From Mycolicibacterium crocinum (lineage in GTDB: Bacteria > Actinomycetota > Actinomycetes > Mycobacteriales > Mycobacteriaceae): a DNA stretch of 64,000 nt. The translations under genes and the position numbers were made by a program. Below the pieces are notes generated by a model, which had not been told where the DNA came from, made no database searches, and worked only from the letters and a program-made list of their open reading frames with translations. Below, piece by piece: positions 1 to 64,000 of this stretch; within the stretch, counting starts at the first letter, position 1, and every line of letters begins with the position of its first letter. The DNA lies in assembly GCF_022370635.2 (NCBI RefSeq), contig NZ_CP092362.2, positions 248,001 through 312,000 of the forward strand. The letters run 5' to 3'.

Positions 1-1436
1 ACCACACCCAGTACGGCGGCGGCCACCGCCACCCGGCGCGGGCGCGACGCCGACACCGCGACCACGACGGCGGCGACCACGGCACCGACCAGGATCGTCC
101 ATCGCAAGGCCGGCATCCAGTCGGCGTTGCGGCCCAACACCACCCAACTCCAGATGCCGGTCACCACGATCAGCGTGGTCACGCCGATCCGGCCGAACCA
201 TGACTGTCTGCGTACCCACATCTCGTGGGCCCCGATGGCCAACGTGCCCGCCACCGCGGGCGCCAGCGAGAGGCAGTAGTACGGGTGCACCATGCCCTTC
301 ATGTAGGACAGCACCAGACCGTCGATCACCAGCCAGCCGCCGAACAGCAGCACACCGGCGCGAACCAGATCGGTGCGCGGTGCGCGCCCGCGTGCGATCA
401 ACACGAGCACGACCGCGAGCAGCGCCGCGGGAATCAGCCAGCCGATCTCGAAACCGAACTCGCCGGTGAACAGGCGGCTCAGTCCCTGCTTCTGATTGCC
501 CATCCCGCCGAAGCCGCCGGCGTGCCGCAGCCCGTTGCCGACCGAGTTGCCGAGCGGGTCGCTCGAGCCGAAACTCTGGTGATTGCGGCCGAGCACCCGC
601 GCAAAACCGTTGTAGCCCAACACCAGATTCATGAAGTTGTCGTCGGTCGAGCCGGCGATGTAGGGCCGCGACGACGCCGGCCACACCAGGGTGAGCACCA
701 CGAACCAGCCGGCCGACACCACGAACGCGGCCGCGGCACCCAACAGGTGCAGCGCCCGGTGGCGCAGCGTCGTCGGCGCGGCGACCAGATAGGCCAGGCC
801 GATCGCCGGAGCGATCATCAGGCCCTCGAGCATCTTGGCCAGGAATGCGAATCCCAGCGCGACCCCCGCCCACGCCAGCCACTTGCCGCTAGCCCGCTCG
901 AGCGCACGCACCGTGCAGTACGCCGAGGCCATCATCAGCAGCACCATCGCGGCGTCGGGATTGTTGAACCGGAACATCAACGCGGCCACCGGTGTCAACG
1001 CCAGCGCCGCCCCCGCGAGCAGACCCGCGCGTGGGCCGCAGATCCGGGCGACCGCTGCGTAGAGCAGCCAGACCGTCGCCACGGCCATCAGGGCCTCGGG
1101 CACCAGCATGCTGGCACTGCTGAAACCGAACAGTTGACCCGACAACCCCATCACCCACTGCGATACCGGGGGCTTGTCGACGGTGATGAAGTTCTGCGAG
1201 TCCAGCGAGCCGAAGAGCAGCGCTTCCCAGTTCTTGGAGCCGGCCTGCGCAGCGCCCGCGTAGAACTGGTTGCCCATCCCGTTGACTGTGATGTTCCACA
1301 GGTACATGACCGCCGTCGCGACCAGCAGGACCGCCAGTCCGATCCGCTCCCGTCGCGAGGGCCGCACCGGTGACGGGCCTACTTCGCCGGAGTCCTCCGG
1401 CGCCTCGGCCGAAATCGTCGTTGTCACATCAGCCAT
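1..1436 (-). CDS. GT39/ArnT-type membrane glycosyltransferase (3' end outside window)
   Basis: The reading frame starts at an ATG and stays open to the left edge, so about 478 residues of the N-terminal part are visible and the C-terminus is missing. After a short cytoplasmic tail and a first membrane helix comes a lumenal segment with an acidic DKPP motif near residue 90, typical of polyprenyl-phosphate-sugar transferases of the PMT/ArnT fold, followed by many hydrophobic helices. Family members move a sugar from a lipid-phosphate carrier to an acceptor outside the membrane. The acceptor here is unknown. It is divergent from the PAP2 phosphatase gene, and a pairing in lipid-carrier metabolism is possible but is only inference. 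Confidence 0.8.
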   Translation of the reverse strand, partial: MADVTTTISAEAPEDSGEVGPSPVRPSRRERIGLAVLLVATAVMYLWNITVNGMGNQFYAGAAQAGSKNWEALLFGSLDSQNFITVDKPPVSQWVMGLSGQLFGFSSASMLVPEALMAVATVWLLYAAVARICGPRAGLLAGAALALTPVAALMFRFNNPDAAMVLLMMASAYCTVRALERASGKWLAWAGVALGFAFLAKMLEGLMIAPAIGLAYLVAAPTTLRHRALHLLGAAAAFVVSAGWFVVLTLVWPASSRPYIAGSTDDNFMNLVLGYNGFARVLGRNHQSFGSSDPLGNSVGNGLRHAGGFGGMGNQKQGLSRLFTGEFGFEIGWLIPAALLAVVLVLIARGRAPRTDLVRAGVLLFGGWLVIDGLVLSYMKGMVHPYYCLSLAPAVAGTLAIGAHEMWVRRQSWFGRIGVTTLIVVTGIWSWVVLGRNADWMPALRWTILVGAVVAAVVVAVSASRPRRVAVAAAVLGV

Positions 1437-1507
1437 TGACCCATTCCCGCCTGACCATTGGCTGAAAGGACGCTGTAAGCCCCTTTCCCTGACGGCGTGG
1501 CCGGGCC

Positions 1508-2128
1508 ATGATGGCCAGTCACCAAGCGATCGGACTCACCGTGCCACTCGACACCCGAATCTTCTACGCCGTCAACCAGTTCGCCCGGGACACCCCGTGG
1601 TTGCAACCAATCGTGGCGGCGTACGCCAATTACGGGACCGCGCTGTTCGCCGCGCTGATCCTGGCGGGCTGGTGGGTCGCCCGCGGTCAGGGCTCCGCGA
1701 GGATGGCCGCCGCGGTGTGGGTGCCGCTCGGGGTGCTGGCGGTATTGGCGATCAACCAGCCGATCGCCGACGCCGTCGCCGAGGTGCGTCCCTGCAACGC
1801 GCTACACGACATCGTCGTGTTGCACTGCAACACCGATGCCGGATTCCCGAGCGACCACGCGGTCATGGCCGGTGCGGCGACGGTCGGGGTGTGGCTGGTA
1901 CAGCGGCGCCTCGGCATTCTCGCCCTGCTCGCGTCGGTCCTGATGTGCTGTGCTCGGGTGTACGTGGCTGCCCACTTCCCACAAGACGTGGTGGCCGGGT
2001 TCGCGCTCGGGGCGGCGGTGGGTCTCGTCGGATACGTGCTGCTGCGACGGCCGTTGACGCGCATGATCGACGTCGTCTCGGAAAGCCGGCTGCGACCGTT
2101 GGTCGCCCTGCCGCGAAGCGGCGCCTAG
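1508..2128 (+). CDS. PAP2-superfamily membrane phosphatase
   Basis: A protein of 206 residues with about five membrane helices. Motif 2 (PSDH, near residue 115) and motif 3 (Arg, five residues, His, three residues, Asp; near residues 145-155, in RVYVAAHFPQD) of the lipid phosphatase family are intact. Motif 1 keeps the Arg-Pro pair (near residue 92) but lacks the usual upstream Lys. Family members dephosphorylate lipid phosphates such as undecaprenyl or decaprenyl pyrophosphate, or phosphatidate, at the outer membrane face. A second ATG one codon downstream could also be the start. The 3' end overlaps the convergent LOG-family gene by 4 bases. Confidence 0.8.
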   Translation: MMASHQAIGLTVPLDTRIFYAVNQFARDTPWLQPIVAAYANYGTALFAALILAGWWVARGQGSARMAAAVWVPLGVLAVLAINQPIADAVAEVRPCNALHDIVVLHCNTDAGFPSDHAVMAGAATVGVWLVQRRLGILALLASVLMCCARVYVAAHFPQDVVAGFALGAAVGLVGYVLLRRPLTRMIDVVSESRLRPLVALPRSGA

Positions 2129-2865
2129 GTGGTCGCGGACCGATAGGTCTCGGTCTGATGGCGGTGTGTTCGCTCGATGATGTCAGCGATCACGTCGGGA
2201 TCGTCGGCGACCGTCAGTAGTTGGAGATCCTCGGCCGACACCATCCCGGAGGCCAGCAGCTGGTCGTGTATCCAATTCGCCAAACCGCTCCAGTGCTGTG
2301 AGCCGGCCAGCACCACCGGGAAATGCAGGATCTTGCCGGTCTGGATCAAGGTCAGCGCCTCGAAGAGTTCGTCGAGTGTTCCGAAGCCGCCCGGAAACAC
2401 GACGAACGCCGAGGCGTAGCGGATGAACATCAACTTGCGGACGAAGAAGTGCCGGAACCGCAGGGGTACGGTCACGAACGGATTCACGCTCTGCTCATGG
2501 GGCAGCTCGATATTCAGGCCGATGGACCGCACACCTGCTTCGCACGCTCCCCGGTTCGCTGCCTCCATCGTGCCCGGACCGCCGCCGGTGATGATGTCGA
2601 ATCCGCGGTCTCCCAAGCATTTCGCCACCTCGCGGGCCAGGGCGTAATAGCGATCATCCGTCGGCGTGCGCGCCGACCCGAATATCGACACCGCGTGCGC
2701 GACATCCGCCAGAGCGGCGAAGCCGTAGGCGATCTCGTCGCGGATGCGGGCCACCCGCATGGGATCGCTGTCGGCGAAGTCGGGAAAACCCGGTCCCAGG
2801 CAGTGCAGCAGTTCCTCGTCGAGAGTTGCCGGAGCACGCGGTGTCGGGGGCTGCGCAGGCACCAT
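2125..2865 (-). CDS. LOG-family protein (TIGR00730-type Rossmann fold)
   Basis: A protein of 246 residues carrying both hallmark motifs of the LOG / lysine-decarboxylase-like family: a GGGPGT segment with following acidic residue near residue 95, and PGGFGTLDE near residue 158. Characterised members are phosphoribohydrolases that cleave the N-glycosidic bond of nucleoside monophosphates, including cytokinin ribotides. The PGGxGTxxE motif and the Arg/Glu residues of the active site suggest an active enzyme. It is followed 25 bases downstream on the same strand by nothing of its own, and lies just downstream of upp, so a role in nucleotide salvage next to the uracil operon is plausible but not shown. 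Confidence 0.85.
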   Translation of the reverse strand: MVPAQPPTPRAPATLDEELLHCLGPGFPDFADSDPMRVARIRDEIAYGFAALADVAHAVSIFGSARTPTDDRYYALAREVAKCLGDRGFDIITGGGPGTMEAANRGACEAGVRSIGLNIELPHEQSVNPFVTVPLRFRHFFVRKLMFIRYASAFVVFPGGFGTLDELFEALTLIQTGKILHFPVVLAGSQHWSGLANWIHDQLLASGMVSAEDLQLLTVADDPDVIADIIERTHRHQTETYRSATT

Positions 2866-2890
2866 CGATCAAGGGTAAGGGGAATCGCGG

Positions 2891-3520
2891 CTACTTCGTG
2901 CCGAACAGCCGGTCACCGGCGTCGCCGAGACCCGGCACGATGTAGCCCTGCTCGTCGAGTCCGCGGTCGACCGCAGCCGTATAGATCGGCACCTCCGGAT
3001 GCGCGTCGTGCAGGACGGCGACACCTTCCGGGCAGGTCAGCAGGCAGGCGAACTTGATGGAGCGGGGCCGGAATTCCTTGAGCCGGTCCACCGCAGCCAC
3101 CGCCGAGTTACCGGTAGCGAGCATGGGGTCGACCACGACCACTTCGCGCTCGTGCAGATCGCTGGGCATCTTGAAGTAGTACTCAACGGCCACAAGGGTT
3201 TTCGGGTCACGGTACAAACCGATGTGGCCGATCCGGGCGCCGGGCACAACGGTCAGCATCCCGTCGAGGATGCCGGTGCCCGCCCGCATGATCGAGACGA
3301 TCACCAGCTTCTTGCCGTCGATGACGGTGCCGCTGGTCGTCTCCAGCGGCGTCTCCACCGCGACCTCGTGGGTCGGCGTGTCGCGCAGCACCTCATAGGC
3401 CAGCAGCGTGGCCATCTCGTTGGCGAGGCGCCGAAACGTGTTGGTGGATGTCTCCTTGCGTCGCATCAAGGTCAACTTGTGCTGCACCAGGGGATGGTCG
3501 ATGACGTGAACGTCGCGCAT
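2891..3520 (-). CDS. upp: uracil phosphoribosyltransferase
   Basis: Upp makes UMP from uracil and PRPP in the cytoplasm. The 209-residue product has the normal length. It shows the PRPP-binding segment [10 protein letters not shown] near residue 132 and the conserved C-terminal uracil-binding region ending [10 protein letters not shown]. Its ATG overlaps the stop of the upstream DUF1688 gene as ATGA, so it is the third gene of a translationally coupled unit with the GTP cyclohydrolase II paralogue and DUF1688. In the yeast URC pathway, uracil must first be converted to its ribotide, and this enzyme would supply that step. Confidence 0.97.
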
Positions 3521-4728
3521 CAGAACACCGTGCCATCACTGACGATGGACAGCGGCGGCAGCCCACCGCGACGCTGCTGGGCCAGCATCCGACCCGCCGC
3601 CCAGGTGCCGCCCTCGAGCACCCGCGCCAGCGGCATCTGTGCGGCGTCCACGCCGAGTCGTGCGCGCACCAACGGCGCCAGCTCATCGAGCAGGGCGACC
3701 GTCAGCGCCCGCCATTCGACCACCAATTCGTCTGCGGCGGTGAGACTTCGGTCGTTGCCGTCCCGCAGCCGCAGCACGCCGGTGTCCAGCAGCAGTCCGC
3801 CGTTGCGGTACTCGGGAAGCCCAGTCAGCTCGTCGAGGTCGGTCACCGTCACGCCGGCGCAGCTGAACGGTTCCAGCAGCGAATAGGTGAGCCACTGCGA
3901 CAGCTTGTGGAACGGCATCCAGCCCGCGGTGAGCCCTGGACCATCCAGTGCGGGATGCCGCCAGCAGTCGCCGAGCGGCTGATCGCCGATCCTGCTGCCG
4001 CCCGGCCAGATCGGTGCCAGTGCGGTCAGGACCGCGGACAGGATGTCGTGCGCGCGTACTGACTGTCCGCCGACGAAGTCGAGTAACCCGCCGGGACAGC
4101 CGTCGGCTCCGAAGACGTCCGGCGAGGCGGCGCAGACCGCGCCCAGCCGATGCAGCAACGCGACCCGACCGTCGAGCCCGACAAGGGGGTTGGCCTCTTC
4201 GACCTGGAACGCCTCCGCCAGCTGCTGCATGCTGATACCGGCGAGCCCGGCCGCGTCGACGCGCAGCGGATCATCGGCGTCCGAGGAGAACAGGCCCGCG
4301 GTGAAGGCGTGAAAGCTGGCTACCCCCAATCCTTCCGAACGGCTCAGTCGAAGGCCCGTCCCCGGCTCGGTGTAGCACCAGTCGGGTCCGGCTCCGGCGT
4401 CGAGCAGCACGCTGACCACGGTGAGATCGACCAGGGCGCGGAGGTCAGCGTCACCGAGAAGTGCCTTGCGGTCGACGCCGCCCGCCTCGAAGTGGCGCCA
4501 GCGGCTGTGGAACGGGATCCGCAGATCCGGATAGTTGCTTCGGGTCACGTCGGCCACCAGGGCGGCCGCGGAGTCCAGGGCATCGTCGTCCACGGTGAAC
4601 CACCGTGACTGGCCGGCGCGCGCCCGGTCGGTCAAGATGGCGGCTCGCTCGCGGATGGCACGGGTGCTGCGCAACGCCGCGGCAGCCCCCGGCGGGCTGT
4701 CCACGCCGATCTCGGTGGCCGAGCCCAT
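3520..4728 (-). CDS. URC4/DUF1688 uracil-catabolism protein
   Basis: A soluble protein of 402 residues that I assign to the DUF1688 family, whose founding member URC4 is required for the reductive-independent uracil catabolic (URC) pathway of Lachancea kluyveri. The biochemical step is not firmly established. The start chosen is the ATG that overlaps the stop of the upstream cyclohydrolase paralogue (ATGA). The frame stays open further upstream, but that region is out of frame inside the cyclohydrolase gene. The stop overlaps the ATG of upp in the same way. The order URC1-like, URC4, upp on one strand is strong context for the assignment. Assignment rests on the context plus recalled family features, not a profile search. 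Confidence 0.82.
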
Positions 4729-5981
4729 CAGTGGTCCAGCCCGCGGCCCTTGGCCTTCTTCAGCTCCTCGGCGTCGGGTACCGGACCCGGGGTGAAGTAA
4801 CCGGCGGCCATCTTGGCGTCGATCTCCACCCTGGCGTCCGCTGGGATCAGCTCGTCGGGAATGTTGACCCGTTCGCCCACGTCGATTCCCGAGCCGACGA
4901 TGGCGTCGTACTTCATGTTGCTCATCGACACCAACCGGTGGATCTTCTGGATCCCCAGCCAGTGCAGCACATCGGGCATCAACTCCTGAAACCGCATATC
5001 CTGAACCCCCGCAACACATTCCGTGCGGGCGAAGTAGCCCTCGGCGGTGTCGCCGCCCTGCTGCCGCTTGCGGGCGTTGTAGACCAGGAACTTGGTGACC
5101 TCACCCAGCGCGCGCCCCTCCTTGCGGGAGTAGGCGACCAGCCCGACGCCGCCGCGCTGCGCACCCAGGATGCATTCCTCGATCGCGTGCGTGAGATATG
5201 GCCGGCAGGTGCAGATGTCGGAGCCGAACACGTCGGAGCCGTTGCACTCGTCGTGCACCCGGGCGGTGAGCTCGACCTCGGGATCAGCGAGATCACGTGG
5301 GCTGCCGAAGATGTAGAGGGTCTGGCCGCCGATGGGCGGAAGGAACACCTCGAGATCGCCGCGGGTGACCAGCTCCGGATACATGCCGCCGGTCTCTTCG
5401 AACAGCACCCGCCGCAGGTGGGCTTCGCTGCAGCCGAAGCGTTCTGCCACGCCGGGCAGGAACCAGACCGGTTCGATCGCCGCCTTCGTCACCAGTGCGG
5501 CGCCCCCGGGCAGCAAGACCCGGCCGTCGGGAACCAGCCGACCCTTGCCGATCGCGTCGGCGATCTCCGGCAGGATCACGTGCGCCTTGGTCACCGCGAT
5601 GGTCGGCCGGATGTCTTGACCGGCGGCCAGTTCGGCGGCGAACGCGTCGGCCACCATCGCGCCCCACGGGTCCAGGCTGACGATCGCCTCGGGACGGCTC
5701 CACTGGGGATACGGACCGATGAGGTCGGTCGGTGCGGTGTTGGTCAGATCGGCCCGGTGGTCACGGGACAGCGCGCCGGCCGCCACCGCGAGCGCGCGGT
5801 ACACGCTGTAGGAACCGCTGTGGGTCCCGACGACATTGCGGTGGCTGCGCGTACTGGTCGTGCCGATCAGGGGACCGCGCTCAGCGGCGGTGGCCGCGCC
5901 CCATCTGATCGGCAGCGCGTCGTCGGCGCCGCGGTGCGACGTCAACCGGATGTGGCCGGGGCCTTGTGCTGCAGCGGACAT
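4728..5981 (-). CDS. GTP cyclohydrolase II paralogue (URC1-like)
   Basis: A protein of 417 residues whose C-terminal half is a RibA-type GTP cyclohydrolase II domain. The zinc-ligand pattern (Cys246, Cys257, Cys259, in ECNGSDVFGSDICTC) and the YSRKEGRALG segment with its catalytic Arg region are intact. The N-terminal ~200 residues are not the DHBP synthase of bifunctional riboflavin enzymes, which separates this protein from RibBA. URC1 of the yeast uracil pathway is such a RibA paralogue. The ATG at this start lies 5 bases after AAGGAG; a GTG two codons upstream is less well placed. First gene of the coupled URC1-URC4-upp unit. Confidence 0.85.
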   Translation of the reverse strand: MSAAAQGPGHIRLTSHRGADDALPIRWGAATAAERGPLIGTTSTRSHRNVVGTHSGSYSVYRALAVAAGALSRDHRADLTNTAPTDLIGPYPQWSRPEAIVSLDPWGAMVADAFAAELAAGQDIRPTIAVTKAHVILPEIADAIGKGRLVPDGRVLLPGGAALVTKAAIEPVWFLPGVAERFGCSEAHLRRVLFEETGGMYPELVTRGDLEVFLPPIGGQTLYIFGSPRDLADPEVELTARVHDECNGSDVFGSDICTCRPYLTHAIEECILGAQRGGVGLVAYSRKEGRALGEVTKFLVYNARKRQQGGDTAEGYFARTECVAGVQDMRFQELMPDVLHWLGIQKIHRLVSMSNMKYDAIVGSGIDVGERVNIPDELIPADARVEIDAKMAAGYFTPGPVPDAEELKKAKGRGLDH

Positions 5982-6063
5982 GTGCACTCCTTCCGGAGAA
6001 GCTCGCCAGCTTAGTCACTTTGCGCGGTTCGCGCCGTGCGGCGATGCGACGTCGACATGAACG

Positions 6064-6121
6064 CCGAGCGTCACCCCAGAGTCGCGGTCGCCGCCCAGCG
6101 TGACGCTGGGGTGACGTTCGG
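6064..6121. repeat. hairpin repeat, copy A
   Basis: Two 16-base arms (6064-6079 and 6106-6121) form an almost perfect inverted repeat, with a single G-T wobble when folded. The 26-base loop holds a second small palindrome (CCAGCGTGACGCTGG). The element sits just 3' of the metal-binding-family gene and about 80 bases 5' of the URC1-like gene. Copy B at 6795-6852 has the same arm length and spacing. There is no T-tract, so it is not a classical intrinsic terminator. Confidence 0.75.
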
Positions 6122-6129
6122 CGTAGGGG

Positions 6130-6783
6130 TCACATCCCGAAGCGCGTCCGCTGCACGGCGGCGACGGCGTGCGGCGGGCCGAGGACATCGACCCGCGCCG
6201 CGTCCTGGCGTCCGAACAGGTACAGCAGCAGTTCACCCGGCGAGCCACTGAGCTCGGCAGTCGCCTCCCCGGCGCGGACCGTGAACCGCTGCGCTGTCCC
6301 CGCCCAGCCGATGTCCAGCCCGATGCCGGACAGCCGGCGGGACAGAAATCGGCTGCCGCGTCCTACGTTGCGCCACAGCGCGCCCTGCAGGTCCGGGGCC
6401 AGGTCCTCACGAGGTCCCAAGCCGTTGGCGCGCCGGACGTCCTCGTGGTGGACGAAGAACTCGTTGAGGCTGGGGAAGTCGCGCACCCATCCCAGCCGGA
6501 AGAACCCGACGGGTGGGCCGTGTCGAAGTCGGGCGACCAGCCAGGGGAAGTCCCGGCGGCGAACCATCGCGGCGGTGCGGCGCTGCGCAAACCGGGCGGG
6601 TGCACCCGGTAACACCAGACAGGGCGCAGCAATCGGATCACGCTCGCGCAGCAGTAGATGGGCGGCGAGGTGCTTGGTGGTGAACCCGTCGAGCAGGGTC
6701 GGTGCGTCCGGCCCCAGGTGTTCGAAGAGATCACACAGCGCCACGCGCTCCCGCGCGTCGAACGGTAGTTCAGTGTTCGGCAT
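6130..6783 (-). CDS. DinB/maleylpyruvate-isomerase-like protein (TIGR03085 type)
   Basis: A soluble protein of 217 residues resembling the actinobacterial TIGR03083/TIGR03085 group of the DinB / mycothiol-dependent isomerase superfamily. N-terminal helices carry the 'tkHLAAHLL' region (His near residue 40) and a central 'FFVHHEDVRR' segment supplies the metal-ligand histidines expected for the fold. The substrate is unknown; relatives use mycothiol. The ATG at 6783 is preferred over a GTG four codons upstream, although neither has a clear ribosome-binding site. It is bracketed by the two hairpin repeats. Confidence 0.7.
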   Translation of the reverse strand: MPNTELPFDARERVALCDLFEHLGPDAPTLLDGFTTKHLAAHLLLRERDPIAAPCLVLPGAPARFAQRRTAAMVRRRDFPWLVARLRHGPPVGFFRLGWVRDFPSLNEFFVHHEDVRRANGLGPREDLAPDLQGALWRNVGRGSRFLSRRLSGIGLDIGWAGTAQRFTVRAGEATAELSGSPGELLLYLFGRQDAARVDVLGPPHAVAAVQRTRFGM

Positions 6784-6794
6784 GAGCTGTCGCA

Positions 6795-6852
6795 CCGAAC
6801 GTCACACCAGAGTTGCGTTCGGCAACCAGCGTGACGCTGGTGTGACGCTCGG
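6795..6852. repeat. hairpin repeat, copy B
   Basis: Same architecture as copy A: 16-base arms at 6795-6810 and 6837-6852, 42 bases from arm start to arm start. Relative to copy A, one arm reads CACACCAG instead of CACCCCAG and the other reads CTGGTGTG instead of CTGGGGTG, a compensatory pair change that keeps the stem. It lies between the stop of the alcohol dehydrogenase gene and the start of the metal-binding-family gene, and would be in the latter's 5' untranslated region. Confidence 0.75.
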
Positions 6853-6867
6853 CGATTCCGGCCTCGC

Positions 6868-7908
6868 TCAAGGCTGTACGAGCACCCGGATCGGATTGCC
6901 TTCGGCCTCGTCGAGAATGCGGATGCCCTCGGCGATGTCTTCGAGCGGGATGATCTGGCTGATCGATCGGGACAGGTCCAGCCGACCCCGGGACACCAGC
7001 TGCGCCAGTGTTTCGATGTCCTTGTTGTGGTAGCCGAGGTGGCCGAGCGCCTGCCGTCGCGTCAGACCGAACATCGAGGTGGGCCCCACTGTCGGTGACT
7101 CGGCGCTCATCCCGACCCCGACCAGCCGGCCACCACCGGTCAGCGAGTTCAGCGCTTGCTCGAACGTGACTTTCAGGCCGACGGCGTCGAACGCCACGTC
7201 GAGTCCCCGGCCGCCGGTGACCTCGCCGAGCTTGTCGGCGAGATCCGGGTCGCGCGAATCGAATGCGTAGTCGGCGCCGAGTTCCAGCGCTCGGTCGCGG
7301 ACCGCCGGGTTGATGTCGACCGCGATGATCGGAACCGCGCCGACCAGCCGGGCCAATTGGACGATGTGGGTGCCGACACCGCCCACGCCCCATACCCCGA
7401 CCGACTCGCCGATGACCACCTTGCCGGTGTTGACCACCGCCCCGAACGGAGTGGACACCGCGTCGGCCAGGATCGCGGCCTGCTCCAACGGCACGTTGTC
7501 CGGCACTCGTGTCAGGCCCGCGGCCTGCGCGACGGTGTACTCCGCCCAGGCGCCGTCGTAGGCGAACGCCATCAGCTGCATCCGCAGACAGTTGGCCATG
7601 TCACCGCGGCGGCAGTTGGCGCACGCCCCGCAGGGCCGGCCTGCGGCGACGACCACCCGGTCGCCCTCGGACCACCCGGACACCCCGGGGCCCAGCTTGG
7701 CGATGGTTCCGGACGCTTCGTGCCCCTGGATCACCACCGGGCGCTGGGCTGGGAAGGTGCCGTTGATGAGGCTGAGGTCGGAATGGCAGATCCCGCAGAA
7801 CGCCACCTTCACCAGAACTTCACCCTCGCCCGGCTCGGGGATCGGGACATCCTCCAGCACAACGGTTTTGGTGTCGGCGTAGAAGCGCTCCGCGCGCATG
7901 GTGCCCAT
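6868..7908 (-). CDS. zinc-dependent alcohol dehydrogenase, MDR family
   Basis: A protein of 346 residues of the medium-chain dehydrogenase fold. The catalytic zinc ligand region CGICHSD and the following GHE are near residues 38-66; the four structural-zinc cysteines are in CGACANCRRGDMANC around residues 93-107. The nucleotide-binding GVWGVGGVG is near residue 173. It should oxidise an alcohol or reduce an aldehyde with NAD(H) or a mycobacterial cofactor; the substrate is not evident. AGGAGG lies 5 bases before the chosen ATG. A second ATG occurs three codons later. Divergent from the F420-type gene. Confidence 0.88.
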   Translation of the reverse strand: MGTMRAERFYADTKTVVLEDVPIPEPGEGEVLVKVAFCGICHSDLSLINGTFPAQRPVVIQGHEASGTIAKLGPGVSGWSEGDRVVVAAGRPCGACANCRRGDMANCLRMQLMAFAYDGAWAEYTVAQAAGLTRVPDNVPLEQAAILADAVSTPFGAVVNTGKVVIGESVGVWGVGGVGTHIVQLARLVGAVPIIAVDINPAVRDRALELGADYAFDSRDPDLADKLGEVTGGRGLDVAFDAVGLKVTFEQALNSLTGGGRLVGVGMSAESPTVGPTSMFGLTRRQALGHLGYHNKDIETLAQLVSRGRLDLSRSISQIIPLEDIAEGIRILDEAEGNPIRVLVQP

Positions 7909-7975
7909 GGCTTCCTCCTGAGGTCAGTGACAAACGTACGCCGTGCGCCCCTGCGGCAGGCCTAGAGTGGGCAAT

Positions 7976-8431
7976 ATGTCGCCCAAGTTCGCCACCGCCG
8001 ACAGCGTCGGCCTCGAGCAGCTGCTGGAGTTCGTCCGCCCCCGCCACCACATGGTGCTGACCACCTTCCGCGCTGACGGATCGTTGCAGAGTTCGCCGGT
8101 GACCGGCGGGGTCGACGAACAGGGTCGCCTGGTGATCGCCAGCTACCCGCAGCGAGCCAAGTCGGCGAATATCCGTCGCGCCGGACGCGCCAGTGTTGTG
8201 GTGCTCTCCGACGAGTTCAACGGCGCCTACGTCCAGATCGACGGGCCCGCCGAAGTGATCGAACTGCCCGACGCCGTCGAACCGCTGGTCGACTACTTTC
8301 GCGCGGTGGCCGGCGAGCACTCGGACTGGGACGAATACCGCGAGGCGATGGTCAAACAGGGCAAGTGCCTGATCCGGGTCACTCCGCAGCGCTGGGGTCC
8401 GGTGGCGACAGGCGGCTTTCCACCGTCCTGA
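7976..8431 (+). CDS. PPOX-class, probably F420-dependent, oxidoreductase
   Basis: A protein of 151 residues with the split-barrel FMN/F420-binding fold of the pyridoxamine-phosphate-oxidase-like class (TIGR03618/TIGR03666 type): an N-terminal 'HMVLTTFRADGSLQSSPV' strand pair and a central 'YPQRAKSANIRRAGRASVVV' segment that contacts the cofactor phosphate. Mycobacteria use coenzyme F420 in many such proteins. The ATG at 7976 starts at the usual distance from the first barrel strand; an upstream in-frame ATG would add an unconserved basic tail. Its last 53 bases overlap the convergent sucrase/ferredoxin-like gene. Confidence 0.8.
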   Translation: MSPKFATADSVGLEQLLEFVRPRHHMVLTTFRADGSLQSSPVTGGVDEQGRLVIASYPQRAKSANIRRAGRASVVVLSDEFNGAYVQIDGPAEVIELPDAVEPLVDYFRAVAGEHSDWDEYREAMVKQGKCLIRVTPQRWGPVATGGFPPS

Positions 8432-9299
8432 GCGACGCCAGCGTGTAAACCCGCACGCGCCCCGGCGTTTTCGCGTGGCACTGCGACAACAGCGGCTCGG
8501 AGAGCTCCTCGTTGAGCACCACCTCGACGGGAGGATCCGCGCCGAGCACCACCCGGACGGTGCCGTCACCCGGCTCGATGTCCAGCGGCGGAAAGGCGTC
8601 GATGCGGTCGTCACCGAATTCCGCACGGGCGAAGTGTTGCGCGGCCTGGACGGGGTGGGGCAATGACGTGCGACCGCGCAGGAACCGGTCGTCCAGCCGG
8701 CCGTGCAGGTAACGGCCCACCAACTTCGCGGCGTCGGTGCTGTCCACCCGCCCGTAGCACAATCCGGTGGGCAGCACGAGCATCGTGGCGGCGAAGCGGT
8801 CACCACCGAGATGGGAGCATTCCCAGGCGAATTCGGGATAGGCGGCGGCAATTGCGGCCGCGGCCGAGCGGCCCCGCACCGCGCAGCACATGTCATGGCG
8901 ACCGTGTGCGCAGACCGCGACGAGCGGATCCGTCGAGGCCGTGCCGTCCGAACCGTCGAGCGCCAACTCGAGGTATCCGCGCGGGTCGTCGACCTCCCCG
9001 CCGTACAACGCCTCACTACCGACCGCGCACTGGGCGACGAACCAGCGCCAGCGCGGGGCGGCCGGCCGGCGGCCGTGTTTGCGGATCGCCGCAATGCGCA
9101 TGCCCGCCGCCTCGGCGCGCCGGACGACGGCTAATCCCAGCTTCGGGTCGATGCAGGCCGGCGACTGCAGAAACGCCGAAGGACCCCAGCCGCCGGACAA
9201 TTCGAGTAGTAGCCACGACGTACCGGCCGACGCGGTTCCGTACATCGGGTCGTTCCGGGCCAGCGACTGGTCGCTGCAGCCCTGCCCGGCTCTGCTCAT
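8379..9299 (-). CDS. sucrase/ferredoxin-like (thioredoxin-fold) protein
   Basis: A protein of 306 residues resembling the sucraseferredoxin-like family (PF06999). It has the cysteine-rich CAHGRHDMCCA segment (Cys130, Cys138, Cys139) and the CSHLGGDRFA segment (Cys161, His163); the family commonly has a His where Asp167 is found here. Such proteins are thought to be thioredoxin-like iron-sulfur electron carriers, but their biology is poorly known. Its ATG overlaps the stop of the JmjC gene as ATGA, so it is translationally coupled to it and is the third gene after the repeat peptide. It could supply electrons to, or act on the product of, the oxygenase; that is inference. Confidence 0.75.
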   Translation of the reverse strand: MSRAGQGCSDQSLARNDPMYGTASAGTSWLLLELSGGWGPSAFLQSPACIDPKLGLAVVRRAEAAGMRIAAIRKHGRRPAAPRWRWFVAQCAVGSEALYGGEVDDPRGYLELALDGSDGTASTDPLVAVCAHGRHDMCCAVRGRSAAAAIAAAYPEFAWECSHLGGDRFAATMLVLPTGLCYGRVDSTDAAKLVGRYLHGRLDDRFLRGRTSLPHPVQAAQHFARAEFGDDRIDAFPPLDIEPGDGTVRVVLGADPPVEVVLNEELSEPLLSQCHAKTPGRVRVYTLASLRTVESRLSPPDPSAAE

Positions 9300-10504
9300 C
9301 GGGCAGGCGCGGGGACGACCACCGCTTCCTTGAGCAGCCGCCGGATCAGCACTGCGCCGTCGGCCGGGTCGAGCCCCGGCAGGCCGGCGGAGCGCAGCAC
9401 GTCACCGCGGTGCAGCGCGTGCAGGGCCTCGGCGCACGAGGTGGGGAAGGTCATGGTTCGGTCGGGCAGCCGGAGCACCACCCGGTTCCCGGTCTGCTCG
9501 ATGGTGCTCACCAGCCCGTGTCGCCAGCAGACCTCGATATCGGCTTCGGCAGCGGCGGTCAGGCTGGCCAACGGACGGACCGCAACCGGCCGAGTCTGCA
9601 TGGCATGGCGGTTCGACAACCGGGCGGCTGCACCGGAACTCAGTGTCGCAGCGTTGTCGCGCAATGCCGCAACCACTTCGGCCATCACCTTGGTGACCGT
9701 GGCGACGGACTCGTCCCGATCGGTCGACGCGATGCCCATCGGCAGGGGTTGGCGGAAGGCTTCGATGGTCGACAACTCGTCGAGCACGGCGCGCGCGACG
9801 TCCAGGCCGGTTGTCGTCGAGACGCCGATGGTCAGGTGGATCGATGTCGTATCGAGACCCTGGGCGGCATGCAGCCAGCCCCGCGGCAGATACAGCGCGT
9901 CACCGGGGGCCAGCACGGTGTCGATGACCGGCGCGTCGCGCACCCGTTCGGCGATCGCGCTCCGGTACTCGGTCCACGGTTGCGACGGCAGGGGATGGTG
10001 GTGCACCGGTTCGTGCACCACCCAGCGCTTCTGCCCAGACACCTGCAGCACGAAGACATCGTGCACGTCGTAGTGCGCATCGAAACCACGGCCGCCCGGC
10101 GGCGTGATGTAGGCGTTGGCTTGCACCGGATGGCCGAGTTCGTCGACAGCCTCCCGCACGAAGTCGATCAGCGGCGGCCACAACCGATGCAGTCCCTGCA
10201 GGACAACGGTTGCGCCAGAGGCCAATTCGCCCAGGACCTTCGCCGAGTCGACCTGATCGGCGATCTCGGCGCCGAACCCCGCCGGTCCGAGATAGCAGTC
10301 CTTGGCCAGGATCTCGCCGTCTCGGGCGAGCCTGATGAAGGGTGCCCGGACACCGCGCTCGGCAATCAACTCGTCGACAGCCCCGGGAGACAGCAGATCG
10401 CTGAAATCCCGGGGCAGGTCGACGGATGTGCTGAGCAACGGCCGACGGCCCCAGTACTGATCGGCGAACGTCCGGGCGTCGACCGCACTGCAGCGGCTCA
10501 GCAT
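9296..10504 (-). CDS. JmjC-domain (cupin) iron/2-oxoglutarate oxygenase
   Basis: A protein of 402 residues resembling the bacterial ribosomal-oxygenase / JmjC group (YcfD, NO66, MINA53). The iron triad is intact: His144 and Asp146 in FDAHYDVHDVF and the distal His212 in LPRGWLHAAQ. A C-terminal ~150 residues of winged-helix type follow. Family enzymes hydroxylate residues, often Arg or His, in proteins. The start chosen is the ATG 8 bases downstream of the repeat-peptide stop; the frame is open far upstream but only over the peptide gene in another frame. No clear ribosome-binding site is seen, so coupling to the peptide gene is likely. The peptide is the obvious candidate substrate. Confidence 0.85.
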   Translation of the reverse strand: MLSRCSAVDARTFADQYWGRRPLLSTSVDLPRDFSDLLSPGAVDELIAERGVRAPFIRLARDGEILAKDCYLGPAGFGAEIADQVDSAKVLGELASGATVVLQGLHRLWPPLIDFVREAVDELGHPVQANAYITPPGGRGFDAHYDVHDVFVLQVSGQKRWVVHEPVHHHPLPSQPWTEYRSAIAERVRDAPVIDTVLAPGDALYLPRGWLHAAQGLDTTSIHLTIGVSTTTGLDVARAVLDELSTIEAFRQPLPMGIASTDRDESVATVTKVMAEVVAALRDNAATLSSGAAARLSNRHAMQTRPVAVRPLASLTAAAEADIEVCWRHGLVSTIEQTGNRVVLRLPDRTMTFPTSCAEALHALHRGDVLRSAGLPGLDPADGAVLIRRLLKEAVVVPAPAR

Positions 10505-10511
10505 GGGAAGG

Positions 10512-10694
10512 TCAGGCGGTTCCGTCGGCGCCGCCGTCGTGGCCTTCGGGGTTCGAACCACCGTCGGCCGGCCCTTCGCCGCTACCACCCGCGGTTCCGT
10601 CGGCCCCGCCGTCGTGGCCCTCCGGGTTGGAACCGCCGTCAGCGGTGCCTTCGCCACCCGGGGTGGAGGTCGTGATGTCGTCGTCGAGCGCCAT
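10512..10694 (-). CDS. 60-residue Gly/Asp-rich repeat peptide, candidate RiPP precursor
   Basis: The chosen ATG is preceded at 7 bases by GAAAGGA. The 60-residue product has no Lys or Arg. It begins MALDDDITTSTPGG and then contains two 25-residue units, each with the identical 18-residue block ADGGSNPEGHDGGADGTA (residues 18-35 and 43-60). The two blocks differ at seven codons, all synonymous. It is followed 8 bases later by the JmjC oxygenase and then the sucrase/ferredoxin-like gene, with a C39-like peptidase divergent. A short acidic leader plus repeated core is typical of multi-core modified peptides. I know no named family for it; a structural or metal-binding peptide is the alternative. 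Confidence 0.75.
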   Translation of the reverse strand: MALDDDITTSTPGGEGTADGGSNPEGHDGGADGTAGGSGEGPADGGSNPEGHDGGADGTA

Positions 10695-10741
10695 GACAGA
10701 TCCTTTCTCAAAAGCGCAAAAGCGCGGCACAGTGTGCAGGG

Positions 10742-11314
10742 ATGGGTGCGATGGGAGTTACCGCACCGGCAGAGAACGAAACTCCGTCGAGGGAGATGGA
10801 TGTGTCCGGGTGGCCGCGCCAGCGCGACGGCGTGAGCTGTGGGCCGAGTGTCGCGGTGATGGCGGGTGCGCTGCTCGACGCCGATTACGGCACCCCACTG
10901 CGATCCGAGCACCCGCAACAGTGGTTCGACGCCGAGCAGGCCCGGGTACATCGGGCGGTGAACATGGTGTGGCCGCGCGCCTTGGGGACCACCCCGCCCG
11001 CGGTCGCACGGGCCATAACCGCGCATAGCGCCGCCCGCGGTGTTCGCTACCGGTGGCGGCCCGCCCGGTGTGGGGACCGACTGGCCGACGTCTGCGATGC
11101 GGTGGCCGCGGGTTGGCCGGTGGCGATGCTGATCGGTGCGACATTGCCGCGGCACTGGGTACTGATTGTCGAGATCGAGGGCGCCGCGCTGCGGTGTTAT
11201 GAACCGTCGTCGGCCGCGCTCCTGGATATTGCGATCGACGACGTTCGGGACGGCCGGTTGGCGCGCCTCGGATTTCCGCGCGCGTTCGCGTTCGTCACGC
11301 CGCACTGTGTTTGA
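10742..11314 (+). CDS. C39-like papain-fold cysteine peptidase
   Basis: A protein of 190 residues or less. It shows the papain-type layout: Gln then Cys six residues apart (QRDGVSC, followed by GPS), a downstream His in LPRHWVLIV, and a following YEPSS that places an acidic residue after the His as in C39 bacteriocin-leader peptidases. There is no membrane or ABC domain, so it is a stand-alone enzyme. ATGs at 10742, 10751 and 10796 are all possible starts; 10751 has the best spacing from AGGGAT, and 10796 still keeps the active site. It is divergent, with 47 bases between starts, from the repeat-peptide operon. Leader removal from the peptide is the obvious hypothesis. Confidence 0.7.
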   Translation: MGAMGVTAPAENETPSREMDVSGWPRQRDGVSCGPSVAVMAGALLDADYGTPLRSEHPQQWFDAEQARVHRAVNMVWPRALGTTPPAVARAITAHSAARGVRYRWRPARCGDRLADVCDAVAAGWPVAMLIGATLPRHWVLIVEIEGAALRCYEPSSAALLDIAIDDVRDGRLARLGFPRAFAFVTPHCV

Positions 11315-11365
11315 GGAATTGACGAGCGGGCATGCGGGCCTTGACCCACGTTCGAGGAGGAACTC

Positions 11366-12544
11366 ATGCGCGCAGTGACCTGGCACGGCCGTCGCAATGT
11401 CTCGGTCGACACCGTTCCCGATCCTCAGTTGAAGGAGCCGACCGACGCGATCATCCGCGTCACGAGCACCAACATCTGCGGATCCGACCTACACCTGTAC
11501 GAGGTGCTCGGCGCCTTCATGTCACCGGGAGACATCCTCGGGCACGAGGCCATGGGTGTGGTCGAAGAGGTCGGCGGCGAAGTGGATCAGCTCAAAGTCG
11601 GTGACCGCGTGGTGATTCCGTTCAACATCTCCTGTGGCCACTGCTTCATGTGCGGCCAGGGTCTGCAAAGCCAGTGCGAGACAACACAAAACCGCGACCA
11701 GGGTACCGGCGCGGCACTGTTCGGCTACTCGAAGCTGTACGGCGAGGTAGCCGGTGGGCAGGCGGAGTATCTGCGCGTGCCACAGGCCAACTACACCCAC
11801 ATCAAGGTCCCGGTCGGCGGGGCCGACGACCGGTACGTCTACCTGTCCGACGTGTTGCCCACCGCGTGGCAGGGGCTGGAGTACGCTTCAGCGCCCGACG
11901 GTGGCACCCTGGTGGTGCTCGGCCTCGGACCGATCGGGGCGATGGCCTGCCGGATCGCCGCGCATCGCAATCGGTATCGGGTGATCGGCGTGGACCTGGT
12001 GAGTGACCGCTTGGAGCGGGCACGGCCCTACTGCGACGACGTCATCGACCTGCGCGCGGGTGACGTGGTCGAGCGGATACAGGACCAGACCGAGGGGCGC
12101 GGCGCCGACGCCGTCATCGACGCCGTCGGCATGGAGGCGCACGGGTCGCCGGTCGCTGAATTCGCCCAGACCGCAGCGGGTTTTCTGCCCTCGCCGGTAG
12201 GCCGGGCCGTCATGCGCAACGCCGGAATGGACCGGCTGGCCGCGCTGCACACCGCGATCGCGGTGGTGCGCCGTGGCGGGACCGTGTCACTGTCGGGTGT
12301 CTATGGCGGTGCCGCCGACCCGATCAACATGATGGTGATGTTCGACAAGCAGATCCAGCTGCGCATGGGTCAGGCCAACGTCAAGCGCTGGATTCCCGAC
12401 ATCATGCCGCTGCTCACCGACGACGATCCGCTCGGCGTGGACACCTTCGCCACCCACCGGCTGCCGCTGTCGGATGCGCCGACGGCCTACGAGACGTTCC
12501 AGAAGAAGGCCGACGGCATGTTCAAAGTCGTTCTCAAACCGTAG
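11366..12544 (+). CDS. zinc-dependent alcohol/formaldehyde dehydrogenase-like protein
   Basis: A protein of 392 residues of the medium-chain dehydrogenase fold, of the group with a long insertion like glutathione-independent formaldehyde dehydrogenases. Catalytic zinc ligands are in NICGSDLHLYE and GHEAMG (residues 35-65), the structural-zinc cysteines in SCGHCFMCGQGLQSQC, and the nucleotide-binding motif GLGPIGAMA near residue 190. GAGGAGG lies 5 bases before the ATG. The 3' end overlaps the convergent TetR gene by 11 bases. It starts 51 bases after the C39-like peptidase on the same strand, but nothing in it links it functionally to the peptide cluster. Confidence 0.87.
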   Translation: MRAVTWHGRRNVSVDTVPDPQLKEPTDAIIRVTSTNICGSDLHLYEVLGAFMSPGDILGHEAMGVVEEVGGEVDQLKVGDRVVIPFNISCGHCFMCGQGLQSQCETTQNRDQGTGAALFGYSKLYGEVAGGQAEYLRVPQANYTHIKVPVGGADDRYVYLSDVLPTAWQGLEYASAPDGGTLVVLGLGPIGAMACRIAAHRNRYRVIGVDLVSDRLERARPYCDDVIDLRAGDVVERIQDQTEGRGADAVIDAVGMEAHGSPVAEFAQTAAGFLPSPVGRAVMRNAGMDRLAALHTAIAVVRRGGTVSLSGVYGGAADPINMMVMFDKQIQLRMGQANVKRWIPDIMPLLTDDDPLGVDTFATHRLPLSDAPTAYETFQKKADGMFKVVLKP

Positions 12545-13151
12545 GTTTCGGTCCTAGTAGGGCCAGCGAGACCGCCAGCGCGGGCTCGATGATGTCGGCG
12601 GCGGGATCACCGTCCTCCATGGTCTGGGCGGTGAGTTCACGCAAGCCGCCGACCAGAATGACGGCGACCGCGTGGGAGATCGGCGGAAGACCGGCGGAAC
12701 GGAATCCGTCGTTGGCGGACAGGTCGACGATCATCGTGGCGAGCCGGGCGAACCCGCGGCGCAGCGTCGGTCGGGCGTATTCGCCGAGAGCGGGGAGTTC
12801 GCGGATCCAGCTCAGCGTGATGGCCCGCCGCTCGTCGATGTGCTGCACGTAAGTGACGACGGCCTGGCGAATCTGCTCATGCCAGGGGGCCTGCGGGTCG
12901 ACGGCAGCGCTGATGGTCTCGACGAGTTCGTCGTTGTTGGCAGTGAGCAACTCGGCGAAGCAGTCCTCTTTAGTGGAGAACTCGCTGTAGAAGGTGCGCT
13001 TGGAGGTCCTGGCATACCGGACGATGTCGGCGACGGTGGTGTCCCGGTAGCCGCGTTCCTCGATCGACGCTGCCAGCCCGTCGAGCAATCGCCGCCGGAA
13101 GTCGTCGTTGCGGCCGACGGCGGGCGCGTCATCAACGGCCGTCGTGGTCAT
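12534..13151 (-). CDS. TetR-family regulator of the CYP138 gene (Rv0135c-like)
   Basis: A protein of 205 residues with an N-terminal helix-turn-helix (residues 18-64, with the TSKRTFYSEFSTKEDCF recognition-helix region) and a helical ligand-binding C-terminal domain. It is divergent from the cytochrome P450 gene, and the 110-base gap between them carries two inverted repeats with GGTAC half-sites, so it probably represses itself and the P450. The same TetR-CYP138-msrA order occurs in M. tuberculosis (Rv0135c-Rv0136-Rv0137c, from memory). The inducer is unknown; a lipophilic P450 substrate is a guess. Confidence 0.85.
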   Translation of the reverse strand: MTTTAVDDAPAVGRNDDFRRRLLDGLAASIEERGYRDTTVADIVRYARTSKRTFYSEFSTKEDCFAELLTANNDELVETISAAVDPQAPWHEQIRQAVVTYVQHIDERRAITLSWIRELPALGEYARPTLRRGFARLATMIVDLSANDGFRSAGLPPISHAVAVILVGGLRELTAQTMEDGDPAADIIEPALAVSLALLGPKPTV

Positions 13152-13186
13152 CTGACCTCCTTTCGCGGGCTCCTCTTGTCAGGGCT

Positions 13187-13237
13187 GGTACCGAGGGGTA
13201 CCGTACCTCACAAGCCAGTGGTACAACGCAGTACCAC
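13187..13237. promoter_or_regulatory. candidate TetR operators between the TetR and CYP138 genes
   Basis: Three repeats sit in the divergent intergenic region: GGTACC-gagg-GGTACC at 13187-13202, GGTAC-C-GTACC at 13197-13207, and the perfect repeat GTGGTAC-aacgca-GTACCAC at 13218-13237. They share the half-site GGTAC/GTACC, as expected for a dimeric TetR repressor. Function is inferred from position and symmetry. Confidence 0.55.
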
Positions 13238-13261
13238 GCGAATCCCGGGAGGGCCCCACCG

Positions 13262-14590
13262 ATGAGCGAAGCGCCAACCGTCGAAGCGCCGGTCCGCGTC
13301 GATCCGAAGCTGCCGCCCTCCCCGGGGCTGCCGAATGCGCTGGTCAGCCTGGCATTCATGCTGGCCCGCCGGCCCACGACCGACTGGATGACCCGACGCT
13401 ACGGGCGCTGCCTCACGGTGCGGATACCGGTGTTCGGCAACACCGTCGTGGTCTCCGACCCGGCGCTGACCAAGCAGATCTTCACCACGAGCCCCGACAT
13501 CCTCTACAACATCCAGCCGAACCTGAGCCGGCTGCTGGGACCCGGATCGGTGTTCGCTCTCGATGGCGTCGAGCACCGGGTGCGGCGCAAGCTGCTCACC
13601 CCGCCGTTTCACGGCAAGAGCATCCGGGCCTACGAGCAGATCGTGGTCGAGGAGACGCTGCGCGAGATCGAATCCTGGCCTCAGGGAACGGAATTCGAAA
13701 CGCTCGAACCGATGATGCATATTACGCTGAACATCATCTTGCGAGCCATCTTCGGGGCTGACGGTTTCGAACTCCAGCGACTGCGCGAGCTCATCCCGAA
13801 GTGGGTGACCCTGGGATCGCGGCTGGCGGTGCTGCCCTCGCCGAAGCGCGAATTGCCCTGGACGCCATGGGGACGACTGGTCGAGTACCGCCGCGAATAC
13901 GAATCGCTCGTCGACACGCTGATCAGTCGGGCGCAGAACGATCCCAACTTCGAGGACCGCACCGACGTGCTGTCGCTGTTCCTGCGCAGCACCTACGAAG
14001 ACGGTTCGACGATGACGCGCGGCGAGATCGGCGACGAATTGCTGACCCTGCTGGCCGCCGGTCACGAGACAACGGCGTCGACGCTGGCATGGGCGATCGA
14101 ACGGATCTCGCGCCATCCCGAGGTGTTGAGCCGGCTGGTCGCCGAGGCCGATACCGAGGACAACGCCTATCGGCAGGCCACGATCCTGGAGGTCCAGCGC
14201 AACCGGACGGTGATCGACTTCTCTGGGCGCCACGTCGCGGTGCCGACCTATGAGCTCGGCGATTGGCGTGTGCCGCAGGGCTATTCGGTGATGGTCAGCC
14301 TGAACCAGCTGCACGAGAACCCGGAGATGTTCCCCGATCCGGAGCGCTTCGACCCACAGCGGTTCCTCGACGCCAAGCCCAACACGTTTGCCTGGGTCCC
14401 GTTCGGCGGCGGTACCCGTCGCTGCATCGGCGCGGCCTTCGCCAACATGGAGATGGACGTCGTGCTACGGACTGTGTTGCGGCACTTCACGATTGCCACC
14501 ACAACGGCGCCGGGGGAGAAGTGGCATTCCCGCGGCGTGGCGTTCACCCCGAAGAAGGGTGGACGCGTCGTCGTACACCGGCGCGGCTGA
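13262..14590 (+). CDS. cyp138: cytochrome P450, CYP138-like
   Basis: A P450 of 442 residues. The I-helix AGHETTAS (proton-relay Thr), the K-helix ExxR (EVQR) and the heme-binding FGGGTRRCIG with the axial Cys are all intact. The N-terminus lacks a membrane anchor, as expected for a soluble bacterial P450 that needs a ferredoxin partner; none is adjacent. The family name rests on synteny with the CYP138 neighbourhood (TetR upstream, msrA downstream). The substrate of CYP138 is not established. Expression is probably controlled by the divergent TetR through the repeats upstream. Confidence 0.85.
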   Translation: MSEAPTVEAPVRVDPKLPPSPGLPNALVSLAFMLARRPTTDWMTRRYGRCLTVRIPVFGNTVVVSDPALTKQIFTTSPDILYNIQPNLSRLLGPGSVFALDGVEHRVRRKLLTPPFHGKSIRAYEQIVVEETLREIESWPQGTEFETLEPMMHITLNIILRAIFGADGFELQRLRELIPKWVTLGSRLAVLPSPKRELPWTPWGRLVEYRREYESLVDTLISRAQNDPNFEDRTDVLSLFLRSTYEDGSTMTRGEIGDELLTLLAAGHETTASTLAWAIERISRHPEVLSRLVAEADTEDNAYRQATILEVQRNRTVIDFSGRHVAVPTYELGDWRVPQGYSVMVSLNQLHENPEMFPDPERFDPQRFLDAKPNTFAWVPFGGGTRRCIGAAFANMEMDVVLRTVLRHFTIATTTAPGEKWHSRGVAFTPKKGGRVVVHRRG

Positions 14591-14603
14591 AACCCGACCG
14601 AAT

Positions 14604-14650
14604 GTGCGTCCCGATACGCCCACGACGGCGTGTCGCGTACGGGACGGCAC
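14604..14650. terminator. candidate bidirectional terminator hairpin
   Basis: In the 80-base gap between the convergent P450 and msrA genes, GTGCGTCCCGATACGC can pair with the complementary GCGTACGGGACGGCAC-type segment, leaving small bulges. The position between two convergent stops supports a termination role. There is no T-tract. Confidence 0.45.
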
Positions 14651-14670
14651 AGTCGGCGGGTGCAGCGTGG

Positions 14671-15177
14671 CTAGACCTCAGCCCGCTTGGGCAGCTTCCA
14701 ACCCGGCCGCGGGAAGTGGCAGGTGTAGCCGTTCGGGTAATGCAGCAGGTAGTCCTGATGCTCGGGCTCGGCATCCCAGAAATCGCTGGCCGGCGTCACC
14801 TCGGTCACGACCTTGCCGGGCCACAACCCGGACGCGTCGACGTCGGCGATGGTGTCCAGCGCGACCTGCTTCTGCTCGTCGTCGAGGTAGAAGATCGCCG
14901 ACCGGTAACTGGTCCCGACGTCGTTGCCCTGCCGGTTCTTCGTGCTCGGATCGTGGATCTGGAAGAAGAACTCCAGCAGCGTCCGGTAATCGGTCTGCGC
15001 CGGGTCGTATTCGATCTCGACCGCCTCGGCGTGGCCGGGATGATTGCGATAGGTGGGGTGATCGTTCTGGCCGCCGGTGTAGCCGACGCGGGTGGACACC
15101 ACGCCGGGCTGCTTGCGGATCAGATCCTGCATGCCCCAGAAGCAACCGCCCGCCAGGATGGCCCTCTTCGTGCTCAC
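14671..15177 (-). CDS. msrA: peptide methionine (S)-S-oxide reductase
   Basis: MsrA repairs the S-epimer of methionine sulfoxide in proteins and free methionine. The 168-residue product has the active site GGCFWG (Cys12) close to its N-terminus and the conserved '[11 protein letters not shown]' and 'YRSAIF' segments. It starts with GTG overlapping the stop of msrB (GTGA), so the two repair enzymes are translationally coupled. Longer upstream frames run through msrB and are not used. The C-terminus ends [10 protein letters not shown] without extra resolving domains. Confidence 0.95.
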
Positions 15178-15635
15178 GCGTCCTCCTTGGATGTCTCGAA
15201 CAGGCTCTTGTACTCGCCGTAACCCTGCGCCTCGAGGTCGTCGAGGTGAATGAACTTCAGCGAAGCGGAGTTGATGCAGTAACGCAACCCTCCCTGCGCG
15301 CGGGGACCGTCTTTGAAAACGTGCCCCAGATGGCTGTCGCCACCTGCCGAGCGGACCTCGGTGCGAACCATCAGGTGACTGAAGTCCCGCTTGGTCACCA
15401 CGTTGGACGGCTCGATCGGCTTGGTGAAACTGGGCCACCCTGAGCCGCTGTCGAACTTGTCGACCGAGGCGAACAGAGGCTCGCCGGAGACGACGTCGAC
15501 GTAGATGCCCGGCTCGTGGTTGTCCCAATACTCGCCGGTGAAGGGCCGCTCGGTTCCGTTCTCCTGGGTTACCCGGTATTGCTCCGGGGACAGCGCGGAA
15601 ACGGCGGCGGGATTGCGGTGATAGTCATGCGACAT
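15174..15635 (-). CDS. msrB: peptide methionine (R)-S-oxide reductase
   Basis: MsrB repairs the R-epimer of methionine sulfoxide. The 153-residue product carries the catalytic Cys120 in RYCINSASL and the conserved GSGWPSF and HLGHVF segments. The two CxxC pairs that bind structural zinc in many MsrB proteins are absent ([28 protein letters not shown] region has no Cys), so this is the zinc-free form. First gene of the msrB-msrA pair. Only msrA lies beside CYP138 in the M. tuberculosis arrangement that I recall. Confidence 0.95.
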
Positions 15636-15827
15636 GCCCGTATAACCTCAAGGATCGTTCAGATAGTTCCCGTGTCACAGACCGGTCAGAACCGACGTGC
15701 GCTGCACCTGGAAAGCCCCGGTGTCACAATTGGCCAACCGGCAACGCGGCCGGGATTGACCAGGAAAGTCCGGCGTGATGCAGCTTCGCCACATCTGCAC
15801 TCCCGCGCCCGTTCGACGCGGGACCAC

Positions 15828-16817
15828 ATGTACCGGGTGAGGCTGCTCGACTTCGCCGGCAGCGACTTTCACAGCGCGCAGCAGATCAGACTGCTGCGGA
15901 TCTACTTGAGCCTCACGACGTTCCTCTACGTCTACGGTGTGGTGTTTACCATCTGGCCACTTCACCCGGAGCTGACGTACGCCAATCCGACTGGCGGGCT
16001 GATCGCTATCGTGCTCGGTGTCGCGGCACTGGCCTGGCTGGCCATCAAGCCGGACACGCCGGCACCGGCCACGCTGGCCGCCATCGCCGCCACTCCGCTG
16101 GTGATGGCCTTCCACATCTCGATCGCCGCCGAACTTGCCTGCCTGATCGCGCCGATGTTCCTGGCGATGTACCTCCGGGCGTTCTATCCGGCCCGGCGGG
16201 CGTTGGTACTCATCGGTTTCCTCACGGTGGCGTCCGTGGTGGCACTCGCCGTCGCACCCATCCGCAAGCTCGGTGTCGACTACCTCATCTGGATCGTCGC
16301 GATCGTCGGTGCGGCGGAGTCGTTTGGGCTCGTGATGCGTGCCCTGGTCACCAGCGCATGCACCGATCCGCTGACCGGTTTGCTCAATCGGGCCGGATGG
16401 GAGATCGCCACCCGGAACCTCCTGGCGCGCCGGCGATCGCCCAATGTGACGATCTCGGTCGTCGTGATGGACCTCGACGGCTTCAAGCAGATCAACGACA
16501 CCCTCGGACACCTGGCCGGCGACGAGCACCTCGCCGACCGTGCGCGCCGCTGGCGTGAGTTGGTTCCGCGCGACGCTGTGTTGGCCCGCCTCGGCGGCGA
16601 CGAGTTCGCCGCGTGTATCGCCGACCGCGACGGGTCGTCGGCAGAACAGTTCGTCGTCGATGTCGGCCATCACACCCCCGACACCAGCGTCGGGATGGCA
16701 TCGCAGCCCGGCGACACCGCCGACATCGCCGAGCTGTATGCACTGGCCGACGCCGAGTTGTACGCCGCCAAGAGCCGCAACCGCGGCAATCGGGGCGGTT
16801 CCCCACACGCCTACTAG
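15828..16817 (+). CDS. membrane-anchored GGDEF-domain protein
   Basis: A protein of 329 residues with about five to six hydrophobic helices (residues 20-175) and a C-terminal GGDEF domain (about 185-320). The GGDEF active-site motif reads LGGDEFAA and the 'TDPLTGLLNR' and 'VVVMDLDGFKQINDTLGH' substrate and metal segments are intact, so c-di-GMP synthesis is likely. The RxxD inhibitory site five residues before GGDEF is missing. The ATG at this position gives a hydrophilic start before the first helix; the frame is open upstream over msrB but without conserved features. The signal it senses is unknown. Confidence 0.8.
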   Translation: MYRVRLLDFAGSDFHSAQQIRLLRIYLSLTTFLYVYGVVFTIWPLHPELTYANPTGGLIAIVLGVAALAWLAIKPDTPAPATLAAIAATPLVMAFHISIAAELACLIAPMFLAMYLRAFYPARRALVLIGFLTVASVVALAVAPIRKLGVDYLIWIVAIVGAAESFGLVMRALVTSACTDPLTGLLNRAGWEIATRNLLARRRSPNVTISVVVMDLDGFKQINDTLGHLAGDEHLADRARRWRELVPRDAVLARLGGDEFAACIADRDGSSAEQFVVDVGHHTPDTSVGMASQPGDTADIAELYALADAELYAAKSRNRGNRGGSPHAY

Positions 16818-16830
16818 AACTTGTTCTAGT
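16813..16830. promoter_or_regulatory. KstR-consensus operator before the Rv0138-like gene
   Basis: The 18-base perfect palindrome ACTAGAAC-TT-GTTCTAGT contains TAGAACTTGTTCTA, which fits the published mycobacterial KstR consensus TnnAACnnGTTnnA at every defined position. It overlaps the stop codon of the GGDEF gene and ends 8 bases before the GTG of the next gene. KstR is the TetR-type repressor of sterol and lipid degradation genes. Binding is inferred from the match. Confidence 0.6.
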
Positions 16831-16838
16831 TTGGTGCT

Positions 16839-17339
16839 GTGGCGCGATTTTCCCGTGAAGAACTGACCGAAGCGTTCGCAGTTTTCGAGAAGACGGTCGA
16901 CGACGCGGCCCGGACCCAAGACTGGGACGCCTGGGTGAGTCATTACACCCCCGACGTCGACTACATCGAGCACGCGATGGGCACGATGAAGGGCCGCGAC
17001 GAGGTGCGGGCCTGGATCACCAAGACGATGGGCAGCTTTCCCGGCAGCTACATGACCGAGTTCCCGTCGCTGTGGAAGGTGTTCGACGAGGAGACCGGCC
17101 GGGTCATCTGCGAGCTGGACAACCCGATGCGGGACCCCGGGGACGGCACGATCATCAGCGCCACCAACATCTCGATCGTCACCTACGCCGGCGATGGGCT
17201 GTGGTCGCGGCAGGAGGACATCTACAACCCGCTGCGCTTCCTGCAAGCCGGCATGAAGTGGTGCAAGAAAGCTGAGAAGCTCGGCACCCTCGACGCGGAG
17301 GCGGCGGCCTGGATGCGCGCCAACGGGGGCTTCAAGTGA
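16839..17339 (+). CDS. NTF2-like / SnoaL-fold protein (Rv0138-like)
   Basis: A protein of 166 residues with the cone-shaped NTF2/SnoaL fold pattern: an amphipathic first helix, then 'WDAWVSHYTPDVDYIEHAMGTMKGRDEVRAWI', which is the typical helix and strand opening, and a C-terminal sheet. Family members include polyketide cyclases, limonene epoxide hydrolase and steroid isomerases, so a catalytic role on a lipophilic substrate is plausible. It starts with GTG just after a KstR-type palindrome. Its stop overlaps the GTG of the following epimerase-like gene (GTGA), implying a two-gene operon. Confidence 0.75.
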   Translation: MARFSREELTEAFAVFEKTVDDAARTQDWDAWVSHYTPDVDYIEHAMGTMKGRDEVRAWITKTMGSFPGSYMTEFPSLWKVFDEETGRVICELDNPMRDPGDGTIISATNISIVTYAGDGLWSRQEDIYNPLRFLQAGMKWCKKAEKLGTLDAEAAAWMRANGGFK

Positions 17340-18391
17340 GTGCGCCCAAGCTCGTCATCGGAGCCAACGGATTCCTCGGGTCGCACGTCACCCGCCAGCT
17401 GGTCGCCGACGGTCATCCGGTTCGGGTCATGGTGCGGCCGAACGCGTCCACCATCTCGATCGACGACCTCGACGTAGAACGTTTCATCGGCGACATCTGG
17501 GACAACGACGTGCTGCGTCAGGCGATGGCCGGTGTCGATGACGTCTACTACTGCGTGGTCGACACCCGCGGCTGGCTCAGTGACCCCGCACCACTGTTCC
17601 GCACCAACGTCGAGGGCACCCGCAATGTCCTCAATGTTGCGCTCGAATTTTCCCCGGGTCGCTCCGCTCCTACCCCAGGATCCGCTGCGCTGCACCGGTT
17701 CATCTTCACCAGCAGCTACGTCACCGTCGGGCGGCGCCGCGGCCGGACGGTCAATGAAACCGACATCATCAAAGACCAGGGCCTCACCCCCTACGTCCGC
17801 TCGCGGGTGCAGGCCGAGGAACTGGTGCTGCGGTACGCGCGTGAACAGGGCCTGCCCGCGATCGCGATGTGCGTGTCGACCACCTACGGCGGCGGTGACT
17901 GGGGACGCACCCCGCACGGCGCGATCATCGCCGGCGCTGCCTTCGGCAAGCTGCCATTCGTGATGGGCGGCATCGAGCTGGAAGCGGTCGGGGTCGACGA
18001 CGCCGCCCGCGCGATGATTTTGGCCGCCGAGCGTGGCCGGGTCGGGGAGCGCTATCTGATCTCGGAGAAGATGATCAGCAATGCCGAGGTGGCGCGTATC
18101 GCCGCGCTGGAGGCCAAGATGCCGCCGCCGGCCAAGACGATCCCGTTGCCGCTGGCCTACGCGCTGGCCGCCATGGGCACCGCGAAAGCCCGGCTGCGTG
18201 GCACCGACGAGAAGCTGTCGCTCGGTTCGTTGCGGCTGATGCGTGCCGAGGGACCGCTGGACTGCTCCAAGGCCGTCCAAGAACTGGGCTGGCAGCCGCG
18301 CCCGGTCGAGGAGTCCATCCGCGAGGCGGCACGCTTCTGGGTCGGACTGCGGGAGGCTAAGCGGCAGGCGAAGGTGGCGAGGACGGATTGA
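17336..18391 (+). CDS. NAD-dependent epimerase/dehydratase-like extended SDR (Rv0139-like)
   Basis: A protein of 351 residues with the Rossmann motif GANGFLGSH near residue 9, of the extended SDR class that includes 3-beta-hydroxysteroid dehydrogenases. The active-site stretch reads Ser-Ser-Tyr then, about 40 residues on, PYVRSRVQAEE: the expected Tyr-x-x-x-Lys has Arg in place of Lys. That substitution may alter or lower activity. Coupled to the preceding NTF2-like gene by a GTGA overlap and likely under the same KstR-type site, which fits a role in steroid or lipid metabolism. Confidence 0.8.
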   Translation: MSAPKLVIGANGFLGSHVTRQLVADGHPVRVMVRPNASTISIDDLDVERFIGDIWDNDVLRQAMAGVDDVYYCVVDTRGWLSDPAPLFRTNVEGTRNVLNVALEFSPGRSAPTPGSAALHRFIFTSSYVTVGRRRGRTVNETDIIKDQGLTPYVRSRVQAEELVLRYAREQGLPAIAMCVSTTYGGGDWGRTPHGAIIAGAAFGKLPFVMGGIELEAVGVDDAARAMILAAERGRVGERYLISEKMISNAEVARIAALEAKMPPPAKTIPLPLAYALAAMGTAKARLRGTDEKLSLGSLRLMRAEGPLDCSKAVQELGWQPRPVEESIREAARFWVGLREAKRQAKVARTD

Positions 18392-18433
18392 CCCGGCGCT
18401 GAACCGGTTTGACGGCGAATACGTGTCCCGCGT

Positions 18434-18793
18434 ATGACGCCACGCATCTTTGCCCTGTCCGCCGCCGTCGCGATCGCTGCCGTCCTGCTGGTGGCGGCGT
18501 GCTCGGCGGGAACCAAGGCCGCACCGCCGGCTGGCCCGCCTACGGCCGGTCCGACGATCAGCATCTCCGACATGAAGTTCACCTCGCCGGCAGCGGTCAC
18601 GCCGGGAGCCAAGATCACCGTCACCAACTCCGACGGGGTCGAACACACCGTCACCGCCGACGCCGGCAACGCGTTCAACGTCGAGGTCGACGAGAAGGGC
18701 ACCGCTACCTTCACCGCGCCCAATCAGCCGGGAACCTATGCCTACCACTGCAACTACCACCCGACGATGCACGGACAGCTTGTAGTTCAGTGA
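18434..18793 (+). CDS. cupredoxin-domain lipoprotein
   Basis: A protein of 119 residues with a lipoprotein signal peptide (lipobox LVAAC, lipidated Cys23), a Pro-rich linker to about residue 40, and a single cupredoxin domain. The type 1 copper ligands are present in the expected order: His71 in GVEHTV, Cys106 and His109 in YHCNYH, and Met112 in PTMHG. It should be a membrane-attached blue-copper electron carrier or copper-binding protein outside the cell. The short gap from the epimerase gene may mean cotranscription, but no functional link is visible. Confidence 0.85.
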   Translation: MTPRIFALSAAVAIAAVLLVAACSAGTKAAPPAGPPTAGPTISISDMKFTSPAAVTPGAKITVTNSDGVEHTVTADAGNAFNVEVDEKGTATFTAPNQPGTYAYHCNYHPTMHGQLVVQ

Positions 18794-18813
18794 GATCGGT
18801 CTAGCCTTGGCGG

Positions 18814-19629
18814 GTGCCGAAAATCGACGTCGATCTGCACGGTCCGCCGCAGACGATGCTGGCGACGCTGTACGCCAAAGCCCTTGACGCCCAACGGGAA
18901 CAGCCAATCCTCGGCGATGTGTGGGCCGCCGAAGCGGTCGCCCGCATCGACTACGACTGGTCCCAGACGACGATCACCGATCGGACGTCACCGTCGGTCA
19001 CCACCCGTTCGCTGCACTTCGACATCTGGGCTCGTCAGTTCCTGGCCCGCCATGATTGTGCTGTCGTCGTCCACCTCGGTGCCGGACTGGACAGCCGGGT
19101 GTACCGGCTCGATCCGGGCCCGGGCGTCGAGTGGTACGACGTCGACTACCCGTCGATCATGGCCTTGCGTGAACAGCTCTACCCGCCGCGGCCGCACTAC
19201 CACCGGATTGCCGCCTCGGTCACCGAACCCGGTTGGCTCGACCAGATCCCGGCCGACCGTCGGGTGCTGGCCCTGGGCGAGGGACTGACGATGTACCTCA
19301 CCGAACCGGATGGCCTCGCGCTGCTCCGTCGGATCGTCGACCGCTTCCCGTCCGGCGAGCTGCAGTTCGACGCATTCAGCCGCTTGGGCATCCGAAGTCA
19401 GTGGCTCAACAGCGTGGTCCGGCGATCAGGCTCGACACTGCACTGGGGTATCGACGGTCCCCGCGACATCGTCGACGCGGTACCGGGTGTCCGGCTGCTG
19501 GCGTGGGTGTCGCCGTTCGAATCGCCCAGCTTCCACGCGGTGCCGCGCGAGTATCGGGTGATGGCCCGGGTCATGTCGGCGATACCGGCGCTGAAAATGA
19601 TGGCGCAGTACCACCGCTACGCGTTCTAA
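18814..19629 (+). CDS. SAM-dependent methyltransferase, leucine-carboxyl-methyltransferase type
   Basis: A protein of 271 residues starting at GTG. It carries the SAM-binding motif HLGAGLDSRVYRLD near residue 89, followed by 'WYDVDYP', and the 'LALGEGLTMYL' segment near residue 150, all typical of the LCM/TcmP-like O-methyltransferase family (PF04072) that is greatly expanded in mycobacteria. The acceptor is unknown. It lies in a run of same-strand genes with short gaps between the cupredoxin and the flavoprotein. Confidence 0.82.
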   Translation: MPKIDVDLHGPPQTMLATLYAKALDAQREQPILGDVWAAEAVARIDYDWSQTTITDRTSPSVTTRSLHFDIWARQFLARHDCAVVVHLGAGLDSRVYRLDPGPGVEWYDVDYPSIMALREQLYPPRPHYHRIAASVTEPGWLDQIPADRRVLALGEGLTMYLTEPDGLALLRRIVDRFPSGELQFDAFSRLGIRSQWLNSVVRRSGSTLHWGIDGPRDIVDAVPGVRLLAWVSPFESPSFHAVPREYRVMARVMSAIPALKMMAQYHRYAF

Positions 19630-19638
19630 ATTCTTGAC

Positions 19639-21009
19639 ATGGCCACGATCAACGGCGCGGTGTCGCACTGGTTCACCGAGCTTCCCCAACCACGCCCTGC
19701 CCTCCCCGGCGACCGAGACGCCGACGTCTGCATCGTCGGCGCCGGCTACACCGGATTGTGGACCGCCTACTACCTGAAGAAGGCCGACCCCTCGCTGCGG
19801 ATCACCGTGCTGGAGGCGCGGTTCGCCGGGTTCGGCGCATCGGGACGCAACGGCGGCTGGCTGTCCGGGCTCGCGCCCGGCCACCGCGGGTTGCTGGCCA
19901 AGAAATACGGGCGAGACAGCGTGGTGGCGTGGCAGCAGACCCTCAACGCCGCCGTGGATGAGGTGATTGCGGTGGCCTCCCACGAAGGCATCGACGCCGA
20001 CATCGTCAAGGGCGGGAACCTCGAGGTCGCGCGCAACGCGGCGCAGGCGCGCCGGCTACGTGCCGAGGCGGACGAGGATCGCGAGTGGGGCACCGACGGA
20101 ATCGAGCTGCTGACCGCCGCCGACGCTGCTGCGCGGGTTCGGGTCGACGGGTTGGTGCTCGGATCGTTCAACCCGCACTGCGCGCGTATCCAGCCGGCCA
20201 AGCTGGCCCGCGGTCTGGCCGACGTCGTCGAACGCCTCGGCGTCACCATCTACGAGCAGACCCCGGTGACGACGATCAGCCCCGGCCGGGCGCAGACCTC
20301 GCGGGGTGTGGTGCGAGCACCGGTCGTGCTGCGCGCCACCGAGGGATTCACCGCGCGGATGGCCGGACTGCGGCGCCGGTGGCTGCCGATGAACAGCGCG
20401 ATGATCGCCACCGAGCCGATGCCAGACGACATCTGGGCTCAGATCGGCTGGGTTGGACGGGAAACGCTGGGCGACTTGGCGCACGGGTTCTTCTACGCCC
20501 AGCGCACCGCGGACAACCGCATCGCGATCGGGGGCAGGGCGGTGCCGTATCGCTACGCCTCCCGCATCGATCACGACGGGGCCGTCGGCGCCGACACGAT
20601 CGCCTACCTGACCCGGGTGCTCAACACCGCCCTCCCGCAGACCCGCGGGGTACCGATCGCCCACGGGTGGTGCGGCGTGCTGGGTGTTCCGCGTGACTGG
20701 TCGGCCGGTGTCAGCCTGGATCCGGTCACCGGACTCGGCGAGGCGGGCGGTTACGTCGGCCACGGTGTGACCGCGACCAACCTGGCCGGGCGCACGCTGA
20801 CCGACCTGGTGCTCAAACGATCGACGCCGCTGACCGAGCTGCCATGGGTCGGTCACCACTCGGCCACGTGGGAACCCGAGCCGCTGCGGTGGCTGGGTGT
20901 GCGCGGCATGTACACCGCCTACAAAATGGCCGACCGGCATGAAGAGGGTGGGCGGTCCAGTACCTCACCGATCGCGGTGGTCGCCGACGCGATCGCCCGC
21001 CGCCCGTGA
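19639..21009 (+). CDS. FAD-dependent amine oxidase of the DAO family
   Basis: A protein of 456 residues with the FAD-binding motif VGAGYTGLWTAYYL near residue 33, the 'EARFAGFGASGRNGGWLSG' segment characteristic of the gamma-glutamylputrescine oxidoreductase (PuuB/OrdL) group, and the C-terminal FAD contact 'GYVGHGVTATNLAGRTL' near residue 375. Such enzymes oxidise secondary or primary amines and give peroxide. Polyamine catabolism genes are not seen nearby, so the substrate is open. It starts 10 bases after the methyltransferase stop and is probably cotranscribed. Confidence 0.82.
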   Translation: MATINGAVSHWFTELPQPRPALPGDRDADVCIVGAGYTGLWTAYYLKKADPSLRITVLEARFAGFGASGRNGGWLSGLAPGHRGLLAKKYGRDSVVAWQQTLNAAVDEVIAVASHEGIDADIVKGGNLEVARNAAQARRLRAEADEDREWGTDGIELLTAADAAARVRVDGLVLGSFNPHCARIQPAKLARGLADVVERLGVTIYEQTPVTTISPGRAQTSRGVVRAPVVLRATEGFTARMAGLRRRWLPMNSAMIATEPMPDDIWAQIGWVGRETLGDLAHGFFYAQRTADNRIAIGGRAVPYRYASRIDHDGAVGADTIAYLTRVLNTALPQTRGVPIAHGWCGVLGVPRDWSAGVSLDPVTGLGEAGGYVGHGVTATNLAGRTLTDLVLKRSTPLTELPWVGHHSATWEPEPLRWLGVRGMYTAYKMADRHEEGGRSSTSPIAVVADAIARRP

Positions 21010-21068
21010 ACGGGGAATCATGGGGGTGTGACGGTGTTGCACCGACTACGCCTTGAGGAGGGACACCG

Positions 21069-21446
21069 ATGAGCACACGTGAGGTCAAAGAGCCCACCGC
21101 CGAGCATCCGATCACGATCACCCCGACCGCGGGCCGTGTGCAGGTCCGGGTCAACGGCGCACTTGTCGCGGACACCCGTGCCGCGCTCGGCCTGGCCGAA
21201 TCCACCTATCCCGTGGTGCAGTACATCCCGCTCGGCGACGTCGACCCCGCAGTACTGAGCTGCACCGACACCCGGACCTACTGCCCGTACAAGGGGGAGG
21301 CCAGCTACTACAGCGTCAACGCCGGAGGCACCACAGTCGAGGACGCGATCTGGACATACGAGGAGCCTTATCCCGCAGTCGCGGCGATAGCCGGTCACGT
21401 GGCGTTCTATCCGAACAAAGCCGACATCAGCGTCGCGCCGGACTGA
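21069..21446 (+). CDS. DUF427 domain protein (Rv0140-like)
   Basis: A protein of 125 residues filled by one DUF427 domain, a beta-strand-rich small fold; the 'CTDTRTYCPYKGEASYYSV' stretch with its two Cys and the terminal 'GHVAFYPNK' are hallmarks. The function of DUF427 is unknown; a ligand-binding role has been suggested from the fold. GAGGAGGGACACCG precedes the ATG, giving a strong ribosome-binding site. The DNA glycosylase gene follows four bases after the stop, an arrangement that resembles Rv0140 to Rv0142 in M. tuberculosis. Confidence 0.85.
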   Translation: MSTREVKEPTAEHPITITPTAGRVQVRVNGALVADTRAALGLAESTYPVVQYIPLGDVDPAVLSCTDTRTYCPYKGEASYYSVNAGGTTVEDAIWTYEEPYPAVAAIAGHVAFYPNKADISVAPD

Positions 21447-21450
21447 GCAG

Positions 21451-22362
21451 GTGGCCGTCCAGCGGATCCTCACCTTCCCCGGTCCAGCCAGCCCGGGGCT
21501 AACGCTGGCACCGCAGCGCCGCGGGCCGGGCGATCCGTGCTACCAACTGGATGCCGACCGGTCGATCTGGCGCACCAGCCTGCAGGCCAGCGGGCCGGTG
21601 ACCGCGCGGATCTATCGCACCGCGCCCGACGCCGTGGGATGCCAGGCATGGGGTGACGGCGCCGAGGAGTTCGTCGAGGCGCTGCCCGCACTGTTGGGGG
21701 TCGACGACGACCCCGGTGCCTACCGTCCACAGCACCCGGTCATCCAAGCTGCAGCCAAACGAGTCCCCCACCTTCGACTCGGCCGCACCGCGCGAGTTCT
21801 CGAGGCCCTGATTCCCGCTGTGATCGAACAGCGGGTGACGGGCGCCGACGCCTTTCGTGCCTGGCGGCTGCTGGTCACCAAGTTCGGGACCCCGGCGCCG
21901 GGCCCGGCTCCCGCCCGGATGCGGGTGCCGCCGCCGGCCGAGGTCTGGCGACGGATCCCGTCGTGGGAATTCCACCGCGCCAACGTCGATCCCGGCCGCG
22001 CCCGAACGATCGTTGGATGCGCGCAGCGCGCCGACGCGCTCGAACGCCTGTCCGCCCGGCCTGTGCCCGCGGCGCGGGACGCACTCACCACGCTGCCCGG
22101 AGTGGGAGTGTGGACGGCGGCCGAAACCGCGCAGCGCGCGCTCGGCGACACCGATGCGCTGTCGATCGGGGACTACCACATCTCCAAGATGATCGGCTGG
22201 ACGCTCATCGGCACCCCGGTCGACGACGCCGGCATGGTGGAGTTGCTCGAACCGGAGCGTCCCCACCGCTACCGCGCGGTCCGATTGCTCGAAGCCAGCC
22301 GGTTGGCGTACAAGCCCCGTTTCGGCGCCCGTCTCCCGGTGCAGCAGATCAGCAATTTGTGA
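21451..22362 (+). CDS. HhH-GPD DNA glycosylase, AlkA-like (Rv0142-like)
   Basis: A protein of 303 residues starting with GTG. The C-terminal half holds the helix-hairpin-helix LTTLPGVGVWTAAE near residue 215 and a downstream GDYHI whose Asp is at the position of the catalytic Asp of AlkA/MutY glycosylases. The N-terminal part looks like the AlkA N-domain. It should excise alkylated or otherwise damaged bases. It follows the DUF427 gene with a four-base gap and is presumably cotranslated. The Dps gene lies 80 bases downstream. Confidence 0.8.
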   Translation: MAVQRILTFPGPASPGLTLAPQRRGPGDPCYQLDADRSIWRTSLQASGPVTARIYRTAPDAVGCQAWGDGAEEFVEALPALLGVDDDPGAYRPQHPVIQAAAKRVPHLRLGRTARVLEALIPAVIEQRVTGADAFRAWRLLVTKFGTPAPGPAPARMRVPPPAEVWRRIPSWEFHRANVDPGRARTIVGCAQRADALERLSARPVPAARDALTTLPGVGVWTAAETAQRALGDTDALSIGDYHISKMIGWTLIGTPVDDAGMVELLEPERPHRYRAVRLLEASRLAYKPRFGARLPVQQISNL

Positions 22363-22377
22363 CGCCGCTCTTACATC

Positions 22378-22404
22378 CGATTACCTGCGCAACGACTCGG
22401 GTAT
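22378..22404 (+). promoter_or_regulatory. candidate SigF-type promoter of dps
   Basis: CGATT at 22378-22382 and GGGTAT at 22399-22404 are separated by 16 bases, one mismatch from the mycobacterial SigF pattern (GGWWT, 16-17 bases, GGGTAY). It lies 39 bases before the dps ATG. Starvation and SigF/SigH control of Dps is known in M. smegmatis. Confidence 0.4.
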
Positions 22405-22442
22405 GAGCCGTTCGAGACCGAAAAGCGGAAGGAGCGAGCGAA

Positions 22443-22994
22443 ATGAGTTCCAAGGGTTCCAAGTTCACTGTCCCCGGATTGACCGAAGCCAAGGCCCGCA
22501 AGGTGGCTGACCTCCTGCAGAAGCAGTTGAGCACCTACAACGACCTGCACCTGACTCTGAAGCATGTGCACTGGAACGTGGTCGGCCCCAACTTCATCGG
22601 CGTGCACGAGATGATCGACCCTCAGGTCGAACTCGTTCGCGGCTACGCCGACGAAGTCGCCGAGCGAATCGCCACTCTTGGTGCATCGCCGCAGGGCACG
22701 CCGGCCGCGATCCTGAAAGATCGTACGTGGGATGACTACTCCGTCGGCCGTGACACTGTCCAGGCCCACCTCGCCGCAGTCGATCTGGTCTACGACGGCG
22801 TCATCGAGGACCTGCGCAACAGCATCGAGGCCACCGAGGAACTCGACCCGGTGACCCAGGACATCCTCATCGGCCACGCCGCCGAGTTGGAGAAGTTCCA
22901 GTGGTTCGTGCGTGCCCACCTCGAAAACGCCGGTGGCACTTTGTCACACGAGGGCAAGTCGACGGAGAAGGGCGCCGCGGACGCGGCCCGTTGA
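22443..22994 (+). CDS. dps: Dps ferritin-like DNA-binding protein
   Basis: A protein of 183 residues closely resembling M. smegmatis Dps1. It has the ferroxidase residues at the subunit interface in LKHVHWNVVGPNFIGVHEMID and the acidic DE-type positions around residues 66-85, and a basic C-terminal tail thought to bind DNA (GKSTEKGAADAAR). It forms a dodecamer that sequesters iron, removes peroxide and compacts DNA in stationary phase. GGAAGGAG with nine bases spacing precedes the ATG. Convergent with aqpZ (10-base gap). Confidence 0.95.
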   Translation: MSSKGSKFTVPGLTEAKARKVADLLQKQLSTYNDLHLTLKHVHWNVVGPNFIGVHEMIDPQVELVRGYADEVAERIATLGASPQGTPAAILKDRTWDDYSVGRDTVQAHLAAVDLVYDGVIEDLRNSIEATEELDPVTQDILIGHAAELEKFQWFVRAHLENAGGTLSHEGKSTEKGAADAAR

Positions 22995-23003
22995 GCCTGA
23001 CCC

Positions 23004-23762
23004 TCAGCGCTCCAGCGCGTCGTCGCGGACCGGACGGTCAGCAAGCTCCTCGGCGCGGCCGAACAGAAGCGGGTAGAGCGCACCCGCCACGGCCGCGCCG
23101 GCGAGCGGCGCCAGCCAGAACACCCACAGCTGCGCGGGTGCACCGTCACCGTTGAAGAACGCCACGCCCATCGAACGGGCCGGGTTGACCGACGTGTTCG
23201 AGATGGGGATCGAGATCAGGTGGATGAGCGTGAGCATCAAGCCGATCGCCAAGCCGGCGAATCCTTTTGGTGCCCGGTCATCGGTGGCGCCCAAGATCAC
23301 CAGCAGGAATAGGAACGTCAGCAACGCCTCGGCGATCACCACCGCGGCCAGCGAGTAGTGGAACGGTGAGTGCTCACCGAATCCGTTGGCGGCCATGTGC
23401 CCCGTTGGCGTGAAATCGGCTCTGCCAGAGGCGATCCAATAGATCACGGCACCGCCGGCCAGACCGCCGGCCACCTGGATGACCCAGTAGGCAGGCAGAG
23501 CTTTCCATTCCACCCGTCGGGCGAGCGCGGCCCCGAAGGTGACGGCTGGGTTGAAATGCCCGCCGGAAATGGTTCCGAACGCGTAGACGCCGGTGAGCAC
23601 GGTCAGCCCGAATGCGAGCGCCACACCCAGGAACCCGATGCCCACCGAGCCGTCACCGGCGGGGTTGGCGGCGAAAACGGCGGCGCCGCAGCCACCCAGA
23701 ACCAACAGAAACGTGCCGATGAATTCCGCGGCCAGTCGGTGCGCCATCGTGGGAGCTGTCAC
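23004..23762 (-). CDS. aqpZ: aquaporin Z-like MIP channel
   Basis: A MIP-family channel of 252 residues with six membrane helices and both NPA boxes (HFNPAVTFG near residue 75 and [10 protein letters not shown] near residue 195). The aromatic/Arg filter positions and the short loops suit a water-selective aquaporin rather than a glycerol facilitator. The GTG start is preferred because GAGAAGG lies 7 bases before it; a GTG 18 codons upstream would add a hydrophilic extension. It would speed water flux during osmotic change. Confidence 0.88.
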
Positions 23763-23880
23763 TGGGTAACCCTTCTCGTCGAATGGGTCTATCTCACGTG
23801 ATGATCGCAGTGTCACCGAGCCAAAAGCATCGAACTTTGCTGAATCGTGTTGAGACAGTGATCTGACCGGGGGCGGGAGT

Positions 23881-25326
23881 TCACTTCACCGGTTCGTCGT
23901 CGTCGTCGGCCGCGAGGATCTCCGGAGCGGGAACGGTGACGCGTTCGGCCCCAGCCGTTTCCCGGTTGAGCCGTTGCGATTGATAGATCGACACCGGCGT
24001 GCGAATGATGATCAGGTACGCGATGCCGACGGCGATCATCGCACCCGGAATCACCGCGAACGAACCGGTCATCTCGGCGACCATGAGCATGACCGCCAGC
24101 GGCGCATGGGCGACGCTGCCGAAGCAGGCCATCATCCCGGCGATCACGAAAACTGCGGGCCCGCCAGGCACAGCCGGCGCGCCCGCCAGATCCGCCAGCC
24201 GCCACAACGCCGCACCCGTGAAGCCACCGATCACGATGCCCGGCCCGAAAATCCCGCCGGATCCGCCACTTCCGATCGACAACGACGTTGCGACGATCTT
24301 CGCGAGGGGTAGCACGAGGACGATCCACAACGGGATCGTCAGCAGCCCGTCGCGCGTGGTGGCCAGCTGCACCCATCCGTAACCGCTGGAGAGGATCTGC
24401 GGGATCACCAGCGCCAGCAGACCGACGAGTAGGCCGCCGATCGCAGGCTTGATGACCTTTCCGCCGGGCAGCCGGTGGGTCAGCGCGACCGCGCCGTAGA
24501 AGATCCGCGCGTAAGCGTATCCCACTGCCGCCGAGACGATTCCGATCAGAGCGAACCAGCCCAGCTGGGCGGGGTCGAACTGATAGTCGTGCGCGACGAA
24601 GCCGAACATCGGCTCGAAGCCGAGGATCGATCCATAGATCGCATACGCGGTGCCCGAGGTGACGAAGCCCGGAATCAGCGCCTTGTAGTCGAAGTCCTCG
24701 CGGTACACGATCGAGGCGGCCAGCACCGCGCCACCGAGGGGGGCGCCGAAGATCGCGCCGATGCCCGAGCCGATTCCGAGGGAAACCGCGACGCGTCCGT
24801 CGGCGTCCGACAGGTCGAACATCCGCGTGAGCAGCGACCCAAAGCCCGCCGATATCTGGGCGGTCGGTCCCTCGCGGCCGGCTGAGCCGCCGGAACCGAT
24901 GGTCAGCGCGCTGGACACCAGCTTCACCAACACCGCGCGGACGCGGATCGAACGGGGGTCGGTGTGGACGGCCTCGATGGCGCTGTCGGTGCCGTGCCCC
25001 TCAGCTTCGGGCGCCAGCTTCGCGACGAGGAAGGCCGACACCAGTGCGCCGCCGAACACGATCAGCGGGATCGCCCAGGGACGGACGAAGCCGGCTGATC
25101 CGGTGCCACCGCCGTCCGCATAGGCCTGCGGCGGGTGGTAGCCGCCGAGGTAGCCGAGCAGCACACGCCCCGTGTAATCCAGCGCGAGATAGAAGACCAC
25201 CGCGCCCAGCCCGGCGATGATGCCGATCGCGACTCCGAGGATCAACCACTTACGCAGATAGCCGGAGTCGCGCAGAAACTGGCCCAGCCGTCCGCCGGCC
25301 TTCCTGACACCCGGCGCCTCGGCCAT
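23881..25326 (-). CDS. ClC-family chloride channel/antiporter (Rv0143c-like)
   Basis: A membrane protein of 481 residues, ClC fold. The selectivity-filter segments are present: [12 protein letters not shown] near residue 147 (GREGP with the gating Glu), [15 protein letters not shown], and the [12 protein letters not shown] motif near residue 348. There is no C-terminal CBS pair, so it is the short bacterial form. It probably exchanges chloride for protons or allows passive chloride flow. It is divergent from the TauE/sulfide operon and is not obviously related to it. Confidence 0.9.
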
Positions 25327-25428
25327 GGACGGATGCTAGCAGCGCGCCGGTCGGGCAGATGGCCGACCGCCTGCATCTGTAGGGACCAAAGACCCCAGTC
25401 TGCCCGGGGCCGGCTCGCGCGGTTGCAC

Positions 25429-25479
25429 ATACCCCCTTGGGTATATAAGCTGAGGCCAAGAGATACCCCATGGGGTATC
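25429..25479. promoter_or_regulatory. two CsoR/CstR-type operators before the sulfide operon
   Basis: Two palindromes lie upstream of the TauE gene: ATACCCCCTTGGGTAT (25429-25444, near-perfect) and GATACCCCATGGGGTATC (25462-25479, perfect, 18 bases). The G-tract/C-tract arms with TATA-type flanks match the operator shape of CsoR/CstR copper- or persulfide-sensing repressors. The downstream genes fit CstR. No CsoR-family gene is seen in the window, so the regulator must lie elsewhere. Confidence 0.65.
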
Positions 25480-25503
25480 AAAGGTGAGGCCGGGAGGTGC
25501 CGC

Positions 25504-26379
25504 ATGATCGGGCTGACAGTCGGATTGGCCGTGCTCGTGGGCGTTTCCCTTGGCCTGCTCGGAGGCGGCGGTTCGATCCTCACGGTGCCGCTGCTGGTCT
25601 ATGTCGCCGGCATGGACGCCAAAGTGGCGATTGCGACCTCACTGCTGGTCGTCGGTGTGACGAGTGTCGTGGGGGCGTTCTCACATGCGCGCGCCGGGCG
25701 GGTGCAGTGGCGGACGGCCATGCTTTTCGGTGCGTCGTCGATGATCGGCGCCTACAGCGGCGGTCAGCTGACCCGGTTCATTCCGGGCGACGCGTTGCTC
25801 GTGGCGTTCGCGGTGATCATGGTCGCGACCGCGATCGCGATGCTGCGGGGCCGGCGATCGACAGGAGCCGGTGCTCCGCAGCGCCGGATGCCCCTGCTCA
25901 AGACAGCTGCGATCGGGCTCGCCTTGGGCCTCGTCACCGGAACTGTCGGTGCCGGTGGCGGTTTCCTGGTGGTGCCGGCCCTTGTGCTTCTGGGCGGACT
26001 GACCATGCCGGCCGCGGTGGGAACCTCGCTGGCGATCATCGCGATGAACTCGTTCGCCGGACTGGCCGGCTACCTGTCGGTCATGCGGATCGACTGGGCG
26101 GTCGCGGCGATGGTGACCGCCGCGGCCGTCGCCGGCGCCTTGGTCGGGGTGAGGTTCGCCGACCGGATCAATCCCGAGGTGCTGCGTCGAGCGTTCGGGT
26201 GGTTCGTCCTGGTGATGGCCTCGGTCGTTCTGGGCCAACAACTGAACCCGATCGTCGGCTACGTCGGTGTGGCGCTCGCCTGCCTGGTCCCCGCATCTGC
26301 GTTCGCCTGCAACCACATTGCCGCATGCCCGCTGCGGCGGGCACTGAACCGCCACACCGTGACGGCCGCCGCAACCTGA
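25504..26379 (+). CDS. TauE/SafE-type sulfite/anion exporter
   Basis: A membrane protein of 291 residues with eight predicted helices in two homologous halves, each opening with the TauE signature (GLLGGGGSILTVP near residue 15 and GTVGAGGGFLVVP near residue 145). The C-terminal helix has a short CNHIAACP stretch. Family members export sulfite, sulfoacetate or thiosulfate. The ATG at 25504 is used; the open frame far upstream passes through the operator region and is not translated. First gene of the sulfide operon. Confidence 0.88.
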   Translation: MIGLTVGLAVLVGVSLGLLGGGGSILTVPLLVYVAGMDAKVAIATSLLVVGVTSVVGAFSHARAGRVQWRTAMLFGASSMIGAYSGGQLTRFIPGDALLVAFAVIMVATAIAMLRGRRSTGAGAPQRRMPLLKTAAIGLALGLVTGTVGAGGGFLVVPALVLLGGLTMPAAVGTSLAIIAMNSFAGLAGYLSVMRIDWAVAAMVTAAAVAGALVGVRFADRINPEVLRRAFGWFVLVMASVVLGQQLNPIVGYVGVALACLVPASAFACNHIAACPLRRALNRHTVTAAAT

Positions 26380-26408
26380 TCGTCCGCACGTCCAGAAAGG
26401 AACCCAAA

Positions 26409-27788
26409 ATGAAGTTCAACCAGTACTACCTGGATTGTCTGTCGCACGCGTCCTACCTGATCGGTGATGAATCGACGGGCCGCGCGGTTGTCGTCGACCC
26501 CCAACGCGATGTGTCCGAATACCTCAGTGACGCCGCGGAACTCGGGATGCGTATCGAGCTCGTCATCGAAACCCACTTCCATGCCGACTTCCTGTCCGGC
26601 CACCTGGAATTGGCCGCCGCGACCGGGGCCAAGATCGTGTACTCCTCGGTTGCCGAACCGGAGTTCGAGTTCATGGCGGTCGAGGACGGCGAGCGCTACT
26701 CCCTGGGGCAGGTGCAGTTGGAGTTTCGGCACACCCCCGGGCACACCCCCGAGTCGCTGAGCATCGTGATTTACGAACATCCCGACGACACCCAGCCGTA
26801 CGGCGTGCTGACCGGTGACACCCTGTTCGTCGGTGACGTCGGGCGCCCGGACCTGCTGGCCTCGATCGGTTTCAGTCGCGAGGAACTCGCCGACAAGTTG
26901 TACGACTCGTTGCACGACAAGTTGATGACGCTTCCCGACACCACGCGGGTGTATCCCGCACACGGCGCCGGTTCGGCGTGTGGCAAGAACCTCTCGACCG
27001 ACCTGTGGTCGACGATGGGTGAACAGCGCCGCACCAACTACGCGCTGCGGGCCGGTGATAAAGCGACGTTCATGGAACTCGTCACCGAGGGCCAGCCTCC
27101 GGCGCCGGGCTACTTCGTCTACGACGCCATCCTCAACCGCAAGGACCGCGCGTTGCTCGACGAGGCTCAGATGCCCGCACCGATGACCTACTCGCAGGTG
27201 CGCGAGGCCATGAACGCCGGCGCAATGCTGGTCGACGGGCGCACGCCCGAGGAGTTCGCGCGGGGTCACCTCCGTGGTGCGATCAACATCGGCCTGGAGG
27301 GTCGCTACGCCGAGTTCGCCGGGTCGGTGGTTCGGCCCGATGTCGACATTGTGCTGATGACCGAGCCGGGCATGGAGCGCGAAGGCAAGAACCGTTTGGC
27401 GCGAATCGGTTTCGATCGCGTGGTCGGCTATCTCGCTGAGCCCTACCAGACGATGTTCACCCACCGTGACGATGTCGAGGTCGCCTCCCGGCTGACCGCG
27501 AACGGGCTCGGCGAGCGGATGGCCGATGTGCCCGAGTTGCAGATCGTGGACGTCCGCAACCCGGGCGAAGCCGCCGCCGGGATGATCGCCGGTGCGGTCA
27601 ACATCCCGGTCGGTCAGCTTCCCGCTCGCGTTGGTGAACTCGACCCCCGCAAGCCGACGGTCGTGTACTGCGCAGGCGGCTACCGCTCCTCGGTGGCTGC
27701 GAGTCTGCTGCGGCAGCACGGCTTCGCCGATGTCAGTGATGTCCTGGGCGGCTACGGCGCCTGGGAAGCAGCCGTCCAGAACGCCTGA
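26409..27788 (+). CDS. persulfide dioxygenase-rhodanese fusion (CstB-like)
   Basis: A protein of 459 residues with an N-terminal ETHE1-type metallo-beta-lactamase domain (iron ligands His56, His58, Asp60 and His65 in THFHADFLSGH; TPGHTPES and YPAHGAGSACG follow) and two rhodanese domains. The first (about 255-345) lacks the catalytic Cys. The second holds it at Cys421 in YCAGGYRSS. CstB of Staphylococcus oxidises persulfide to sulfite and transfers sulfur to thiosulfate. It would handle persulfide made by the downstream SQR. Ribosome-binding site is AAAGGAA, with 6 to 7 bases spacing. Confidence 0.9.
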   Translation: MKFNQYYLDCLSHASYLIGDESTGRAVVVDPQRDVSEYLSDAAELGMRIELVIETHFHADFLSGHLELAAATGAKIVYSSVAEPEFEFMAVEDGERYSLGQVQLEFRHTPGHTPESLSIVIYEHPDDTQPYGVLTGDTLFVGDVGRPDLLASIGFSREELADKLYDSLHDKLMTLPDTTRVYPAHGAGSACGKNLSTDLWSTMGEQRRTNYALRAGDKATFMELVTEGQPPAPGYFVYDAILNRKDRALLDEAQMPAPMTYSQVREAMNAGAMLVDGRTPEEFARGHLRGAINIGLEGRYAEFAGSVVRPDVDIVLMTEPGMEREGKNRLARIGFDRVVGYLAEPYQTMFTHRDDVEVASRLTANGLGERMADVPELQIVDVRNPGEAAAGMIAGAVNIPVGQLPARVGELDPRKPTVVYCAGGYRSSVAASLLRQHGFADVSDVLGGYGAWEAAVQNA

Positions 27789-27806
27789 AAGGAAATGCAA
27801 GAGATC

Positions 27807-29009
27807 ATGACCATCACAGCCAAGCACCAGATCCTGATCGTCGGCGGCGGGACCGCGGGAATCACCGTCGCCGCCCGGCTGCTACGCAAGGGTTACACCG
27901 ACGTCGCGGTCATCGAACCGTCGGACCAGCATTACTACCAGCCGTTGTGGACACTCGTCGGTGGTGGACAGGCCAAAGCCGCGACCACCGCGCGGCCCGA
28001 ATCTTCGGTGATGCCATCGGGCGCAACCTGGATCCGCAAGGCAGCCAGCGTATTCGACCCCAATGCCAACACAGTGACCTGTGCCGACGGCGCGACCTAT
28101 GAGTACGACGCGCTGGTGGTGTGCCCGGGCATCCAGCTGGACTGGAATCGCACCGACGGACTCGCAGAGGCGGTCGGCCACAACGGTGTGTCGTCGAACT
28201 ACCGGTTCGACCTCGCCCCGCGCACCTGGGACTTCATTCGCGAAACTCGATCGGGCTCAGCCGTGTTCATGATGCCCTCGGGTCCGATCAAGTGCGGCGG
28301 CGCACCGCAGAAGATCGCCTACCTGGCCAGCGACTACTGGCGCAAGCAGGGCGTTCTGGACAAGATCGACGTACATCTGGTGCTTCCGACACCCCGGGCG
28401 TTCGGCATTCCCGCGATCGCCGACAACCTCGACAAGGTGATTGCCGGCTACGGCATCCAGCTGCACACGATGTCGGAAGTGACTGCAGTTGATGGGGATT
28501 CGAAGAAGGTGACGCTGACCGCCGTCGGCGAGGGCGGCACCGACGGGACCCTGGCCTACGACGTGCTGCACGCGGTCCCCCGCCAGTCGGCACCGGACTG
28601 GATCAAGACCAGCCCGCTGTCGACCGGCGATGACAACGGCTACGTGGAGCTCGACAAGTTCACCCTGCAGCACGTGCGGTACCCGAACGTCTTCGGTCTG
28701 GGCGACGCCGGCTCGACGCCGAACTCCAAGACCGGCGCCGCGATTCGCAAACAGGCTCCGGTGGTCGTTGAGAACATCGACGCCTTCCTCACGGGCCGGC
28801 CACTGCAGGCACGATACGACGGTTACTCGTCATGCCCGATCGTCACGTCGTCGCACGACATGCTGCTCGCCGAGTTCGACTACGACATGCACCTCGAGCC
28901 GTCGTTCCCGATATTGGATCCCACCAAGCCGCACCGGCCGTACTGGTACATGAAGAAGTACGGGCTGCCGTGGCTGTACTGGAACCTGATGCTGAAGGGC
29001 CTCGTCTAG
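27807..29009 (+). CDS. sulfide:quinone oxidoreductase, SQRDL-like
   Basis: A flavoprotein of 400 residues from the ATG at 27807 (an ATG four codons earlier is also possible). FAD-binding LIVGGGTAG is near residue 10. The two redox cysteines of the SQRDL-type enzyme are conserved: Cys163 in GPIKCGGAPQKI and Cys343 in GYSSCPIVTS. It oxidises sulfide to a protein-bound or small-molecule persulfide and passes electrons to menaquinone at the membrane. Third gene of the operon. With the dioxygenase and the exporter it makes a complete sulfide detoxification route. Confidence 0.88.
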   Translation: MTITAKHQILIVGGGTAGITVAARLLRKGYTDVAVIEPSDQHYYQPLWTLVGGGQAKAATTARPESSVMPSGATWIRKAASVFDPNANTVTCADGATYEYDALVVCPGIQLDWNRTDGLAEAVGHNGVSSNYRFDLAPRTWDFIRETRSGSAVFMMPSGPIKCGGAPQKIAYLASDYWRKQGVLDKIDVHLVLPTPRAFGIPAIADNLDKVIAGYGIQLHTMSEVTAVDGDSKKVTLTAVGEGGTDGTLAYDVLHAVPRQSAPDWIKTSPLSTGDDNGYVELDKFTLQHVRYPNVFGLGDAGSTPNSKTGAAIRKQAPVVVENIDAFLTGRPLQARYDGYSSCPIVTSSHDMLLAEFDYDMHLEPSFPILDPTKPHRPYWYMKKYGLPWLYWNLMLKGLV

Positions 29010-29019
29010 CGACGAGCCC

Positions 29020-29277
29020 TCAGGCGTCGAGGTCCTGCTGGACCAGCTCGGCGATCGCCTTGCAGGCGGCCTCGTCCTCGGAGGCGACGGTGACCTGCGC
29101 GCCGTTGCCCGCGCCCAGCGTCATGATCATCAGCGCCGAACCGGCGTCCACCGGCTCCCCGCCGTCCACCGCCAGCGTCACCGGAACACCCGCGTTGACA
29201 ACGGCTTCGGAGATGATCGCGGCGGGGCGGGCGTGCAGGCCGATCGCCGAGCCAACGATCACGGTCTTGGTGTGCAT
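29020..29277 (-). CDS. ptsH: phosphocarrier protein HPr of the PTS
   Basis: A protein of 85 residues. The phospho-accepting His15 lies in GLHARPAA, and the regulatory-site position is Ser47 in AGSALMIM. HPr takes phosphate from enzyme I and gives it to EIIA-Fru. The start is the ATG giving His15; the open frame runs upstream without conserved features. It is 62 bases downstream of fruA on the same strand and therefore probably the last gene of the fruR-fruK-fruA-ptsH operon. The absence of an HPr kinase gene here says nothing about whether Ser47 is used. Confidence 0.92.
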   Translation of the reverse strand: MHTKTVIVGSAIGLHARPAAIISEAVVNAGVPVTLAVDGGEPVDAGSALMIMTLGAGNGAQVTVASEDEAACKAIAELVQQDLDA

Positions 29278-29339
29278 GGGGTCTCCTTCTAGGGGTGTCG
29301 AACTCGACGATATGTCGATGTCTACTCGTACTTCTGCGG

Positions 29340-31364
29340 TCAAACTGCCGTTTGGGCGACGGGGGCGGCGGTGGCGGGTGCGTCGGTATCGGTCGCCTTA
29401 CGGATGAACTGTTTGGCAGCGATCACCGCGAACCCGCCGACCGCGGTGCCCGCGGCCAGGGCGACCAGGAACCACACCAGGTTGCCGATCGCGAAGAACA
29501 CGAAGATGCCGCCGTGTGGCGCCTTGAGGGTGACGTCGAAGGCCATGATCAGCGCACCGGTGACTGCGCCGCCGGCCATCATCGACGGGATGACACGCAG
29601 CGGGTCGGCAGCCGCGAACGGGATGGCGCCCTCGGAGATGAACGATGCCCCCAACAGCCATGCGGCGCGGCCATTCTCGCGTTCCGGTTCGCTGAACAGA
29701 CCGGGCCGGACAGTGGTGGCCAGCGCCATCGCCAGCGGCGGCACCATACCGGCCGCCATCACCGCGGCCATGATGCGCAGCGAGGCCGGATCGGCGACGT
29801 TGAGCCCGGCGGTCGCGAAGGCGTAGGCCGCCTTGTTGACCGGGCCGCCGAGGTCGAAGCACATCATCAGACCGAGGATCACGCCGAGCAGGATCACCGA
29901 GGCGCCGGTGAGTCCGTTGAGCCAGTTGGTCAGCCCCGACGTGATCGCGGCCAGCGGACGGCCCAGCAGTAGGAACATCAACAGGCCGACGATCAGTGAC
30001 GCGAACAGCGGGATGATCACCACCGGCATCAGTCCGCGCGCCCACTGCGGCACGTTCACCTTGCTGATCCACAGTGCGGCGAAGCCTGCGATCAGGCCGC
30101 CGACGATACCGCCAATGAACCCGCCGCCGACGAACACCGCGACCGCACCCGCGGTGAATCCCGGTGCGATACCGGGCCGGTCGGCGATGGCGAACGAGAT
30201 GTACCCGGCCAGGGCGGGAACCAGGAAGCTGAACGCCAGGCCGCCGAGGGTGAACAGGACCGCACCGAGGTACTGGGTGAAGCCGCCGCTCGGCAGGTTG
30301 GTCAGCGAGTTGGTGGTCGCGATCAGGTTGCCCAGCGACTTGGTCGCGCCGTCCGGGGTGTTCGCGATGTCGTAGCCGGCGAACAGGAAGCCCAGGGCGA
30401 TCAGCAGACCGCCCGCGGCCACGAACGGGATCATGTAGCTGACGCCGGTCAGCAGGATCTGCCGGATGCGGGTGCCCCACCCGACGCCGCCGGCCGGTGC
30501 GCCGCTGTCAGCGGCGGCCGCGGAGCCCTCAACCCGCGCGGCTTTCGGATTGTCCGCGGCGGCAACGGCTTCGGCGATCATCGTGTCCGGCTCGTTGATG
30601 GCGCGCTTGACGCCGGAGGCGATCACCGGCTTTCCGGCGAACCGTTGCCGGTCCTTGACGCCGACGTCGGTGGCGAAGATGACGGCGTCGGCGCCGCTGA
30701 TCGTGTCCGCGCTCACCGGCGTGCTGCCCGAGGAGCCCTGGGTCTCGACCGTCAAGCTCACCCCGGCACGCTCGGCGGCCAGCTTGAGCGCGTCGGCGGC
30801 CATATAGGTGTGCGCGATGCCGGTGGGACACGCGGTGATCGCCACGATCGACTTCGTCTGTTTCGCAGCGGGTTTCGCGGCCGGTGCGGCAGCGGGCGTG
30901 GCTCCGTCGGGGTTGACCACGCCGTCGACCAGGCCTACCACGTCGTCGGCGGAGGCGGCCTCGCGCAGCGACTGCACGAAGTCCGGGCGCACCAGCGCGC
31001 GCGCCAGGCTGGACAGCAGCTTCATGTGCTCGGCACCGGCGCCGTCCGGGGCGGCGATCAGGAACACCAGATCTGCCGGGCCGTCGGGCGCACCGAAGTC
31101 CACCTTTGGCGAGAGCCGGGCGAACCCGATCGACGGTGAGGACACCGCGGCCGATCGGCAGTGCGGGATTGCGATCCCGCCGGGAAGTCCGGTGGCCGAC
31201 TGCGCTTCTCGCGCCATGGCCGCGGCCTGCAGCGCCGCACCGTCGGTGACCCGGCCGCTGTCGGCCAGCCGGGTCGCGAGCCGGCCGATCACCGACTCCT
31301 TGTCGGTGCCGGCATCGACGTCGAGCAATACCAGATCCGTGCTGATGATCGTGGAGTTCGTCAT
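29340..31364 (-). CDS. fruA: fructose-specific PTS enzyme II (EIIA-EIIB-EIIC fusion)
   Basis: A protein of 674 residues with the domains in order A-B-C. EIIA (about 1-150) has the phosphohistidine His68 in GIAIPHCR. EIIB-Fru (about 170-270) has the phosphocysteine Cys179 in ITACPTGIAHT. EIIC (about 300-650) has eight or more helices, opening GTRIRQILLTGVSYMIPFV. It imports fructose and releases fructose-1-phosphate inside. The ATG at 31364 is chosen because the upstream frame runs out of frame through fruK. It follows the fruK stop by 16 bases. Confidence 0.95.
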   Translation of the reverse strand: MTNSTIISTDLVLLDVDAGTDKESVIGRLATRLADSGRVTDGAALQAAAMAREAQSATGLPGGIAIPHCRSAAVSSPSIGFARLSPKVDFGAPDGPADLVFLIAAPDGAGAEHMKLLSSLARALVRPDFVQSLREAASADDVVGLVDGVVNPDGATPAAAPAAKPAAKQTKSIVAITACPTGIAHTYMAADALKLAAERAGVSLTVETQGSSGSTPVSADTISGADAVIFATDVGVKDRQRFAGKPVIASGVKRAINEPDTMIAEAVAAADNPKAARVEGSAAAADSGAPAGGVGWGTRIRQILLTGVSYMIPFVAAGGLLIALGFLFAGYDIANTPDGATKSLGNLIATTNSLTNLPSGGFTQYLGAVLFTLGGLAFSFLVPALAGYISFAIADRPGIAPGFTAGAVAVFVGGGFIGGIVGGLIAGFAALWISKVNVPQWARGLMPVVIIPLFASLIVGLLMFLLLGRPLAAITSGLTNWLNGLTGASVILLGVILGLMMCFDLGGPVNKAAYAFATAGLNVADPASLRIMAAVMAAGMVPPLAMALATTVRPGLFSEPERENGRAAWLLGASFISEGAIPFAAADPLRVIPSMMAGGAVTGALIMAFDVTLKAPHGGIFVFFAIGNLVWFLVALAAGTAVGGFAVIAAKQFIRKATDTDAPATAAPVAQTAV

Positions 31365-31380
31365 GGTGGCCTTCCGGGTG

Positions 31381-32358
31381 TTAGGGGCGCGCGGGGTAGG
31401 GCGATATCGAGGTGACCGCCACGTTGTCGAGGTCGATCTGGGCCGGTGTCGGCAGCGCCGAACCGGGGAGTGCCGCCGCGGCGCTGCCGTAGGCGACAGC
31501 CATCTGCAGCCGCTGTGGCGCTTCGGCGCCACCGACGTCGGCGCGCACGTAGCCCGCGAGGGAGGAGTCGCCGGCGCCGACGGTGCTCCTGGGCTTGATC
31601 GGGGGTGGGGTGGCCAGCCAGCTGCCGGTGTCGTTGACCAGCAGCGCTCCGGCGGCACCCAGCGTGGCCAGGACGGTCCTGGCGCCGCGGTCGATGAGCT
31701 GCTGCGCGGCGGCCACCACGGGGTCCGGATCACCTTGGGCGAGAGCATCTTCCAGTTCCTGGGCGTCGACTCCGGCCAGGCTGGCGAGCTCCTCGGAGTT
31801 CGGCTTGATCACATCGGGCGCGGCGGTGGCGAAGCCGGCGGCCAGCGCGGCGAGTGGCGCGTCCGAGGTGTCCACGGCCACTTTGCAGTCGTAGGGCTGC
31901 AACTGAGCCACCACGTCGGCGTACCAGTTGTCGGGGATGCCGGGTGGTAGCGATCCGGACAGCACCACCCACCGGGCGTCGGCGGCGCGATCAAGAATCG
32001 CCTGCGTCAACGCGGCCAGCGTGATCTCATCGATCGGCGCGCCCGGCTCGTTGATTTTCGTTGTGGTCCCATCGGATTCGGTGATGGCCAGGTTGGTGCG
32101 CACCGCACCGTCGATGGGCACCGCGAAGAACGGCACACCGCAGGACAGCAGCGCCGTGATGATCGGGTCGTGCCGCGCCGCGGGTAGCACCGCGACGGTG
32201 TCCAGCCCGGCCAGCGTCAGGGCCCGCGCGACGTTGACTCCCTTGCCGCCCGGTTCCGTCGTCACCGACTGCACGCGGTGCACGGCGCCGCGGATCAACT
32301 CCGCGGGCAGCGTCACCGTGCGGTCGATGCTCGGGTTGGGCGTGACGGTGACGATCAT
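31381..32358 (-). CDS. fruK: 1-phosphofructokinase
   Basis: A PfkB/ribokinase-fold enzyme of 325 residues that makes fructose-1,6-bisphosphate from fructose-1-phosphate and ATP. It has the N-terminal substrate-binding MIVTVTPNPSIDRT, the PGGKGVNVARAL segment (residues 37-48) and the C-terminal anion-hole/catalytic VGAGDSSLAGY near residue 265 with the conserved Asp. ATG overlaps the stop of the DeoR-family regulator gene (ATGA). It makes the second step after FruA import. Confidence 0.95.
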   Translation of the reverse strand: MIVTVTPNPSIDRTVTLPAELIRGAVHRVQSVTTEPGGKGVNVARALTLAGLDTVAVLPAARHDPIITALLSCGVPFFAVPIDGAVRTNLAITESDGTTTKINEPGAPIDEITLAALTQAILDRAADARWVVLSGSLPPGIPDNWYADVVAQLQPYDCKVAVDTSDAPLAALAAGFATAAPDVIKPNSEELASLAGVDAQELEDALAQGDPDPVVAAAQQLIDRGARTVLATLGAAGALLVNDTGSWLATPPPIKPRSTVGAGDSSLAGYVRADVGGAEAPQRLQMAVAYGSAAAALPGSALPTPAQIDLDNVAVTSISPYPARP

Positions 32359-33134
32359 GAATCCCCTCCTGCCAGAACGACTTCGACGCCCCGCTCGGTC
32401 AGCGCGGCGCGGTCGGCGGCGCTGATCTCGGGATCGGTGATCAGCGCGTCGACGCTGTCGATCGGGGCGAAGCTGACGAATTCCTCGCGCCCGATCTTCG
32501 ATGAATCGGCCAGTACGACGACGTAGTTCGCACAGCGGACCATCGCCCGTTTGACCGCGGCCTCCTCGCCGTCGGGGGTGGACAGCCCGTGTCGCACGGT
32601 GATGCCGTTGGTTCCGATGAATGCGATGTCCACGCGCAGTGTGTCGAGGGCGCGCAGTACCGGTTCACCGACGGCGGCCTGGGTGAGGCCACGGACCCGC
32701 CCGCCCAGCAGTTGCAGGGTGACCGAGGGCATCGCCGCCAGCCGGGCGGCGATCGGCACGGCGTTCGTCACCACCACCAGGTCCCGGTCGGTCGGCAGCA
32801 GGGCCGCGACCCGGGCGGTGGTGGTGCCGGCGTCGAACAGCACCGAGGCGCCCGACAGCGGAACGAAATCGGCCGCCGCCCGGGCGATCGCCTCTTTGTG
32901 GTCGGCGCGGGTGGTCTCGCGCTCGTCGACACCGGGTTCGACGACATGCAGCGCCCGGACGGGGACCGCGCCGCCGTGCACCCGTCGCACCACACCGGCG
33001 CGATCCAGTGCGGCCAGATCCCGGCGGACGGTCTCGGTGGTGACGTCATAGGCCTGAGCGAGCTCGGCGACCGAGGCCCGTCCCTGGGACAGCACTCGGT
33101 CCGCGATCGCCTGCTGACGTTCTTCCGGGTACAC
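32355..33134 (-). CDS. fruR: DeoR-family repressor of the fru operon
   Basis: A protein of 259 residues starting with GTG. The N-terminal DeoR helix-turn-helix (residues 5-55, 'RASVAELAQAYDVTTETVRRDLAALDRAG') is followed by the sugar-phosphate-binding DeoRC domain with its 'LFDAGTTTARVAALLP' and 'GLSTPDGEEAAVKR' segments. It is likely inactivated by a phosphorylated fructose. It is the first gene of the fru operon and is divergent from ptsI, so it can control both sides and itself from the 103-base gap. Gene name by context. Confidence 0.87.
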   Translation of the reverse strand: MYPEERQQAIADRVLSQGRASVAELAQAYDVTTETVRRDLAALDRAGVVRRVHGGAVPVRALHVVEPGVDERETTRADHKEAIARAAADFVPLSGASVLFDAGTTTARVAALLPTDRDLVVVTNAVPIAARLAAMPSVTLQLLGGRVRGLTQAAVGEPVLRALDTLRVDIAFIGTNGITVRHGLSTPDGEEAAVKRAMVRCANYVVVLADSSKIGREEFVSFAPIDSVDALITDPEISAADRAALTERGVEVVLAGGDS

Positions 33135-33177
33135 GATTCTCCGTTTGTGTGGGTTATGCGCGGATTTGAATGTTGAT

Positions 33178-33230
33178 ACGTGTTGTTTTACTCCCGAACG
33201 TGTTGACTTGTCAATGGAAAGTTGTAATGT
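33178..33230 (+). promoter_or_regulatory. ptsI promoter with FruR-type repeats, leaderless
   Basis: TTGACT at 33203-33208 and TAATGT at 33225-33230 are 16 bases apart. The -10 box ends 7 bases before the ATG, so transcription should begin at or next to the A of the start codon, giving a leaderless mRNA. Direct repeats of ACGTGTTG at 33178-33185 and 33198-33205 are 20 bases (two helical turns) apart, and TTGAC-tt-GTCAA at 33203-33214 overlaps the -35. These are candidate FruR sites. Confidence 0.55.
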
Positions 33231-33237
33231 AGTTCAC

Positions 33238-34935
33238 ATGACCGTCTCTTCCACCCCTACCTCACTCGGTGCCGGACAGGTCCTCAGCGGCGTCCCGGTC
33301 GTCCCCGGCGTCCGATTTGCGCCGGTCATCCGACCCGGCCGGTTGCCCGCGATCTCCGACCTCGACCCCGGGGGCCAGATCGCCGACCCGGATCGCGAAT
33401 CCGAGGCTTCCCGGTTCACCGCAGCCGCGGCCGCCGTCGCCGGCCGGTTGCGGGAGCGTGCCGCCCACGCGACCGGAGCCGCCTCGGAGGTGCTGGCCGC
33501 CACCGCGATGCTGGCGCAGGACCGGGCCTGGCTGGGCGCCGCCGAGAAACGCATCAAAGAGGGCGCCCCGGCGGTTCGCGCGACCGCCGAAGCGGCAGCC
33601 CAGTTTGTCGACCTGTTCACCAAGATGGGCGGACTGATGGCCGAACGCGTCACCGACCTGCGCGATATCCGCGACCGGGTGATCGCCGAACTGAGCGGGC
33701 TGGCCGAACCCGGTGTGCCGGTACCAGATCAGCCTGCCATTCTGTGCGCCGAAGACCTCGCGCCCGCCGACACGGCCGGTCTGGACCCCAAACTCGTTGT
33801 GGGACTTGCCACCACACTGGGTGGGCCCACCAGCCACACCGCGATCATCGCCCGCCAGCTCGGCATCCCATGTGTGGTCGCCGTGCACGGGCTCGACGAA
33901 CTGCCGGCAGGCACCGACGTACTGATCGACGGAACCCGCGGCACCATCACGGTCTCGCCCGACCCGGCCGAGGCCACCGCCGCCGTGCAAGTCGCCGACG
34001 CGGAAGCCGCCGCGATGGCCGGCTGGGCAGGCCCGGGCGCGACCGCCGACGGTCACCCGGTGTCGATCCTGGCCAACGTGCAAGACGGTTCGGCCGCGCG
34101 CGCCGCACGCGAGACCCCGGCCGAGGGCATCGGGCTGTTCCGCACCGAACTGTGCTTCCTGAACCGCGATACCGAACCGACCGTCGAGGAACAGGCCGCC
34201 ATCTACGGCGAGGTGCTCGACGCGTTCGCCGGGCACAAGGTCGTCATCCGCACCCTGGACGCCGGCTCCGACAAACCGCTGAAGTTCGTCGGTCATCCCA
34301 ACGAGGCCAACCCCGCGCTGGGCGTGCGGGGCATCCGCATCGAATCCATTCAGCCCGAGATCCTCGACCGTCAGCTCGACGCAATCGCCCTGGCGGCCGG
34401 GAAGACCGGCACTGCGCCGTGGGTGATGGCGCCGATGATCGCCACCCCCGACGAGGCCAAGCGGTTCGCCGATCGGGCCCGAGCGCGCGGCCTCGTCCCC
34501 GGCGTGATGATCGAGGTGCCCGCTGCCGCGCTGCTGGCCGACCGCATCCTCGAACATGTGGAGTTCCTCTCCATCGGCACCAATGACCTGGCGCAATACA
34601 CGATGGCCGCCGACCGGATGTCGGCCGAGCTGGCCACACTGACCGACCCGTGGCAGCCGGGAGTGCTGACGCTGGTCGCTGCGACGGCGCGCGCCGGAGC
34701 CGGCCGCGGCAAGCCGGTCGGGGTCTGCGGCGAGGCGGCCGCCGACCCGCTGCTGGCCTGCGTGCTGACCGGGCTCGGCATCACGTCGTTGTCCGCAGCG
34801 GCCGCGGCCGTCACCGGTGTCGGCGCCAAACTCGCATCGGTCACCCTGCAGCAGTGCCGCGACGCTGCCGCTGCGGTGCTGACCACGGCGAGCGCGGCCG
34901 AGGCCCGCGCGGCGGCGCTGGAGAGCCTCGGTTAG
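33238..34935 (+). CDS. ptsI: PTS enzyme I (phosphoenolpyruvate-protein phosphotransferase)
   Basis: A protein of 565 residues. The phospho-accepting His200 lies in GGPTSHTAIIARQLGIPC; the PEP-binding domain has FRTELCFL, the Arg-rich 'RTLDAGSDKPLKF' segment and the C-terminal GVCGEAAADPLLA with the catalytic Cys. It starts the PTS by taking phosphate from PEP and passing it to HPr. The ATG at 33238 is chosen for its promoter and family length; an upstream start would include the operator. Together with ptsH, fruA and fruK it makes a self-contained fructose system. Confidence 0.95.
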   Translation: MTVSSTPTSLGAGQVLSGVPVVPGVRFAPVIRPGRLPAISDLDPGGQIADPDRESEASRFTAAAAAVAGRLRERAAHATGAASEVLAATAMLAQDRAWLGAAEKRIKEGAPAVRATAEAAAQFVDLFTKMGGLMAERVTDLRDIRDRVIAELSGLAEPGVPVPDQPAILCAEDLAPADTAGLDPKLVVGLATTLGGPTSHTAIIARQLGIPCVVAVHGLDELPAGTDVLIDGTRGTITVSPDPAEATAAVQVADAEAAAMAGWAGPGATADGHPVSILANVQDGSAARAARETPAEGIGLFRTELCFLNRDTEPTVEEQAAIYGEVLDAFAGHKVVIRTLDAGSDKPLKFVGHPNEANPALGVRGIRIESIQPEILDRQLDAIALAAGKTGTAPWVMAPMIATPDEAKRFADRARARGLVPGVMIEVPAAALLADRILEHVEFLSIGTNDLAQYTMAADRMSAELATLTDPWQPGVLTLVAATARAGAGRGKPVGVCGEAAADPLLACVLTGLGITSLSAAAAAVTGVGAKLASVTLQQCRDAAAAVLTTASAAEARAAALESLG

Positions 34936-34943
34936 GAATTAAT

Positions 34944-34957
34944 CGGACCGCGGTCCG
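34944..34957. promoter_or_regulatory. palindromic operator before the pirin gene
   Basis: CGGACCGCGGTCCG is a perfect 14-base palindrome between the ptsI stop and the pirin start, and it ends 6 bases before the GTG of pirin. Its type (TetR-like CGGACCG half-sites) and position suggest a repressor site for the pirin gene. The cognate regulator is not identifiable. Confidence 0.4.
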
Positions 34958-34963
34958 GTTATT

Positions 34964-35941
34964 GTGGACATGCCAGCAGTCACCGCAGACACGTTGTCCC
35001 TGCCGCGCCTGAGCGCGGCCGCCCCGTCCGATAACGAACGGCCCGTCCGGTCCATCACCACCGGGCCGCGCGGATATGAAGGCGAGGGTTTCCCGGTCGT
35101 CCGCGCGTTCGCCGGAGTCAGCGCCGCCGACCTCGACCCGTTCATTCACATGGACCAGATGGGTGAGGTCGAGTACTCGCCGGGCGAGCCGAAGGGCACC
35201 GACTGGCACCCGCACCGCGGCTTCGAGACGGTCACCTACATGATCGATGGCCGCTTCGCCCACCAGGATTCGCACGGCGGTGGCGGTCTGATCGCCGACG
35301 GAGCCACCCAGTGGATGACCGCGGGCGCCGGCATCCTGCACATCGAGACACCGCCGGCCGAGCTGGTGGAAAGCGGCGGGCTGTTCCATGGAATCCAGCT
35401 GTGGGTCAACCTGCCCCGCGCCGACAAATTCGCCGAGCCGCGCTACCAGTCGATCGAAGGCCAGGCGGTGCGGCTGCTGTCGTCCGCCGACGGTGGGGCG
35501 CTGGTCCGCGTCATCGCCGGCGAGGTCGACGGCTGGGCCGGCCCGGGTGCGACGCATACTCCGATCACGTTGGCGCACACCACTATCGAGGCCGGGGCGC
35601 AGCTGAACCTGCCGTGGCCGCGGGACCACAACGCACTGGTCTATGTGCTCTCCGGTCGTGGCGCGGTCGGTCCGATCGGGCACCCGATCCAGCAAGGTCA
35701 GCTCGCGGTGCTCGGCCCGGGCGACCGCATCACCGTGGCCGCGGCCGCGGCCCAGGACTCGAACCGGCCCGCTATGGAGGTTCTCCTGTTGGGCGGCAAG
35801 CCGATTCGCGAACCGGTGTTCCACTACGGGCCGTTCGTGATGAACACCAAGTCCGAGGTCATCCAGGCACTCGAAGACTTCAACGCCGGCCGGTTCGGCA
35901 CCGTCCCGCCCGGCGCGTTGATGCCGCACCGAGCCGGGTAG
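34964..35941 (+). CDS. pirin-family bicupin protein
   Basis: A protein of 325 residues with two cupin domains (about 60-170 and 200-300). The N-terminal cupin has the metal-binding pattern 'TDWHPHRGFETVTYMIDG' with His-His and a downstream 'MTAGAGILHIE'. Pirins bind iron and some have quercetinase activity; others regulate enzymes by direct contact. GTG at 34964 is used; an ATG two codons later is also possible. No functional link to the PTS genes is seen. Transcription likely starts within the palindrome-containing gap. Confidence 0.85.
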   Translation: MDMPAVTADTLSLPRLSAAAPSDNERPVRSITTGPRGYEGEGFPVVRAFAGVSAADLDPFIHMDQMGEVEYSPGEPKGTDWHPHRGFETVTYMIDGRFAHQDSHGGGGLIADGATQWMTAGAGILHIETPPAELVESGGLFHGIQLWVNLPRADKFAEPRYQSIEGQAVRLLSSADGGALVRVIAGEVDGWAGPGATHTPITLAHTTIEAGAQLNLPWPRDHNALVYVLSGRGAVGPIGHPIQQGQLAVLGPGDRITVAAAAAQDSNRPAMEVLLLGGKPIREPVFHYGPFVMNTKSEVIQALEDFNAGRFGTVPPGALMPHRAG

Positions 35942-35947
35942 CCACGT

Positions 35948-36004
35948 CGAGATCGACCTCATGGTCGTAGACCGCGGGGAATCGCAGCCCTCAGGTCGAT
36001 CTCG
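35948..36004. terminator. inverted repeat between convergent pirin and FUSC genes
   Basis: CGAGATCGACCT at 35948-35959 is repeated in perfect inverse as AGGTCGATCTCG at 35993-36004, with a 33-base loop. The second arm overlaps the last codons of the FUSC gene. The position between two convergent genes suggests a bidirectional terminator, though there is no T-tract and the loop is long. Confidence 0.4.
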
Positions 36005-38144
36005 GCGCCCCCTTCGCCAGCTCGGGCGGATACGTCAGTTCGAGTTCGCCGAGGTTGGCCGCCACGGTCACCAGCGGCAACGCCGCCGACACGGCCAGCT
36101 CGCCCACGCCCGCCTCGGCCCGCAAGGCGGGCACCAGGTCGTCGCTGATCGGTGCGGTCAGTCCGGTGCCGCCGCTGCCGTCGAAACGGGAACACAGAGC
36201 CGCCGCGTGCGCCTCGAGCACCGCCCGCGCCCGCGGGTAGACCGCCAGCGGCGGCGGCACGATATCGGCGATCAGGTCGGCCGCCGCGCGTAGTCGCACC
36301 GCACGGCTCGACGCCCGCACCACCGGTGCCCGGGAATCCGTCGGGCCACCGTTCTCCGAAAGGTATTGGCGCACTGCGTCATCCAGAGTTCGCGACACCG
36401 TCAGCGCGTCGTGGCTGAGCGCATTCACCTGATTCTCGGCCTGCTCGAAGGCGCCGCGGGTGACCCGCAGCACGGCCGCTCGCAGGTAGCGGGCGCCCAC
36501 TTCCCGGGCGGCGTCGATCGCCTGTTGCACGGCCGTCTTGACTCCGCGCGGCCACAGCAGCAGCGACACCACGACGCCCACCGACGCGCCCACGACGACG
36601 TCCTCGATCCGGATCAGGCCGACTGCCCAGCCGCTCGGGACGATCAGGTTGAACACGATCAGCACCATCATCGTGAACGCGGCCTGGGTGGCGGTGAACG
36701 AACCGATCTCGGGCACATAGGCCGAACCGAACGCGACGATCGGCAACAACACCCACAACACGATCGGATCCACGCCGAGCAGCTCGATGACGACGGCGCC
36801 GATTCCGAACCCGATCGCGGTGCCCACGACCGCACGCACGACGGTGGTGCCGGTCGTGAGCGCGCTGCTGCGCAGCACCGACAGCGCGCCGAGGACCACC
36901 CAGAAACCGTGTTGCACCGGGAACACGAACGTGACGAGAACCGCCAGCGCCAAGCCCAGACCGGTGCGCAGGCTGTTGCGGGCGGTGACCGACCGGGTCG
37001 CCAGATGCCCACTGGTCAGGGCGGTGACCGCCTCGGTCTCGGAGTACACCCGGTCGGCGACGCCGGTTTCCGGCAGACGACGGCCCAGTACCCGCGCCCA
37101 GACCGGACGAGCATCGGCGGCCGCGGCACTCGCGATCAACCTCCCGGTCACGCCGGTCGCCGCGCCGACGGTGCGCCGGTTGAGCAGGGTGCGGCCCAGT
37201 GCGACGGCGGCCTCGTCGTCCGGCTCGCCGAGGATGTCGACGATGTCTTGGCGGTACGTGCCGATCGCGACGGTCCGCAGGTCGGCCAGCGCGGCGGCCA
37301 ACAGGGCGCGCTCGTCGGCCCGTGCGCCCGGATGACTGATCAGCAGGACCTGCGCGCAGTCGCGCAGCACACGTATCACCGGCTCACCGATCGGCCCGAG
37401 CAGCTCACCCGTGTCGCCGGTGACCCGATCGCAGAGCCACTGCAGGTCGTCGACGACCCGCACCAGCGCACGGCTGCCCGCGGTCAGCGCGACCGGTCGG
37501 TAGGCCGCGCCGAGGAAGTTGGCCCGCAGCGCGTCCATCGCCGCGGTCACGTCGGCGGCCGACGCGGTGCCCTCGATCCGGTCGGCCAGCACCCCGCACA
37601 CCGCGGCGGCGTGGCGGCGCAGCTCACCGTGATGGCGCGGCGGGAAGAGGAACAACGCGGCGGGCACGCAGATCGCCAGCGCGATCAGCCAGCCGAGCAG
37701 GCGCTCGCCGAGTGGGCCCGCCGGCGTGCAGACCGGCAGCACGAACGTCAGCAAGGTGGCTCGTTGACCGGCCGCGACGATCTCGCTGAGCACGCCGGAG
37801 AATGTGACCGCGACCCCGATCAGGAAGGTCAACGTGATCGCGAGCCACGGGATCGGAGCGGCCAGTGTGCCCAGGGTGATTAGCACAGCGCCGTTGAACC
37901 CCAACCCGCCGTATGCCAGCGCCCGGGCGTTCATATTGCCGGGGAAGTCCACCACGATCAGCAGCGCGATCGATCCGAAGATCGTGAACAGCGGTGTCTG
38001 CGATCCGCCGCCGATGGCGAAGCTGACCGCCGCGGCGATCGGGATGACGATGGCGGCCCGCGCCGCGCGTCGTGCGCCGTCGTTCTCGGGGTCGCGCGAT
38101 CGGATCCGATCGACCACCCGCCGCCAGAAGACGGCTGGCCTCAA
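35991..38144 (-). CDS. FUSC-family (YccS/aromatic acid exporter-like) membrane protein
   Basis: A membrane protein of 717 residues with two blocks of hydrophobic helices (about residues 30-165 and 395-520) separated by a soluble region, the layout of YccS/YhfK and the FUSC-like inner-membrane proteins linked to efflux of aromatic acids. It starts with TTG at the overlap with the upstream TetR stop (TTGA), so it is translationally coupled to that regulator. Substrate unknown. Its neighbouring TetR is the probable local repressor. Confidence 0.78.
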   Translation of the reverse strand: MRPAVFWRRVVDRIRSRDPENDGARRAARAAIVIPIAAAVSFAIGGGSQTPLFTIFGSIALLIVVDFPGNMNARALAYGGLGFNGAVLITLGTLAAPIPWLAITLTFLIGVAVTFSGVLSEIVAAGQRATLLTFVLPVCTPAGPLGERLLGWLIALAICVPAALFLFPPRHHGELRRHAAAVCGVLADRIEGTASAADVTAAMDALRANFLGAAYRPVALTAGSRALVRVVDDLQWLCDRVTGDTGELLGPIGEPVIRVLRDCAQVLLISHPGARADERALLAAALADLRTVAIGTYRQDIVDILGEPDDEAAVALGRTLLNRRTVGAATGVTGRLIASAAAADARPVWARVLGRRLPETGVADRVYSETEAVTALTSGHLATRSVTARNSLRTGLGLALAVLVTFVFPVQHGFWVVLGALSVLRSSALTTGTTVVRAVVGTAIGFGIGAVVIELLGVDPIVLWVLLPIVAFGSAYVPEIGSFTATQAAFTMMVLIVFNLIVPSGWAVGLIRIEDVVVGASVGVVVSLLLWPRGVKTAVQQAIDAAREVGARYLRAAVLRVTRGAFEQAENQVNALSHDALTVSRTLDDAVRQYLSENGGPTDSRAPVVRASSRAVRLRAAADLIADIVPPPLAVYPRARAVLEAHAAALCSRFDGSGGTGLTAPISDDLVPALRAEAGVGELAVSAALPLVTVAANLGELELTYPPELAKGAPRST

Positions 38145-38701
38145 CGGGGCACGCTGGCGAAACTGCCCGAATCCAGCGCGTCGAGCATGTAGCGGGCGAT
38201 CCAGCCGAACATCCCCGGCTCGCGCGGCAGGGTGGCCTGCTCATACCCGACGAAGACGTAGACCGCCCAGGCGGCGTAGACGTCGGCCTGGCGCTCGTCG
38301 CCGACGATTTCGAGGGCGGAGTCGTAGAGGATCTTGTACCGCGCCTTGTCAACCTCCGTCTGGACCCCGCGTACGTACGGGTCGACTGAAGCCCACGATC
38401 GGATCGCGGCCTCGGCACCGTGCGGCAGCGACAGCCCCACTTCGATGATCGCCTCGATGCGACGGCGGGGATCGGAGACCTCGCGGATAGCACCGATCAG
38501 CCGCACGGTCCGGTCCTGCACCCAGTACGACACCAGGTCCCGGGTGTAGGCCGGCCAGCTGGTGAAATAGTGGTAGAACGACCCTGTCGTGACGCCGAGC
38601 CGGTTACACACCTCGGCCAGTTTCAGTCCGCCGTATCCGACGTCTGCCAGTACTTCGAGACCTGTCTCGAAGTACGCCTCCCGGTTGGCAACGGTTGCCA
38701 T
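38141..38701 (-). CDS. TetR-family regulator
   Basis: A protein of 186 residues. The N-terminal helix-turn-helix is at about 5-52, with the recognition helix in LGVTTGSFYHYFTSWPAYT, and the rest is helical. It is the first gene of the pair with the FUSC-like exporter (TTGA overlap), the usual arrangement for a drug- or metabolite-responsive repressor of an efflux gene. The gap to the divergent aldehyde dehydrogenase is 135 bases. I see no clear operator there. The inducer is unknown. Confidence 0.82.
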   Translation of the reverse strand: MATVANREAYFETGLEVLADVGYGGLKLAEVCNRLGVTTGSFYHYFTSWPAYTRDLVSYWVQDRTVRLIGAIREVSDPRRRIEAIIEVGLSLPHGAEAAIRSWASVDPYVRGVQTEVDKARYKILYDSALEIVGDERQADVYAAWAVYVFVGYEQATLPREPGMFGWIARYMLDALDSGSFASVPR

Positions 38702-38836
38702 GGGTCAAACGATAGTGTGCGCGCCCGCGGAGAACGCGGTGACGTGCAGGATCGTGACCAAGTTGCCCGACCGGGCGGTGTACACCGATCGATCTTGGGG
38801 CAAGCTGGAAGCACGCGATCGAATCGAGGAGTTGGC

Positions 38837-40237
38837 ATGACCGTTCAGATCACCAGTGACCACGCAACCGAGGGCGGCGCCGCCGGCGTGCTGTCTGACG
38901 TGCGCCGCGTCTTCAACACCGGTCGGACTCGCTCGCTGGCGTGGCGGTCCGAACAGCTGCGCGCCGTGGAGCGGATGTGCGACGAGCGTGAGTCCGACAT
39001 CGCCGACGCGCTCGCCCGCGATCTGGGCCGTTCTTCGTTCGAGGCATGGCTCGGCGATATCGGTTCGACCAAGGCCGAAGCCGCCTTCGCGCGCAAGCAT
39101 CTGAAGAAGTGGGTCAAGCCGCAGAAGTTCGGGTTGCCGCTGGCGCAGCAGCCCGGCAAGGCCTGGGTGCAGTTCGACCCGCTGGGCGTGATCCTGGTGA
39201 TCGGGCCGTGGAACTATCCCTTCTATCTGTGCATGGCGCCGCTGGTGGCCGCGATCGCCGCCGGTGACGGCGTGGTGATCAAGCCGTCGGAGCTCGCGCC
39301 GGCCACGTCGGCGCTGATCGCGCGCCTGGTTCCGGAGTATCTCGACTCCGAGGCCATCCGTGTGGTGGAGGGCGACGCGGCGGTCACCCAGGATCTGCTG
39401 GCGCAGGGTTTCGACCACGCGTTGTTCACCGGGGGCACCGAGATCGGCCGCAAGATCATGGCCGCCGCGGCGCCGACCCTGACGCCGGTGACTCTCGAGC
39501 TGGGTGGCAAGAGTCCGGTCGTCGTGCTCCCCGACGCCGACCTGGACGTGGCGGCACGCCGGATCGCCTGGATCAAGATGCTGAACTCGGGGCAGACCTG
39601 CATCGCTCCGGACTACGTGCTGGCCGACCGCACGATCGCGGCCGAGCTGGCCGACAAGATCGTCGCGACGATCGCGCAGTTCCGCGCCGAGGAGAAGGAC
39701 CCCTCGCTACGCATCGTCAACGAGCGGCAGTTCGACCGGCTGGCGTCGCTGATCAGCGCGACCGGCGGCACGGTCGTCACCGGCGGCAAGTCGGACCGCG
39801 CTGCGCTGCGGATCGAGCCCACGGTGATCGTCGATCCGCCCGCCGACGACCCGGTCATGTCCGACGAGATCTTCGGCCCGATCCTGCCGATCATCTCGGT
39901 CGATTCGCCGGACGCAGCCGTCGCGTTCGTCAACGCCCGCCCCAAGCCATTGGCTTTGTACATCTTCACCGGCTCGCAGTCGACGGCGAAGGATCTCGTC
40001 GACCGCATGCCGTCGGGTGGTGCCGTCATCAACCACGTCGCGGTGCACTGCCTCGTTCCGCAACTCCCGTTCGGCGGAGTGGGCGCCAGCGGTATGGGTG
40101 CGTACCACGGCAAGTGGGGCTTCGAGGTGCTCAGTCACCGACGCGCCGTGCTCGCCAAACCTACGAAATTTGACCTCAAACTCATGTACCCGCCGTATAC
40201 TGATCGTGCGATCAGGCTAATGCGCAAGGTCTTCTGA
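38837..40237 (+). CDS. NAD(P)-dependent aldehyde dehydrogenase (Rv0147-like)
   Basis: An aldehyde dehydrogenase of 466 residues. The catalytic Cys is in NSGQTCIAPDYVL (about residue 255) and the general base Glu in LELGGKSP (about residue 222); cofactor segments FTGGTEIG and the N-terminal 'WNYPFY' are intact. The C-terminal 'YPPYTDRAIRLMRKVF' tail resembles fatty-aldehyde dehydrogenases of class 3. The ATG at 38837 is used, with GAGGAG seven bases before it. It probably oxidises long- or medium-chain aldehydes to acids. Confidence 0.9.
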   Translation: MTVQITSDHATEGGAAGVLSDVRRVFNTGRTRSLAWRSEQLRAVERMCDERESDIADALARDLGRSSFEAWLGDIGSTKAEAAFARKHLKKWVKPQKFGLPLAQQPGKAWVQFDPLGVILVIGPWNYPFYLCMAPLVAAIAAGDGVVIKPSELAPATSALIARLVPEYLDSEAIRVVEGDAAVTQDLLAQGFDHALFTGGTEIGRKIMAAAAPTLTPVTLELGGKSPVVVLPDADLDVAARRIAWIKMLNSGQTCIAPDYVLADRTIAAELADKIVATIAQFRAEEKDPSLRIVNERQFDRLASLISATGGTVVTGGKSDRAALRIEPTVIVDPPADDPVMSDEIFGPILPIISVDSPDAAVAFVNARPKPLALYIFTGSQSTAKDLVDRMPSGGAVINHVAVHCLVPQLPFGGVGASGMGAYHGKWGFEVLSHRRAVLAKPTKFDLKLMYPPYTDRAIRLMRKVF

Positions 40238-40527
40238 TGCGCCAAAAACGGCTCTAGCAAAGTCCTTGAGAATGCCCAGCAATCTTTCGGCCGCGAACAT
40301 CCGCACGGCCGTGCAGGTATAGCGAATATTCGTGCGAATTACTCGGCAAAAAATTTGTCGCAACTGTCACTCTCCGATAACCGAACCGGAAACCGCATGT
40401 CAGGCGCGGATCTCAAGCCGGATCGGCCCTGTGGCAACGGATTCCGAAGGCCCGGAAAATTATGAACACATTTCTAATCATGTTGACCTGAGCAAATGTC
40501 GTTCGCCGTCAAAAATATGGGGAAACT
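40238..40527. other. AT-richer intergenic region upstream of the TetR gene
   Basis: A stretch of 290 bases without a credible gene, less GC-rich than the rest of the window. It contains the overlapping palindromes CGAATATTCG (40323-40332) and ATTCG-tg-CGAAT (40328-40339), with three CGAAT half-sites in 17 bases, and the A-tract GCAAAAAATTTG. A short open frame (from 40332) crosses the region but has no ribosome-binding site and overlaps the next gene. Probably the control region of the TetR gene. Confidence 0.5.
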
Positions 40528-41181
40528 GTGTGGCACAATTTGACTGTGCCGCATACAGCGAGTCGGGGCCCGGGTCGCCCCCCAGCAGCTAAGGCAGCGG
40601 AAACGCGCGAGCGCATCATGCGCGCTGCCCGTGAGGTGTTCAGCGAATTGGGGTATGACGCTGCCACCTTCCAGGCAATCGCCATCCGTGCCGACTTGAC
40701 CCGACCTGCGATCAATCATTACTTCGCCAGCAAACGGCTGCTCTATCAAGAGGTCGTCGACCAGACGAACGCCTCGGTGATCGAGTCCGCCGTGCATCAG
40801 TCGCAGCGGGAAAGCACGTTGGCCGGGAAGATCCGCGTCTTCATCGAGGCGGCCGTCCACGCTCAGGGTCAGGACCGCTCGGTAGCGGCCTTCCTGGTTA
40901 CCTCGGTGCTCGAGTCCGAGCGACATCCGGAACTGGCCGAGTCCAACCACGACTCGCGGGAGTTCACCCGCGGATACGTGAAGGCGGCCATCAAGGATGC
41001 CGTCGAATCGGGCGAGGTCCGGCCGGACGTCGACATCGAAGCCGCTGCCGAGATGCTGATGGCAGTGATGTGGGGGCTGGGCTTCTACGCCGGCTTCGTC
41101 GGAGATCAGGACCGCCTGACGGCGATCACCGACCAGTTCCTGCAGCTGCTCGACGGTCAGGCGTGGCGCGCCGTTCACTGA
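40528..41181 (+). CDS. TetR-family regulator (Rv0144-like)
   Basis: A protein of 217 residues with the GRPP arm typical of mycobacterial TetR proteins at about residue 16, a helix-turn-helix at about 25-70 (recognition helix in LTRPAINHYFASKRLLYQ) and a helical ligand domain. GGGGA is four bases before the GTG at 40528. The alternative GTG at 40546 has no such site. The inverted repeat GGCACA-7-TGTGCC (40532-40550) spans the start and could be its own operator. It precedes the methyltransferase gene by 150 bases on the same strand, like Rv0144-Rv0145/Rv0146. Confidence 0.83.
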   Translation: MWHNLTVPHTASRGPGRPPAAKAAETRERIMRAAREVFSELGYDAATFQAIAIRADLTRPAINHYFASKRLLYQEVVDQTNASVIESAVHQSQRESTLAGKIRVFIEAAVHAQGQDRSVAAFLVTSVLESERHPELAESNHDSREFTRGYVKAAIKDAVESGEVRPDVDIEAAAEMLMAVMWGLGFYAGFVGDQDRLTAITDQFLQLLDGQAWRAVH

Positions 41182-41253
41182 ACCGGTGACCTGTGCCACA
41201 GGCGCATAGTCTGGCTAAGTTTCTCGGTACCATCGTCGTATAAGCCTGGCTGA

Positions 41254-42267
<1,014 letters not shown>

Positions 42268-42344
42268 CCTGAACCCGGCTGCCCGCAGCTCCGACGGCCC
42301 ACGTATACAGAGAGTTACATTCCGTCGTCAGGAGAGGAAGGCCC

Positions 42345-43208
42345 ATGCCCGGAGTTGTTGATCGAGTCATCGTCGTCACCGGAGCCGGTGGCGGTCTGGG
42401 TCGCGAATACGCGCTGACACTGGCCCGCGAAGGGGCCAGCGTCGTGGTGAACGACCTCGGCGGCGCGCGCGACGGAACCGGCGCCGGCCACAACATGGCC
42501 GACCAGGTCGTGCAGGAGATCAAGGATGCCGGCGGCCGCGCAGTCGCCAACTACGACTCCGTCGCCGAGCCCGAGGGCGGCGAGAACATCGTCAAGACCG
42601 CGCTCGATGAGTTCGGCAAGATCGACGGCATTGTCAGCAACGCGGGCATCCTGCGTGACGGCACCTTCCACAAGATGCCGTTCGAGAACTGGGACTCCGT
42701 CCTCAAGGTCCACCTCTACGGCGGGTACAACGTCATCCGCGCCGCGTGGCCGCACTTCCGCGAGCAGAGCTACGGCCGCATCGTCGTCGCCACCTCCACC
42801 AGCGGCCTGTTCGGTAACTTCGGCCAGGCCAACTACAGCGCCGCCAAGCTCGGCCTGGTCGGCCTGATCAACACGCTGGCCCAGGAAGGCGCCAAGTACA
42901 ACATCAAGGCCAATGCGCTGGCGCCGATCGCCGCGACCCGCATGACCGAGGACATCCTGCCGCCGGAGGTGTTCAAGAAGCTCACGCCGGAGTATGTCGC
43001 GCCGGTGGTCGGCTACCTGTGCACCGAAGAGGTGCCGGACTCGGCGTCGGTGTTCATCGTCGGCGGCGGCAAGGTGCAGCGCGCCGCGCTGTTCCAGAAC
43101 GAAGGCGTCACCTTCGACCACGTTCCGAGCGTCGAGGACGTCGCCGCGCAGTGGTCCACGATCGACGACCTGTCCGCCGCGGAGCACGCCTCCTTCAAGC
43201 TCGGCTGA
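42345..43208 (+). CDS. short-chain dehydrogenase, MFE-2-type 3-hydroxyacyl-CoA dehydrogenase-like (Rv0148-like)
   Basis: An SDR of 287 residues. The Rossmann motif is VTGAGGGLGREYAL near residue 12, the NAG motif is at about 97, the catalytic Ser in VATSTSGL and the Tyr-Lys pair in NYSAAKLGL near residue 162. The long 'NDLGGARDGTG' segment is typical of the peroxisomal MFE-2 group acting on hydroxyacyl-CoA. It probably catalyses a beta-oxidation step, or keto-reduction in the reverse direction. GAGAGGAAGG precedes the ATG. The HAD gene follows three bases after its stop. Confidence 0.9.
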   Translation: MPGVVDRVIVVTGAGGGLGREYALTLAREGASVVVNDLGGARDGTGAGHNMADQVVQEIKDAGGRAVANYDSVAEPEGGENIVKTALDEFGKIDGIVSNAGILRDGTFHKMPFENWDSVLKVHLYGGYNVIRAAWPHFREQSYGRIVVATSTSGLFGNFGQANYSAAKLGLVGLINTLAQEGAKYNIKANALAPIAATRMTEDILPPEVFKKLTPEYVAPVVGYLCTEEVPDSASVFIVGGGKVQRAALFQNEGVTFDHVPSVEDVAAQWSTIDDLSAAEHASFKLG

Positions 43209-43210
43209 AC

Positions 43211-43933
43211 ATGAGCGCGTCGTCGGCCAGCACGCAAGCGGTTCGCGTGCTGGCCTTCGATGTGTTCGGCACCGTCGTCGACTGGCGCACGAGCATCATC
43301 GGCGAGCTCGAGCAGTTCGGGAATCAGCAAGGACTGCAACGTGATTGGGCCGCATTCGCCGACGGCTGGCGGGCCGGTTACGTTCCCGCGATGAATCTGG
43401 TCCGTCGCGGCGAGCTGCCCTGGACACGCCTGGACGACCTGCACCGCCGGATCCTCGACGAGTTGCTCCGCGATGCCGACATCCAGGCGAACGATGACGA
43501 CGTCGATCACCTCAACCGCGCGTGGCACCGGTTGGCGCCGTGGCCGGACGCCGTGGCCGGCCTGTACCGGCTCAAGGAACGATTCACCATCACCACGCTG
43601 TCGAACGGCAACGTCTCGCTGCTGACCGACATGGCCAAACATGCAGGGCTGCCGTGGGATTGCGTACTGTCGGCCGAGATCTTCGGTCACTACAAGCCTG
43701 ATCCCGAGGCCTACCTGGGATGCGCCGACATCCTGGGCGTAGCGCCCGAGGAGACCATGCTGGTCGCCGCGCACCCCAGCGACCTGCGGGCAGCCCGCGA
43801 CGCCGGCCTGCGGACCGCCTACGTCGACCGGCCGCTGGAATGGGGACAGCCAGGGCGCTATCGGGTTCCGTTCGAGGCCGACGAATTCGATGTCACCGCA
43901 ACGGACCTCGTGGAGCTGGCCGACAAGCTCTAG
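43211..43933 (+). CDS. haloacid dehalogenase, type II (L-2-haloacid dehalogenase-like)
   Basis: A HAD-superfamily protein of 240 residues. Motif I is FDVFGTVVDW with the nucleophilic Asp, motif II TLSNGN, motif III Lys in HYKPDPEAY, and the acidic motif 'AAHPSDLRAARDAG'. The cap-1 insertion between motifs I and II is that of the L-2-haloacid dehalogenase / phosphoglycolate-phosphatase-like group. A dehalogenase or phosphatase cannot be told apart from the sequence. The start is two bases after the SDR stop, so the two are cotranscribed; no obvious shared pathway. Confidence 0.85.
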   Translation: MSASSASTQAVRVLAFDVFGTVVDWRTSIIGELEQFGNQQGLQRDWAAFADGWRAGYVPAMNLVRRGELPWTRLDDLHRRILDELLRDADIQANDDDVDHLNRAWHRLAPWPDAVAGLYRLKERFTITTLSNGNVSLLTDMAKHAGLPWDCVLSAEIFGHYKPDPEAYLGCADILGVAPEETMLVAAHPSDLRAARDAGLRTAYVDRPLEWGQPGRYRVPFEADEFDVTATDLVELADKL

Positions 43934-43948
43934 GTTCGGCGTACGGTC

Positions 43949-45370
43949 CTAGAGCGCGGCGTTGATGTCGTCGACCCGGTCGCGGGCATCGCCGAACAGC
44001 ATCTGGGTGTTCTCGCGGAAGAACAGCGGATTCTGCACGCCGGCGTACCCGGAGGCCATGGACCGTTTGAACACGATGACGTGTTCGGCATTCCAGACCG
44101 TCAGCACCGGCATGCCGGCGATGGGGCTGCCCGGATCTTCCGACGCTGCCGGGTTCACCGTGTCATTGGCGCCGATCACCAACACCACCGAGGTGTTGTC
44201 GAAGTCGTCGTTGATTTCGTCCATCTCGAGCACGATGTCGTAGGGCACCTTGGCCTCTGCCAGTAGCACGTTCATGTGTCCGGGCAGACGACCTGCGACG
44301 GGGTGGATACCGAATCGCACGGTGACACCACGCTCGCGCAGCTTGCGGGTCAGCTCGGCGACGCCGTACTGGGCCTGGGCGACCGCCATCCCGTAGCCCG
44401 GGGTGATGATCACCGAACTGGCCGACGACAAGAGTTCGGCGGCTCCCTCGGCGGTGATCTCGCGGTGTTCGCCGTAGTCCTTGTCCTCGGCCGGTCCCGC
44501 TTCGATACCGAACCCACCGGCGATGACGGAGATGAATGAGCGGTTCATCGCTTTGCACATGATGTAGGACAGGTAGGCACCCGAAGATCCGACCAGGGCG
44601 CCGGTGACGATCAACAGATCGTTCGACAGCAAGAAGCCCGAAGCTGCTGCGGCCCAGCCGGAATAGCTGTTGAGCATCGACACCACGACGGGCATGTCGC
44701 CACCGCCGATCGAGGCGACCAGGTGCCAGCCCAGCAGCAGCGCCAACACCGTGACGACGATGAGGAGCCACAGCTGCGGTTCGATGACGAACCAGACGGT
44801 GAACACGACGAACAACACCAGGGCGCCGACATTGAGAAAGTTCTTGCCGGGCAACATCAGTGGCGCCGATTTGATCCGCGCCGACAGTTTCAGGTTGGCG
44901 ACGATCGATCCGGTGAACGTCACCGCGCCGATGAAGACGCCGATGAAGACCTCGGCGGAGTGGATGCCAAGCATGCCCTCGTTGCTCAGCACTGCGGCCT
45001 CGGCGCCGGCCAGATCGTGTTCGACGTGCAGGTAGCCGTTCCAGCCGACCAACACCGCCGCCAGACCGACGAAGCTGTGCAGCAAGGCAATCAGCTCGGG
45101 CATACCGGTCATCTCGACGACGCGGGCACGCCACAACCCGATCGCGGCACCGATGGCCATGGCTGCGATCAGCAGGCCCAGGCCGAGCGGCTCGATGTGG
45201 CGGGCGAGTGCCAGCGCGATGGTGGCGACCAGGGCCACGACCATGCCGGCCATACCGAATGTGTTTCCGGCCCGCGATGTTTCGTGCTTGGACAACCCGG
45301 CCAGCGCCAGGATGAACAGCAGGGCCGCGACGACGTAGGCCGCGGTGGCGGCCGTTTCCAATGTGAACAA
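43949..45370 (-). CDS. pntB: NAD(P) transhydrogenase subunit beta
   Basis: A membrane protein of 473 residues: about nine helices in the N-terminal 260 residues, followed by the soluble NADP(H)-binding domain III with the [10 protein letters not shown] motif near residue 326 and the ANDTVNP motif near residue 404. It couples hydride transfer between NADH and NADP+ to proton movement. The start is TTG, with GAGGAG six bases before it, immediately after the pntA stop; the two genes are translated from one message. Convergent with the HAD gene (15-base gap). Confidence 0.95.
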
Positions 45371-45371
45371 G

Positions 45372-46913
45372 TCAGCTCCTCGAGAACATCGCGAGCATGC
45401 GACGCGTCACCGCGAAGCCACCGAAGATGTTGATACTGGCAAGCAGGATGGCGACGGCGGCCAGTGTCGTGACGATGACGTCACCGTGGCCGATCTGGAG
45501 CAGTGCGCCGACGACGATGATGCCCGAGATGGCGTTGGTCACCGACATCAGCGGGGTGTGCAGGGCGTGGTGCACATGGCCGATGACGTAGTAGCCGATC
45601 ACGATCGCCAGTGCGAAGACCGTCAGGTGCACCTGCAGTGCGGCCGGGGACAACGCGATGAGCAGGAACAGCAGCGCGGCGGCGCCGAAGGTGATGCCGA
45701 GCCGGCGGCCCATCGTCATCGGTTGTTTGGTCTGCTGCACTGCCGGAGCGGCTGTCGCGGCCGGTGCCGGGGCAGCAGATACCTGTACCGGTGGCGGTGG
45801 CCACGTCGTCTCGCCGTCGCGGACCACGGTGACCGACCGCTGCACGACGTCGTCGAAGTCGAGGACGAGCGTGCCGTCCTTTTCCGGGGTCAGCAGTTTG
45901 AGGAGGTTGACCAGGTTGGTGCCGTAGAGCTGTGATGCCTGGGCGGGCAGCCTGCCGGCGAGGTCGGTGTAGCCGATGATCGTCACGCCGTTGTCGGTCA
46001 GGACAGCCTGGTCCTTGACGGTGCCCTCGACGTTGCCACCGTTGGCTGCGGCCATATCGACGATGACACTGCCCGATTTCATCGACGCGACCATGTCGGC
46101 GGTGATGATGCGCGGTGCGGGCCGCCCCGGAATCAGCGCCGTCGTGATGATGATGTCGACATCCTCGGACTGCTCGGCATACAGCTGCGCCTCGCGGGCC
46201 TTGTAGTCGTCACCCATCTCCTTGGCATACCCGGTAACCGATACCTCATTTTCGCTGGCCTCAGGTCCTGCGATCGAAAGATACTCACCACCAAGGGATT
46301 TGACCTGATCGGCAACCTCGGGGCGTGGGTCGGTGGCGCGCACGATGGCACCCAGGCTGCCCGCGGCGCCGATCGCCGCCAGCCCGGCCACACCAGCGCC
46401 GACCACCAGCACCTTGGCCGGCGGGACCTTGCCAGCCGCGGTCACCTGGCCGGTGAAGAACCGGCCGAAGGTGTGCGCTGCCTCGACGACTGCGCGGTAC
46501 CCGGCGATATTGGCCATCGACGACAGGACGTCCAGAGACTGGGCTCGCGAGATCCGCGGGACCGCGTCCATGGCCAGCACCGTGATGGGCCGCTTGGACA
46601 GTTCCTCGACGAGTTCGGGCTTCAGTGCGGGGGAGATCAGGCTGATCAGTGTTGCCCCGTCGCGCAGTGCAGCGATCTCGGCGCTGGTGGGTGCATTGAC
46701 CTTCAGGACGATATCGGTGCCCAGCGCCTCCGCGGTGGTCCCGACGGCGGCACCGGCCTCGACGAATGCCTCGTCGGAGAAGCTCGCCGCGACACCCGCA
46801 CCGGACTCCACCAGTACCTCGTAACCGAGCTTGATGAGCTGTCCGACCGTCTGTGGTGTGGCGGCGACACGTGTTTCCCCAGGCAGAGACTCACGTGGGA
46901 TCCCGATGATCAT
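45372..46913 (-). CDS. pntA: NAD(P) transhydrogenase subunit alpha, fused form
   Basis: A protein of 513 residues holding both halves of the alpha subunit in one chain: the NAD-binding domain I (residues 1-380; '[20 protein letters not shown]' near residue 170) and, after a Pro/Ala-rich linker, a C-terminal membrane part with about four helices (residues 415-513). In M. tuberculosis these are two genes, pntAa and pntAb, by recollection. The start is the ATG giving MIIGIPRES, at 46913. First gene of the pntA-pntB operon. Confidence 0.95.
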
Positions 46914-47207
46914 CAGTGCGATCCGATCTGGTTGGTCATGGGCGGGGCGGGGTGGAGGATGCAAGTGTATGGAACGGCGGAATTCGACCGCACATGCAGT
47001 ACCCCGAGTATCGGTCGGCGCTGGCCGAAGATGCCGAGTCGGGCACGAGAGCGGTACGAATATCCGAGAATGGACACCTGTCTATTCTTGACAACCATCG
47101 TTGTCGTGCAGCTTCATTGCTTCGTGACAGTGCGCACAGCCCCGATCTGTTCGATTGCAGGACAGGTGTCCAGTTGAGTCGCCCGATATGGCCCTAGGCT
47201 CGGCTTG
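46914..47207. other. intergenic region with an 11-base inverted repeat
   Basis: About 294 bases between divergent pntA and the DUF456 gene, no credible gene. GGACACCTGTC (47072-47082) and its perfect inverse GACAGGTGTCC (47161-47171) are 78 bases apart. TTGACA occurs at 47088-47093. It must hold the promoters of both flanking units; the repeat may be a looping operator pair. Confidence 0.5.
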
Positions 47208-47693
47208 GTGAGCATCGGCGGCATCGTTCTCGTCGGCCTGGCGATCGCCGTCGGGCTGGTCGGTGTCATCCTGCCGCTGCTACCGGGCACCCTGCTGGTC
47301 TATGCGGCGATCGCAGTCTGGGCGGTCATCGAGCACACCGTGGTCGCCTGGGTGGTGCTCGGGGTGGTCACCGCGGTGCTCGGCGCGAGCCTGCTGATCA
47401 AGTACCTGTGGCCGGCCCGGCGGATGCGCGCGGGCGAGGTCGGCAGGTGGACGATGGCGGCGGGTGCGGTGCTCGGCATCATCGGCTTCTTCGTGGTGCC
47501 GGTGATCGGGCTGCTGCTGGGCTTCGTGCTCGGCGTGTACCTCGCCGAGCTGGCGGCCCGCCGAGATCAGCGGCGCGCATGGGCGGCGACGGTAATGGCG
47601 CTGAAAGCCGCCGCGCTGTCGGTCGGCGTCGAACTCACCGGCGGCCTGATCGCCACCGCGGTGTGGGTGGCCGGTGTACTGCTAACCCAGTAG
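47208..47693 (+). CDS. DUF456 small membrane protein
   Basis: A protein of 161 residues with about four to five hydrophobic helices and the DUF456 opening 'GLVGVILPLLPGTLLVYAAIAVWA' near residue 17. The 'KYLWPARRMRAGEVGRW' loop and glycine-rich 'FFVVPVIGLLLGFVLGVYLAE' helix are typical. Function unknown. The GTG at 47208 is used; a TTG one codon earlier is possible. The 3' end overlaps the convergent ptbB gene by 12 bases. Confidence 0.8.
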   Translation: MSIGGIVLVGLAIAVGLVGVILPLLPGTLLVYAAIAVWAVIEHTVVAWVVLGVVTAVLGASLLIKYLWPARRMRAGEVGRWTMAAGAVLGIIGFFVVPVIGLLLGFVLGVYLAELAARRDQRRAWAATVMALKAAALSVGVELTGGLIATAVWVAGVLLTQ

Positions 47694-48476
47694 CTCTTTG
47701 CGCGTGCGCGCGACGTCCTCTTCGGACACCCCGGCGGTCCGCAGGAAGCCGTCCAGGTCGCCGTAGTTCTCGGCGATCACCCGGTGCGCGGTTTCCAGAT
47801 AGCCCTCTCGCACGCCAAGCACCCCGTTGGTCAGGCGCGCCTCCGCGAACGTGGCGATCTCCGGTGTCTCACCGGCCCGGCTGACGATCGACTCCATGAT
47901 CCGCTCACGCAAGGACTCGACGGCGTCATTGCTGCGCAGGAAATCGGTCAGCACTTTGTCCCGCGGCACTCCGATGGATTCCAGCACGACCGCGACGGTG
48001 AACCCGGTGCGGTCCTTGCCCGCGAAGCAGTGCGTGATGACCGGACGGCCCGCGCTGAGCAGCGAAAACACCTGCCGCACAGCGCGTTGCGCACCGGCGA
48101 GGACCGGGAACTTCTCGTACTCGCCGGTCATGAAACGCTCGGCGGCGTCCTCGACGTCCTCGTCGTCGACCTTCTCGGTCATCATCTTCTGCCAGCTGGT
48201 CTCGTGCGGTGCCTCCGCCGTCGTATTCGACAGGTCGGGGAACGGCAGCAGGTGAATGGCGACGCCGTCGGGCACCGCACCCGCACCGCGGCGCTCGAGC
48301 TCCTGCGGGGAGCGCAGGTCGGCCACATCGGTGATGCCCAAGCCGCGGAAAGCTTCCCGGCCGTCGTCGTCGAGCCGGCTGAGCTCACTGGACCGGAAGA
48401 ATTTCCCCGGCCGGATCCCGGTGGTATCGGCGATATCTCGGAAGTTCCAGGCCCCGGACAGCTGAGTATGGCTCAC
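47682..48476 (-). CDS. ptbB: protein-tyrosine/phosphoinositide phosphatase PtpB-like
   Basis: A protein of 264 residues with the cysteine phosphatase P-loop [11 protein letters not shown] (Cys150 to Arg156). An Asp in FRDIADTTG near the N-terminus (residues 11-19) and the 'RSSELSRLD' segment are family features. M. tuberculosis PtpB (Rv0153c) is a secreted triple-specificity phosphatase that dephosphorylates tyrosine, serine/threonine and phosphoinositides and acts on the host; in a saprophyte the target is open. Its ATG overlaps the fadE2 stop (ATGA), so the two are coupled, as in the Rv0153c-Rv0154c pair. Confidence 0.92.
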
Positions 48477-49702
48477 GCGCCGGTCACCGCCGCGGCGAAA
48501 GCGCTTTGCTCCGCGCCGATTTCGGCTCGGGCGATGCTGCGCATGTGGACCTCGTCGGGGCCGTCGAAGATGCGCATGGCGCGCTGCCAGCCGTACATCC
48601 GCGCGAGCGGGAAGTCATCGCTGACCCCGCCGCCGCCATGCACCTGGATGGCGCGGTCGATGACGTTGCAGGCCATCTGCGGCGCGACGGCTTTGATCTG
48701 GGCGACCAGATTGCGGGCCTCTTTGTTGCCGTGCTGGTCGATGGTCCAGGCGGCCTTCTGGCAGAGCAGCCGAGCCTGGTCGATCTCGTTGCGGGACAAG
48801 GCAATCTGCTGCTGCACCACACCCTGCTCGGCGAGCGGCTTGCCGAACGCGATGCGGGTGCGGGCGCGGTGGGTCATCAGCGCCAGCGCACGCTCGGCCA
48901 CCCCGATCGCGCGCATGCAGTGATGAATGCGGCCAGGCCCCAACCGCGCCTGGGCGATCGCGAAGCCCATGCCCTCCTCGGCCAGCAGATTCGAGGCAGG
49001 CACCCGCACGTTGTCGTAGATCACCTCGGCATGGCCGTGCTGGTCCTGCCAGCCGAACACCGACGTCGACCGCAGGATCTTCACCCCGGGAGTGTCGGTG
49101 GGCACCAAGATCATCGACTGCTGCTGGTGCGATGCGGCGTCGGGGTTGGTGCGGCCCATGACGATCAGGATCTTGCAGCGCGGGTCGTTGGCGCCCGACG
49201 TCCACCACTTGCGGCCGTTGATGATGTAGTCGTCACCGTCGCGGACCATCTGGGTCTGGATGTTGCGGGCGTCGCTGGAGGCCACCGCCGGCTCGGTCAT
49301 CGAAAAGGCGCTGCGGATCTCGCCGGCCAGCAGCGGCTCGAGCCACTTCTTGCGCTGCTCCTCGGTAGCGAACAGATGCAGGGTCTCCATGTTGCCGGTG
49401 TCGGGCGCCGCGCAGTTGATCACCTCGGGCGCGATCTCGGTGCTCCAGCCGGTCAGCTCGGCCAGTGGCGCGTACTCCAGGTTGGTCAGCCCCGACTCGG
49501 CAGGCAGGAACAGGTTCCACAGACCCTGCTTCTTCGCCAGCACCTTGAGCTCCTCGACCACCGGCGGCACGGTGAAGTCGCCGGGGCCTGCGGCCTCGCG
49601 GTATTCGTCGTAAGACTTCTCGGCCGGGAAGACGTGTTCGACCATGAACTCGGTGAGGCGTTTGTGGTAGTCAGCACCCTTGGCAGACATGGCGAAATCC
49701 AT
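48473..49702 (-). CDS. fadE2: acyl-CoA dehydrogenase
   Basis: A protein of 409 residues (ATG at 49702; a GTG three codons earlier is also possible). It has the acyl-CoA dehydrogenase fold: N-terminal helices, the '[22 protein letters not shown]' FAD/substrate segment near residue 140, and the C-terminal '[20 protein letters not shown]' FAD segment near residue 360. It oxidises acyl-CoA at the alpha-beta position and passes electrons to ETF. The catalytic base was not assigned. Coupled to ptbB by ATGA overlap. Confidence 0.93.
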
Positions 49703-49735
49703 GACCGCCACGATATGACACCCGTCTAAACACCG

Positions 49736-49772
49736 ACGAGGCCCTCCCTTATGACCATAGGGAGGGCCTCGT
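49736..49772 (-). terminator. strong 14-bp hairpin after the small-peptide genes
   Basis: A perfect 14-base stem (49736-49749 and 49759-49772) with a 9-base loop; arm ACGAGGCCCTCCCT. It lies 20 bases downstream of the 17-codon ORF and upstream of fadE2 on the same strand. It probably ends the small-peptide transcript and insulates fadE2. No T-tract follows, as is common in mycobacteria. Confidence 0.65.
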
Positions 49773-49792
49773 AGGCATGTGGAGTAAGCGGG

Positions 49793-49846
49793 TTATCGAC
49801 CAATAGACCTCCGGGTTTCGGCGGACGGGTGACGGGTGGTGCTCAT
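49793..49846 (-). CDS. 17-residue ORF with strong ribosome-binding site
   Basis: GAGGAGG lies six bases before an ATG that opens the 17-residue frame MSTTRHPSAETRRSIGR, ending in TAA. The peptide is basic and hydrophilic, with no hydrophobic stretch. It lies 46 bases downstream of the 54-residue ORF on the same strand and 20 bases before a strong hairpin. The ribosome-binding site is far better than chance, but translation and function are unknown; a regulatory peptide or a translated leader are both possible. Confidence 0.5.
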   Translation of the reverse strand: MSTTRHPSAETRRSIGR

Positions 49847-49892
49847 CTGTGGCCTCCTCGCTCGTGCGCAGTTTCGCGGCTGCTGGGTGGAG

Positions 49893-50057
49893 TTACAGGT
49901 GGATGTCGACCAAGCCGGCGGTCGCGGCGGAGAGGCTCAGGCCCATGGTGTCGCTGGCGGCGGGAGTGTCGACGATCAACGTGCCGGCCAAGACGCCCAC
50001 CGCGAGCGTGGGTCCCGCCAGGGCGGTGGTGAAGCGACGAGTGAATGTGCGGTCCAT
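49893..50057 (-). CDS. 54-residue small exported or membrane peptide
   Basis: AAGGAGA lies five bases before the ATG. The product has a basic N-region (MDRTFTRRF), a hydrophobic stretch from about residue 10 to 30 (TTALAGPTLAVGVLAGTLIV), and a C-terminal part ending SAATAGLVDIHL. It looks like a signal peptide or single membrane helix followed by a short tail. No family was recognised. It is divergent from the NarL-type two-component system, with about 150 bases between starts. Confidence 0.65.
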   Translation of the reverse strand: MDRTFTRRFTTALAGPTLAVGVLAGTLIVDTPAASDTMGLSLSAATAGLVDIHL

Positions 50058-50151
50058 GTCCGTCTCCTTGCTCCTGCGGCCGATGGTTTTCGGCGATGAA
50101 TCGACTATCGCGCGCAGGCCATGACCTGTCTGTCCGCTGATAGGACCTGGT

Positions 50152-50174
50152 GGGGGATGAAGTGTTTGTCCCCC
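50152..50174. promoter_or_regulatory. GGGGGA/TCCCCC inverted repeat between the peptide and two-component genes
   Basis: GGGGGA at 50152-50157 and TCCCCC at 50169-50174 form a perfect 6-base inverted repeat with an 11-base spacer. It lies about 30 bases before the response-regulator start. It could be a response-regulator or repressor site or a hairpin; evidence is symmetry and position only. Confidence 0.35.
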
Positions 50175-50205
50175 GATTGGCGGACCCCTGTGGAAAGCTC
50201 CTGGC

Positions 50206-50850
50206 ATGCCCGATAACCGGAAGGTGCGAGTCGTCGTCGGCGACGACCATCCGCTGTTTCGCGACGGTCTGGTTCGGGCCCTGTCCGGCAGCGGCGAGGT
50301 CGACGTGGTGGCCGAAGCCGAGGACGGTGCGTCGGCGCTCGCGGCGATCAAGGAACACACCCCCGACGTCGCGCTGCTGGACTACCGGATGCCCGGTATG
50401 GACGGCGCCGAAGTGGCCGCCGCCGTGCGCCGCGACGAGCTGTCGACGAGGGTTCTGCTGGTCTCCGCGCACGACGACGCCGAAATCGTTTATCACGCAT
50501 TGCAGCAGGGGGCGGCCGGCTACCTGCCGAAGGACTCCAGCCGATCCGAGATCGTCAACGCCGTGCTGGACTGCGCCAAGGGCCGTGACGTTCTGGCGCC
50601 GCGACTGGCATCGGGTCTGGCCGTCGAAATTCGCCGCCGCGCTGAGCCTTCCGGGCCGTCGCTGAGTTCGCGGGAACGCGAGGTGCTCGGCATGATCGCG
50701 AGCGGACGCAGCATCCCGGCGATCGCCGAGGCTCTGTTCCTGGCGCCGTCGACGGTCAAGACCCACGTGCAGCGGCTCTACGAGAAGTTGGGGGTTGGGG
50801 ACCGGGCTGCGGCAGTCGCCGAGGCGATGCGGCGGGGACTGCTTGAGTAA
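50206..50850 (+). CDS. NarL/LuxR-type response regulator
   Basis: A protein of 214 residues with an N-terminal receiver domain (phosphorylatable Asp59 in VALLDYRMPGMDG, acidic Asp13/Asp14, Lys in YLPKDSS) and a C-terminal LuxR helix-turn-helix (about 150-214, LSSREREVLGMIASGRSIPAIAEALFLAPSTVKTH). It binds DNA when phosphorylated. The last codons overlap the TTG of the histidine kinase gene, so the pair is cotranslated. It is divergent from the two tiny ORFs, which are candidate targets. Confidence 0.92.
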   Translation: MPDNRKVRVVVGDDHPLFRDGLVRALSGSGEVDVVAEAEDGASALAAIKEHTPDVALLDYRMPGMDGAEVAAAVRRDELSTRVLLVSAHDDAEIVYHALQQGAAGYLPKDSSRSEIVNAVLDCAKGRDVLAPRLASGLAVEIRRRAEPSGPSLSSREREVLGMIASGRSIPAIAEALFLAPSTVKTHVQRLYEKLGVGDRAAAVAEAMRRGLLE

Positions 50851-52048
50851 CCTCCCGGGCCCACTGAGCCGCGCGGCCGATTTTCTGGGCACCGAGCCGG
50901 TGCGGGTCGCGGCCGTCCTTCGGCTGCCGCTGATCGTTCTGATCGGGCTGCTGGTGTGGATCGAGGGTGTGGACCACTGGCTGCCGGCGGTCTACTGGTC
51001 GGTGCTGATCGTCTACACGACCACCGCCGCGGTGTGGTTGACCGTGGTGGTCCGCAGGCCGCTGCGGTGGTGGTTCGGCTGGGCGTCGACCGCGATCGAC
51101 GTGGTGGCGGTGCTCGCGATGTGTGTCGCCTCCGGAGGCGCGACGAGCTGGCTGCTGCCGATCTTCTTCCTGATCCCGATCACCGTCGCCTTCCTGGACC
51201 GCCCGGAGATCACCGCGCTGATCGGCGCCAGCACGGCGGTCGGCTACCTGGTGGCCTGGATCATCTACTCCAAGCGCGACGACACCATGGGCCTGCCCAA
51301 CGTGGTCTACGTCCAAGTGGGGTGTCTGGTCTGGCTTGCCCTGGCCACCACGGCGCTGTGCCTGGTGCTGGCCCGGCGCCGCGCCAGGGTGCGGGCGCTT
51401 CTCGAGGTGCGGCGCCGGCTGGTCTCGGAGTCGATGCAGGCCGATGAGCGCAACAACCGGCAACTGTCGGAACAACTGCACGACGGGCCGCTGCAGAACC
51501 TGCTGGCCGCCCGCCTCGACCTGGAGGACCTGCGCGAACAGCCCTCGGCCGTCGGTTTCGAGCGGGTCGACGCCGCTTTGCAGGAGGCCGTCACGATGCT
51601 GCGCAGCGCCGTCTCCACGCTGCATCCGCAGGTGCTGGCCCAGGTCGGCCTGGGTGCGGCCCTGCGCGAACTGGTCGGTCAGTACGAACGCCGCTGGAAT
51701 GTCAGCATCGACTGCGCGGTCGAGGAAGTGGGCAAGCCGGCGTCGCAGGCATTGCTCTATCGTGCGGCGCGCGAGCTATTGGCCAACGCGCACAAGCACT
51801 CTCGGGCCACTCGTCTACGGGTCGAGCTGGACCACGAGCGCGGTGCGCTGGTGCTGCGGGTGGTCGACAACGGTGTCGGCTTTGACCCGGCCGTCCTGGA
51901 TCGCAAGGTGGCCGAGGGGCACATCGGGCTGTCGTCGTTGGTGGTCGGCGTCGAAGCGATGGGCGGTTCGGTACGGTTCCTCGAAACCCCGGGCGGCGGT
52001 ACGACGGCGGTCGTGACCGTGCCCGAAAGGGCCGTAGCGCCAAGCTAA
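50843..52048 (+). CDS. membrane sensor histidine kinase (NarX/DesK-type, HisKA_3)
   Basis: A protein of 401 residues starting at a TTG that overlaps the regulator gene. About six membrane helices occur between residues 25 and 175. The phosphoacceptor His213 is in EQLHDGPLQNLLAARLDL (HisKA_3), and the HATPase_c boxes follow: ELLANAHKHSRA (N box), VVDNGVGFDP (G1) and GHIGLSSLVVGVEAMGG. There is no large extracytoplasmic domain, so the signal is probably sensed within the membrane. An upstream in-frame ATG inside the regulator gene is less likely. The partner is the regulator just upstream. Confidence 0.9.
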   Translation: MSNLPGPLSRAADFLGTEPVRVAAVLRLPLIVLIGLLVWIEGVDHWLPAVYWSVLIVYTTTAAVWLTVVVRRPLRWWFGWASTAIDVVAVLAMCVASGGATSWLLPIFFLIPITVAFLDRPEITALIGASTAVGYLVAWIIYSKRDDTMGLPNVVYVQVGCLVWLALATTALCLVLARRRARVRALLEVRRRLVSESMQADERNNRQLSEQLHDGPLQNLLAARLDLEDLREQPSAVGFERVDAALQEAVTMLRSAVSTLHPQVLAQVGLGAALRELVGQYERRWNVSIDCAVEEVGKPASQALLYRAARELLANAHKHSRATRLRVELDHERGALVLRVVDNGVGFDPAVLDRKVAEGHIGLSSLVVGVEAMGGSVRFLETPGGGTTAVVTVPERAVAPS

Positions 52049-52512
52049 TTCGGTGACTTCAGCCGCACGGTCTCCAACGCCGCCAGGGCGTCGTCGGGAA
52101 TCGGCACCGGACCGTCGTCGCCGAGGAGGACCAGCACGGTGTCGCACACGCCGACGCAGTTACCGCCGACGAACAGCCCGGTCGATGCCACGAACGAGGT
52201 GCGCCCGATCCGGCCGACCCCGGCACCGGTCTGGATGGTCCCCGGCCAATGCACCTCGGCGAGGAAATGCACGGCGTTCTGTGAAGTCACCAGGCGCAGC
52301 CGACGGGTGGTGACGTCGTAGATGTCGGGAAAAAGGCTGCGGTTCATCGTTGCCCGAGCGTTCTCGTGCAGCGCTTCGAGCGCAAGGTTGTTCAGGTGGG
52401 CGTTGGAGTCCATGTCGCCGTAGCGCGCCTGGATGGCGTCGACGACGGGGTAGGTGTCCAGCTTCAGCCGCATCTCGTGCGGTCGGGCCGCGGTCGTTGT
52501 CCAGTCGCTCAC
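52045..52512 (-). CDS. hotdog-fold acyl-CoA thioesterase (4HBT type, Rv0163-like)
   Basis: A protein of 155 residues with the 4HBT-type hotdog opening 'VVDAIQARYGDMDSNAHLNN', in which the Asp-Met-Asp-x-x-x-His segment aligns with the catalytic Asp of FcbC/YbgC-type thioesterases. The rest is the beta sheet with a 'GRTSFVASTGLF' strand. It probably hydrolyses an acyl- or aryl-CoA thioester. The ATG is overlapped by the stop of the LtrA-type gene by 4 bases, so they may be cotranslated. Confidence 0.82.
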   Translation of the reverse strand: MSDWTTTAARPHEMRLKLDTYPVVDAIQARYGDMDSNAHLNNLALEALHENARATMNRSLFPDIYDVTTRRLRLVTSQNAVHFLAEVHWPGTIQTGAGVGRIGRTSFVASTGLFVGGNCVGVCDTVLVLLGDDGPVPIPDDALAALETVRLKSPN

Positions 52513-53657
52513 AGCTGAGGAAGCTTATCGGCCGCGTGCCGCCAGCTCACCAGCGCCGCCGGAGCGACCATGATGACCGCGGCACCGATCGTCGGCTCCG
52601 GCAGCAGTGCCGCGCCGACCATCGCTGCAGTCAGCACCACCACGCCGGCGGTCTGGATGGCGTCGCGACGCCCGGCGTCGAGGATCAGCCACGTCGTGAG
52701 CAGGAAGACGGCCAGCGGAATCGTCAGCGTCAGCCCGGCTGCCGTGTGCGGCAGGTGGCCCTCGCCGAGGTGCTCGGTGACCACCACCTCCACCCCGGCC
52801 GAGAACGCCGCGGCCGCGGCGAAGATGAAGTAGTGCAGGTAGCCCCAGAAGAACGAACGCCGCATGGTGGCGGTCTGGTGATGCTGCGGGCGGTCGAAAT
52901 AGATCCACCACATGGATGCCACGATCGCCAATGAGCAGGCGGCGACGGCGATCAAACCGGGACGGGCATCGTCGTTCGACAACCCGCCGATGATCGAATT
53001 GGCTGCGGCCAGAATGGATTCACCGAGAACAATCAAGGTGAACAGGCCATACCGCTCGGCGATGTGATGGTGGTGGTACGGCGTAGGCCGGTACCGTTCG
53101 GCGATCGGCGACACGGACAGGTCCACCACCGCGAGCGCGGGGAACAGCCACACCGGGCCGTCGAGGACATACCAGGACACCCACAGCACCTGCACGACCA
53201 CGATGCCGACCGCATACCGCACACATGTTCCGCGTGATGCGCGATCGCTGATCGCCGCCCGGATCCACTGCGCCGCCGTCGCCACCCGCATGATGACGTA
53301 ACCCGCGACGATCGCCCCGAAGTCGTTGGCCAGCATGGCGCTCTGCGCCCCGGCTGCGATGACCAGGGCTCCGCCCATCTGGACGAACGCGGTCAGCCGG
53401 TAGAGCCAGTCGTCGGTGTCGTAGGCACTGGCGAACCAGGTGAAGTCTTTCCAGGCGTTGAAGATCGCGAAGAACACCATCGCGTACGACGCAAGACCGG
53501 TTACGAAATGGTGTTCTTCCCAAAGGTGGTGCAGCGCACCGGAAGTCTGGGAGACGGCAACGACGAAAACGAGGTCGAAGAGAAGCTCGAGCGAGCTTGC
53601 CGCGCGATGCGGCTCATCGGGGTCGCGGGCGAGCATCGCCCGCAGGCCGGCCGGCAA
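52509..53657 (-). CDS. LtrA-family (low temperature requirement A) membrane protein
   Basis: A membrane protein of 382 residues with about ten hydrophobic helices. It has the LtrA hallmarks: 'SSLELLFDLVFVVAVSQ' near residue 20 and 'HHHIAERYGLFTLIVLGESILA' near residue 200. LtrA was named in Listeria for growth at low temperature; its biochemical function is not established. It starts with TTG, 21 bases after the stop of the 36-residue ORF on the same strand. Its 3' end overlaps the thioesterase start. Confidence 0.88.
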   Translation of the reverse strand: MPAGLRAMLARDPDEPHRAASSLELLFDLVFVVAVSQTSGALHHLWEEHHFVTGLASYAMVFFAIFNAWKDFTWFASAYDTDDWLYRLTAFVQMGGALVIAAGAQSAMLANDFGAIVAGYVIMRVATAAQWIRAAISDRASRGTCVRYAVGIVVVQVLWVSWYVLDGPVWLFPALAVVDLSVSPIAERYRPTPYHHHHIAERYGLFTLIVLGESILAAANSIIGGLSNDDARPGLIAVAACSLAIVASMWWIYFDRPQHHQTATMRRSFFWGYLHYFIFAAAAAFSAGVEVVVTEHLGEGHLPHTAAGLTLTIPLAVFLLTTWLILDAGRRDAIQTAGVVVLTAAMVGAALLPEPTIGAAVIMVAPAALVSWRHAADKLPQL

Positions 53658-53678
53658 AGGGTTGGTTCGAGAGGTGTC

Positions 53679-53789
53679 TTAAACCGGCGGGTACGCGGGC
53701 GGGGGGTACACGCCGCGCAGCGCCCAGGGCAGCCAGGTGAAGAAGTACTCGACCTCATCGCTCGCGTCGTAATCCGGATTCGGATCCAT
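53679..53789 (-). CDS. 36-residue acidic/aromatic small protein
   Basis: An ORF too short for standard callers. The product opens MDPNPDYDASDEVEYFF, continues with the aromatic segment TWLPWALRGVY and ends in PPPAYPPV. GGGAGG lies about eight bases before the ATG. It precedes the LtrA gene by 21 bases on the same strand and so is probably its operon partner. No family recognised. It could be a small regulator or subunit of the LtrA membrane protein; that is inference. Confidence 0.65.
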   Translation of the reverse strand: MDPNPDYDASDEVEYFFTWLPWALRGVYPPPAYPPV

Positions 53790-53866
53790 CCCTCGCACCT
53801 CCCAGCGTCACCCCGATAAAACCGGAGTCTAGTCCGCGGGTCCTTACCGCGACACCGGTCATTAAA

Positions 53867-53889
53867 CTATCCAACCAGTTGTTTGGTAG
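53867..53889. promoter_or_regulatory. imperfect inverted repeat before the Rv0158-like TetR gene
   Basis: A 23-base imperfect palindrome centred near CCAACCAGTTGTTTGG (8 of 12 positions match between the two arms). It overlaps a TAAACT box (53863-53868) that fits a -10 and lies 37 bases before the TetR ATG. It is a candidate autoregulatory operator. Confidence 0.4.
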
Positions 53890-53925
53890 CCGGCGTTCGT
53901 CGGCAGTAGGACAAGTGAGGACATC

Positions 53926-54573
53926 ATGCCACCCGAGAACGGGATGACCCGGCGCGAAGAGCTGCTGGCCGTCGCCACGAAGCTCTTCGCCGCGAGGGGC
54001 TATCACGGCACCAGGATGGATGATGTCGCCGATGTCGTCGGCCTGAACAAGGCCACCGTGTACCACTATTACGCCAGCAAGTCGCTGATCCTGTTCGACA
54101 TCTATCGCCGGGCGGCCGAGAACACCCTGGAAGCCGTGCACGACGACCCGTCGTGGACGGCCCGCGAGGCGCTCTACCAATACACCGTGCGGCTGCTGAC
54201 GAACATCGCCGAGAATCCCGAGGGGGCGGCGGTGTACTTCCAGGAGGCGCCGTACATCACCGAGTGGTTCACCGATGAGCAGGTCGCCGAGGTCCGGGAG
54301 AAGGAAACCCAGGTCTACGAGCACGTGCACGGCCTGATCGGCCGGGGCATCGCCAGCGGCGAGTTCTTCGAGTGTGACACCCACGTCGTGGCGTTGGGCT
54401 ACATCGGCATGACGCTGGGTGCCTACCGCTGGCTGCGCCCGGACGGCCGGCGCACCGCCAAGGAGATCGCCGCCGAGTTCAGTACCGCGTTGCTGCGCGG
54501 CCTGATTCGCGAGGACAGTGTGCGGGTGGAGTCACCGCTGGGACCGCAGAGCACCGAGAAGGCGAACGTCTAA
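53926..54573 (+). CDS. TetR-family regulator (Rv0158-like)
   Basis: A protein of 215 residues with a helix-turn-helix at about 8-55 (recognition helix in LNKATVYHYYASKSLILF) and a large helical ligand domain of the kind found in lipid-responsive regulators such as FadR/KstR2-type TetR proteins. M. tuberculosis has a similar gene, Rv0158, at this place between pnt and mce1. Its regulon is unknown to me. The gene is 20 bases upstream of the TB18.5-type gene on the same strand, so they are likely cotranscribed. Confidence 0.85.
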   Translation: MPPENGMTRREELLAVATKLFAARGYHGTRMDDVADVVGLNKATVYHYYASKSLILFDIYRRAAENTLEAVHDDPSWTAREALYQYTVRLLTNIAENPEGAAVYFQEAPYITEWFTDEQVAEVREKETQVYEHVHGLIGRGIASGEFFECDTHVVALGYIGMTLGAYRWLRPDGRRTAKEIAAEFSTALLRGLIREDSVRVESPLGPQSTEKANV

Positions 54574-54592
54574 CCATCGCTACACTCGGCCG

Positions 54593-55036
54593 ATGCCGCT
54601 CGTCAGTAAGACCGTTGAGGTCAACGCCGATGCCGACACGATCCTGCGGATAGTCGCCGACTTCGAGAAGTTCCCGGAATGGAACCCCGAGGCCAAGGCC
54701 GTCTACGTGCTGGCCCGCTATGACGACGGCCGGCCCAGCCAGCTGCGGCTCGACATGGAGATCCAGGGGCAGTCGGGCACCTTCATCCAGGCGGTGTACT
54801 ACCCCGGCGAGAACCAGATCCAGACCGTGCTGCAGCAGGGCGAGGTGTTCACCAAGCAGGACCAGCTCTTCTCGGTGGTCGCGATGGGCCCGTCGAGCCT
54901 GCTGACGGTGGACCTGGACGTCGAGGTGTCCCTGCCGGTGCCGGCCGTGATGGTCAAGAAGCTCATCAACGATGTGCTCGAGCACCTGGCCAACAATCTC
55001 AAGACGCGCGCCGAGCAGCTGAGCGCCAACAGCTGA
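54593..55036 (+). CDS. SRPBCC-family protein, TB18.5/Rv0164-like
   Basis: A protein of 147 residues filled by one SRPBCC (START/Bet v1-like) helix-grip domain: the 'VEVNADADTILRIVADFEKFPEWNPEAKAVYV' opening, central sheet, and a long C-terminal helix 'VKKLINDVLEHLANNLKTRAEQL'. This fold binds a hydrophobic ligand in a cavity. Rv0164 (TB18.5) is a similar antigen at the same position in M. tuberculosis. The start chosen is ATG at 54593; the frame is open upstream but overlaps the TetR gene. Confidence 0.88.
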   Translation: MPLVSKTVEVNADADTILRIVADFEKFPEWNPEAKAVYVLARYDDGRPSQLRLDMEIQGQSGTFIQAVYYPGENQIQTVLQQGEVFTKQDQLFSVVAMGPSSLLTVDLDVEVSLPVPAVMVKKLINDVLEHLANNLKTRAEQLSANS

Positions 55037-55047
55037 GGGAAAAGCTC

Positions 55048-55740
55048 CTAACGCCACATCCCGTTGCGCTCCAGCTGGTCCATCAGGCGGTGAACGCCGT
55101 CGCTGAACTCCGCCGCGGACAGCTCGACCAGAGTGGACTTGTCGCGCCGGCGCAGCGCGTCGATCAGCCGGCGATGGGTCTCCACGGCGGCCTCGCCCCA
55201 GGACGGGTCGGTGACGTAGATCTGCGGCGGCATGTACCGCGCGGCATGCAGCAGGAACCACGCCAGCTTGATCCGGCCCGCCCCGCGGTTGAGCAGCCGG
55301 TGGAAGGCGAACTCGGCGGCACCGACGGTGGCCGGGTCACCCTCGACCACCGCTGCGGCCAAGGCTTCGTTGGCGCGCTCGAGCTCGTCGATCTGCTCGT
55401 CGGTCAGCCGGTCGGCGGCGCTGCTCACGAGTTCCTTGGCGATGGTGGCCTGCAACCAATAAATATCGGCGACGTCTTGACGGCTCAGCGGCTGCACCAC
55501 GTAGCCGCGCCGCGGCTCGAGTGCCACCATGCCCTCGCCGCGCAGAGTCAGCAGCGCCTCCCGCACCGGGGTGATGCTGACCCCGAGGCGGGCCGCCGTC
55601 TCGTCGAGCCGAATGAACGTCCCGGGGCGCAGCACCCCGGTCATGATCGCTTCGCGAAGGTGCCCGGCGACCTCGTCAGACAGTTGTGAACGACGGCTGG
55701 CCCGGCGGTTGCCGAGCCGTGCGGAAGCCGGTGCGTTCAC
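55048..55740 (-). CDS. mce1R: GntR/FadR-family repressor of the mce1 operon
   Basis: A protein of 230 residues with an N-terminal winged helix of GntR type (about 20-85, 'LRPGTFIRLDETAARLGVSITPVREALLTLRGEG') and a helical FadR-like ligand domain. Rv0165c, Mce1R, at this position in M. tuberculosis represses the mce1 operon and itself; fatty-acyl ligands are suspected. The GTG with GGAGG four bases before it is chosen; a start 17 codons upstream is possible. It is divergent from fadD5, and the gap carries a 12-base palindrome. Confidence 0.9.
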   Translation of the reverse strand: MNAPASARLGNRRASRRSQLSDEVAGHLREAIMTGVLRPGTFIRLDETAARLGVSITPVREALLTLRGEGMVALEPRRGYVVQPLSRQDVADIYWLQATIAKELVSSAADRLTDEQIDELERANEALAAAVVEGDPATVGAAEFAFHRLLNRGAGRIKLAWFLLHAARYMPPQIYVTDPSWGEAAVETHRRLIDALRRRDKSTLVELSAAEFSDGVHRLMDQLERNGMWR

Positions 55741-55801
55741 GTGACCTCCGAGGACTTGTGTGGCGAGCGGCGAAGCAATACTGTGACCCAAGCAACAACA
55801 G

Positions 55802-55813
55802 ATTTGATCAAAT
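55802..55813. promoter_or_regulatory. 12-base palindrome between mce1R and fadD5, candidate Mce1R operator
   Basis: ATTTGATCAAAT is a perfect 12-base palindrome inside the 155-base divergent gap. The AT-rich sequence contrasts with the surroundings. Symmetry, position and a GntR-type regulator on one side make it a candidate Mce1R site. The experimentally defined operator in M. tuberculosis was not compared. Confidence 0.5.
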
Positions 55814-55895
55814 ATAACGATTTCTGCGTTCTCCAGCCACCGGGTTCACGCACCATTTATGCCTATAGGAACTGTTGAGAGGGCAACGAAGACCA

Positions 55896-57521
55896 GTGAC
55901 CAGTCAGCTGACCGCGACGACCGAGCAGCCGTATCTGGCGCGCCGCCAGAACTGGACGAACCAGCTGGCGCGGCACGCGCTCATGCAGCCCGACGCGACC
56001 GCGCTGCGGTTCATGGGCCGCACGACGACGTGGGCCGAGTTCGATCACCGGGTCACCAAGCTCGCCGACGCGCTGCACCGCCGGGGCGTGAAGTTCGGCG
56101 ACCGGGTGATGATCCTGATGCTCAACCGGCCCGAGTTCATCGAGGCCACCCTGGCAGCCAATCAGCTCGGGGCGATCGCCGTGCCGGTCAACTTCCGGCT
56201 GACCCCGCCCGAGCTGGCGTTCCTGGTCCAGGACTGCGAGGCCGCCGTGCTGGTCACCGAGACCGTGCTGGCCGACGTCGCCAAGGCGGTGCGCGATCTG
56301 GCGCCGGCGCTGTCCACCGTGATCGTCGCCGGGGGCGCAACCGATGACGGGGTGCTCGGCTACGAGGACCTGATCGTCGAAGAGGGTGAGCAGCACCAGC
56401 CGGTGGACATCCCCAACGACAGCCCGGCGCTGATCATGTACACCTCGGGCACCACCGGCCGGCCCAAGGGGGCGGTGCTGACCCACGCCAACCTGGCCGG
56501 TCAGGCCATGACCGGGATGTACACCACCGGCCCCGACATCAACCACGACGTCGGATTCATCGGGGTTCCGCTGTTCCACATCGCCGGTATCGGCAACACT
56601 CTCGGCGGCCTGATGCTCGGCACCCCGACGGTCATCCACCCGCTCGGCGGCTTCGACCCGGGCCAGTTGCTCGACGTGCTCGAGGCCGAGAAGGTCACCG
56701 GCATCTTCCTGGTGCCTGCGCAGTGGCAGGCCGTCTGCGCGGCGCAGAAGGCCAAGCCGCGCGACATCAAACTGCGGGCGCTGTCGTGGGGGGCCGCCCC
56801 GGCGTCGGACACCCTGCTGCGCGAGATGTCGGACACCTTCCCGGACAGCAAGATCCTGGCGGCGTTCGGCCAGACCGAGATGTCGCCGGTGACGTGCATG
56901 CTGCTCGGTGACGATGCGATCCGTAAGCGCGGGTCGGTCGGCAAGGTCATCCCGACCGTCGCCGCCCGCGTCGTCGACGAGAACATGAACGACGTGCCGG
57001 TCGGCGAGGTCGGCGAAATCGTCTATCGCGCACCAACTCTGATGGCCGGTTACTGGAACAACCCCCAAGCCACCGCGGAGGCGTTCGCGGGCGGCTGGTT
57101 TCATTCCGGCGACCTGGTGCGTGCGGATTCCGATGGCTACATCTGGGTGGTCGACCGCAAGAAGGACATGATCATCTCCGGCGGAGAGAACATCTACTGC
57201 GCCGAGGTCGAGAACGCGCTTGCCGCGCATCCGGCGATTGTCGAGGTCGCGGTCATCGGCCGGACCCATCCGAAGTGGGGCGAGGTGCCGGTGGCGGTCG
57301 CCGCGATCAATGCGGCCGAACTGCGCCTGGAGGAACTCGACGAGTTCCTGACCGAACGTCTGGCCCGCTACAAGCACCCCAAGGGCCTCGAGATCGTCGA
57401 CGCGTTGCCCCGCAACCCCGCCGGCAAGGTGCTCAAGACCGAATTGCGAATTCGTTTCAGCGGCAGCGCCGAGACGGATGCGAGCGCTGAATCCGGTTCG
57501 GATGCACCGGATCCCGACTGA
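55896..57521 (+). CDS. fadD5: acyl-CoA synthetase of the mce1 operon
   Basis: An adenylate-forming enzyme of 541 residues. The AMP-binding motif MYTSGTTGRPKGA is near residue 180, and the C-terminal 'SGDLVRADSDGYIWVVDRKKDMI' hinge and the catalytic Lys in PAGKVLKTEL (about residue 518) are intact. It activates fatty acids to acyl-CoA through acyl-AMP. In M. tuberculosis FadD5 works with the Mce1 importer in recycling mycolic or fatty acids. The GTG at 55896 gives the family N-terminus; the upstream TTG would add an unmatched tail. Confidence 0.94.
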   Translation: MTSQLTATTEQPYLARRQNWTNQLARHALMQPDATALRFMGRTTTWAEFDHRVTKLADALHRRGVKFGDRVMILMLNRPEFIEATLAANQLGAIAVPVNFRLTPPELAFLVQDCEAAVLVTETVLADVAKAVRDLAPALSTVIVAGGATDDGVLGYEDLIVEEGEQHQPVDIPNDSPALIMYTSGTTGRPKGAVLTHANLAGQAMTGMYTTGPDINHDVGFIGVPLFHIAGIGNTLGGLMLGTPTVIHPLGGFDPGQLLDVLEAEKVTGIFLVPAQWQAVCAAQKAKPRDIKLRALSWGAAPASDTLLREMSDTFPDSKILAAFGQTEMSPVTCMLLGDDAIRKRGSVGKVIPTVAARVVDENMNDVPVGEVGEIVYRAPTLMAGYWNNPQATAEAFAGGWFHSGDLVRADSDGYIWVVDRKKDMIISGGENIYCAEVENALAAHPAIVEVAVIGRTHPKWGEVPVAVAAINAAELRLEELDEFLTERLARYKHPKGLEIVDALPRNPAGKVLKTELRIRFSGSAETDASAESGSDAPDPD

Positions 57522-57633
57522 CAACCGAATGTATTACGGATGCGACAAAATTCGAGTAGTGGGGATGGAGGGTCAATAGTGCAGATGCGGTGCACGGCCC
57601 CTCGGGCATCGGGTACATTCCTGTGGTCCGCCT

Positions 57634-57648
57634 TACTACTGAGTAGTA
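57634..57648. promoter_or_regulatory. inverted repeat TACTACT-g-AGTAGTA between fadD5 and yrbE1A
   Basis: A perfect 7-base inverted repeat around one central base. TACATT at 57614-57619 upstream fits a mycobacterial -10, which would place the repeat at about +8 to +22, a typical repressor site. An internal promoter in this gap is reported for the M. tuberculosis mce1 operon. Confidence 0.45.
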
Positions 57649-57692
57649 GGGAGACGACACTCACTCACTGCGGGTCGGGGCAAGGAGGGTAT

Positions 57693-57755
57693 GTGCCAGT
57701 CGGACTGCCGCCACGCGACGACCGACGTGGTCCCGTCATGCGGGTGATCCGGTGA
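57693..57755 (+). CDS. 20-residue upstream ORF coupled to yrbE1A
   Basis: A GTG four bases after AAGGAGG opens a 20-residue basic frame, VPVGLPPRDDRRGPVMRVIR, whose TGA overlaps the GTG of yrbE1A (GTGA). yrbE1A itself has no ribosome-binding site of its own, so the strong one here may serve the gene through coupling. An ATG two bases earlier opens a different, Cys-containing 18-residue frame that stops before yrbE1A. Whether the peptide itself matters is unknown. Confidence 0.5.
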   Translation: MPVGLPPRDDRRGPVMRVIR

Positions 57756-58552
57756 CGACCGCGAACCCCGGCGTCGGCGCTTACCTGCAGGACAAGGCCC
57801 GCCCTGCCCTCACGGCCATCGGTGGCTTCTTTCGTATGTGCGTGCTCACTGCGAAGGCGACGACCAAGTGGCCGTTCGAATGGCGCGAGTTCATCCTTCA
57901 GGGTTGGTTCCAGTTCCGAGTGACCTTCCTGCCCACGATCGCCGTGGCGGTGCCCAACACCATCCTGATCATCTTCACGATCAACATCCTGCTGGTGGAG
58001 TTCGGTGCGGCTGACGTCTCCGGTGCCGGAGCCGCACTGGCGGCGGTGACCCAGCTCGGCCCGATCGTGACCGTGCTCGTCGTTGCCGGCGCCGGGTCGA
58101 CGGCCATCTGTGCCGACCTCGGCGCGCGCACCATCCGTGAGGAGATCGACGCCCTGGAGGTTTTGGGCATCGACCCGATCCACCGACTGGTTCTGCCCCG
58201 CGTGGTTGCCGCGACGTTCGTCGCCGTGCTGCTCAACGGCGCGGTGATCACCGTGGGCCTGGTCGGTGGCTTCATCTTCGGTGTGTACATGCAGAACATC
58301 TCCGCGGGTGCCTACGTCTCCACGCTCACCCTGATCACCGGTCTGCCGGAGGTCGTCATCTCCATCGTCAAGGCGCTCACCTTCGGACTCATCGCCGGCC
58401 TGGTCGGCTGCTACCGGGGCCTGACCGTGTCCGGCGGCGCCAAGGGTCTGGGCACGGCGGTGAACGAAACGCTGGTGCTATCCGTGGTCGCTTTGTTCGC
58501 CGTCAACGTCGTCCTGACGACCATCGGCGTCAAATTCGGAACGGGGCACTGA
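57752..58552 (+). CDS. yrbE1A: YrbE1A, MlaE-type permease subunit
   Basis: A membrane protein of 266 residues of the MlaE/permease family with about five to six helices and the conserved 'REEIDALEVLGIDPIHRLVLPRV' cytoplasmic loop near residue 130. It pairs with YrbE1B as the permease of the Mce1 transporter, which moves fatty or mycolic acids across the envelope with the MceG ATPase. The GTG start at 57752 is the homologous position; its ribosome-binding site is provided only by the upstream ORF. First gene of the yrbE1A-mce1 run. Confidence 0.96.
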   Translation: MTTANPGVGAYLQDKARPALTAIGGFFRMCVLTAKATTKWPFEWREFILQGWFQFRVTFLPTIAVAVPNTILIIFTINILLVEFGAADVSGAGAALAAVTQLGPIVTVLVVAGAGSTAICADLGARTIREEIDALEVLGIDPIHRLVLPRVVAATFVAVLLNGAVITVGLVGGFIFGVYMQNISAGAYVSTLTLITGLPEVVISIVKALTFGLIAGLVGCYRGLTVSGGAKGLGTAVNETLVLSVVALFAVNVVLTTIGVKFGTGH

Positions 58553-58553
58553 C

Positions 58554-59423
58554 ATGAGTACTGCAGCGGTCCTGCGGTCCCGGTATCCCCGCGCGTATTC
58601 CAGCGCTACCAAGTGGGCGTCGGCCCCCGGCCGGTTCATCGACCGGGTCGGCGACGTCGCCTGGTTCACCGTCACCGCCATCGGTCAAATCCCGCATGCG
58701 TTGCGGTATTACCGCCGCGCCACCCTGCGTCTGATCGCCGAGATCGGGATGGGCACCGGTGCGATGGCCGTCATCGGCGGCACGATCGCAATCGTCGGTT
58801 TCGTGACACTGTCCGGTGGTTCGCTGATCGCGATCCAGGGCTATGCATCACTGGGCAACATCGGTGTCGAGGCGTTCACCGGCTTCGTCGCTGCGTTGGT
58901 GAACGTCCGCGTCGTCGCGCCCCTGGTGTCCGGGCACGCACTGGCCGCGACGGTTGGTGCCGGTGCCACCGCCGAGCTGGGCGCCATGCGCATCGCCGAG
59001 GAGATCGACGCACTCGAGGTGATGGGCATCAAGTCCGTCAGCTACCTGGTGTCGACGCGCATCCTCGCCGGCATGGTCGTGATCATCCCGCTATATGCGA
59101 TGGCGCTACTGCTGTCGTTCCTGGCGGCGCAGCTGACCACGACGGTGTTCTACGGCCAGTCGACGGGTACCTACGACCACTACTTCCGGACGTTCCTGCG
59201 GCCCGACGACGTGTTCTGGTCGTTTGTCGTGGCGATCATCATCGCGATGTTCGTCATGATCAATCACTGCTACTTCGGCTACAACGCCAGCGGCGGTCCG
59301 GTCGGCGTGGGCGAGGCCGTCGGCGTCTCGATGCGCGCATCGCTGGTCGCCGTCGCGACCGTGGTCCTGTTGGCCTCGTTGGCGCTGTACGGCACCAACC
59401 CGAACTTCAACCTCACGGTGTAG
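58554..59423 (+). CDS. yrbE1B: YrbE1B, MlaE-type permease subunit
   Basis: A protein of 289 residues, homologous to YrbE1A, with the same MlaE fold and the 'AEEIDALEVMGIKSVSYLVSTRI' loop near residue 145. It forms the permease heterodimer with YrbE1A. An N-terminal extension of about 50 residues precedes the first hydrophobic segment. It starts one base after the yrbE1A stop, and its stop lies 4 bases before mce1A; the genes are cotranscribed. Confidence 0.96.
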   Translation: MSTAAVLRSRYPRAYSSATKWASAPGRFIDRVGDVAWFTVTAIGQIPHALRYYRRATLRLIAEIGMGTGAMAVIGGTIAIVGFVTLSGGSLIAIQGYASLGNIGVEAFTGFVAALVNVRVVAPLVSGHALAATVGAGATAELGAMRIAEEIDALEVMGIKSVSYLVSTRILAGMVVIIPLYAMALLLSFLAAQLTTTVFYGQSTGTYDHYFRTFLRPDDVFWSFVVAIIIAMFVMINHCYFGYNASGGPVGVGEAVGVSMRASLVAVATVVLLASLALYGTNPNFNLTV

Positions 59424-59427
59424 CTGT

Positions 59428-60639
59428 ATGACACCGCCACTCAACTCTTCTCGGCGCCCGCCCATCAAGTTGGCGGGTGTGGTGTTTCTGCTGCTGGCAC
59501 TCGTGCTGGCCACGTTGGTGTACCTCCAGTTCCGGGGCGACCTCACGCGCAAGACCACGCTGACGATGGTCTCCGACCGCGCCGGTCTGGTGATGGACCC
59601 GGGCTCGAAGGTCACCTACAACGGGGTCGAGATCGGCCGCGTCACCAACGTTTCCGAAGTGAACCGCGGGGGCAAGTCGGCGGCGGAGCTGACGTTGGAG
59701 GTTGCGCCGCGCTACATCTCGCTGATCCCGGCCAACGTCGATGCCCAGATCAAGACCAGTACGGTCTTCGGCAACAAGTATGTGTCGTTCACCAGCCCGA
59801 AGGATCCGACCAAGAACCGGATCTCGAGCAACGACGTCATCAACGCCTCGGGGGTCACCACCGAGTTCAACACCTTGTTCGAGACCGTCACCTCGATCTC
59901 GGAGAAGGTGGACCCGGTCAAGCTGAACATGACGCTCAGCGCGGCGGCGGAAGCGTTGAGCGGTCTGGGCACCAAGTTCGGCCAGTCGATCGTCAACGGC
60001 AACGCCGTCCTCGATGACGTCAACCCGCAGATGCCCCAGATACGTACCAACATCCGCCAGTGGTCGAATCTGGCCGACGTCTACATCAAGGCCAGCCCGG
60101 ACTTCTGGGATTCACTCGACCATGCGGTCATTACCGCGCGCACGCTCAACGAGCAACAGAAGGATCTGGACGCCGCGCTGTTGGCCTCCACCGGATTCGG
60201 CAACACCGGCGCCGACATCTTCGAGCGGAGCAAGCCGTTCTTCGTGCGCGGCCAGGCCGATTTGGTGCCGACCGCGCAGTTGCTCGACACCTACAGCCCC
60301 CAGCTGTACTGCCAGATCAAGGGTGAAGCAGAAGCCCTCCCAGATGCGCTCGGTGCGTTCGGTGGCAACGGCTATTCGCTGAACACGATCACCGAATTCC
60401 TCGGCGCCCCTAACCCGTACGTCTATCCGGACAACCTGCCCAGAGTCAACGGGCACGGCGGCCCCGGCGGTGCGCCGGGCTGCTGGCAGAAGGTCGATCG
60501 CAACTTCTGGCCGGCGCCGCACATGGTGGTCGACGACGGTGCCTCCATCGCCCCGTACAACCACTTCGAGCTCGGCCAGCCCCTCCTCACCGAGTACGTG
60601 TGGGGTCGCCAAGTCGGGGAGAACACGATCAACCCATGA
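59428..60639 (+). CDS. mce1A: Mce1A, MCE-domain protein
   Basis: A protein of 403 residues with a single N-terminal membrane helix (about 14-35) and an MCE/MlaD domain (about 40-140; 'VSDRAGLVMDPGSKVTYNGVEIGRV'), then a helical Mce-type needle domain. Two Cys near the C-terminus (YCQIKGEAE and GCWQK) may pair. M. tuberculosis Mce1A promotes entry into host cells and is a core of the lipid-import hexamer. The C-terminal tail is shorter than in M. tuberculosis as I recall. Its stop overlaps mce1B (ATGA). Confidence 0.95.
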   Translation: MTPPLNSSRRPPIKLAGVVFLLLALVLATLVYLQFRGDLTRKTTLTMVSDRAGLVMDPGSKVTYNGVEIGRVTNVSEVNRGGKSAAELTLEVAPRYISLIPANVDAQIKTSTVFGNKYVSFTSPKDPTKNRISSNDVINASGVTTEFNTLFETVTSISEKVDPVKLNMTLSAAAEALSGLGTKFGQSIVNGNAVLDDVNPQMPQIRTNIRQWSNLADVYIKASPDFWDSLDHAVITARTLNEQQKDLDAALLASTGFGNTGADIFERSKPFFVRGQADLVPTAQLLDTYSPQLYCQIKGEAEALPDALGAFGGNGYSLNTITEFLGAPNPYVYPDNLPRVNGHGGPGGAPGCWQKVDRNFWPAPHMVVDDGASIAPYNHFELGQPLLTEYVWGRQVGENTINP

Positions 60640-61676
60640 GAATCACTGGCACAGCAGTCAAACTCGCAGCATTCTCGTTCGTGCTGCTGCTCTTCACGGC
60701 GATCATCGTGATCGTGTTCGGGCAGTTCCGCTTCGACCGAACCACCTCGTACACAGCTGAATTCAGCAATGCGAGCGGTTTGCGTGACGGCCAGTTCGTC
60801 CGCGCCGGCGGCGTCGAAGTGGGGAAGGTTTCCGACATCAAGCTGATCGGCAACGGCGACCGAGTTCAGGTGACGCTCAACGTCGACCGGTCGCTGCCGC
60901 TGTACCAGTCGACGACCGCTCAGATCCGGTACCAGGATCTGATCGGCAACCGCTACGTCAATCTCGATCGCGGGACCGGTGAGGGTGCCGACCGGATCCT
61001 GCCTGCCGGCGGGTTCATTCCGATGTCGCGCACCCAGCCCGCACTCGATCTCGACGCGCTCATCGGTGGTTTCAAGCCGTTGTTCAAGGCGCTGGATCCG
61101 CAGAAGGTCAACACCATCGCCTCATCGCTCATCACGGTTTTCCAAGGGCAGGGCGGCACCATCAACGACATCCTCGATCAGACCGCTCAGCTGACGTCCG
61201 CGCTGGCCGACCGGGATCAGGCCATCGGCGAGGTGATCACCAACCTCAACACCGTGCTGGACACCACGGTCAAGCACGAGAAGGACTTCGACCAGACGGT
61301 CAACAACTTCGAGGTGCTCATCACCGGGTTGCGCAACCGCGCGGACCCGCTGGCCCAGTCGGTTGCCGACATCAGTGATGCGACAGGAACTCTGGGAGAT
61401 CTGCTGGCCGACGACCGCCCGCAGTTGCAGAACACCATCGCCAAGTTGGAGACCATCCAACAGCCGCTGGTCGACCAACAGGACAGGTTGGATGACCTGC
61501 TGACGAAATTGCCGGCCGCCGTGAAGATGATCGGCCGCGCCGGCGGTATCTACGGTGACTTCTTCAACTTCTATCTGTGCGACATCAACCTGAAGCTCAA
61601 CGGCCTGCAGCCCGGTGGCCCGGTCCGCACCGTGAAGATCACTCAGCAGCCCACGGGTAGGTGCACGCCGCAATGA
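60636..61676 (+). CDS. mce1B: Mce1B, MCE-domain protein
   Basis: A protein of 346 residues with an N-terminal membrane helix (about 8-30), an MCE domain (about 38-120; 'NASGLRDGQFVRAGGVEVGKVSDI') and a long helical segment that contributes to the hexameric tunnel. It takes ATGA coupling with mce1A at its start and with mce1C at its end. The ATG is the first in-frame start after the mce1A overlap; an upstream one would lie inside mce1A. One of six different subunits of the Mce1 lipid channel. Confidence 0.95.
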   Translation: MRITGTAVKLAAFSFVLLLFTAIIVIVFGQFRFDRTTSYTAEFSNASGLRDGQFVRAGGVEVGKVSDIKLIGNGDRVQVTLNVDRSLPLYQSTTAQIRYQDLIGNRYVNLDRGTGEGADRILPAGGFIPMSRTQPALDLDALIGGFKPLFKALDPQKVNTIASSLITVFQGQGGTINDILDQTAQLTSALADRDQAIGEVITNLNTVLDTTVKHEKDFDQTVNNFEVLITGLRNRADPLAQSVADISDATGTLGDLLADDRPQLQNTIAKLETIQQPLVDQQDRLDDLLTKLPAAVKMIGRAGGIYGDFFNFYLCDINLKLNGLQPGGPVRTVKITQQPTGRCTPQ

Positions 61677-63220
61677 GGACGCTAGAGGGTTCCAACCGCA
61701 TCCGGAACGGCCTGGCCGGCATCCTGATCGTCGTTCTGGTGATCGGTGTGGGACAAAGCTTTTCGGGCATTCCCCAGCTGTTCGCACAGCCGGCCTACTA
61801 CGGCCAGTTCACCGACAGCGCCGGTCTGAACCCCGGTGACAAGGTCCGCATCGCCGGTATGGATGTCGGCCAGGTGAAGTCCCTGAAGATCGACGGCGAC
61901 AAGGTGTTGATCGGATTCGACCTGGGCGCCAGGCAGATCGGCACCGAGAGCCGGCTGGCCATCCGCACCGAGACGATCCTGGGCAAGCGTGTGCTGGAGA
62001 TCGAGCCGCGTGGCAGCAAACTGCTGCAGGCCAGCGGTGTGCTGCCGGTCGGGCAGACCACGACGCCGTACCAGATCTATGACGCGGTGTTCGACGTGAC
62101 GAAGGCCGCGTCCGGCTGGGACATCGACACCGTCAAGCGGTCGCTGAACGTGTTGTCCGAGACCGTCGATCAGACCTACCCGCACCTCAGTGCGGCGCTG
62201 GACGGGGTGGCCCGGTTCTCCGACACCATCGGCAAGCGCGACGAGCAGTTCAAGCAGCTGCTGGCCAACGCCAACAAGATCGCCGCAGTGCTGGGCAACC
62301 GCAGCGAGCAGATCAACCGGCTGGCGGTCAACGCGCAGACGCTGTTGGCCGCGGTCAACGAGCGCCGGTCCGAGGTCGACGCGCTGCTGTCCAACGTCTC
62401 GTTGATCTCCGAGCAGTTCACCGGGTTCGTCAACGACAATCCGAACCTGAATCACGTTCTGGAGCAGCTGAAGACGATCAGCGATGTGCTGGTCAAGCAC
62501 AAGACCGATCTGTCTGATGTGCTGATCACCGCCTCGAAGTTCATGGGCGCCCTGGCCGAGGCCATCGGTTCGGGCCCGTACTTCAAGGTGCTCGTGGTCA
62601 ACCTGCTGCCCTACCAGATCCTGCAGCCGTGGGTGGACGCCGCGTTCAAGAAGCGCGGTATCGACCCCGAGGAGTTCTGGCGCAACGCCGGCCTGCCGGC
62701 CTTCCGGTTCCCGGATCCCAACGGCCAGCGCCAGCCCAACGGTGCTCCGCCGCCTGCGCCGATCCCGCTGGAAGGCACGCCGGACCATCCCGGTCCCGCG
62801 GTCGGCCCGGGCTCGCCGTGCTCGTACACCCCGCCGCCGGACGGCATCCCGACCAACAACAACCCGCTGCCGTGCGCCGGGCTGACCCAGGGGCCGTTCG
62901 GGGGGCCGGGCTACCCGAGCGCCGACGTGCCGATCTCGGCGCCCAACCCTGACGCGGGTTACCGCCCGGGTGTCCCGAGTGCCGCCTACCCGGGTGAGCT
63001 CTCGCCGGCCATCCAAGGTGTGCCCGCACCGCCGCTGGCTCCCGGCCCGCCGGGAGCACGCACGGTGCCGGTCGCCCCGACACCGGGACCGGCCACCGAC
63101 ATTCCCGGATACGCCCCGCCGCCGAACGCACTGATCGGACCGATCCCGCCACCGGGACCGGGACCGCAAGTGCCGCCGGTCGGTGACCTGGCACCCGTCG
63201 ATCAGGGAGGGGGAGCGTAA
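61673..63220 (+). CDS. mce1C: Mce1C, MCE-domain protein with Pro-rich tail
   Basis: A protein of 515 residues with an N-terminal membrane helix (about 13-30), an MCE domain (about 40-125; 'SAGLNPGDKVRIAGMDVGQVKSL'), a helical needle region to about 340, and a low-complexity Pro/Gly/Ala-rich tail of about 165 residues. A long Pro-rich C-terminus is a known Mce1C feature and would lie at the far end of the channel toward the outer envelope. Starts with an ATG overlapping the mce1B stop; mce1D begins three bases after the stop. Confidence 0.94.
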   Translation: MRTLEGSNRIRNGLAGILIVVLVIGVGQSFSGIPQLFAQPAYYGQFTDSAGLNPGDKVRIAGMDVGQVKSLKIDGDKVLIGFDLGARQIGTESRLAIRTETILGKRVLEIEPRGSKLLQASGVLPVGQTTTPYQIYDAVFDVTKAASGWDIDTVKRSLNVLSETVDQTYPHLSAALDGVARFSDTIGKRDEQFKQLLANANKIAAVLGNRSEQINRLAVNAQTLLAAVNERRSEVDALLSNVSLISEQFTGFVNDNPNLNHVLEQLKTISDVLVKHKTDLSDVLITASKFMGALAEAIGSGPYFKVLVVNLLPYQILQPWVDAAFKKRGIDPEEFWRNAGLPAFRFPDPNGQRQPNGAPPPAPIPLEGTPDHPGPAVGPGSPCSYTPPPDGIPTNNNPLPCAGLTQGPFGGPGYPSADVPISAPNPDAGYRPGVPSAAYPGELSPAIQGVPAPPLAPGPPGARTVPVAPTPGPATDIPGYAPPPNALIGPIPPPGPGPQVPPVGDLAPVDQGGGA

Positions 63221-63223
63221 GCG

Positions 63224-64000
63224 ATGTCAACGGTCTTCAACATTCGTAATCTGGGCCTGCCGAAGATGTCTCGGACGTCAGTCGTCGTCGGCACCCTCGT
63301 GGTGGTCATCGCACTCGTGGTGGCCGTGGTCGGCTACAAGCTGTACGAGAAGCTGACCACCAACACGGTCGTGGCGTACTTCCCCGAAGCGCTGGCGCTA
63401 TACCCCGGCGACCGCGTGCAGATCATGGGCGTGAAAGTCGGCGGTATCGACAAGATCGAGCCGGCCGGCGACAAGATGAAGGTCACCTTCCACTACGACA
63501 ACAAGTACAAGGTGCCCGCCAACGCCACCGCGACGATCCTTAACCCGAGCCTGGTCGCCTCCCGCGTGATCCAGTTGGCGCCGGCCTACACCGGTGGTCC
63601 GGTGATGGCCGACAACGCCGTCATCCCGATCGATCGCACCCAGGTGCCGGTGGAGTGGGACGATCTGCGCAACCAGATCTCCGACATCGTCACCAAGCTC
63701 GGCCCGACACCCGAACAGCCCAAGGGCCCCTTCGGCGATGTGCTGGAATCCTTCGCCAACGGCCTGGAGGGCAAGGGCCAGCAGATCAACACCACGTTCA
63801 AGGCGCTGTCCGACGCGGTGAGCGCCCTCAACGAGGGCCGCGGTGATTTCTTCGCCGTGCTCAAGAGCCTGGCGTTGTTCGTCAACGCGCTGCACAAGAG
63901 CGATCAGCAACTGGTGGCGCTCAACAACGACCTGGCCACGTTCACGAACTCGTTCAGCAACTCGGATCAGGAAGTGGCCAAGGCAGTCAAGGACATTGAC
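63224..64000 (+). CDS. mce1D: Mce1D, MCE-domain protein (3' end outside window)
   Basis: The first 259 residues are visible. An N-terminal membrane helix (about 22-42) and the MCE domain (about 50-140; 'YPGDRVQIMGVKVGGIDKIEP') are present, with the helical region opening after residue 180. The ATG is preceded by GGAGGGGGAG at eight bases. Position and the intact MCE domain identify it as the D subunit of the Mce1 system. The C-terminus and mce1E-F lie to the right of the window. Confidence 0.93.
   Translation, partial: MSTVFNIRNLGLPKMSRTSVVVGTLVVVIALVVAVVGYKLYEKLTTNTVVAYFPEALALYPGDRVQIMGVKVGGIDKIEPAGDKMKVTFHYDNKYKVPANATATILNPSLVASRVIQLAPAYTGGPVMADNAVIPIDRTQVPVEWDDLRNQISDIVTKLGPTPEQPKGPFGDVLESFANGLEGKGQQINTTFKALSDAVSALNEGRGDFFAVLKSLALFVNALHKSDQQLVALNNDLATFTNSFSNSDQEVAKAVKDID

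What the first reader, a model, noticed from the sequence alone, without database searches (positions are those of the whole stretch)
8379..11314. Candidate unrecognised RiPP-type cluster: repeat peptide, JmjC oxygenase, sucrase/ferredoxin-like protein, divergent C39-like peptidase
Seen: a 60-residue peptide lacking Lys and Arg with a duplicated 18-residue block, a JmjC oxygenase with intact HxD...H triad 8 bases downstream, a sucrase/ferredoxin-like protein coupled to it by ATGA, and a stand-alone C39-like peptidase reading from the opposite strand 47 bases away. Established: JmjC enzymes hydroxylate peptide side chains and C39 peptidases cut leaders. Inference: the peptide is a two-core precursor, hydroxylated (Asp, Asn and His in the block are natural targets), reduced or handled by the redox partner and trimmed by the peptidase. 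I do not know a described family with this gene set.
Basis: partly seen in the sequence, partly recalled or inferred. Interest (0 to 1): 0.9.

Follow-up and report, generated by a model that had tools for sequence, protein, structure and literature searches.

The report
Repeat-peptide hydroxylation cassette of actinobacteria
In this mycobacterial genome, and in relatives across the actinobacterial phylum, a gene for a small aspartate-rich repeat peptide sits directly before a gene for a JmjC-family oxygenase and usually a third gene for a ferredoxin-like protein; the oxygenase likely grips the head of the peptide and would hydroxylate its repeats, which would make this an undescribed kind of ribosomally made, modified peptide.

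Summary
The 60-residue peptide (10512-10694, -), JmjC protein (9296-10504, -) and Suc_Fer protein (8379-9299, -) form a conserved cassette. All 110 loci examined carry the repeat peptide just upstream of JmjC (108 as an intact frame; repeat number varies) and 107 carry Suc_Fer just downstream. In a wider draw from the phylum 34 of 37 informative loci have an Asp-rich peptide before JmjC; 29 share a short head motif while the core changes. The JmjC protein is built like the ribosomal oxygenases NO66/MINA, and its C-terminal domain resembles RiPP leader-binding (RRE) domains. The Suc_Fer partner has Asp at a predicted cluster ligand (135 of 137) where unlinked relatives have His (26 of 26). Best reading: a RiPP-like system in which a JmjC-RRE enzyme hydroxylates Asp (or His) in the repeats, helped by an altered ferredoxin. 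Activity is untested. The C39-like peptidase is a neighbour, not a part (beside the cassette in 5 of 61 genus genomes that hold it), and no exporter or peptidase was found conserved.

The parts
10512..10694 (-). Repeat peptide gene (60 aa), first gene of the cassette; RBS GAGAAAGGATC before ATG
   Evidence: homologous peptide ORF upstream of JmjC in 108 of 110 loci intact, interrupted in the other 2
10665..10694 (-). Head (leader-like) segment MALDDDITTS; shared motif across the phylum
10590..10643 (-). Repeat block 1, ADGGSNPEGHDGGADGTA
10515..10568 (-). Repeat block 2, ADGGSNPEGHDGGADGTA (7 synonymous, 0 non-synonymous codon differences from block 1)
9296..10504 (-). JmjC oxygenase, ribosomal-oxygenase (NO66/MINA/YcfD) architecture, predicted repeat hydroxylase
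10067..10075 (-). JmjC iron-binding H143-Y-D145 (P0002 numbering); third ligand H211 at 9869-9871
   Evidence: invariant in A1 and A2
9299..9586 (-). C-terminal RRE-like winged-helix domain of the JmjC protein, predicted head-binding domain
8379..9299 (-). Suc_Fer-like protein (Apd1-type thioredoxin-like [2Fe-2S] ferredoxin family), predicted redox partner
8799..8885 (-). Suc_Fer ligand region C139...H163-x-G-G-D167; Asp where unlinked relatives have His
   Evidence: D in 135 of 137 JmjC-linked, H in 26 of 26 unlinked; C130 lies at 8910-8912
10758..10782 (-). SigF-type promoter box GTTT-N16-GGTAA upstream of the peptide gene (predicted)
   Evidence: 33 of 46 mycobacterial upstream regions, shuffled mean 0.10

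Best explanation
This is a peptide-modification cassette in which a JmjC oxygenase is predicted to bind the constant head of an Asp-rich repeat peptide through its C-terminal RRE-like domain and likely hydroxylates side chains, most likely the beta-carbon of Asp, in every repeat. Shown by sequence: the conserved peptide-JmjC pair, the usual third gene, the head motif, the variable repeats, the intact HxD...H site, and the Asp-for-His change in the ferredoxin. Predicted from structure models: the ribosomal-oxygenase fold and the RRE-like domain. Inferred: the enzyme holds the head and works along the repeats with Fe(II) and 2-oxoglutarate; the Suc_Fer protein, a [2Fe-2S] protein with an altered ligand set, keeps the oxygenase iron reduced or carries out a second redox step; the product is a hydroxy-Asp-rich, probably metal-binding peptide. 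No exporter or peptidase was found conserved, so the product may stay in the cell or be cut by unlinked enzymes. In mycobacteria the genes are probably read from a SigF (general stress) promoter.
Confidence: 0.72

Rival explanations
1. The JmjC enzyme does modify the peptide, but on the His of HDGG (as NO66 and MINA do on ribosomal proteins), giving beta-hydroxyhistidine rather than hydroxy-Asp.
For: Closest solved structures are His hydroxylases. 107 of 108 first-set peptides hold at least one His, 51 of them exactly three.
Against: 20 of 26 peptides of the other classes hold no His, and 21 of 26 none after residue 20, while enzyme and head motif are kept.
Confidence: 0.17
2. The peptide is the substrate but not the precursor of a secreted natural product: an uncut, cytosolic, hydroxylated metal- or water-binding repeat protein of the stress response.
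For: No exporter or peptidase was found conserved in 68 loci; SigF-type box upstream in 33 of 46 mycobacterial regions; 106 of 108 first-set peptides have no Cys and 101 no Phe, Trp or Tyr.
Against: Constant head, variable core and an RRE-like domain are what RiPP precursors show; unlinked proteases could cut. This rival overlaps with the best explanation and differs only in the fate of the product.
Confidence: 0.35
3. One reading: a two-core RiPP trimmed by the divergent C39-like peptidase.
For: In this window and four further genus genomes the C39-like gene is the divergent neighbour; Q27, C33 and H138 are invariant in an alignment of 20 relatives. Genomes with both genes are somewhat more frequent than expected (28 against 20.4; Fisher p 0.0085), without correction for kinship.
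Against: 56 of 61 genus genomes with the gene do not have it beside the cassette, and 24 of 52 cassette genomes lack it at E < 1e-20; in the first 110 loci it was seen beside the cassette in 6, all of this genus. It may have moved in next to a shared promoter region.
Confidence: 0.06
4. The peptide is not modified at all: it is a regulator or chaperone of the JmjC protein, whose true target is a ribosomal or other protein, as some database names suggest.
For: Some database entries (mostly from JGI) call the enzyme 'ribosomal protein L16 Arg81 hydroxylase' or NO66; NCBI names are mostly 'cupin domain-containing protein'.
Against: Names are by homology only. Repeat number varies between relatives and the core changes sequence while the enzyme stays, which suits a substrate better than a regulator; the paralogous JmjC clade tested has no such peptide.
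Confidence: 0.1

Closest known systems
Ribosomal oxygenases NO66 (RIOX1), MINA53 (RIOX2) and YcfD (JmjC_2, PF08007)
   Different: Encoded beside a repeat peptide in all 110 loci examined; identity to NO66 chains about 18-24%.
JmjC tailoring enzymes of biphenomycin-type RiPPs (BipG, PbsQ)
   Same: JmjC or cupin-like hydroxylases acting on a ribosomal precursor (PMC12707348, PMC12257519; passages read).
   Different: There an Orn hydroxylase beside MNIO, radical SAM and Arg-to-Orn genes; here JmjC is the only conserved oxygenase and the peptides hold Asp repeats with little Lys or Arg (0.2% and 0.4% of residues).
RRE domains (PqqD, TbiB1, PbtF) and the RRE-like JmjC fusions noted in PMC12710340
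   Same: C-terminal domain has strands followed by two helices in winged-helix order, and RRE chains head the non-ROX matches. That paper (section 6 read) notes PF08007 fusions with RRE-like folds in fish and algae and bacterial homologues at about 30% identity in 'RiPP-like genomic contexts'.
   Different: The parts read describe no precursor, repeat core or Suc_Fer partner for them.
Apd1/Aim32 thioredoxin-like [2Fe-2S] ferredoxins (Suc_Fer-like, PF06999)
   Same: C-X8-C ... H-X-G-G pattern (motif C-X8-C-X24-75-H-X-G-G-H given in PMC11138216, passages read).
   Different: The last His is Asp in 135 of 137 JmjC-linked proteins (Glu 1, Cys 1) and His in 26 of 26 unlinked ones; a new His stands at position 135 in 134 of 137 against Arg in 23 of 26. 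C139 to H163 is X23, one below the published range.
C39 leader peptidases
   Same: Invariant Q, C and H in a papain-like order (the order is recalled); some relatives named 'Peptidase C39-like'.
   Different: Stand-alone, no Pfam hit, not linked to the cassette in most genomes.

Membership tests
RiPP biosynthetic system | Short precursor gene next to a modifying enzyme, conserved across genera | tested here: met
   108 of 110 loci intact; 34 of 37 informative phylum-wide loci
RiPP biosynthetic system | Constant head (leader) with variable core | tested here: met
   Head regex in 69 of 112 peptides (108 first-set plus L219-L222; 38 of the 43 misses are Streptomycetaceae by title) and in 29 of 34 of the phylum set; cores differ. 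One clade, 12 of 61 rows, lacks the head motif
RiPP biosynthetic system | Post-translational modification of the precursor | not testable with these tools
   needs mass spectrometry
RiPP biosynthetic system | Removal of the leader by a linked peptidase, and export | tested here: not met
   No other ORF family of 90 aa or more conserved in 68 loci; C39-like gene linked in 5 of 61 genomes. Unlinked enzymes are not excluded
RRE domain | Three strands then three helices, winged-helix fold like PqqD | tested here: inconclusive
RRE domain | Binds the leader | not testable with these tools
   Indirect only: head motif and loop length change together once
JmjC_2 / ribosomal oxygenase fold | PF08007 over cut-off, HxD...H, JmjC plus winged helix | tested here: met
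Ribosomal oxygenase (by function) | Hydroxylates a ribosomal protein | not tested
   no assay
Apd1-type bis-histidinyl ferredoxin | C-X8-C and H-X-G-G-H ligands | tested here: not met
   C-X8-C is kept, but H-X-G-G-D in 135 of 137 linked proteins; PF06999 itself is met
Peptidase C39 of bacteriocin exporters | Pfam C39 match | tested here: not met
   no Pfam match for the window's protein; UniRef names some relatives C39-like

The most novel reading that the evidence does not exclude
A phylum-wide class of RiPPs whose class-defining enzyme is a JmjC-RRE protein often filed as a ribosomal oxygenase: it reads a [LIV]-x-D-x-[DE]-[IM]-x-T head and turns repeat cores into poly-(beta-hydroxy-Asp) metal-binding peptides, powered by a ferredoxin with an Asp-ligated [2Fe-2S] cluster; the winged helix of human NO66 and MINA would then be kin of a RiPP leader-binding domain.
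Probability: 0.33. Interest if true: 0.92.

Novelty: new variant of a known kind. Interest (0 to 1): 0.82.

Why it matters
It gives a concrete candidate substrate to a large set of bacterial JmjC proteins that are named only by homology (some after ribosomal targets), offers a genetically encoded, repeat-tunable peptide for Asp (or His) hydroxylation, ties the winged helix of ribosomal oxygenases to RiPP leader recognition, and points to a ferredoxin subfamily with an exchanged cluster ligand, all open to direct test in E. coli.

Tried and rejected
Rejected: C39-like peptidase as a conserved part. Rejected: chance repeat (a repeated 6-mer appears in 322 of 20,000 shuffles of the peptide; the 18-mer is exact and its codons differ only synonymously). 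No support for plasmid-borne spread (no DNA match of the cassette in 72,556 plasmid records at this sensitivity). Led nowhere: Pfam and NCBIfam for the peptide, Pfam for the C-terminal domain, PDB by sequence for the C39-like protein. Literature: (open-licence PMC papers only; listings) gave no paper on a JmjC plus Suc_Fer plus repeat-peptide set that I could recognise; decRiPPter (PMC7794033) and RRE-Finder (PMC7470986) were searched for terms in the main text only: no cupin, jumonji, sucrase or oxygenase in the first, no JmjC, cupin, oxygenase or hydroxyl in the second.

Weak spots of the counts. The 110 loci are capped, best-scoring lists (30 of the 52 close genus genomes; 80 of 85 GTDB stretches), and at least seven pairs show the same peptide in both lists and look like one genome twice (such as L002/L097, L011/L032, L023/L035). 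The peptide criterion (two or more [AGS]DGG near the JmjC start) was chosen. Unlinked Suc_Fer proteins come from the best-scoring 30 plus two; 'unlinked' means no JmjC within about 1.5 kb, and one (L199) lies at a contig start. An earlier regex count gave odd letters from wrong matches in a few rows and was replaced by an alignment count, for which 9 loci were dropped (8 the same places as loci kept, and L223). Control loci: 6 of 25 genomes with only the distant JmjC form were not fetched, three of the fetched regions are cut by contig ends (L120, L126, L127), and L117 holds a Gly/Ala-rich frame with three loose DG matches. The head-motif regexes differ in detail; L222 and L236 were counted as misses although the motif can be read by eye (ISDDDITN; LTDEDITV upstream of the start chosen). 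In some searches the labels 'head' or 'no head' were set by hand (L224 is a partial motif, L226 an unrelated ORF). The codon comparison within equal-length peptides mixed unaligned relatives and is not used; one search replaces it. The first box regex for the promoter (19 of 46, window not among them) was widened to fit the window. The tree includes the C-terminal domain; one search leaves it out.
Full report
OBSERVATION. All named features are in the window. The peptide gene (10512-10694, minus strand) has a good ribosome-binding site and encodes 60 residues without Lys or Arg; its 18-residue block is exactly duplicated and the two DNA copies differ at 7 codons, all synonymous. Among five close orthologues, 160 synonymous and 36 non-synonymous codon differences were counted in 606 compared codons, while random single changes in the same codons would give 702 to 2034: the peptide is under purifying selection as a protein. 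JmjC starts 7 bases downstream; the Suc_Fer-like protein follows with an ATGA overlap. The C39-like ORF on the other strand probably starts at 10796.

A CONSERVED CASSETTE. A search of 148 genomes of the genus found the JmjC protein in 77 at E <= 1e-10, 52 of them (counted by hand from the table) as the close form (the best 30 places became loci); a scan of GTDB contigs gave 80 more loci in Mycobacterium, Mycolicibacterium, Gordonia, Agreia, Agromyces, Cryobacterium, Blastococcus, Streptomyces, Actinacidiphila, Raineyella and others. The two sets overlap: at least seven pairs look like the same genome twice. In these 110 loci a repeat peptide lies just upstream of JmjC in 108 as an intact frame and in the other two as an interrupted one (L007 frame change, L026 frame change and N), and Suc_Fer lies just downstream in 107; the three without it (L068, L087, L099) stop at a contig end. 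The number of HDGGADG-type units is 0, 1, 2, 3, 4, 5 or 7 in 1, 6, 27, 48, 16, 9 and 1 of 108 peptides. In 68 loci longer than 12 kb, among ORFs of 90 aa or more, only JmjC and Suc_Fer (and antisense frames over them) are present in all; the next ORF family is in 29 of 68 and includes the peptide frame itself. So no conserved exporter, peptidase or regulator was found; smaller genes were not tested.

CONTROL. 20 regions around the roughly 30%-identical JmjC paralogues of the same genus (19 of 25 such genomes) show neither Suc_Fer nor a cassette peptide (one, L117, holds a Gly/Ala-rich frame with three loose DG matches). In a tree of 88 JmjC rows the peptide-less rows, except the very long row L247, lie on one side of a branch (support 100/99).

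ACROSS THE PHYLUM. With a profile of 19 sequences, 42 of 296 genomes of the phylum have a JmjC match and 74 of 296 a Suc_Fer match. I fetched 40 JmjC places, leaving out G000 and G010, already in hand, and the divergent G383. Three end at a contig edge before the peptide could be seen (L237, L243, L256). Of the other 37, 34 have an Asp-rich, mostly repetitive peptide before JmjC and 28 of these also Suc_Fer next door (L226 and L247 pass the script's Asp threshold but are not counted, as they show no repeats; L257 has none). Relatives of one distant form are named Egicoccus and Nitriliruptor. The distant peptides start with LTDEDIETVW-like heads, akin to MALDDDDITTS in mycobacteria and MTINDDDITLE in Agromyces, while their cores read TDGDATDGTDGDA, TDADADS, or in L241 SADGTDQGVxGGTYGPRDA and in L254 PTEDDENLDAPGEHSQDTGDE. 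A head regex fits 29 of the 34 and 21 of 697 ATG ORFs in the same loci, a count that contains peptides themselves. Asp is the one residue common to all cores: in the first set the residue after Asp is Gly in 1129 cases, next Ser in 22, and in the 26 peptides of other classes Asp makes up 13-42% of the part after residue 20, while 20 of the 26 hold no His. In the first set 107 of 108 hold a His.

THE FERREDOXIN. Apd1-type proteins bind a [2Fe-2S] cluster by C-X8-C-X24-75-H-X-G-G-H (PMC11138216, passages read). The window protein has C130-X8-C139-X23-H163-x-G-G-D167. Across 163 aligned proteins, position 167 is Asp in 135 of 137 JmjC-linked ones (Glu 1, Cys 1) and His in 26 of 26 unlinked ones; position 135 is His in 134 of 137 linked and Arg in 23 of 26 unlinked (9 loci were left out before the count; the unlinked ones are from the best-scoring matches). 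That the cluster is formed, and with which ligands, is inference.

THE C39-LIKE NEIGHBOUR. 61 of 148 genus genomes hold this protein; in 5 (G000, G008, G023, G052, G135) it is beside the cassette. Of the 20 best places, those 5 have the repeat peptide within about 1.5 kb and 15 do not. Using lists of 52 cassette and 58 C39 genomes typed, both occur in 28 (expected 20.4; p 0.0085 without correction for kinship). It is a neighbour in one small group.

REGULATION. In 33 of 46 distinct mycobacterial upstream regions a box GTTT-N(13-18)-GGYAA occurs, with a spacer of 16 in 31 of 33, against 0.10 on average in shuffles (a stricter first pattern gave 19 of 46 and missed the window); in the window it is at 10782-10758. 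A table of the M. smegmatis SigF regulon lists boxes such as GTTT-N16-GGCTA (PMC4694148, passages read), so SigF control is likely but not shown. Streptomyces upstream regions look different.

MECHANISM AND JUDGEMENT. The best reading is a RiPP-like system with a JmjC-RRE enzyme as main modifier, Asp as likely target and a ligand-altered ferredoxin as redox partner. Whether the product is trimmed and exported or stays in the cell is open, and the absence of a linked peptidase and exporter favours the latter or unlinked processing. Databases name the enzyme by homology, NCBI mostly as a cupin protein and JGI often after ribosomal targets. Seven full-text searches found no description of this set that I could recognise (open-licence papers only).

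Noticed in passing
L241 (JmjC and upstream ORF): Same head (LGDDDISSS) and JmjC, but a different repeat core, SADGTDQGVxGGTYGPRDA in several copies, and no Suc_Fer next door: the core can change completely.
   Followed up: partly
L254 (JmjC and upstream ORF): Head ITDNDITSG with a duplicated 21-residue core PTEDDENLDAPGEHSQDTGDE, no Suc_Fer next door.
   Followed up: partly
L226: Strong JmjC match with the short loop, but upstream only an acidic non-repeated ORF and no Suc_Fer next door; a Suc_Fer lies elsewhere in that genome (G277).
   Followed up: partly
window 8379-8431: The 3' end of the Suc_Fer gene overlaps the convergent F420-dependent PPOX oxidoreductase gene (7976-8431, +) by 53 bases.
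   Followed up: no
L118 and L119: The roughly 30%-identical JmjC paralogues occur as two copies close together in two genus genomes (G029, G082); their substrate is unknown and no repeat peptide is near.
   Followed up: no
window 10742-11314: The C39-like family is widespread in the genus, mostly away from the cassette and of unknown role (61 of 148 genomes); 1358 database proteins at E <= 0.001.
   Followed up: partly
L227 and L243 (both genome G179): One genome holds two JmjC genes of this clade, one with peptide and Suc_Fer, one (L243) without Suc_Fer next door and with its upstream side cut by the contig end.
   Followed up: no
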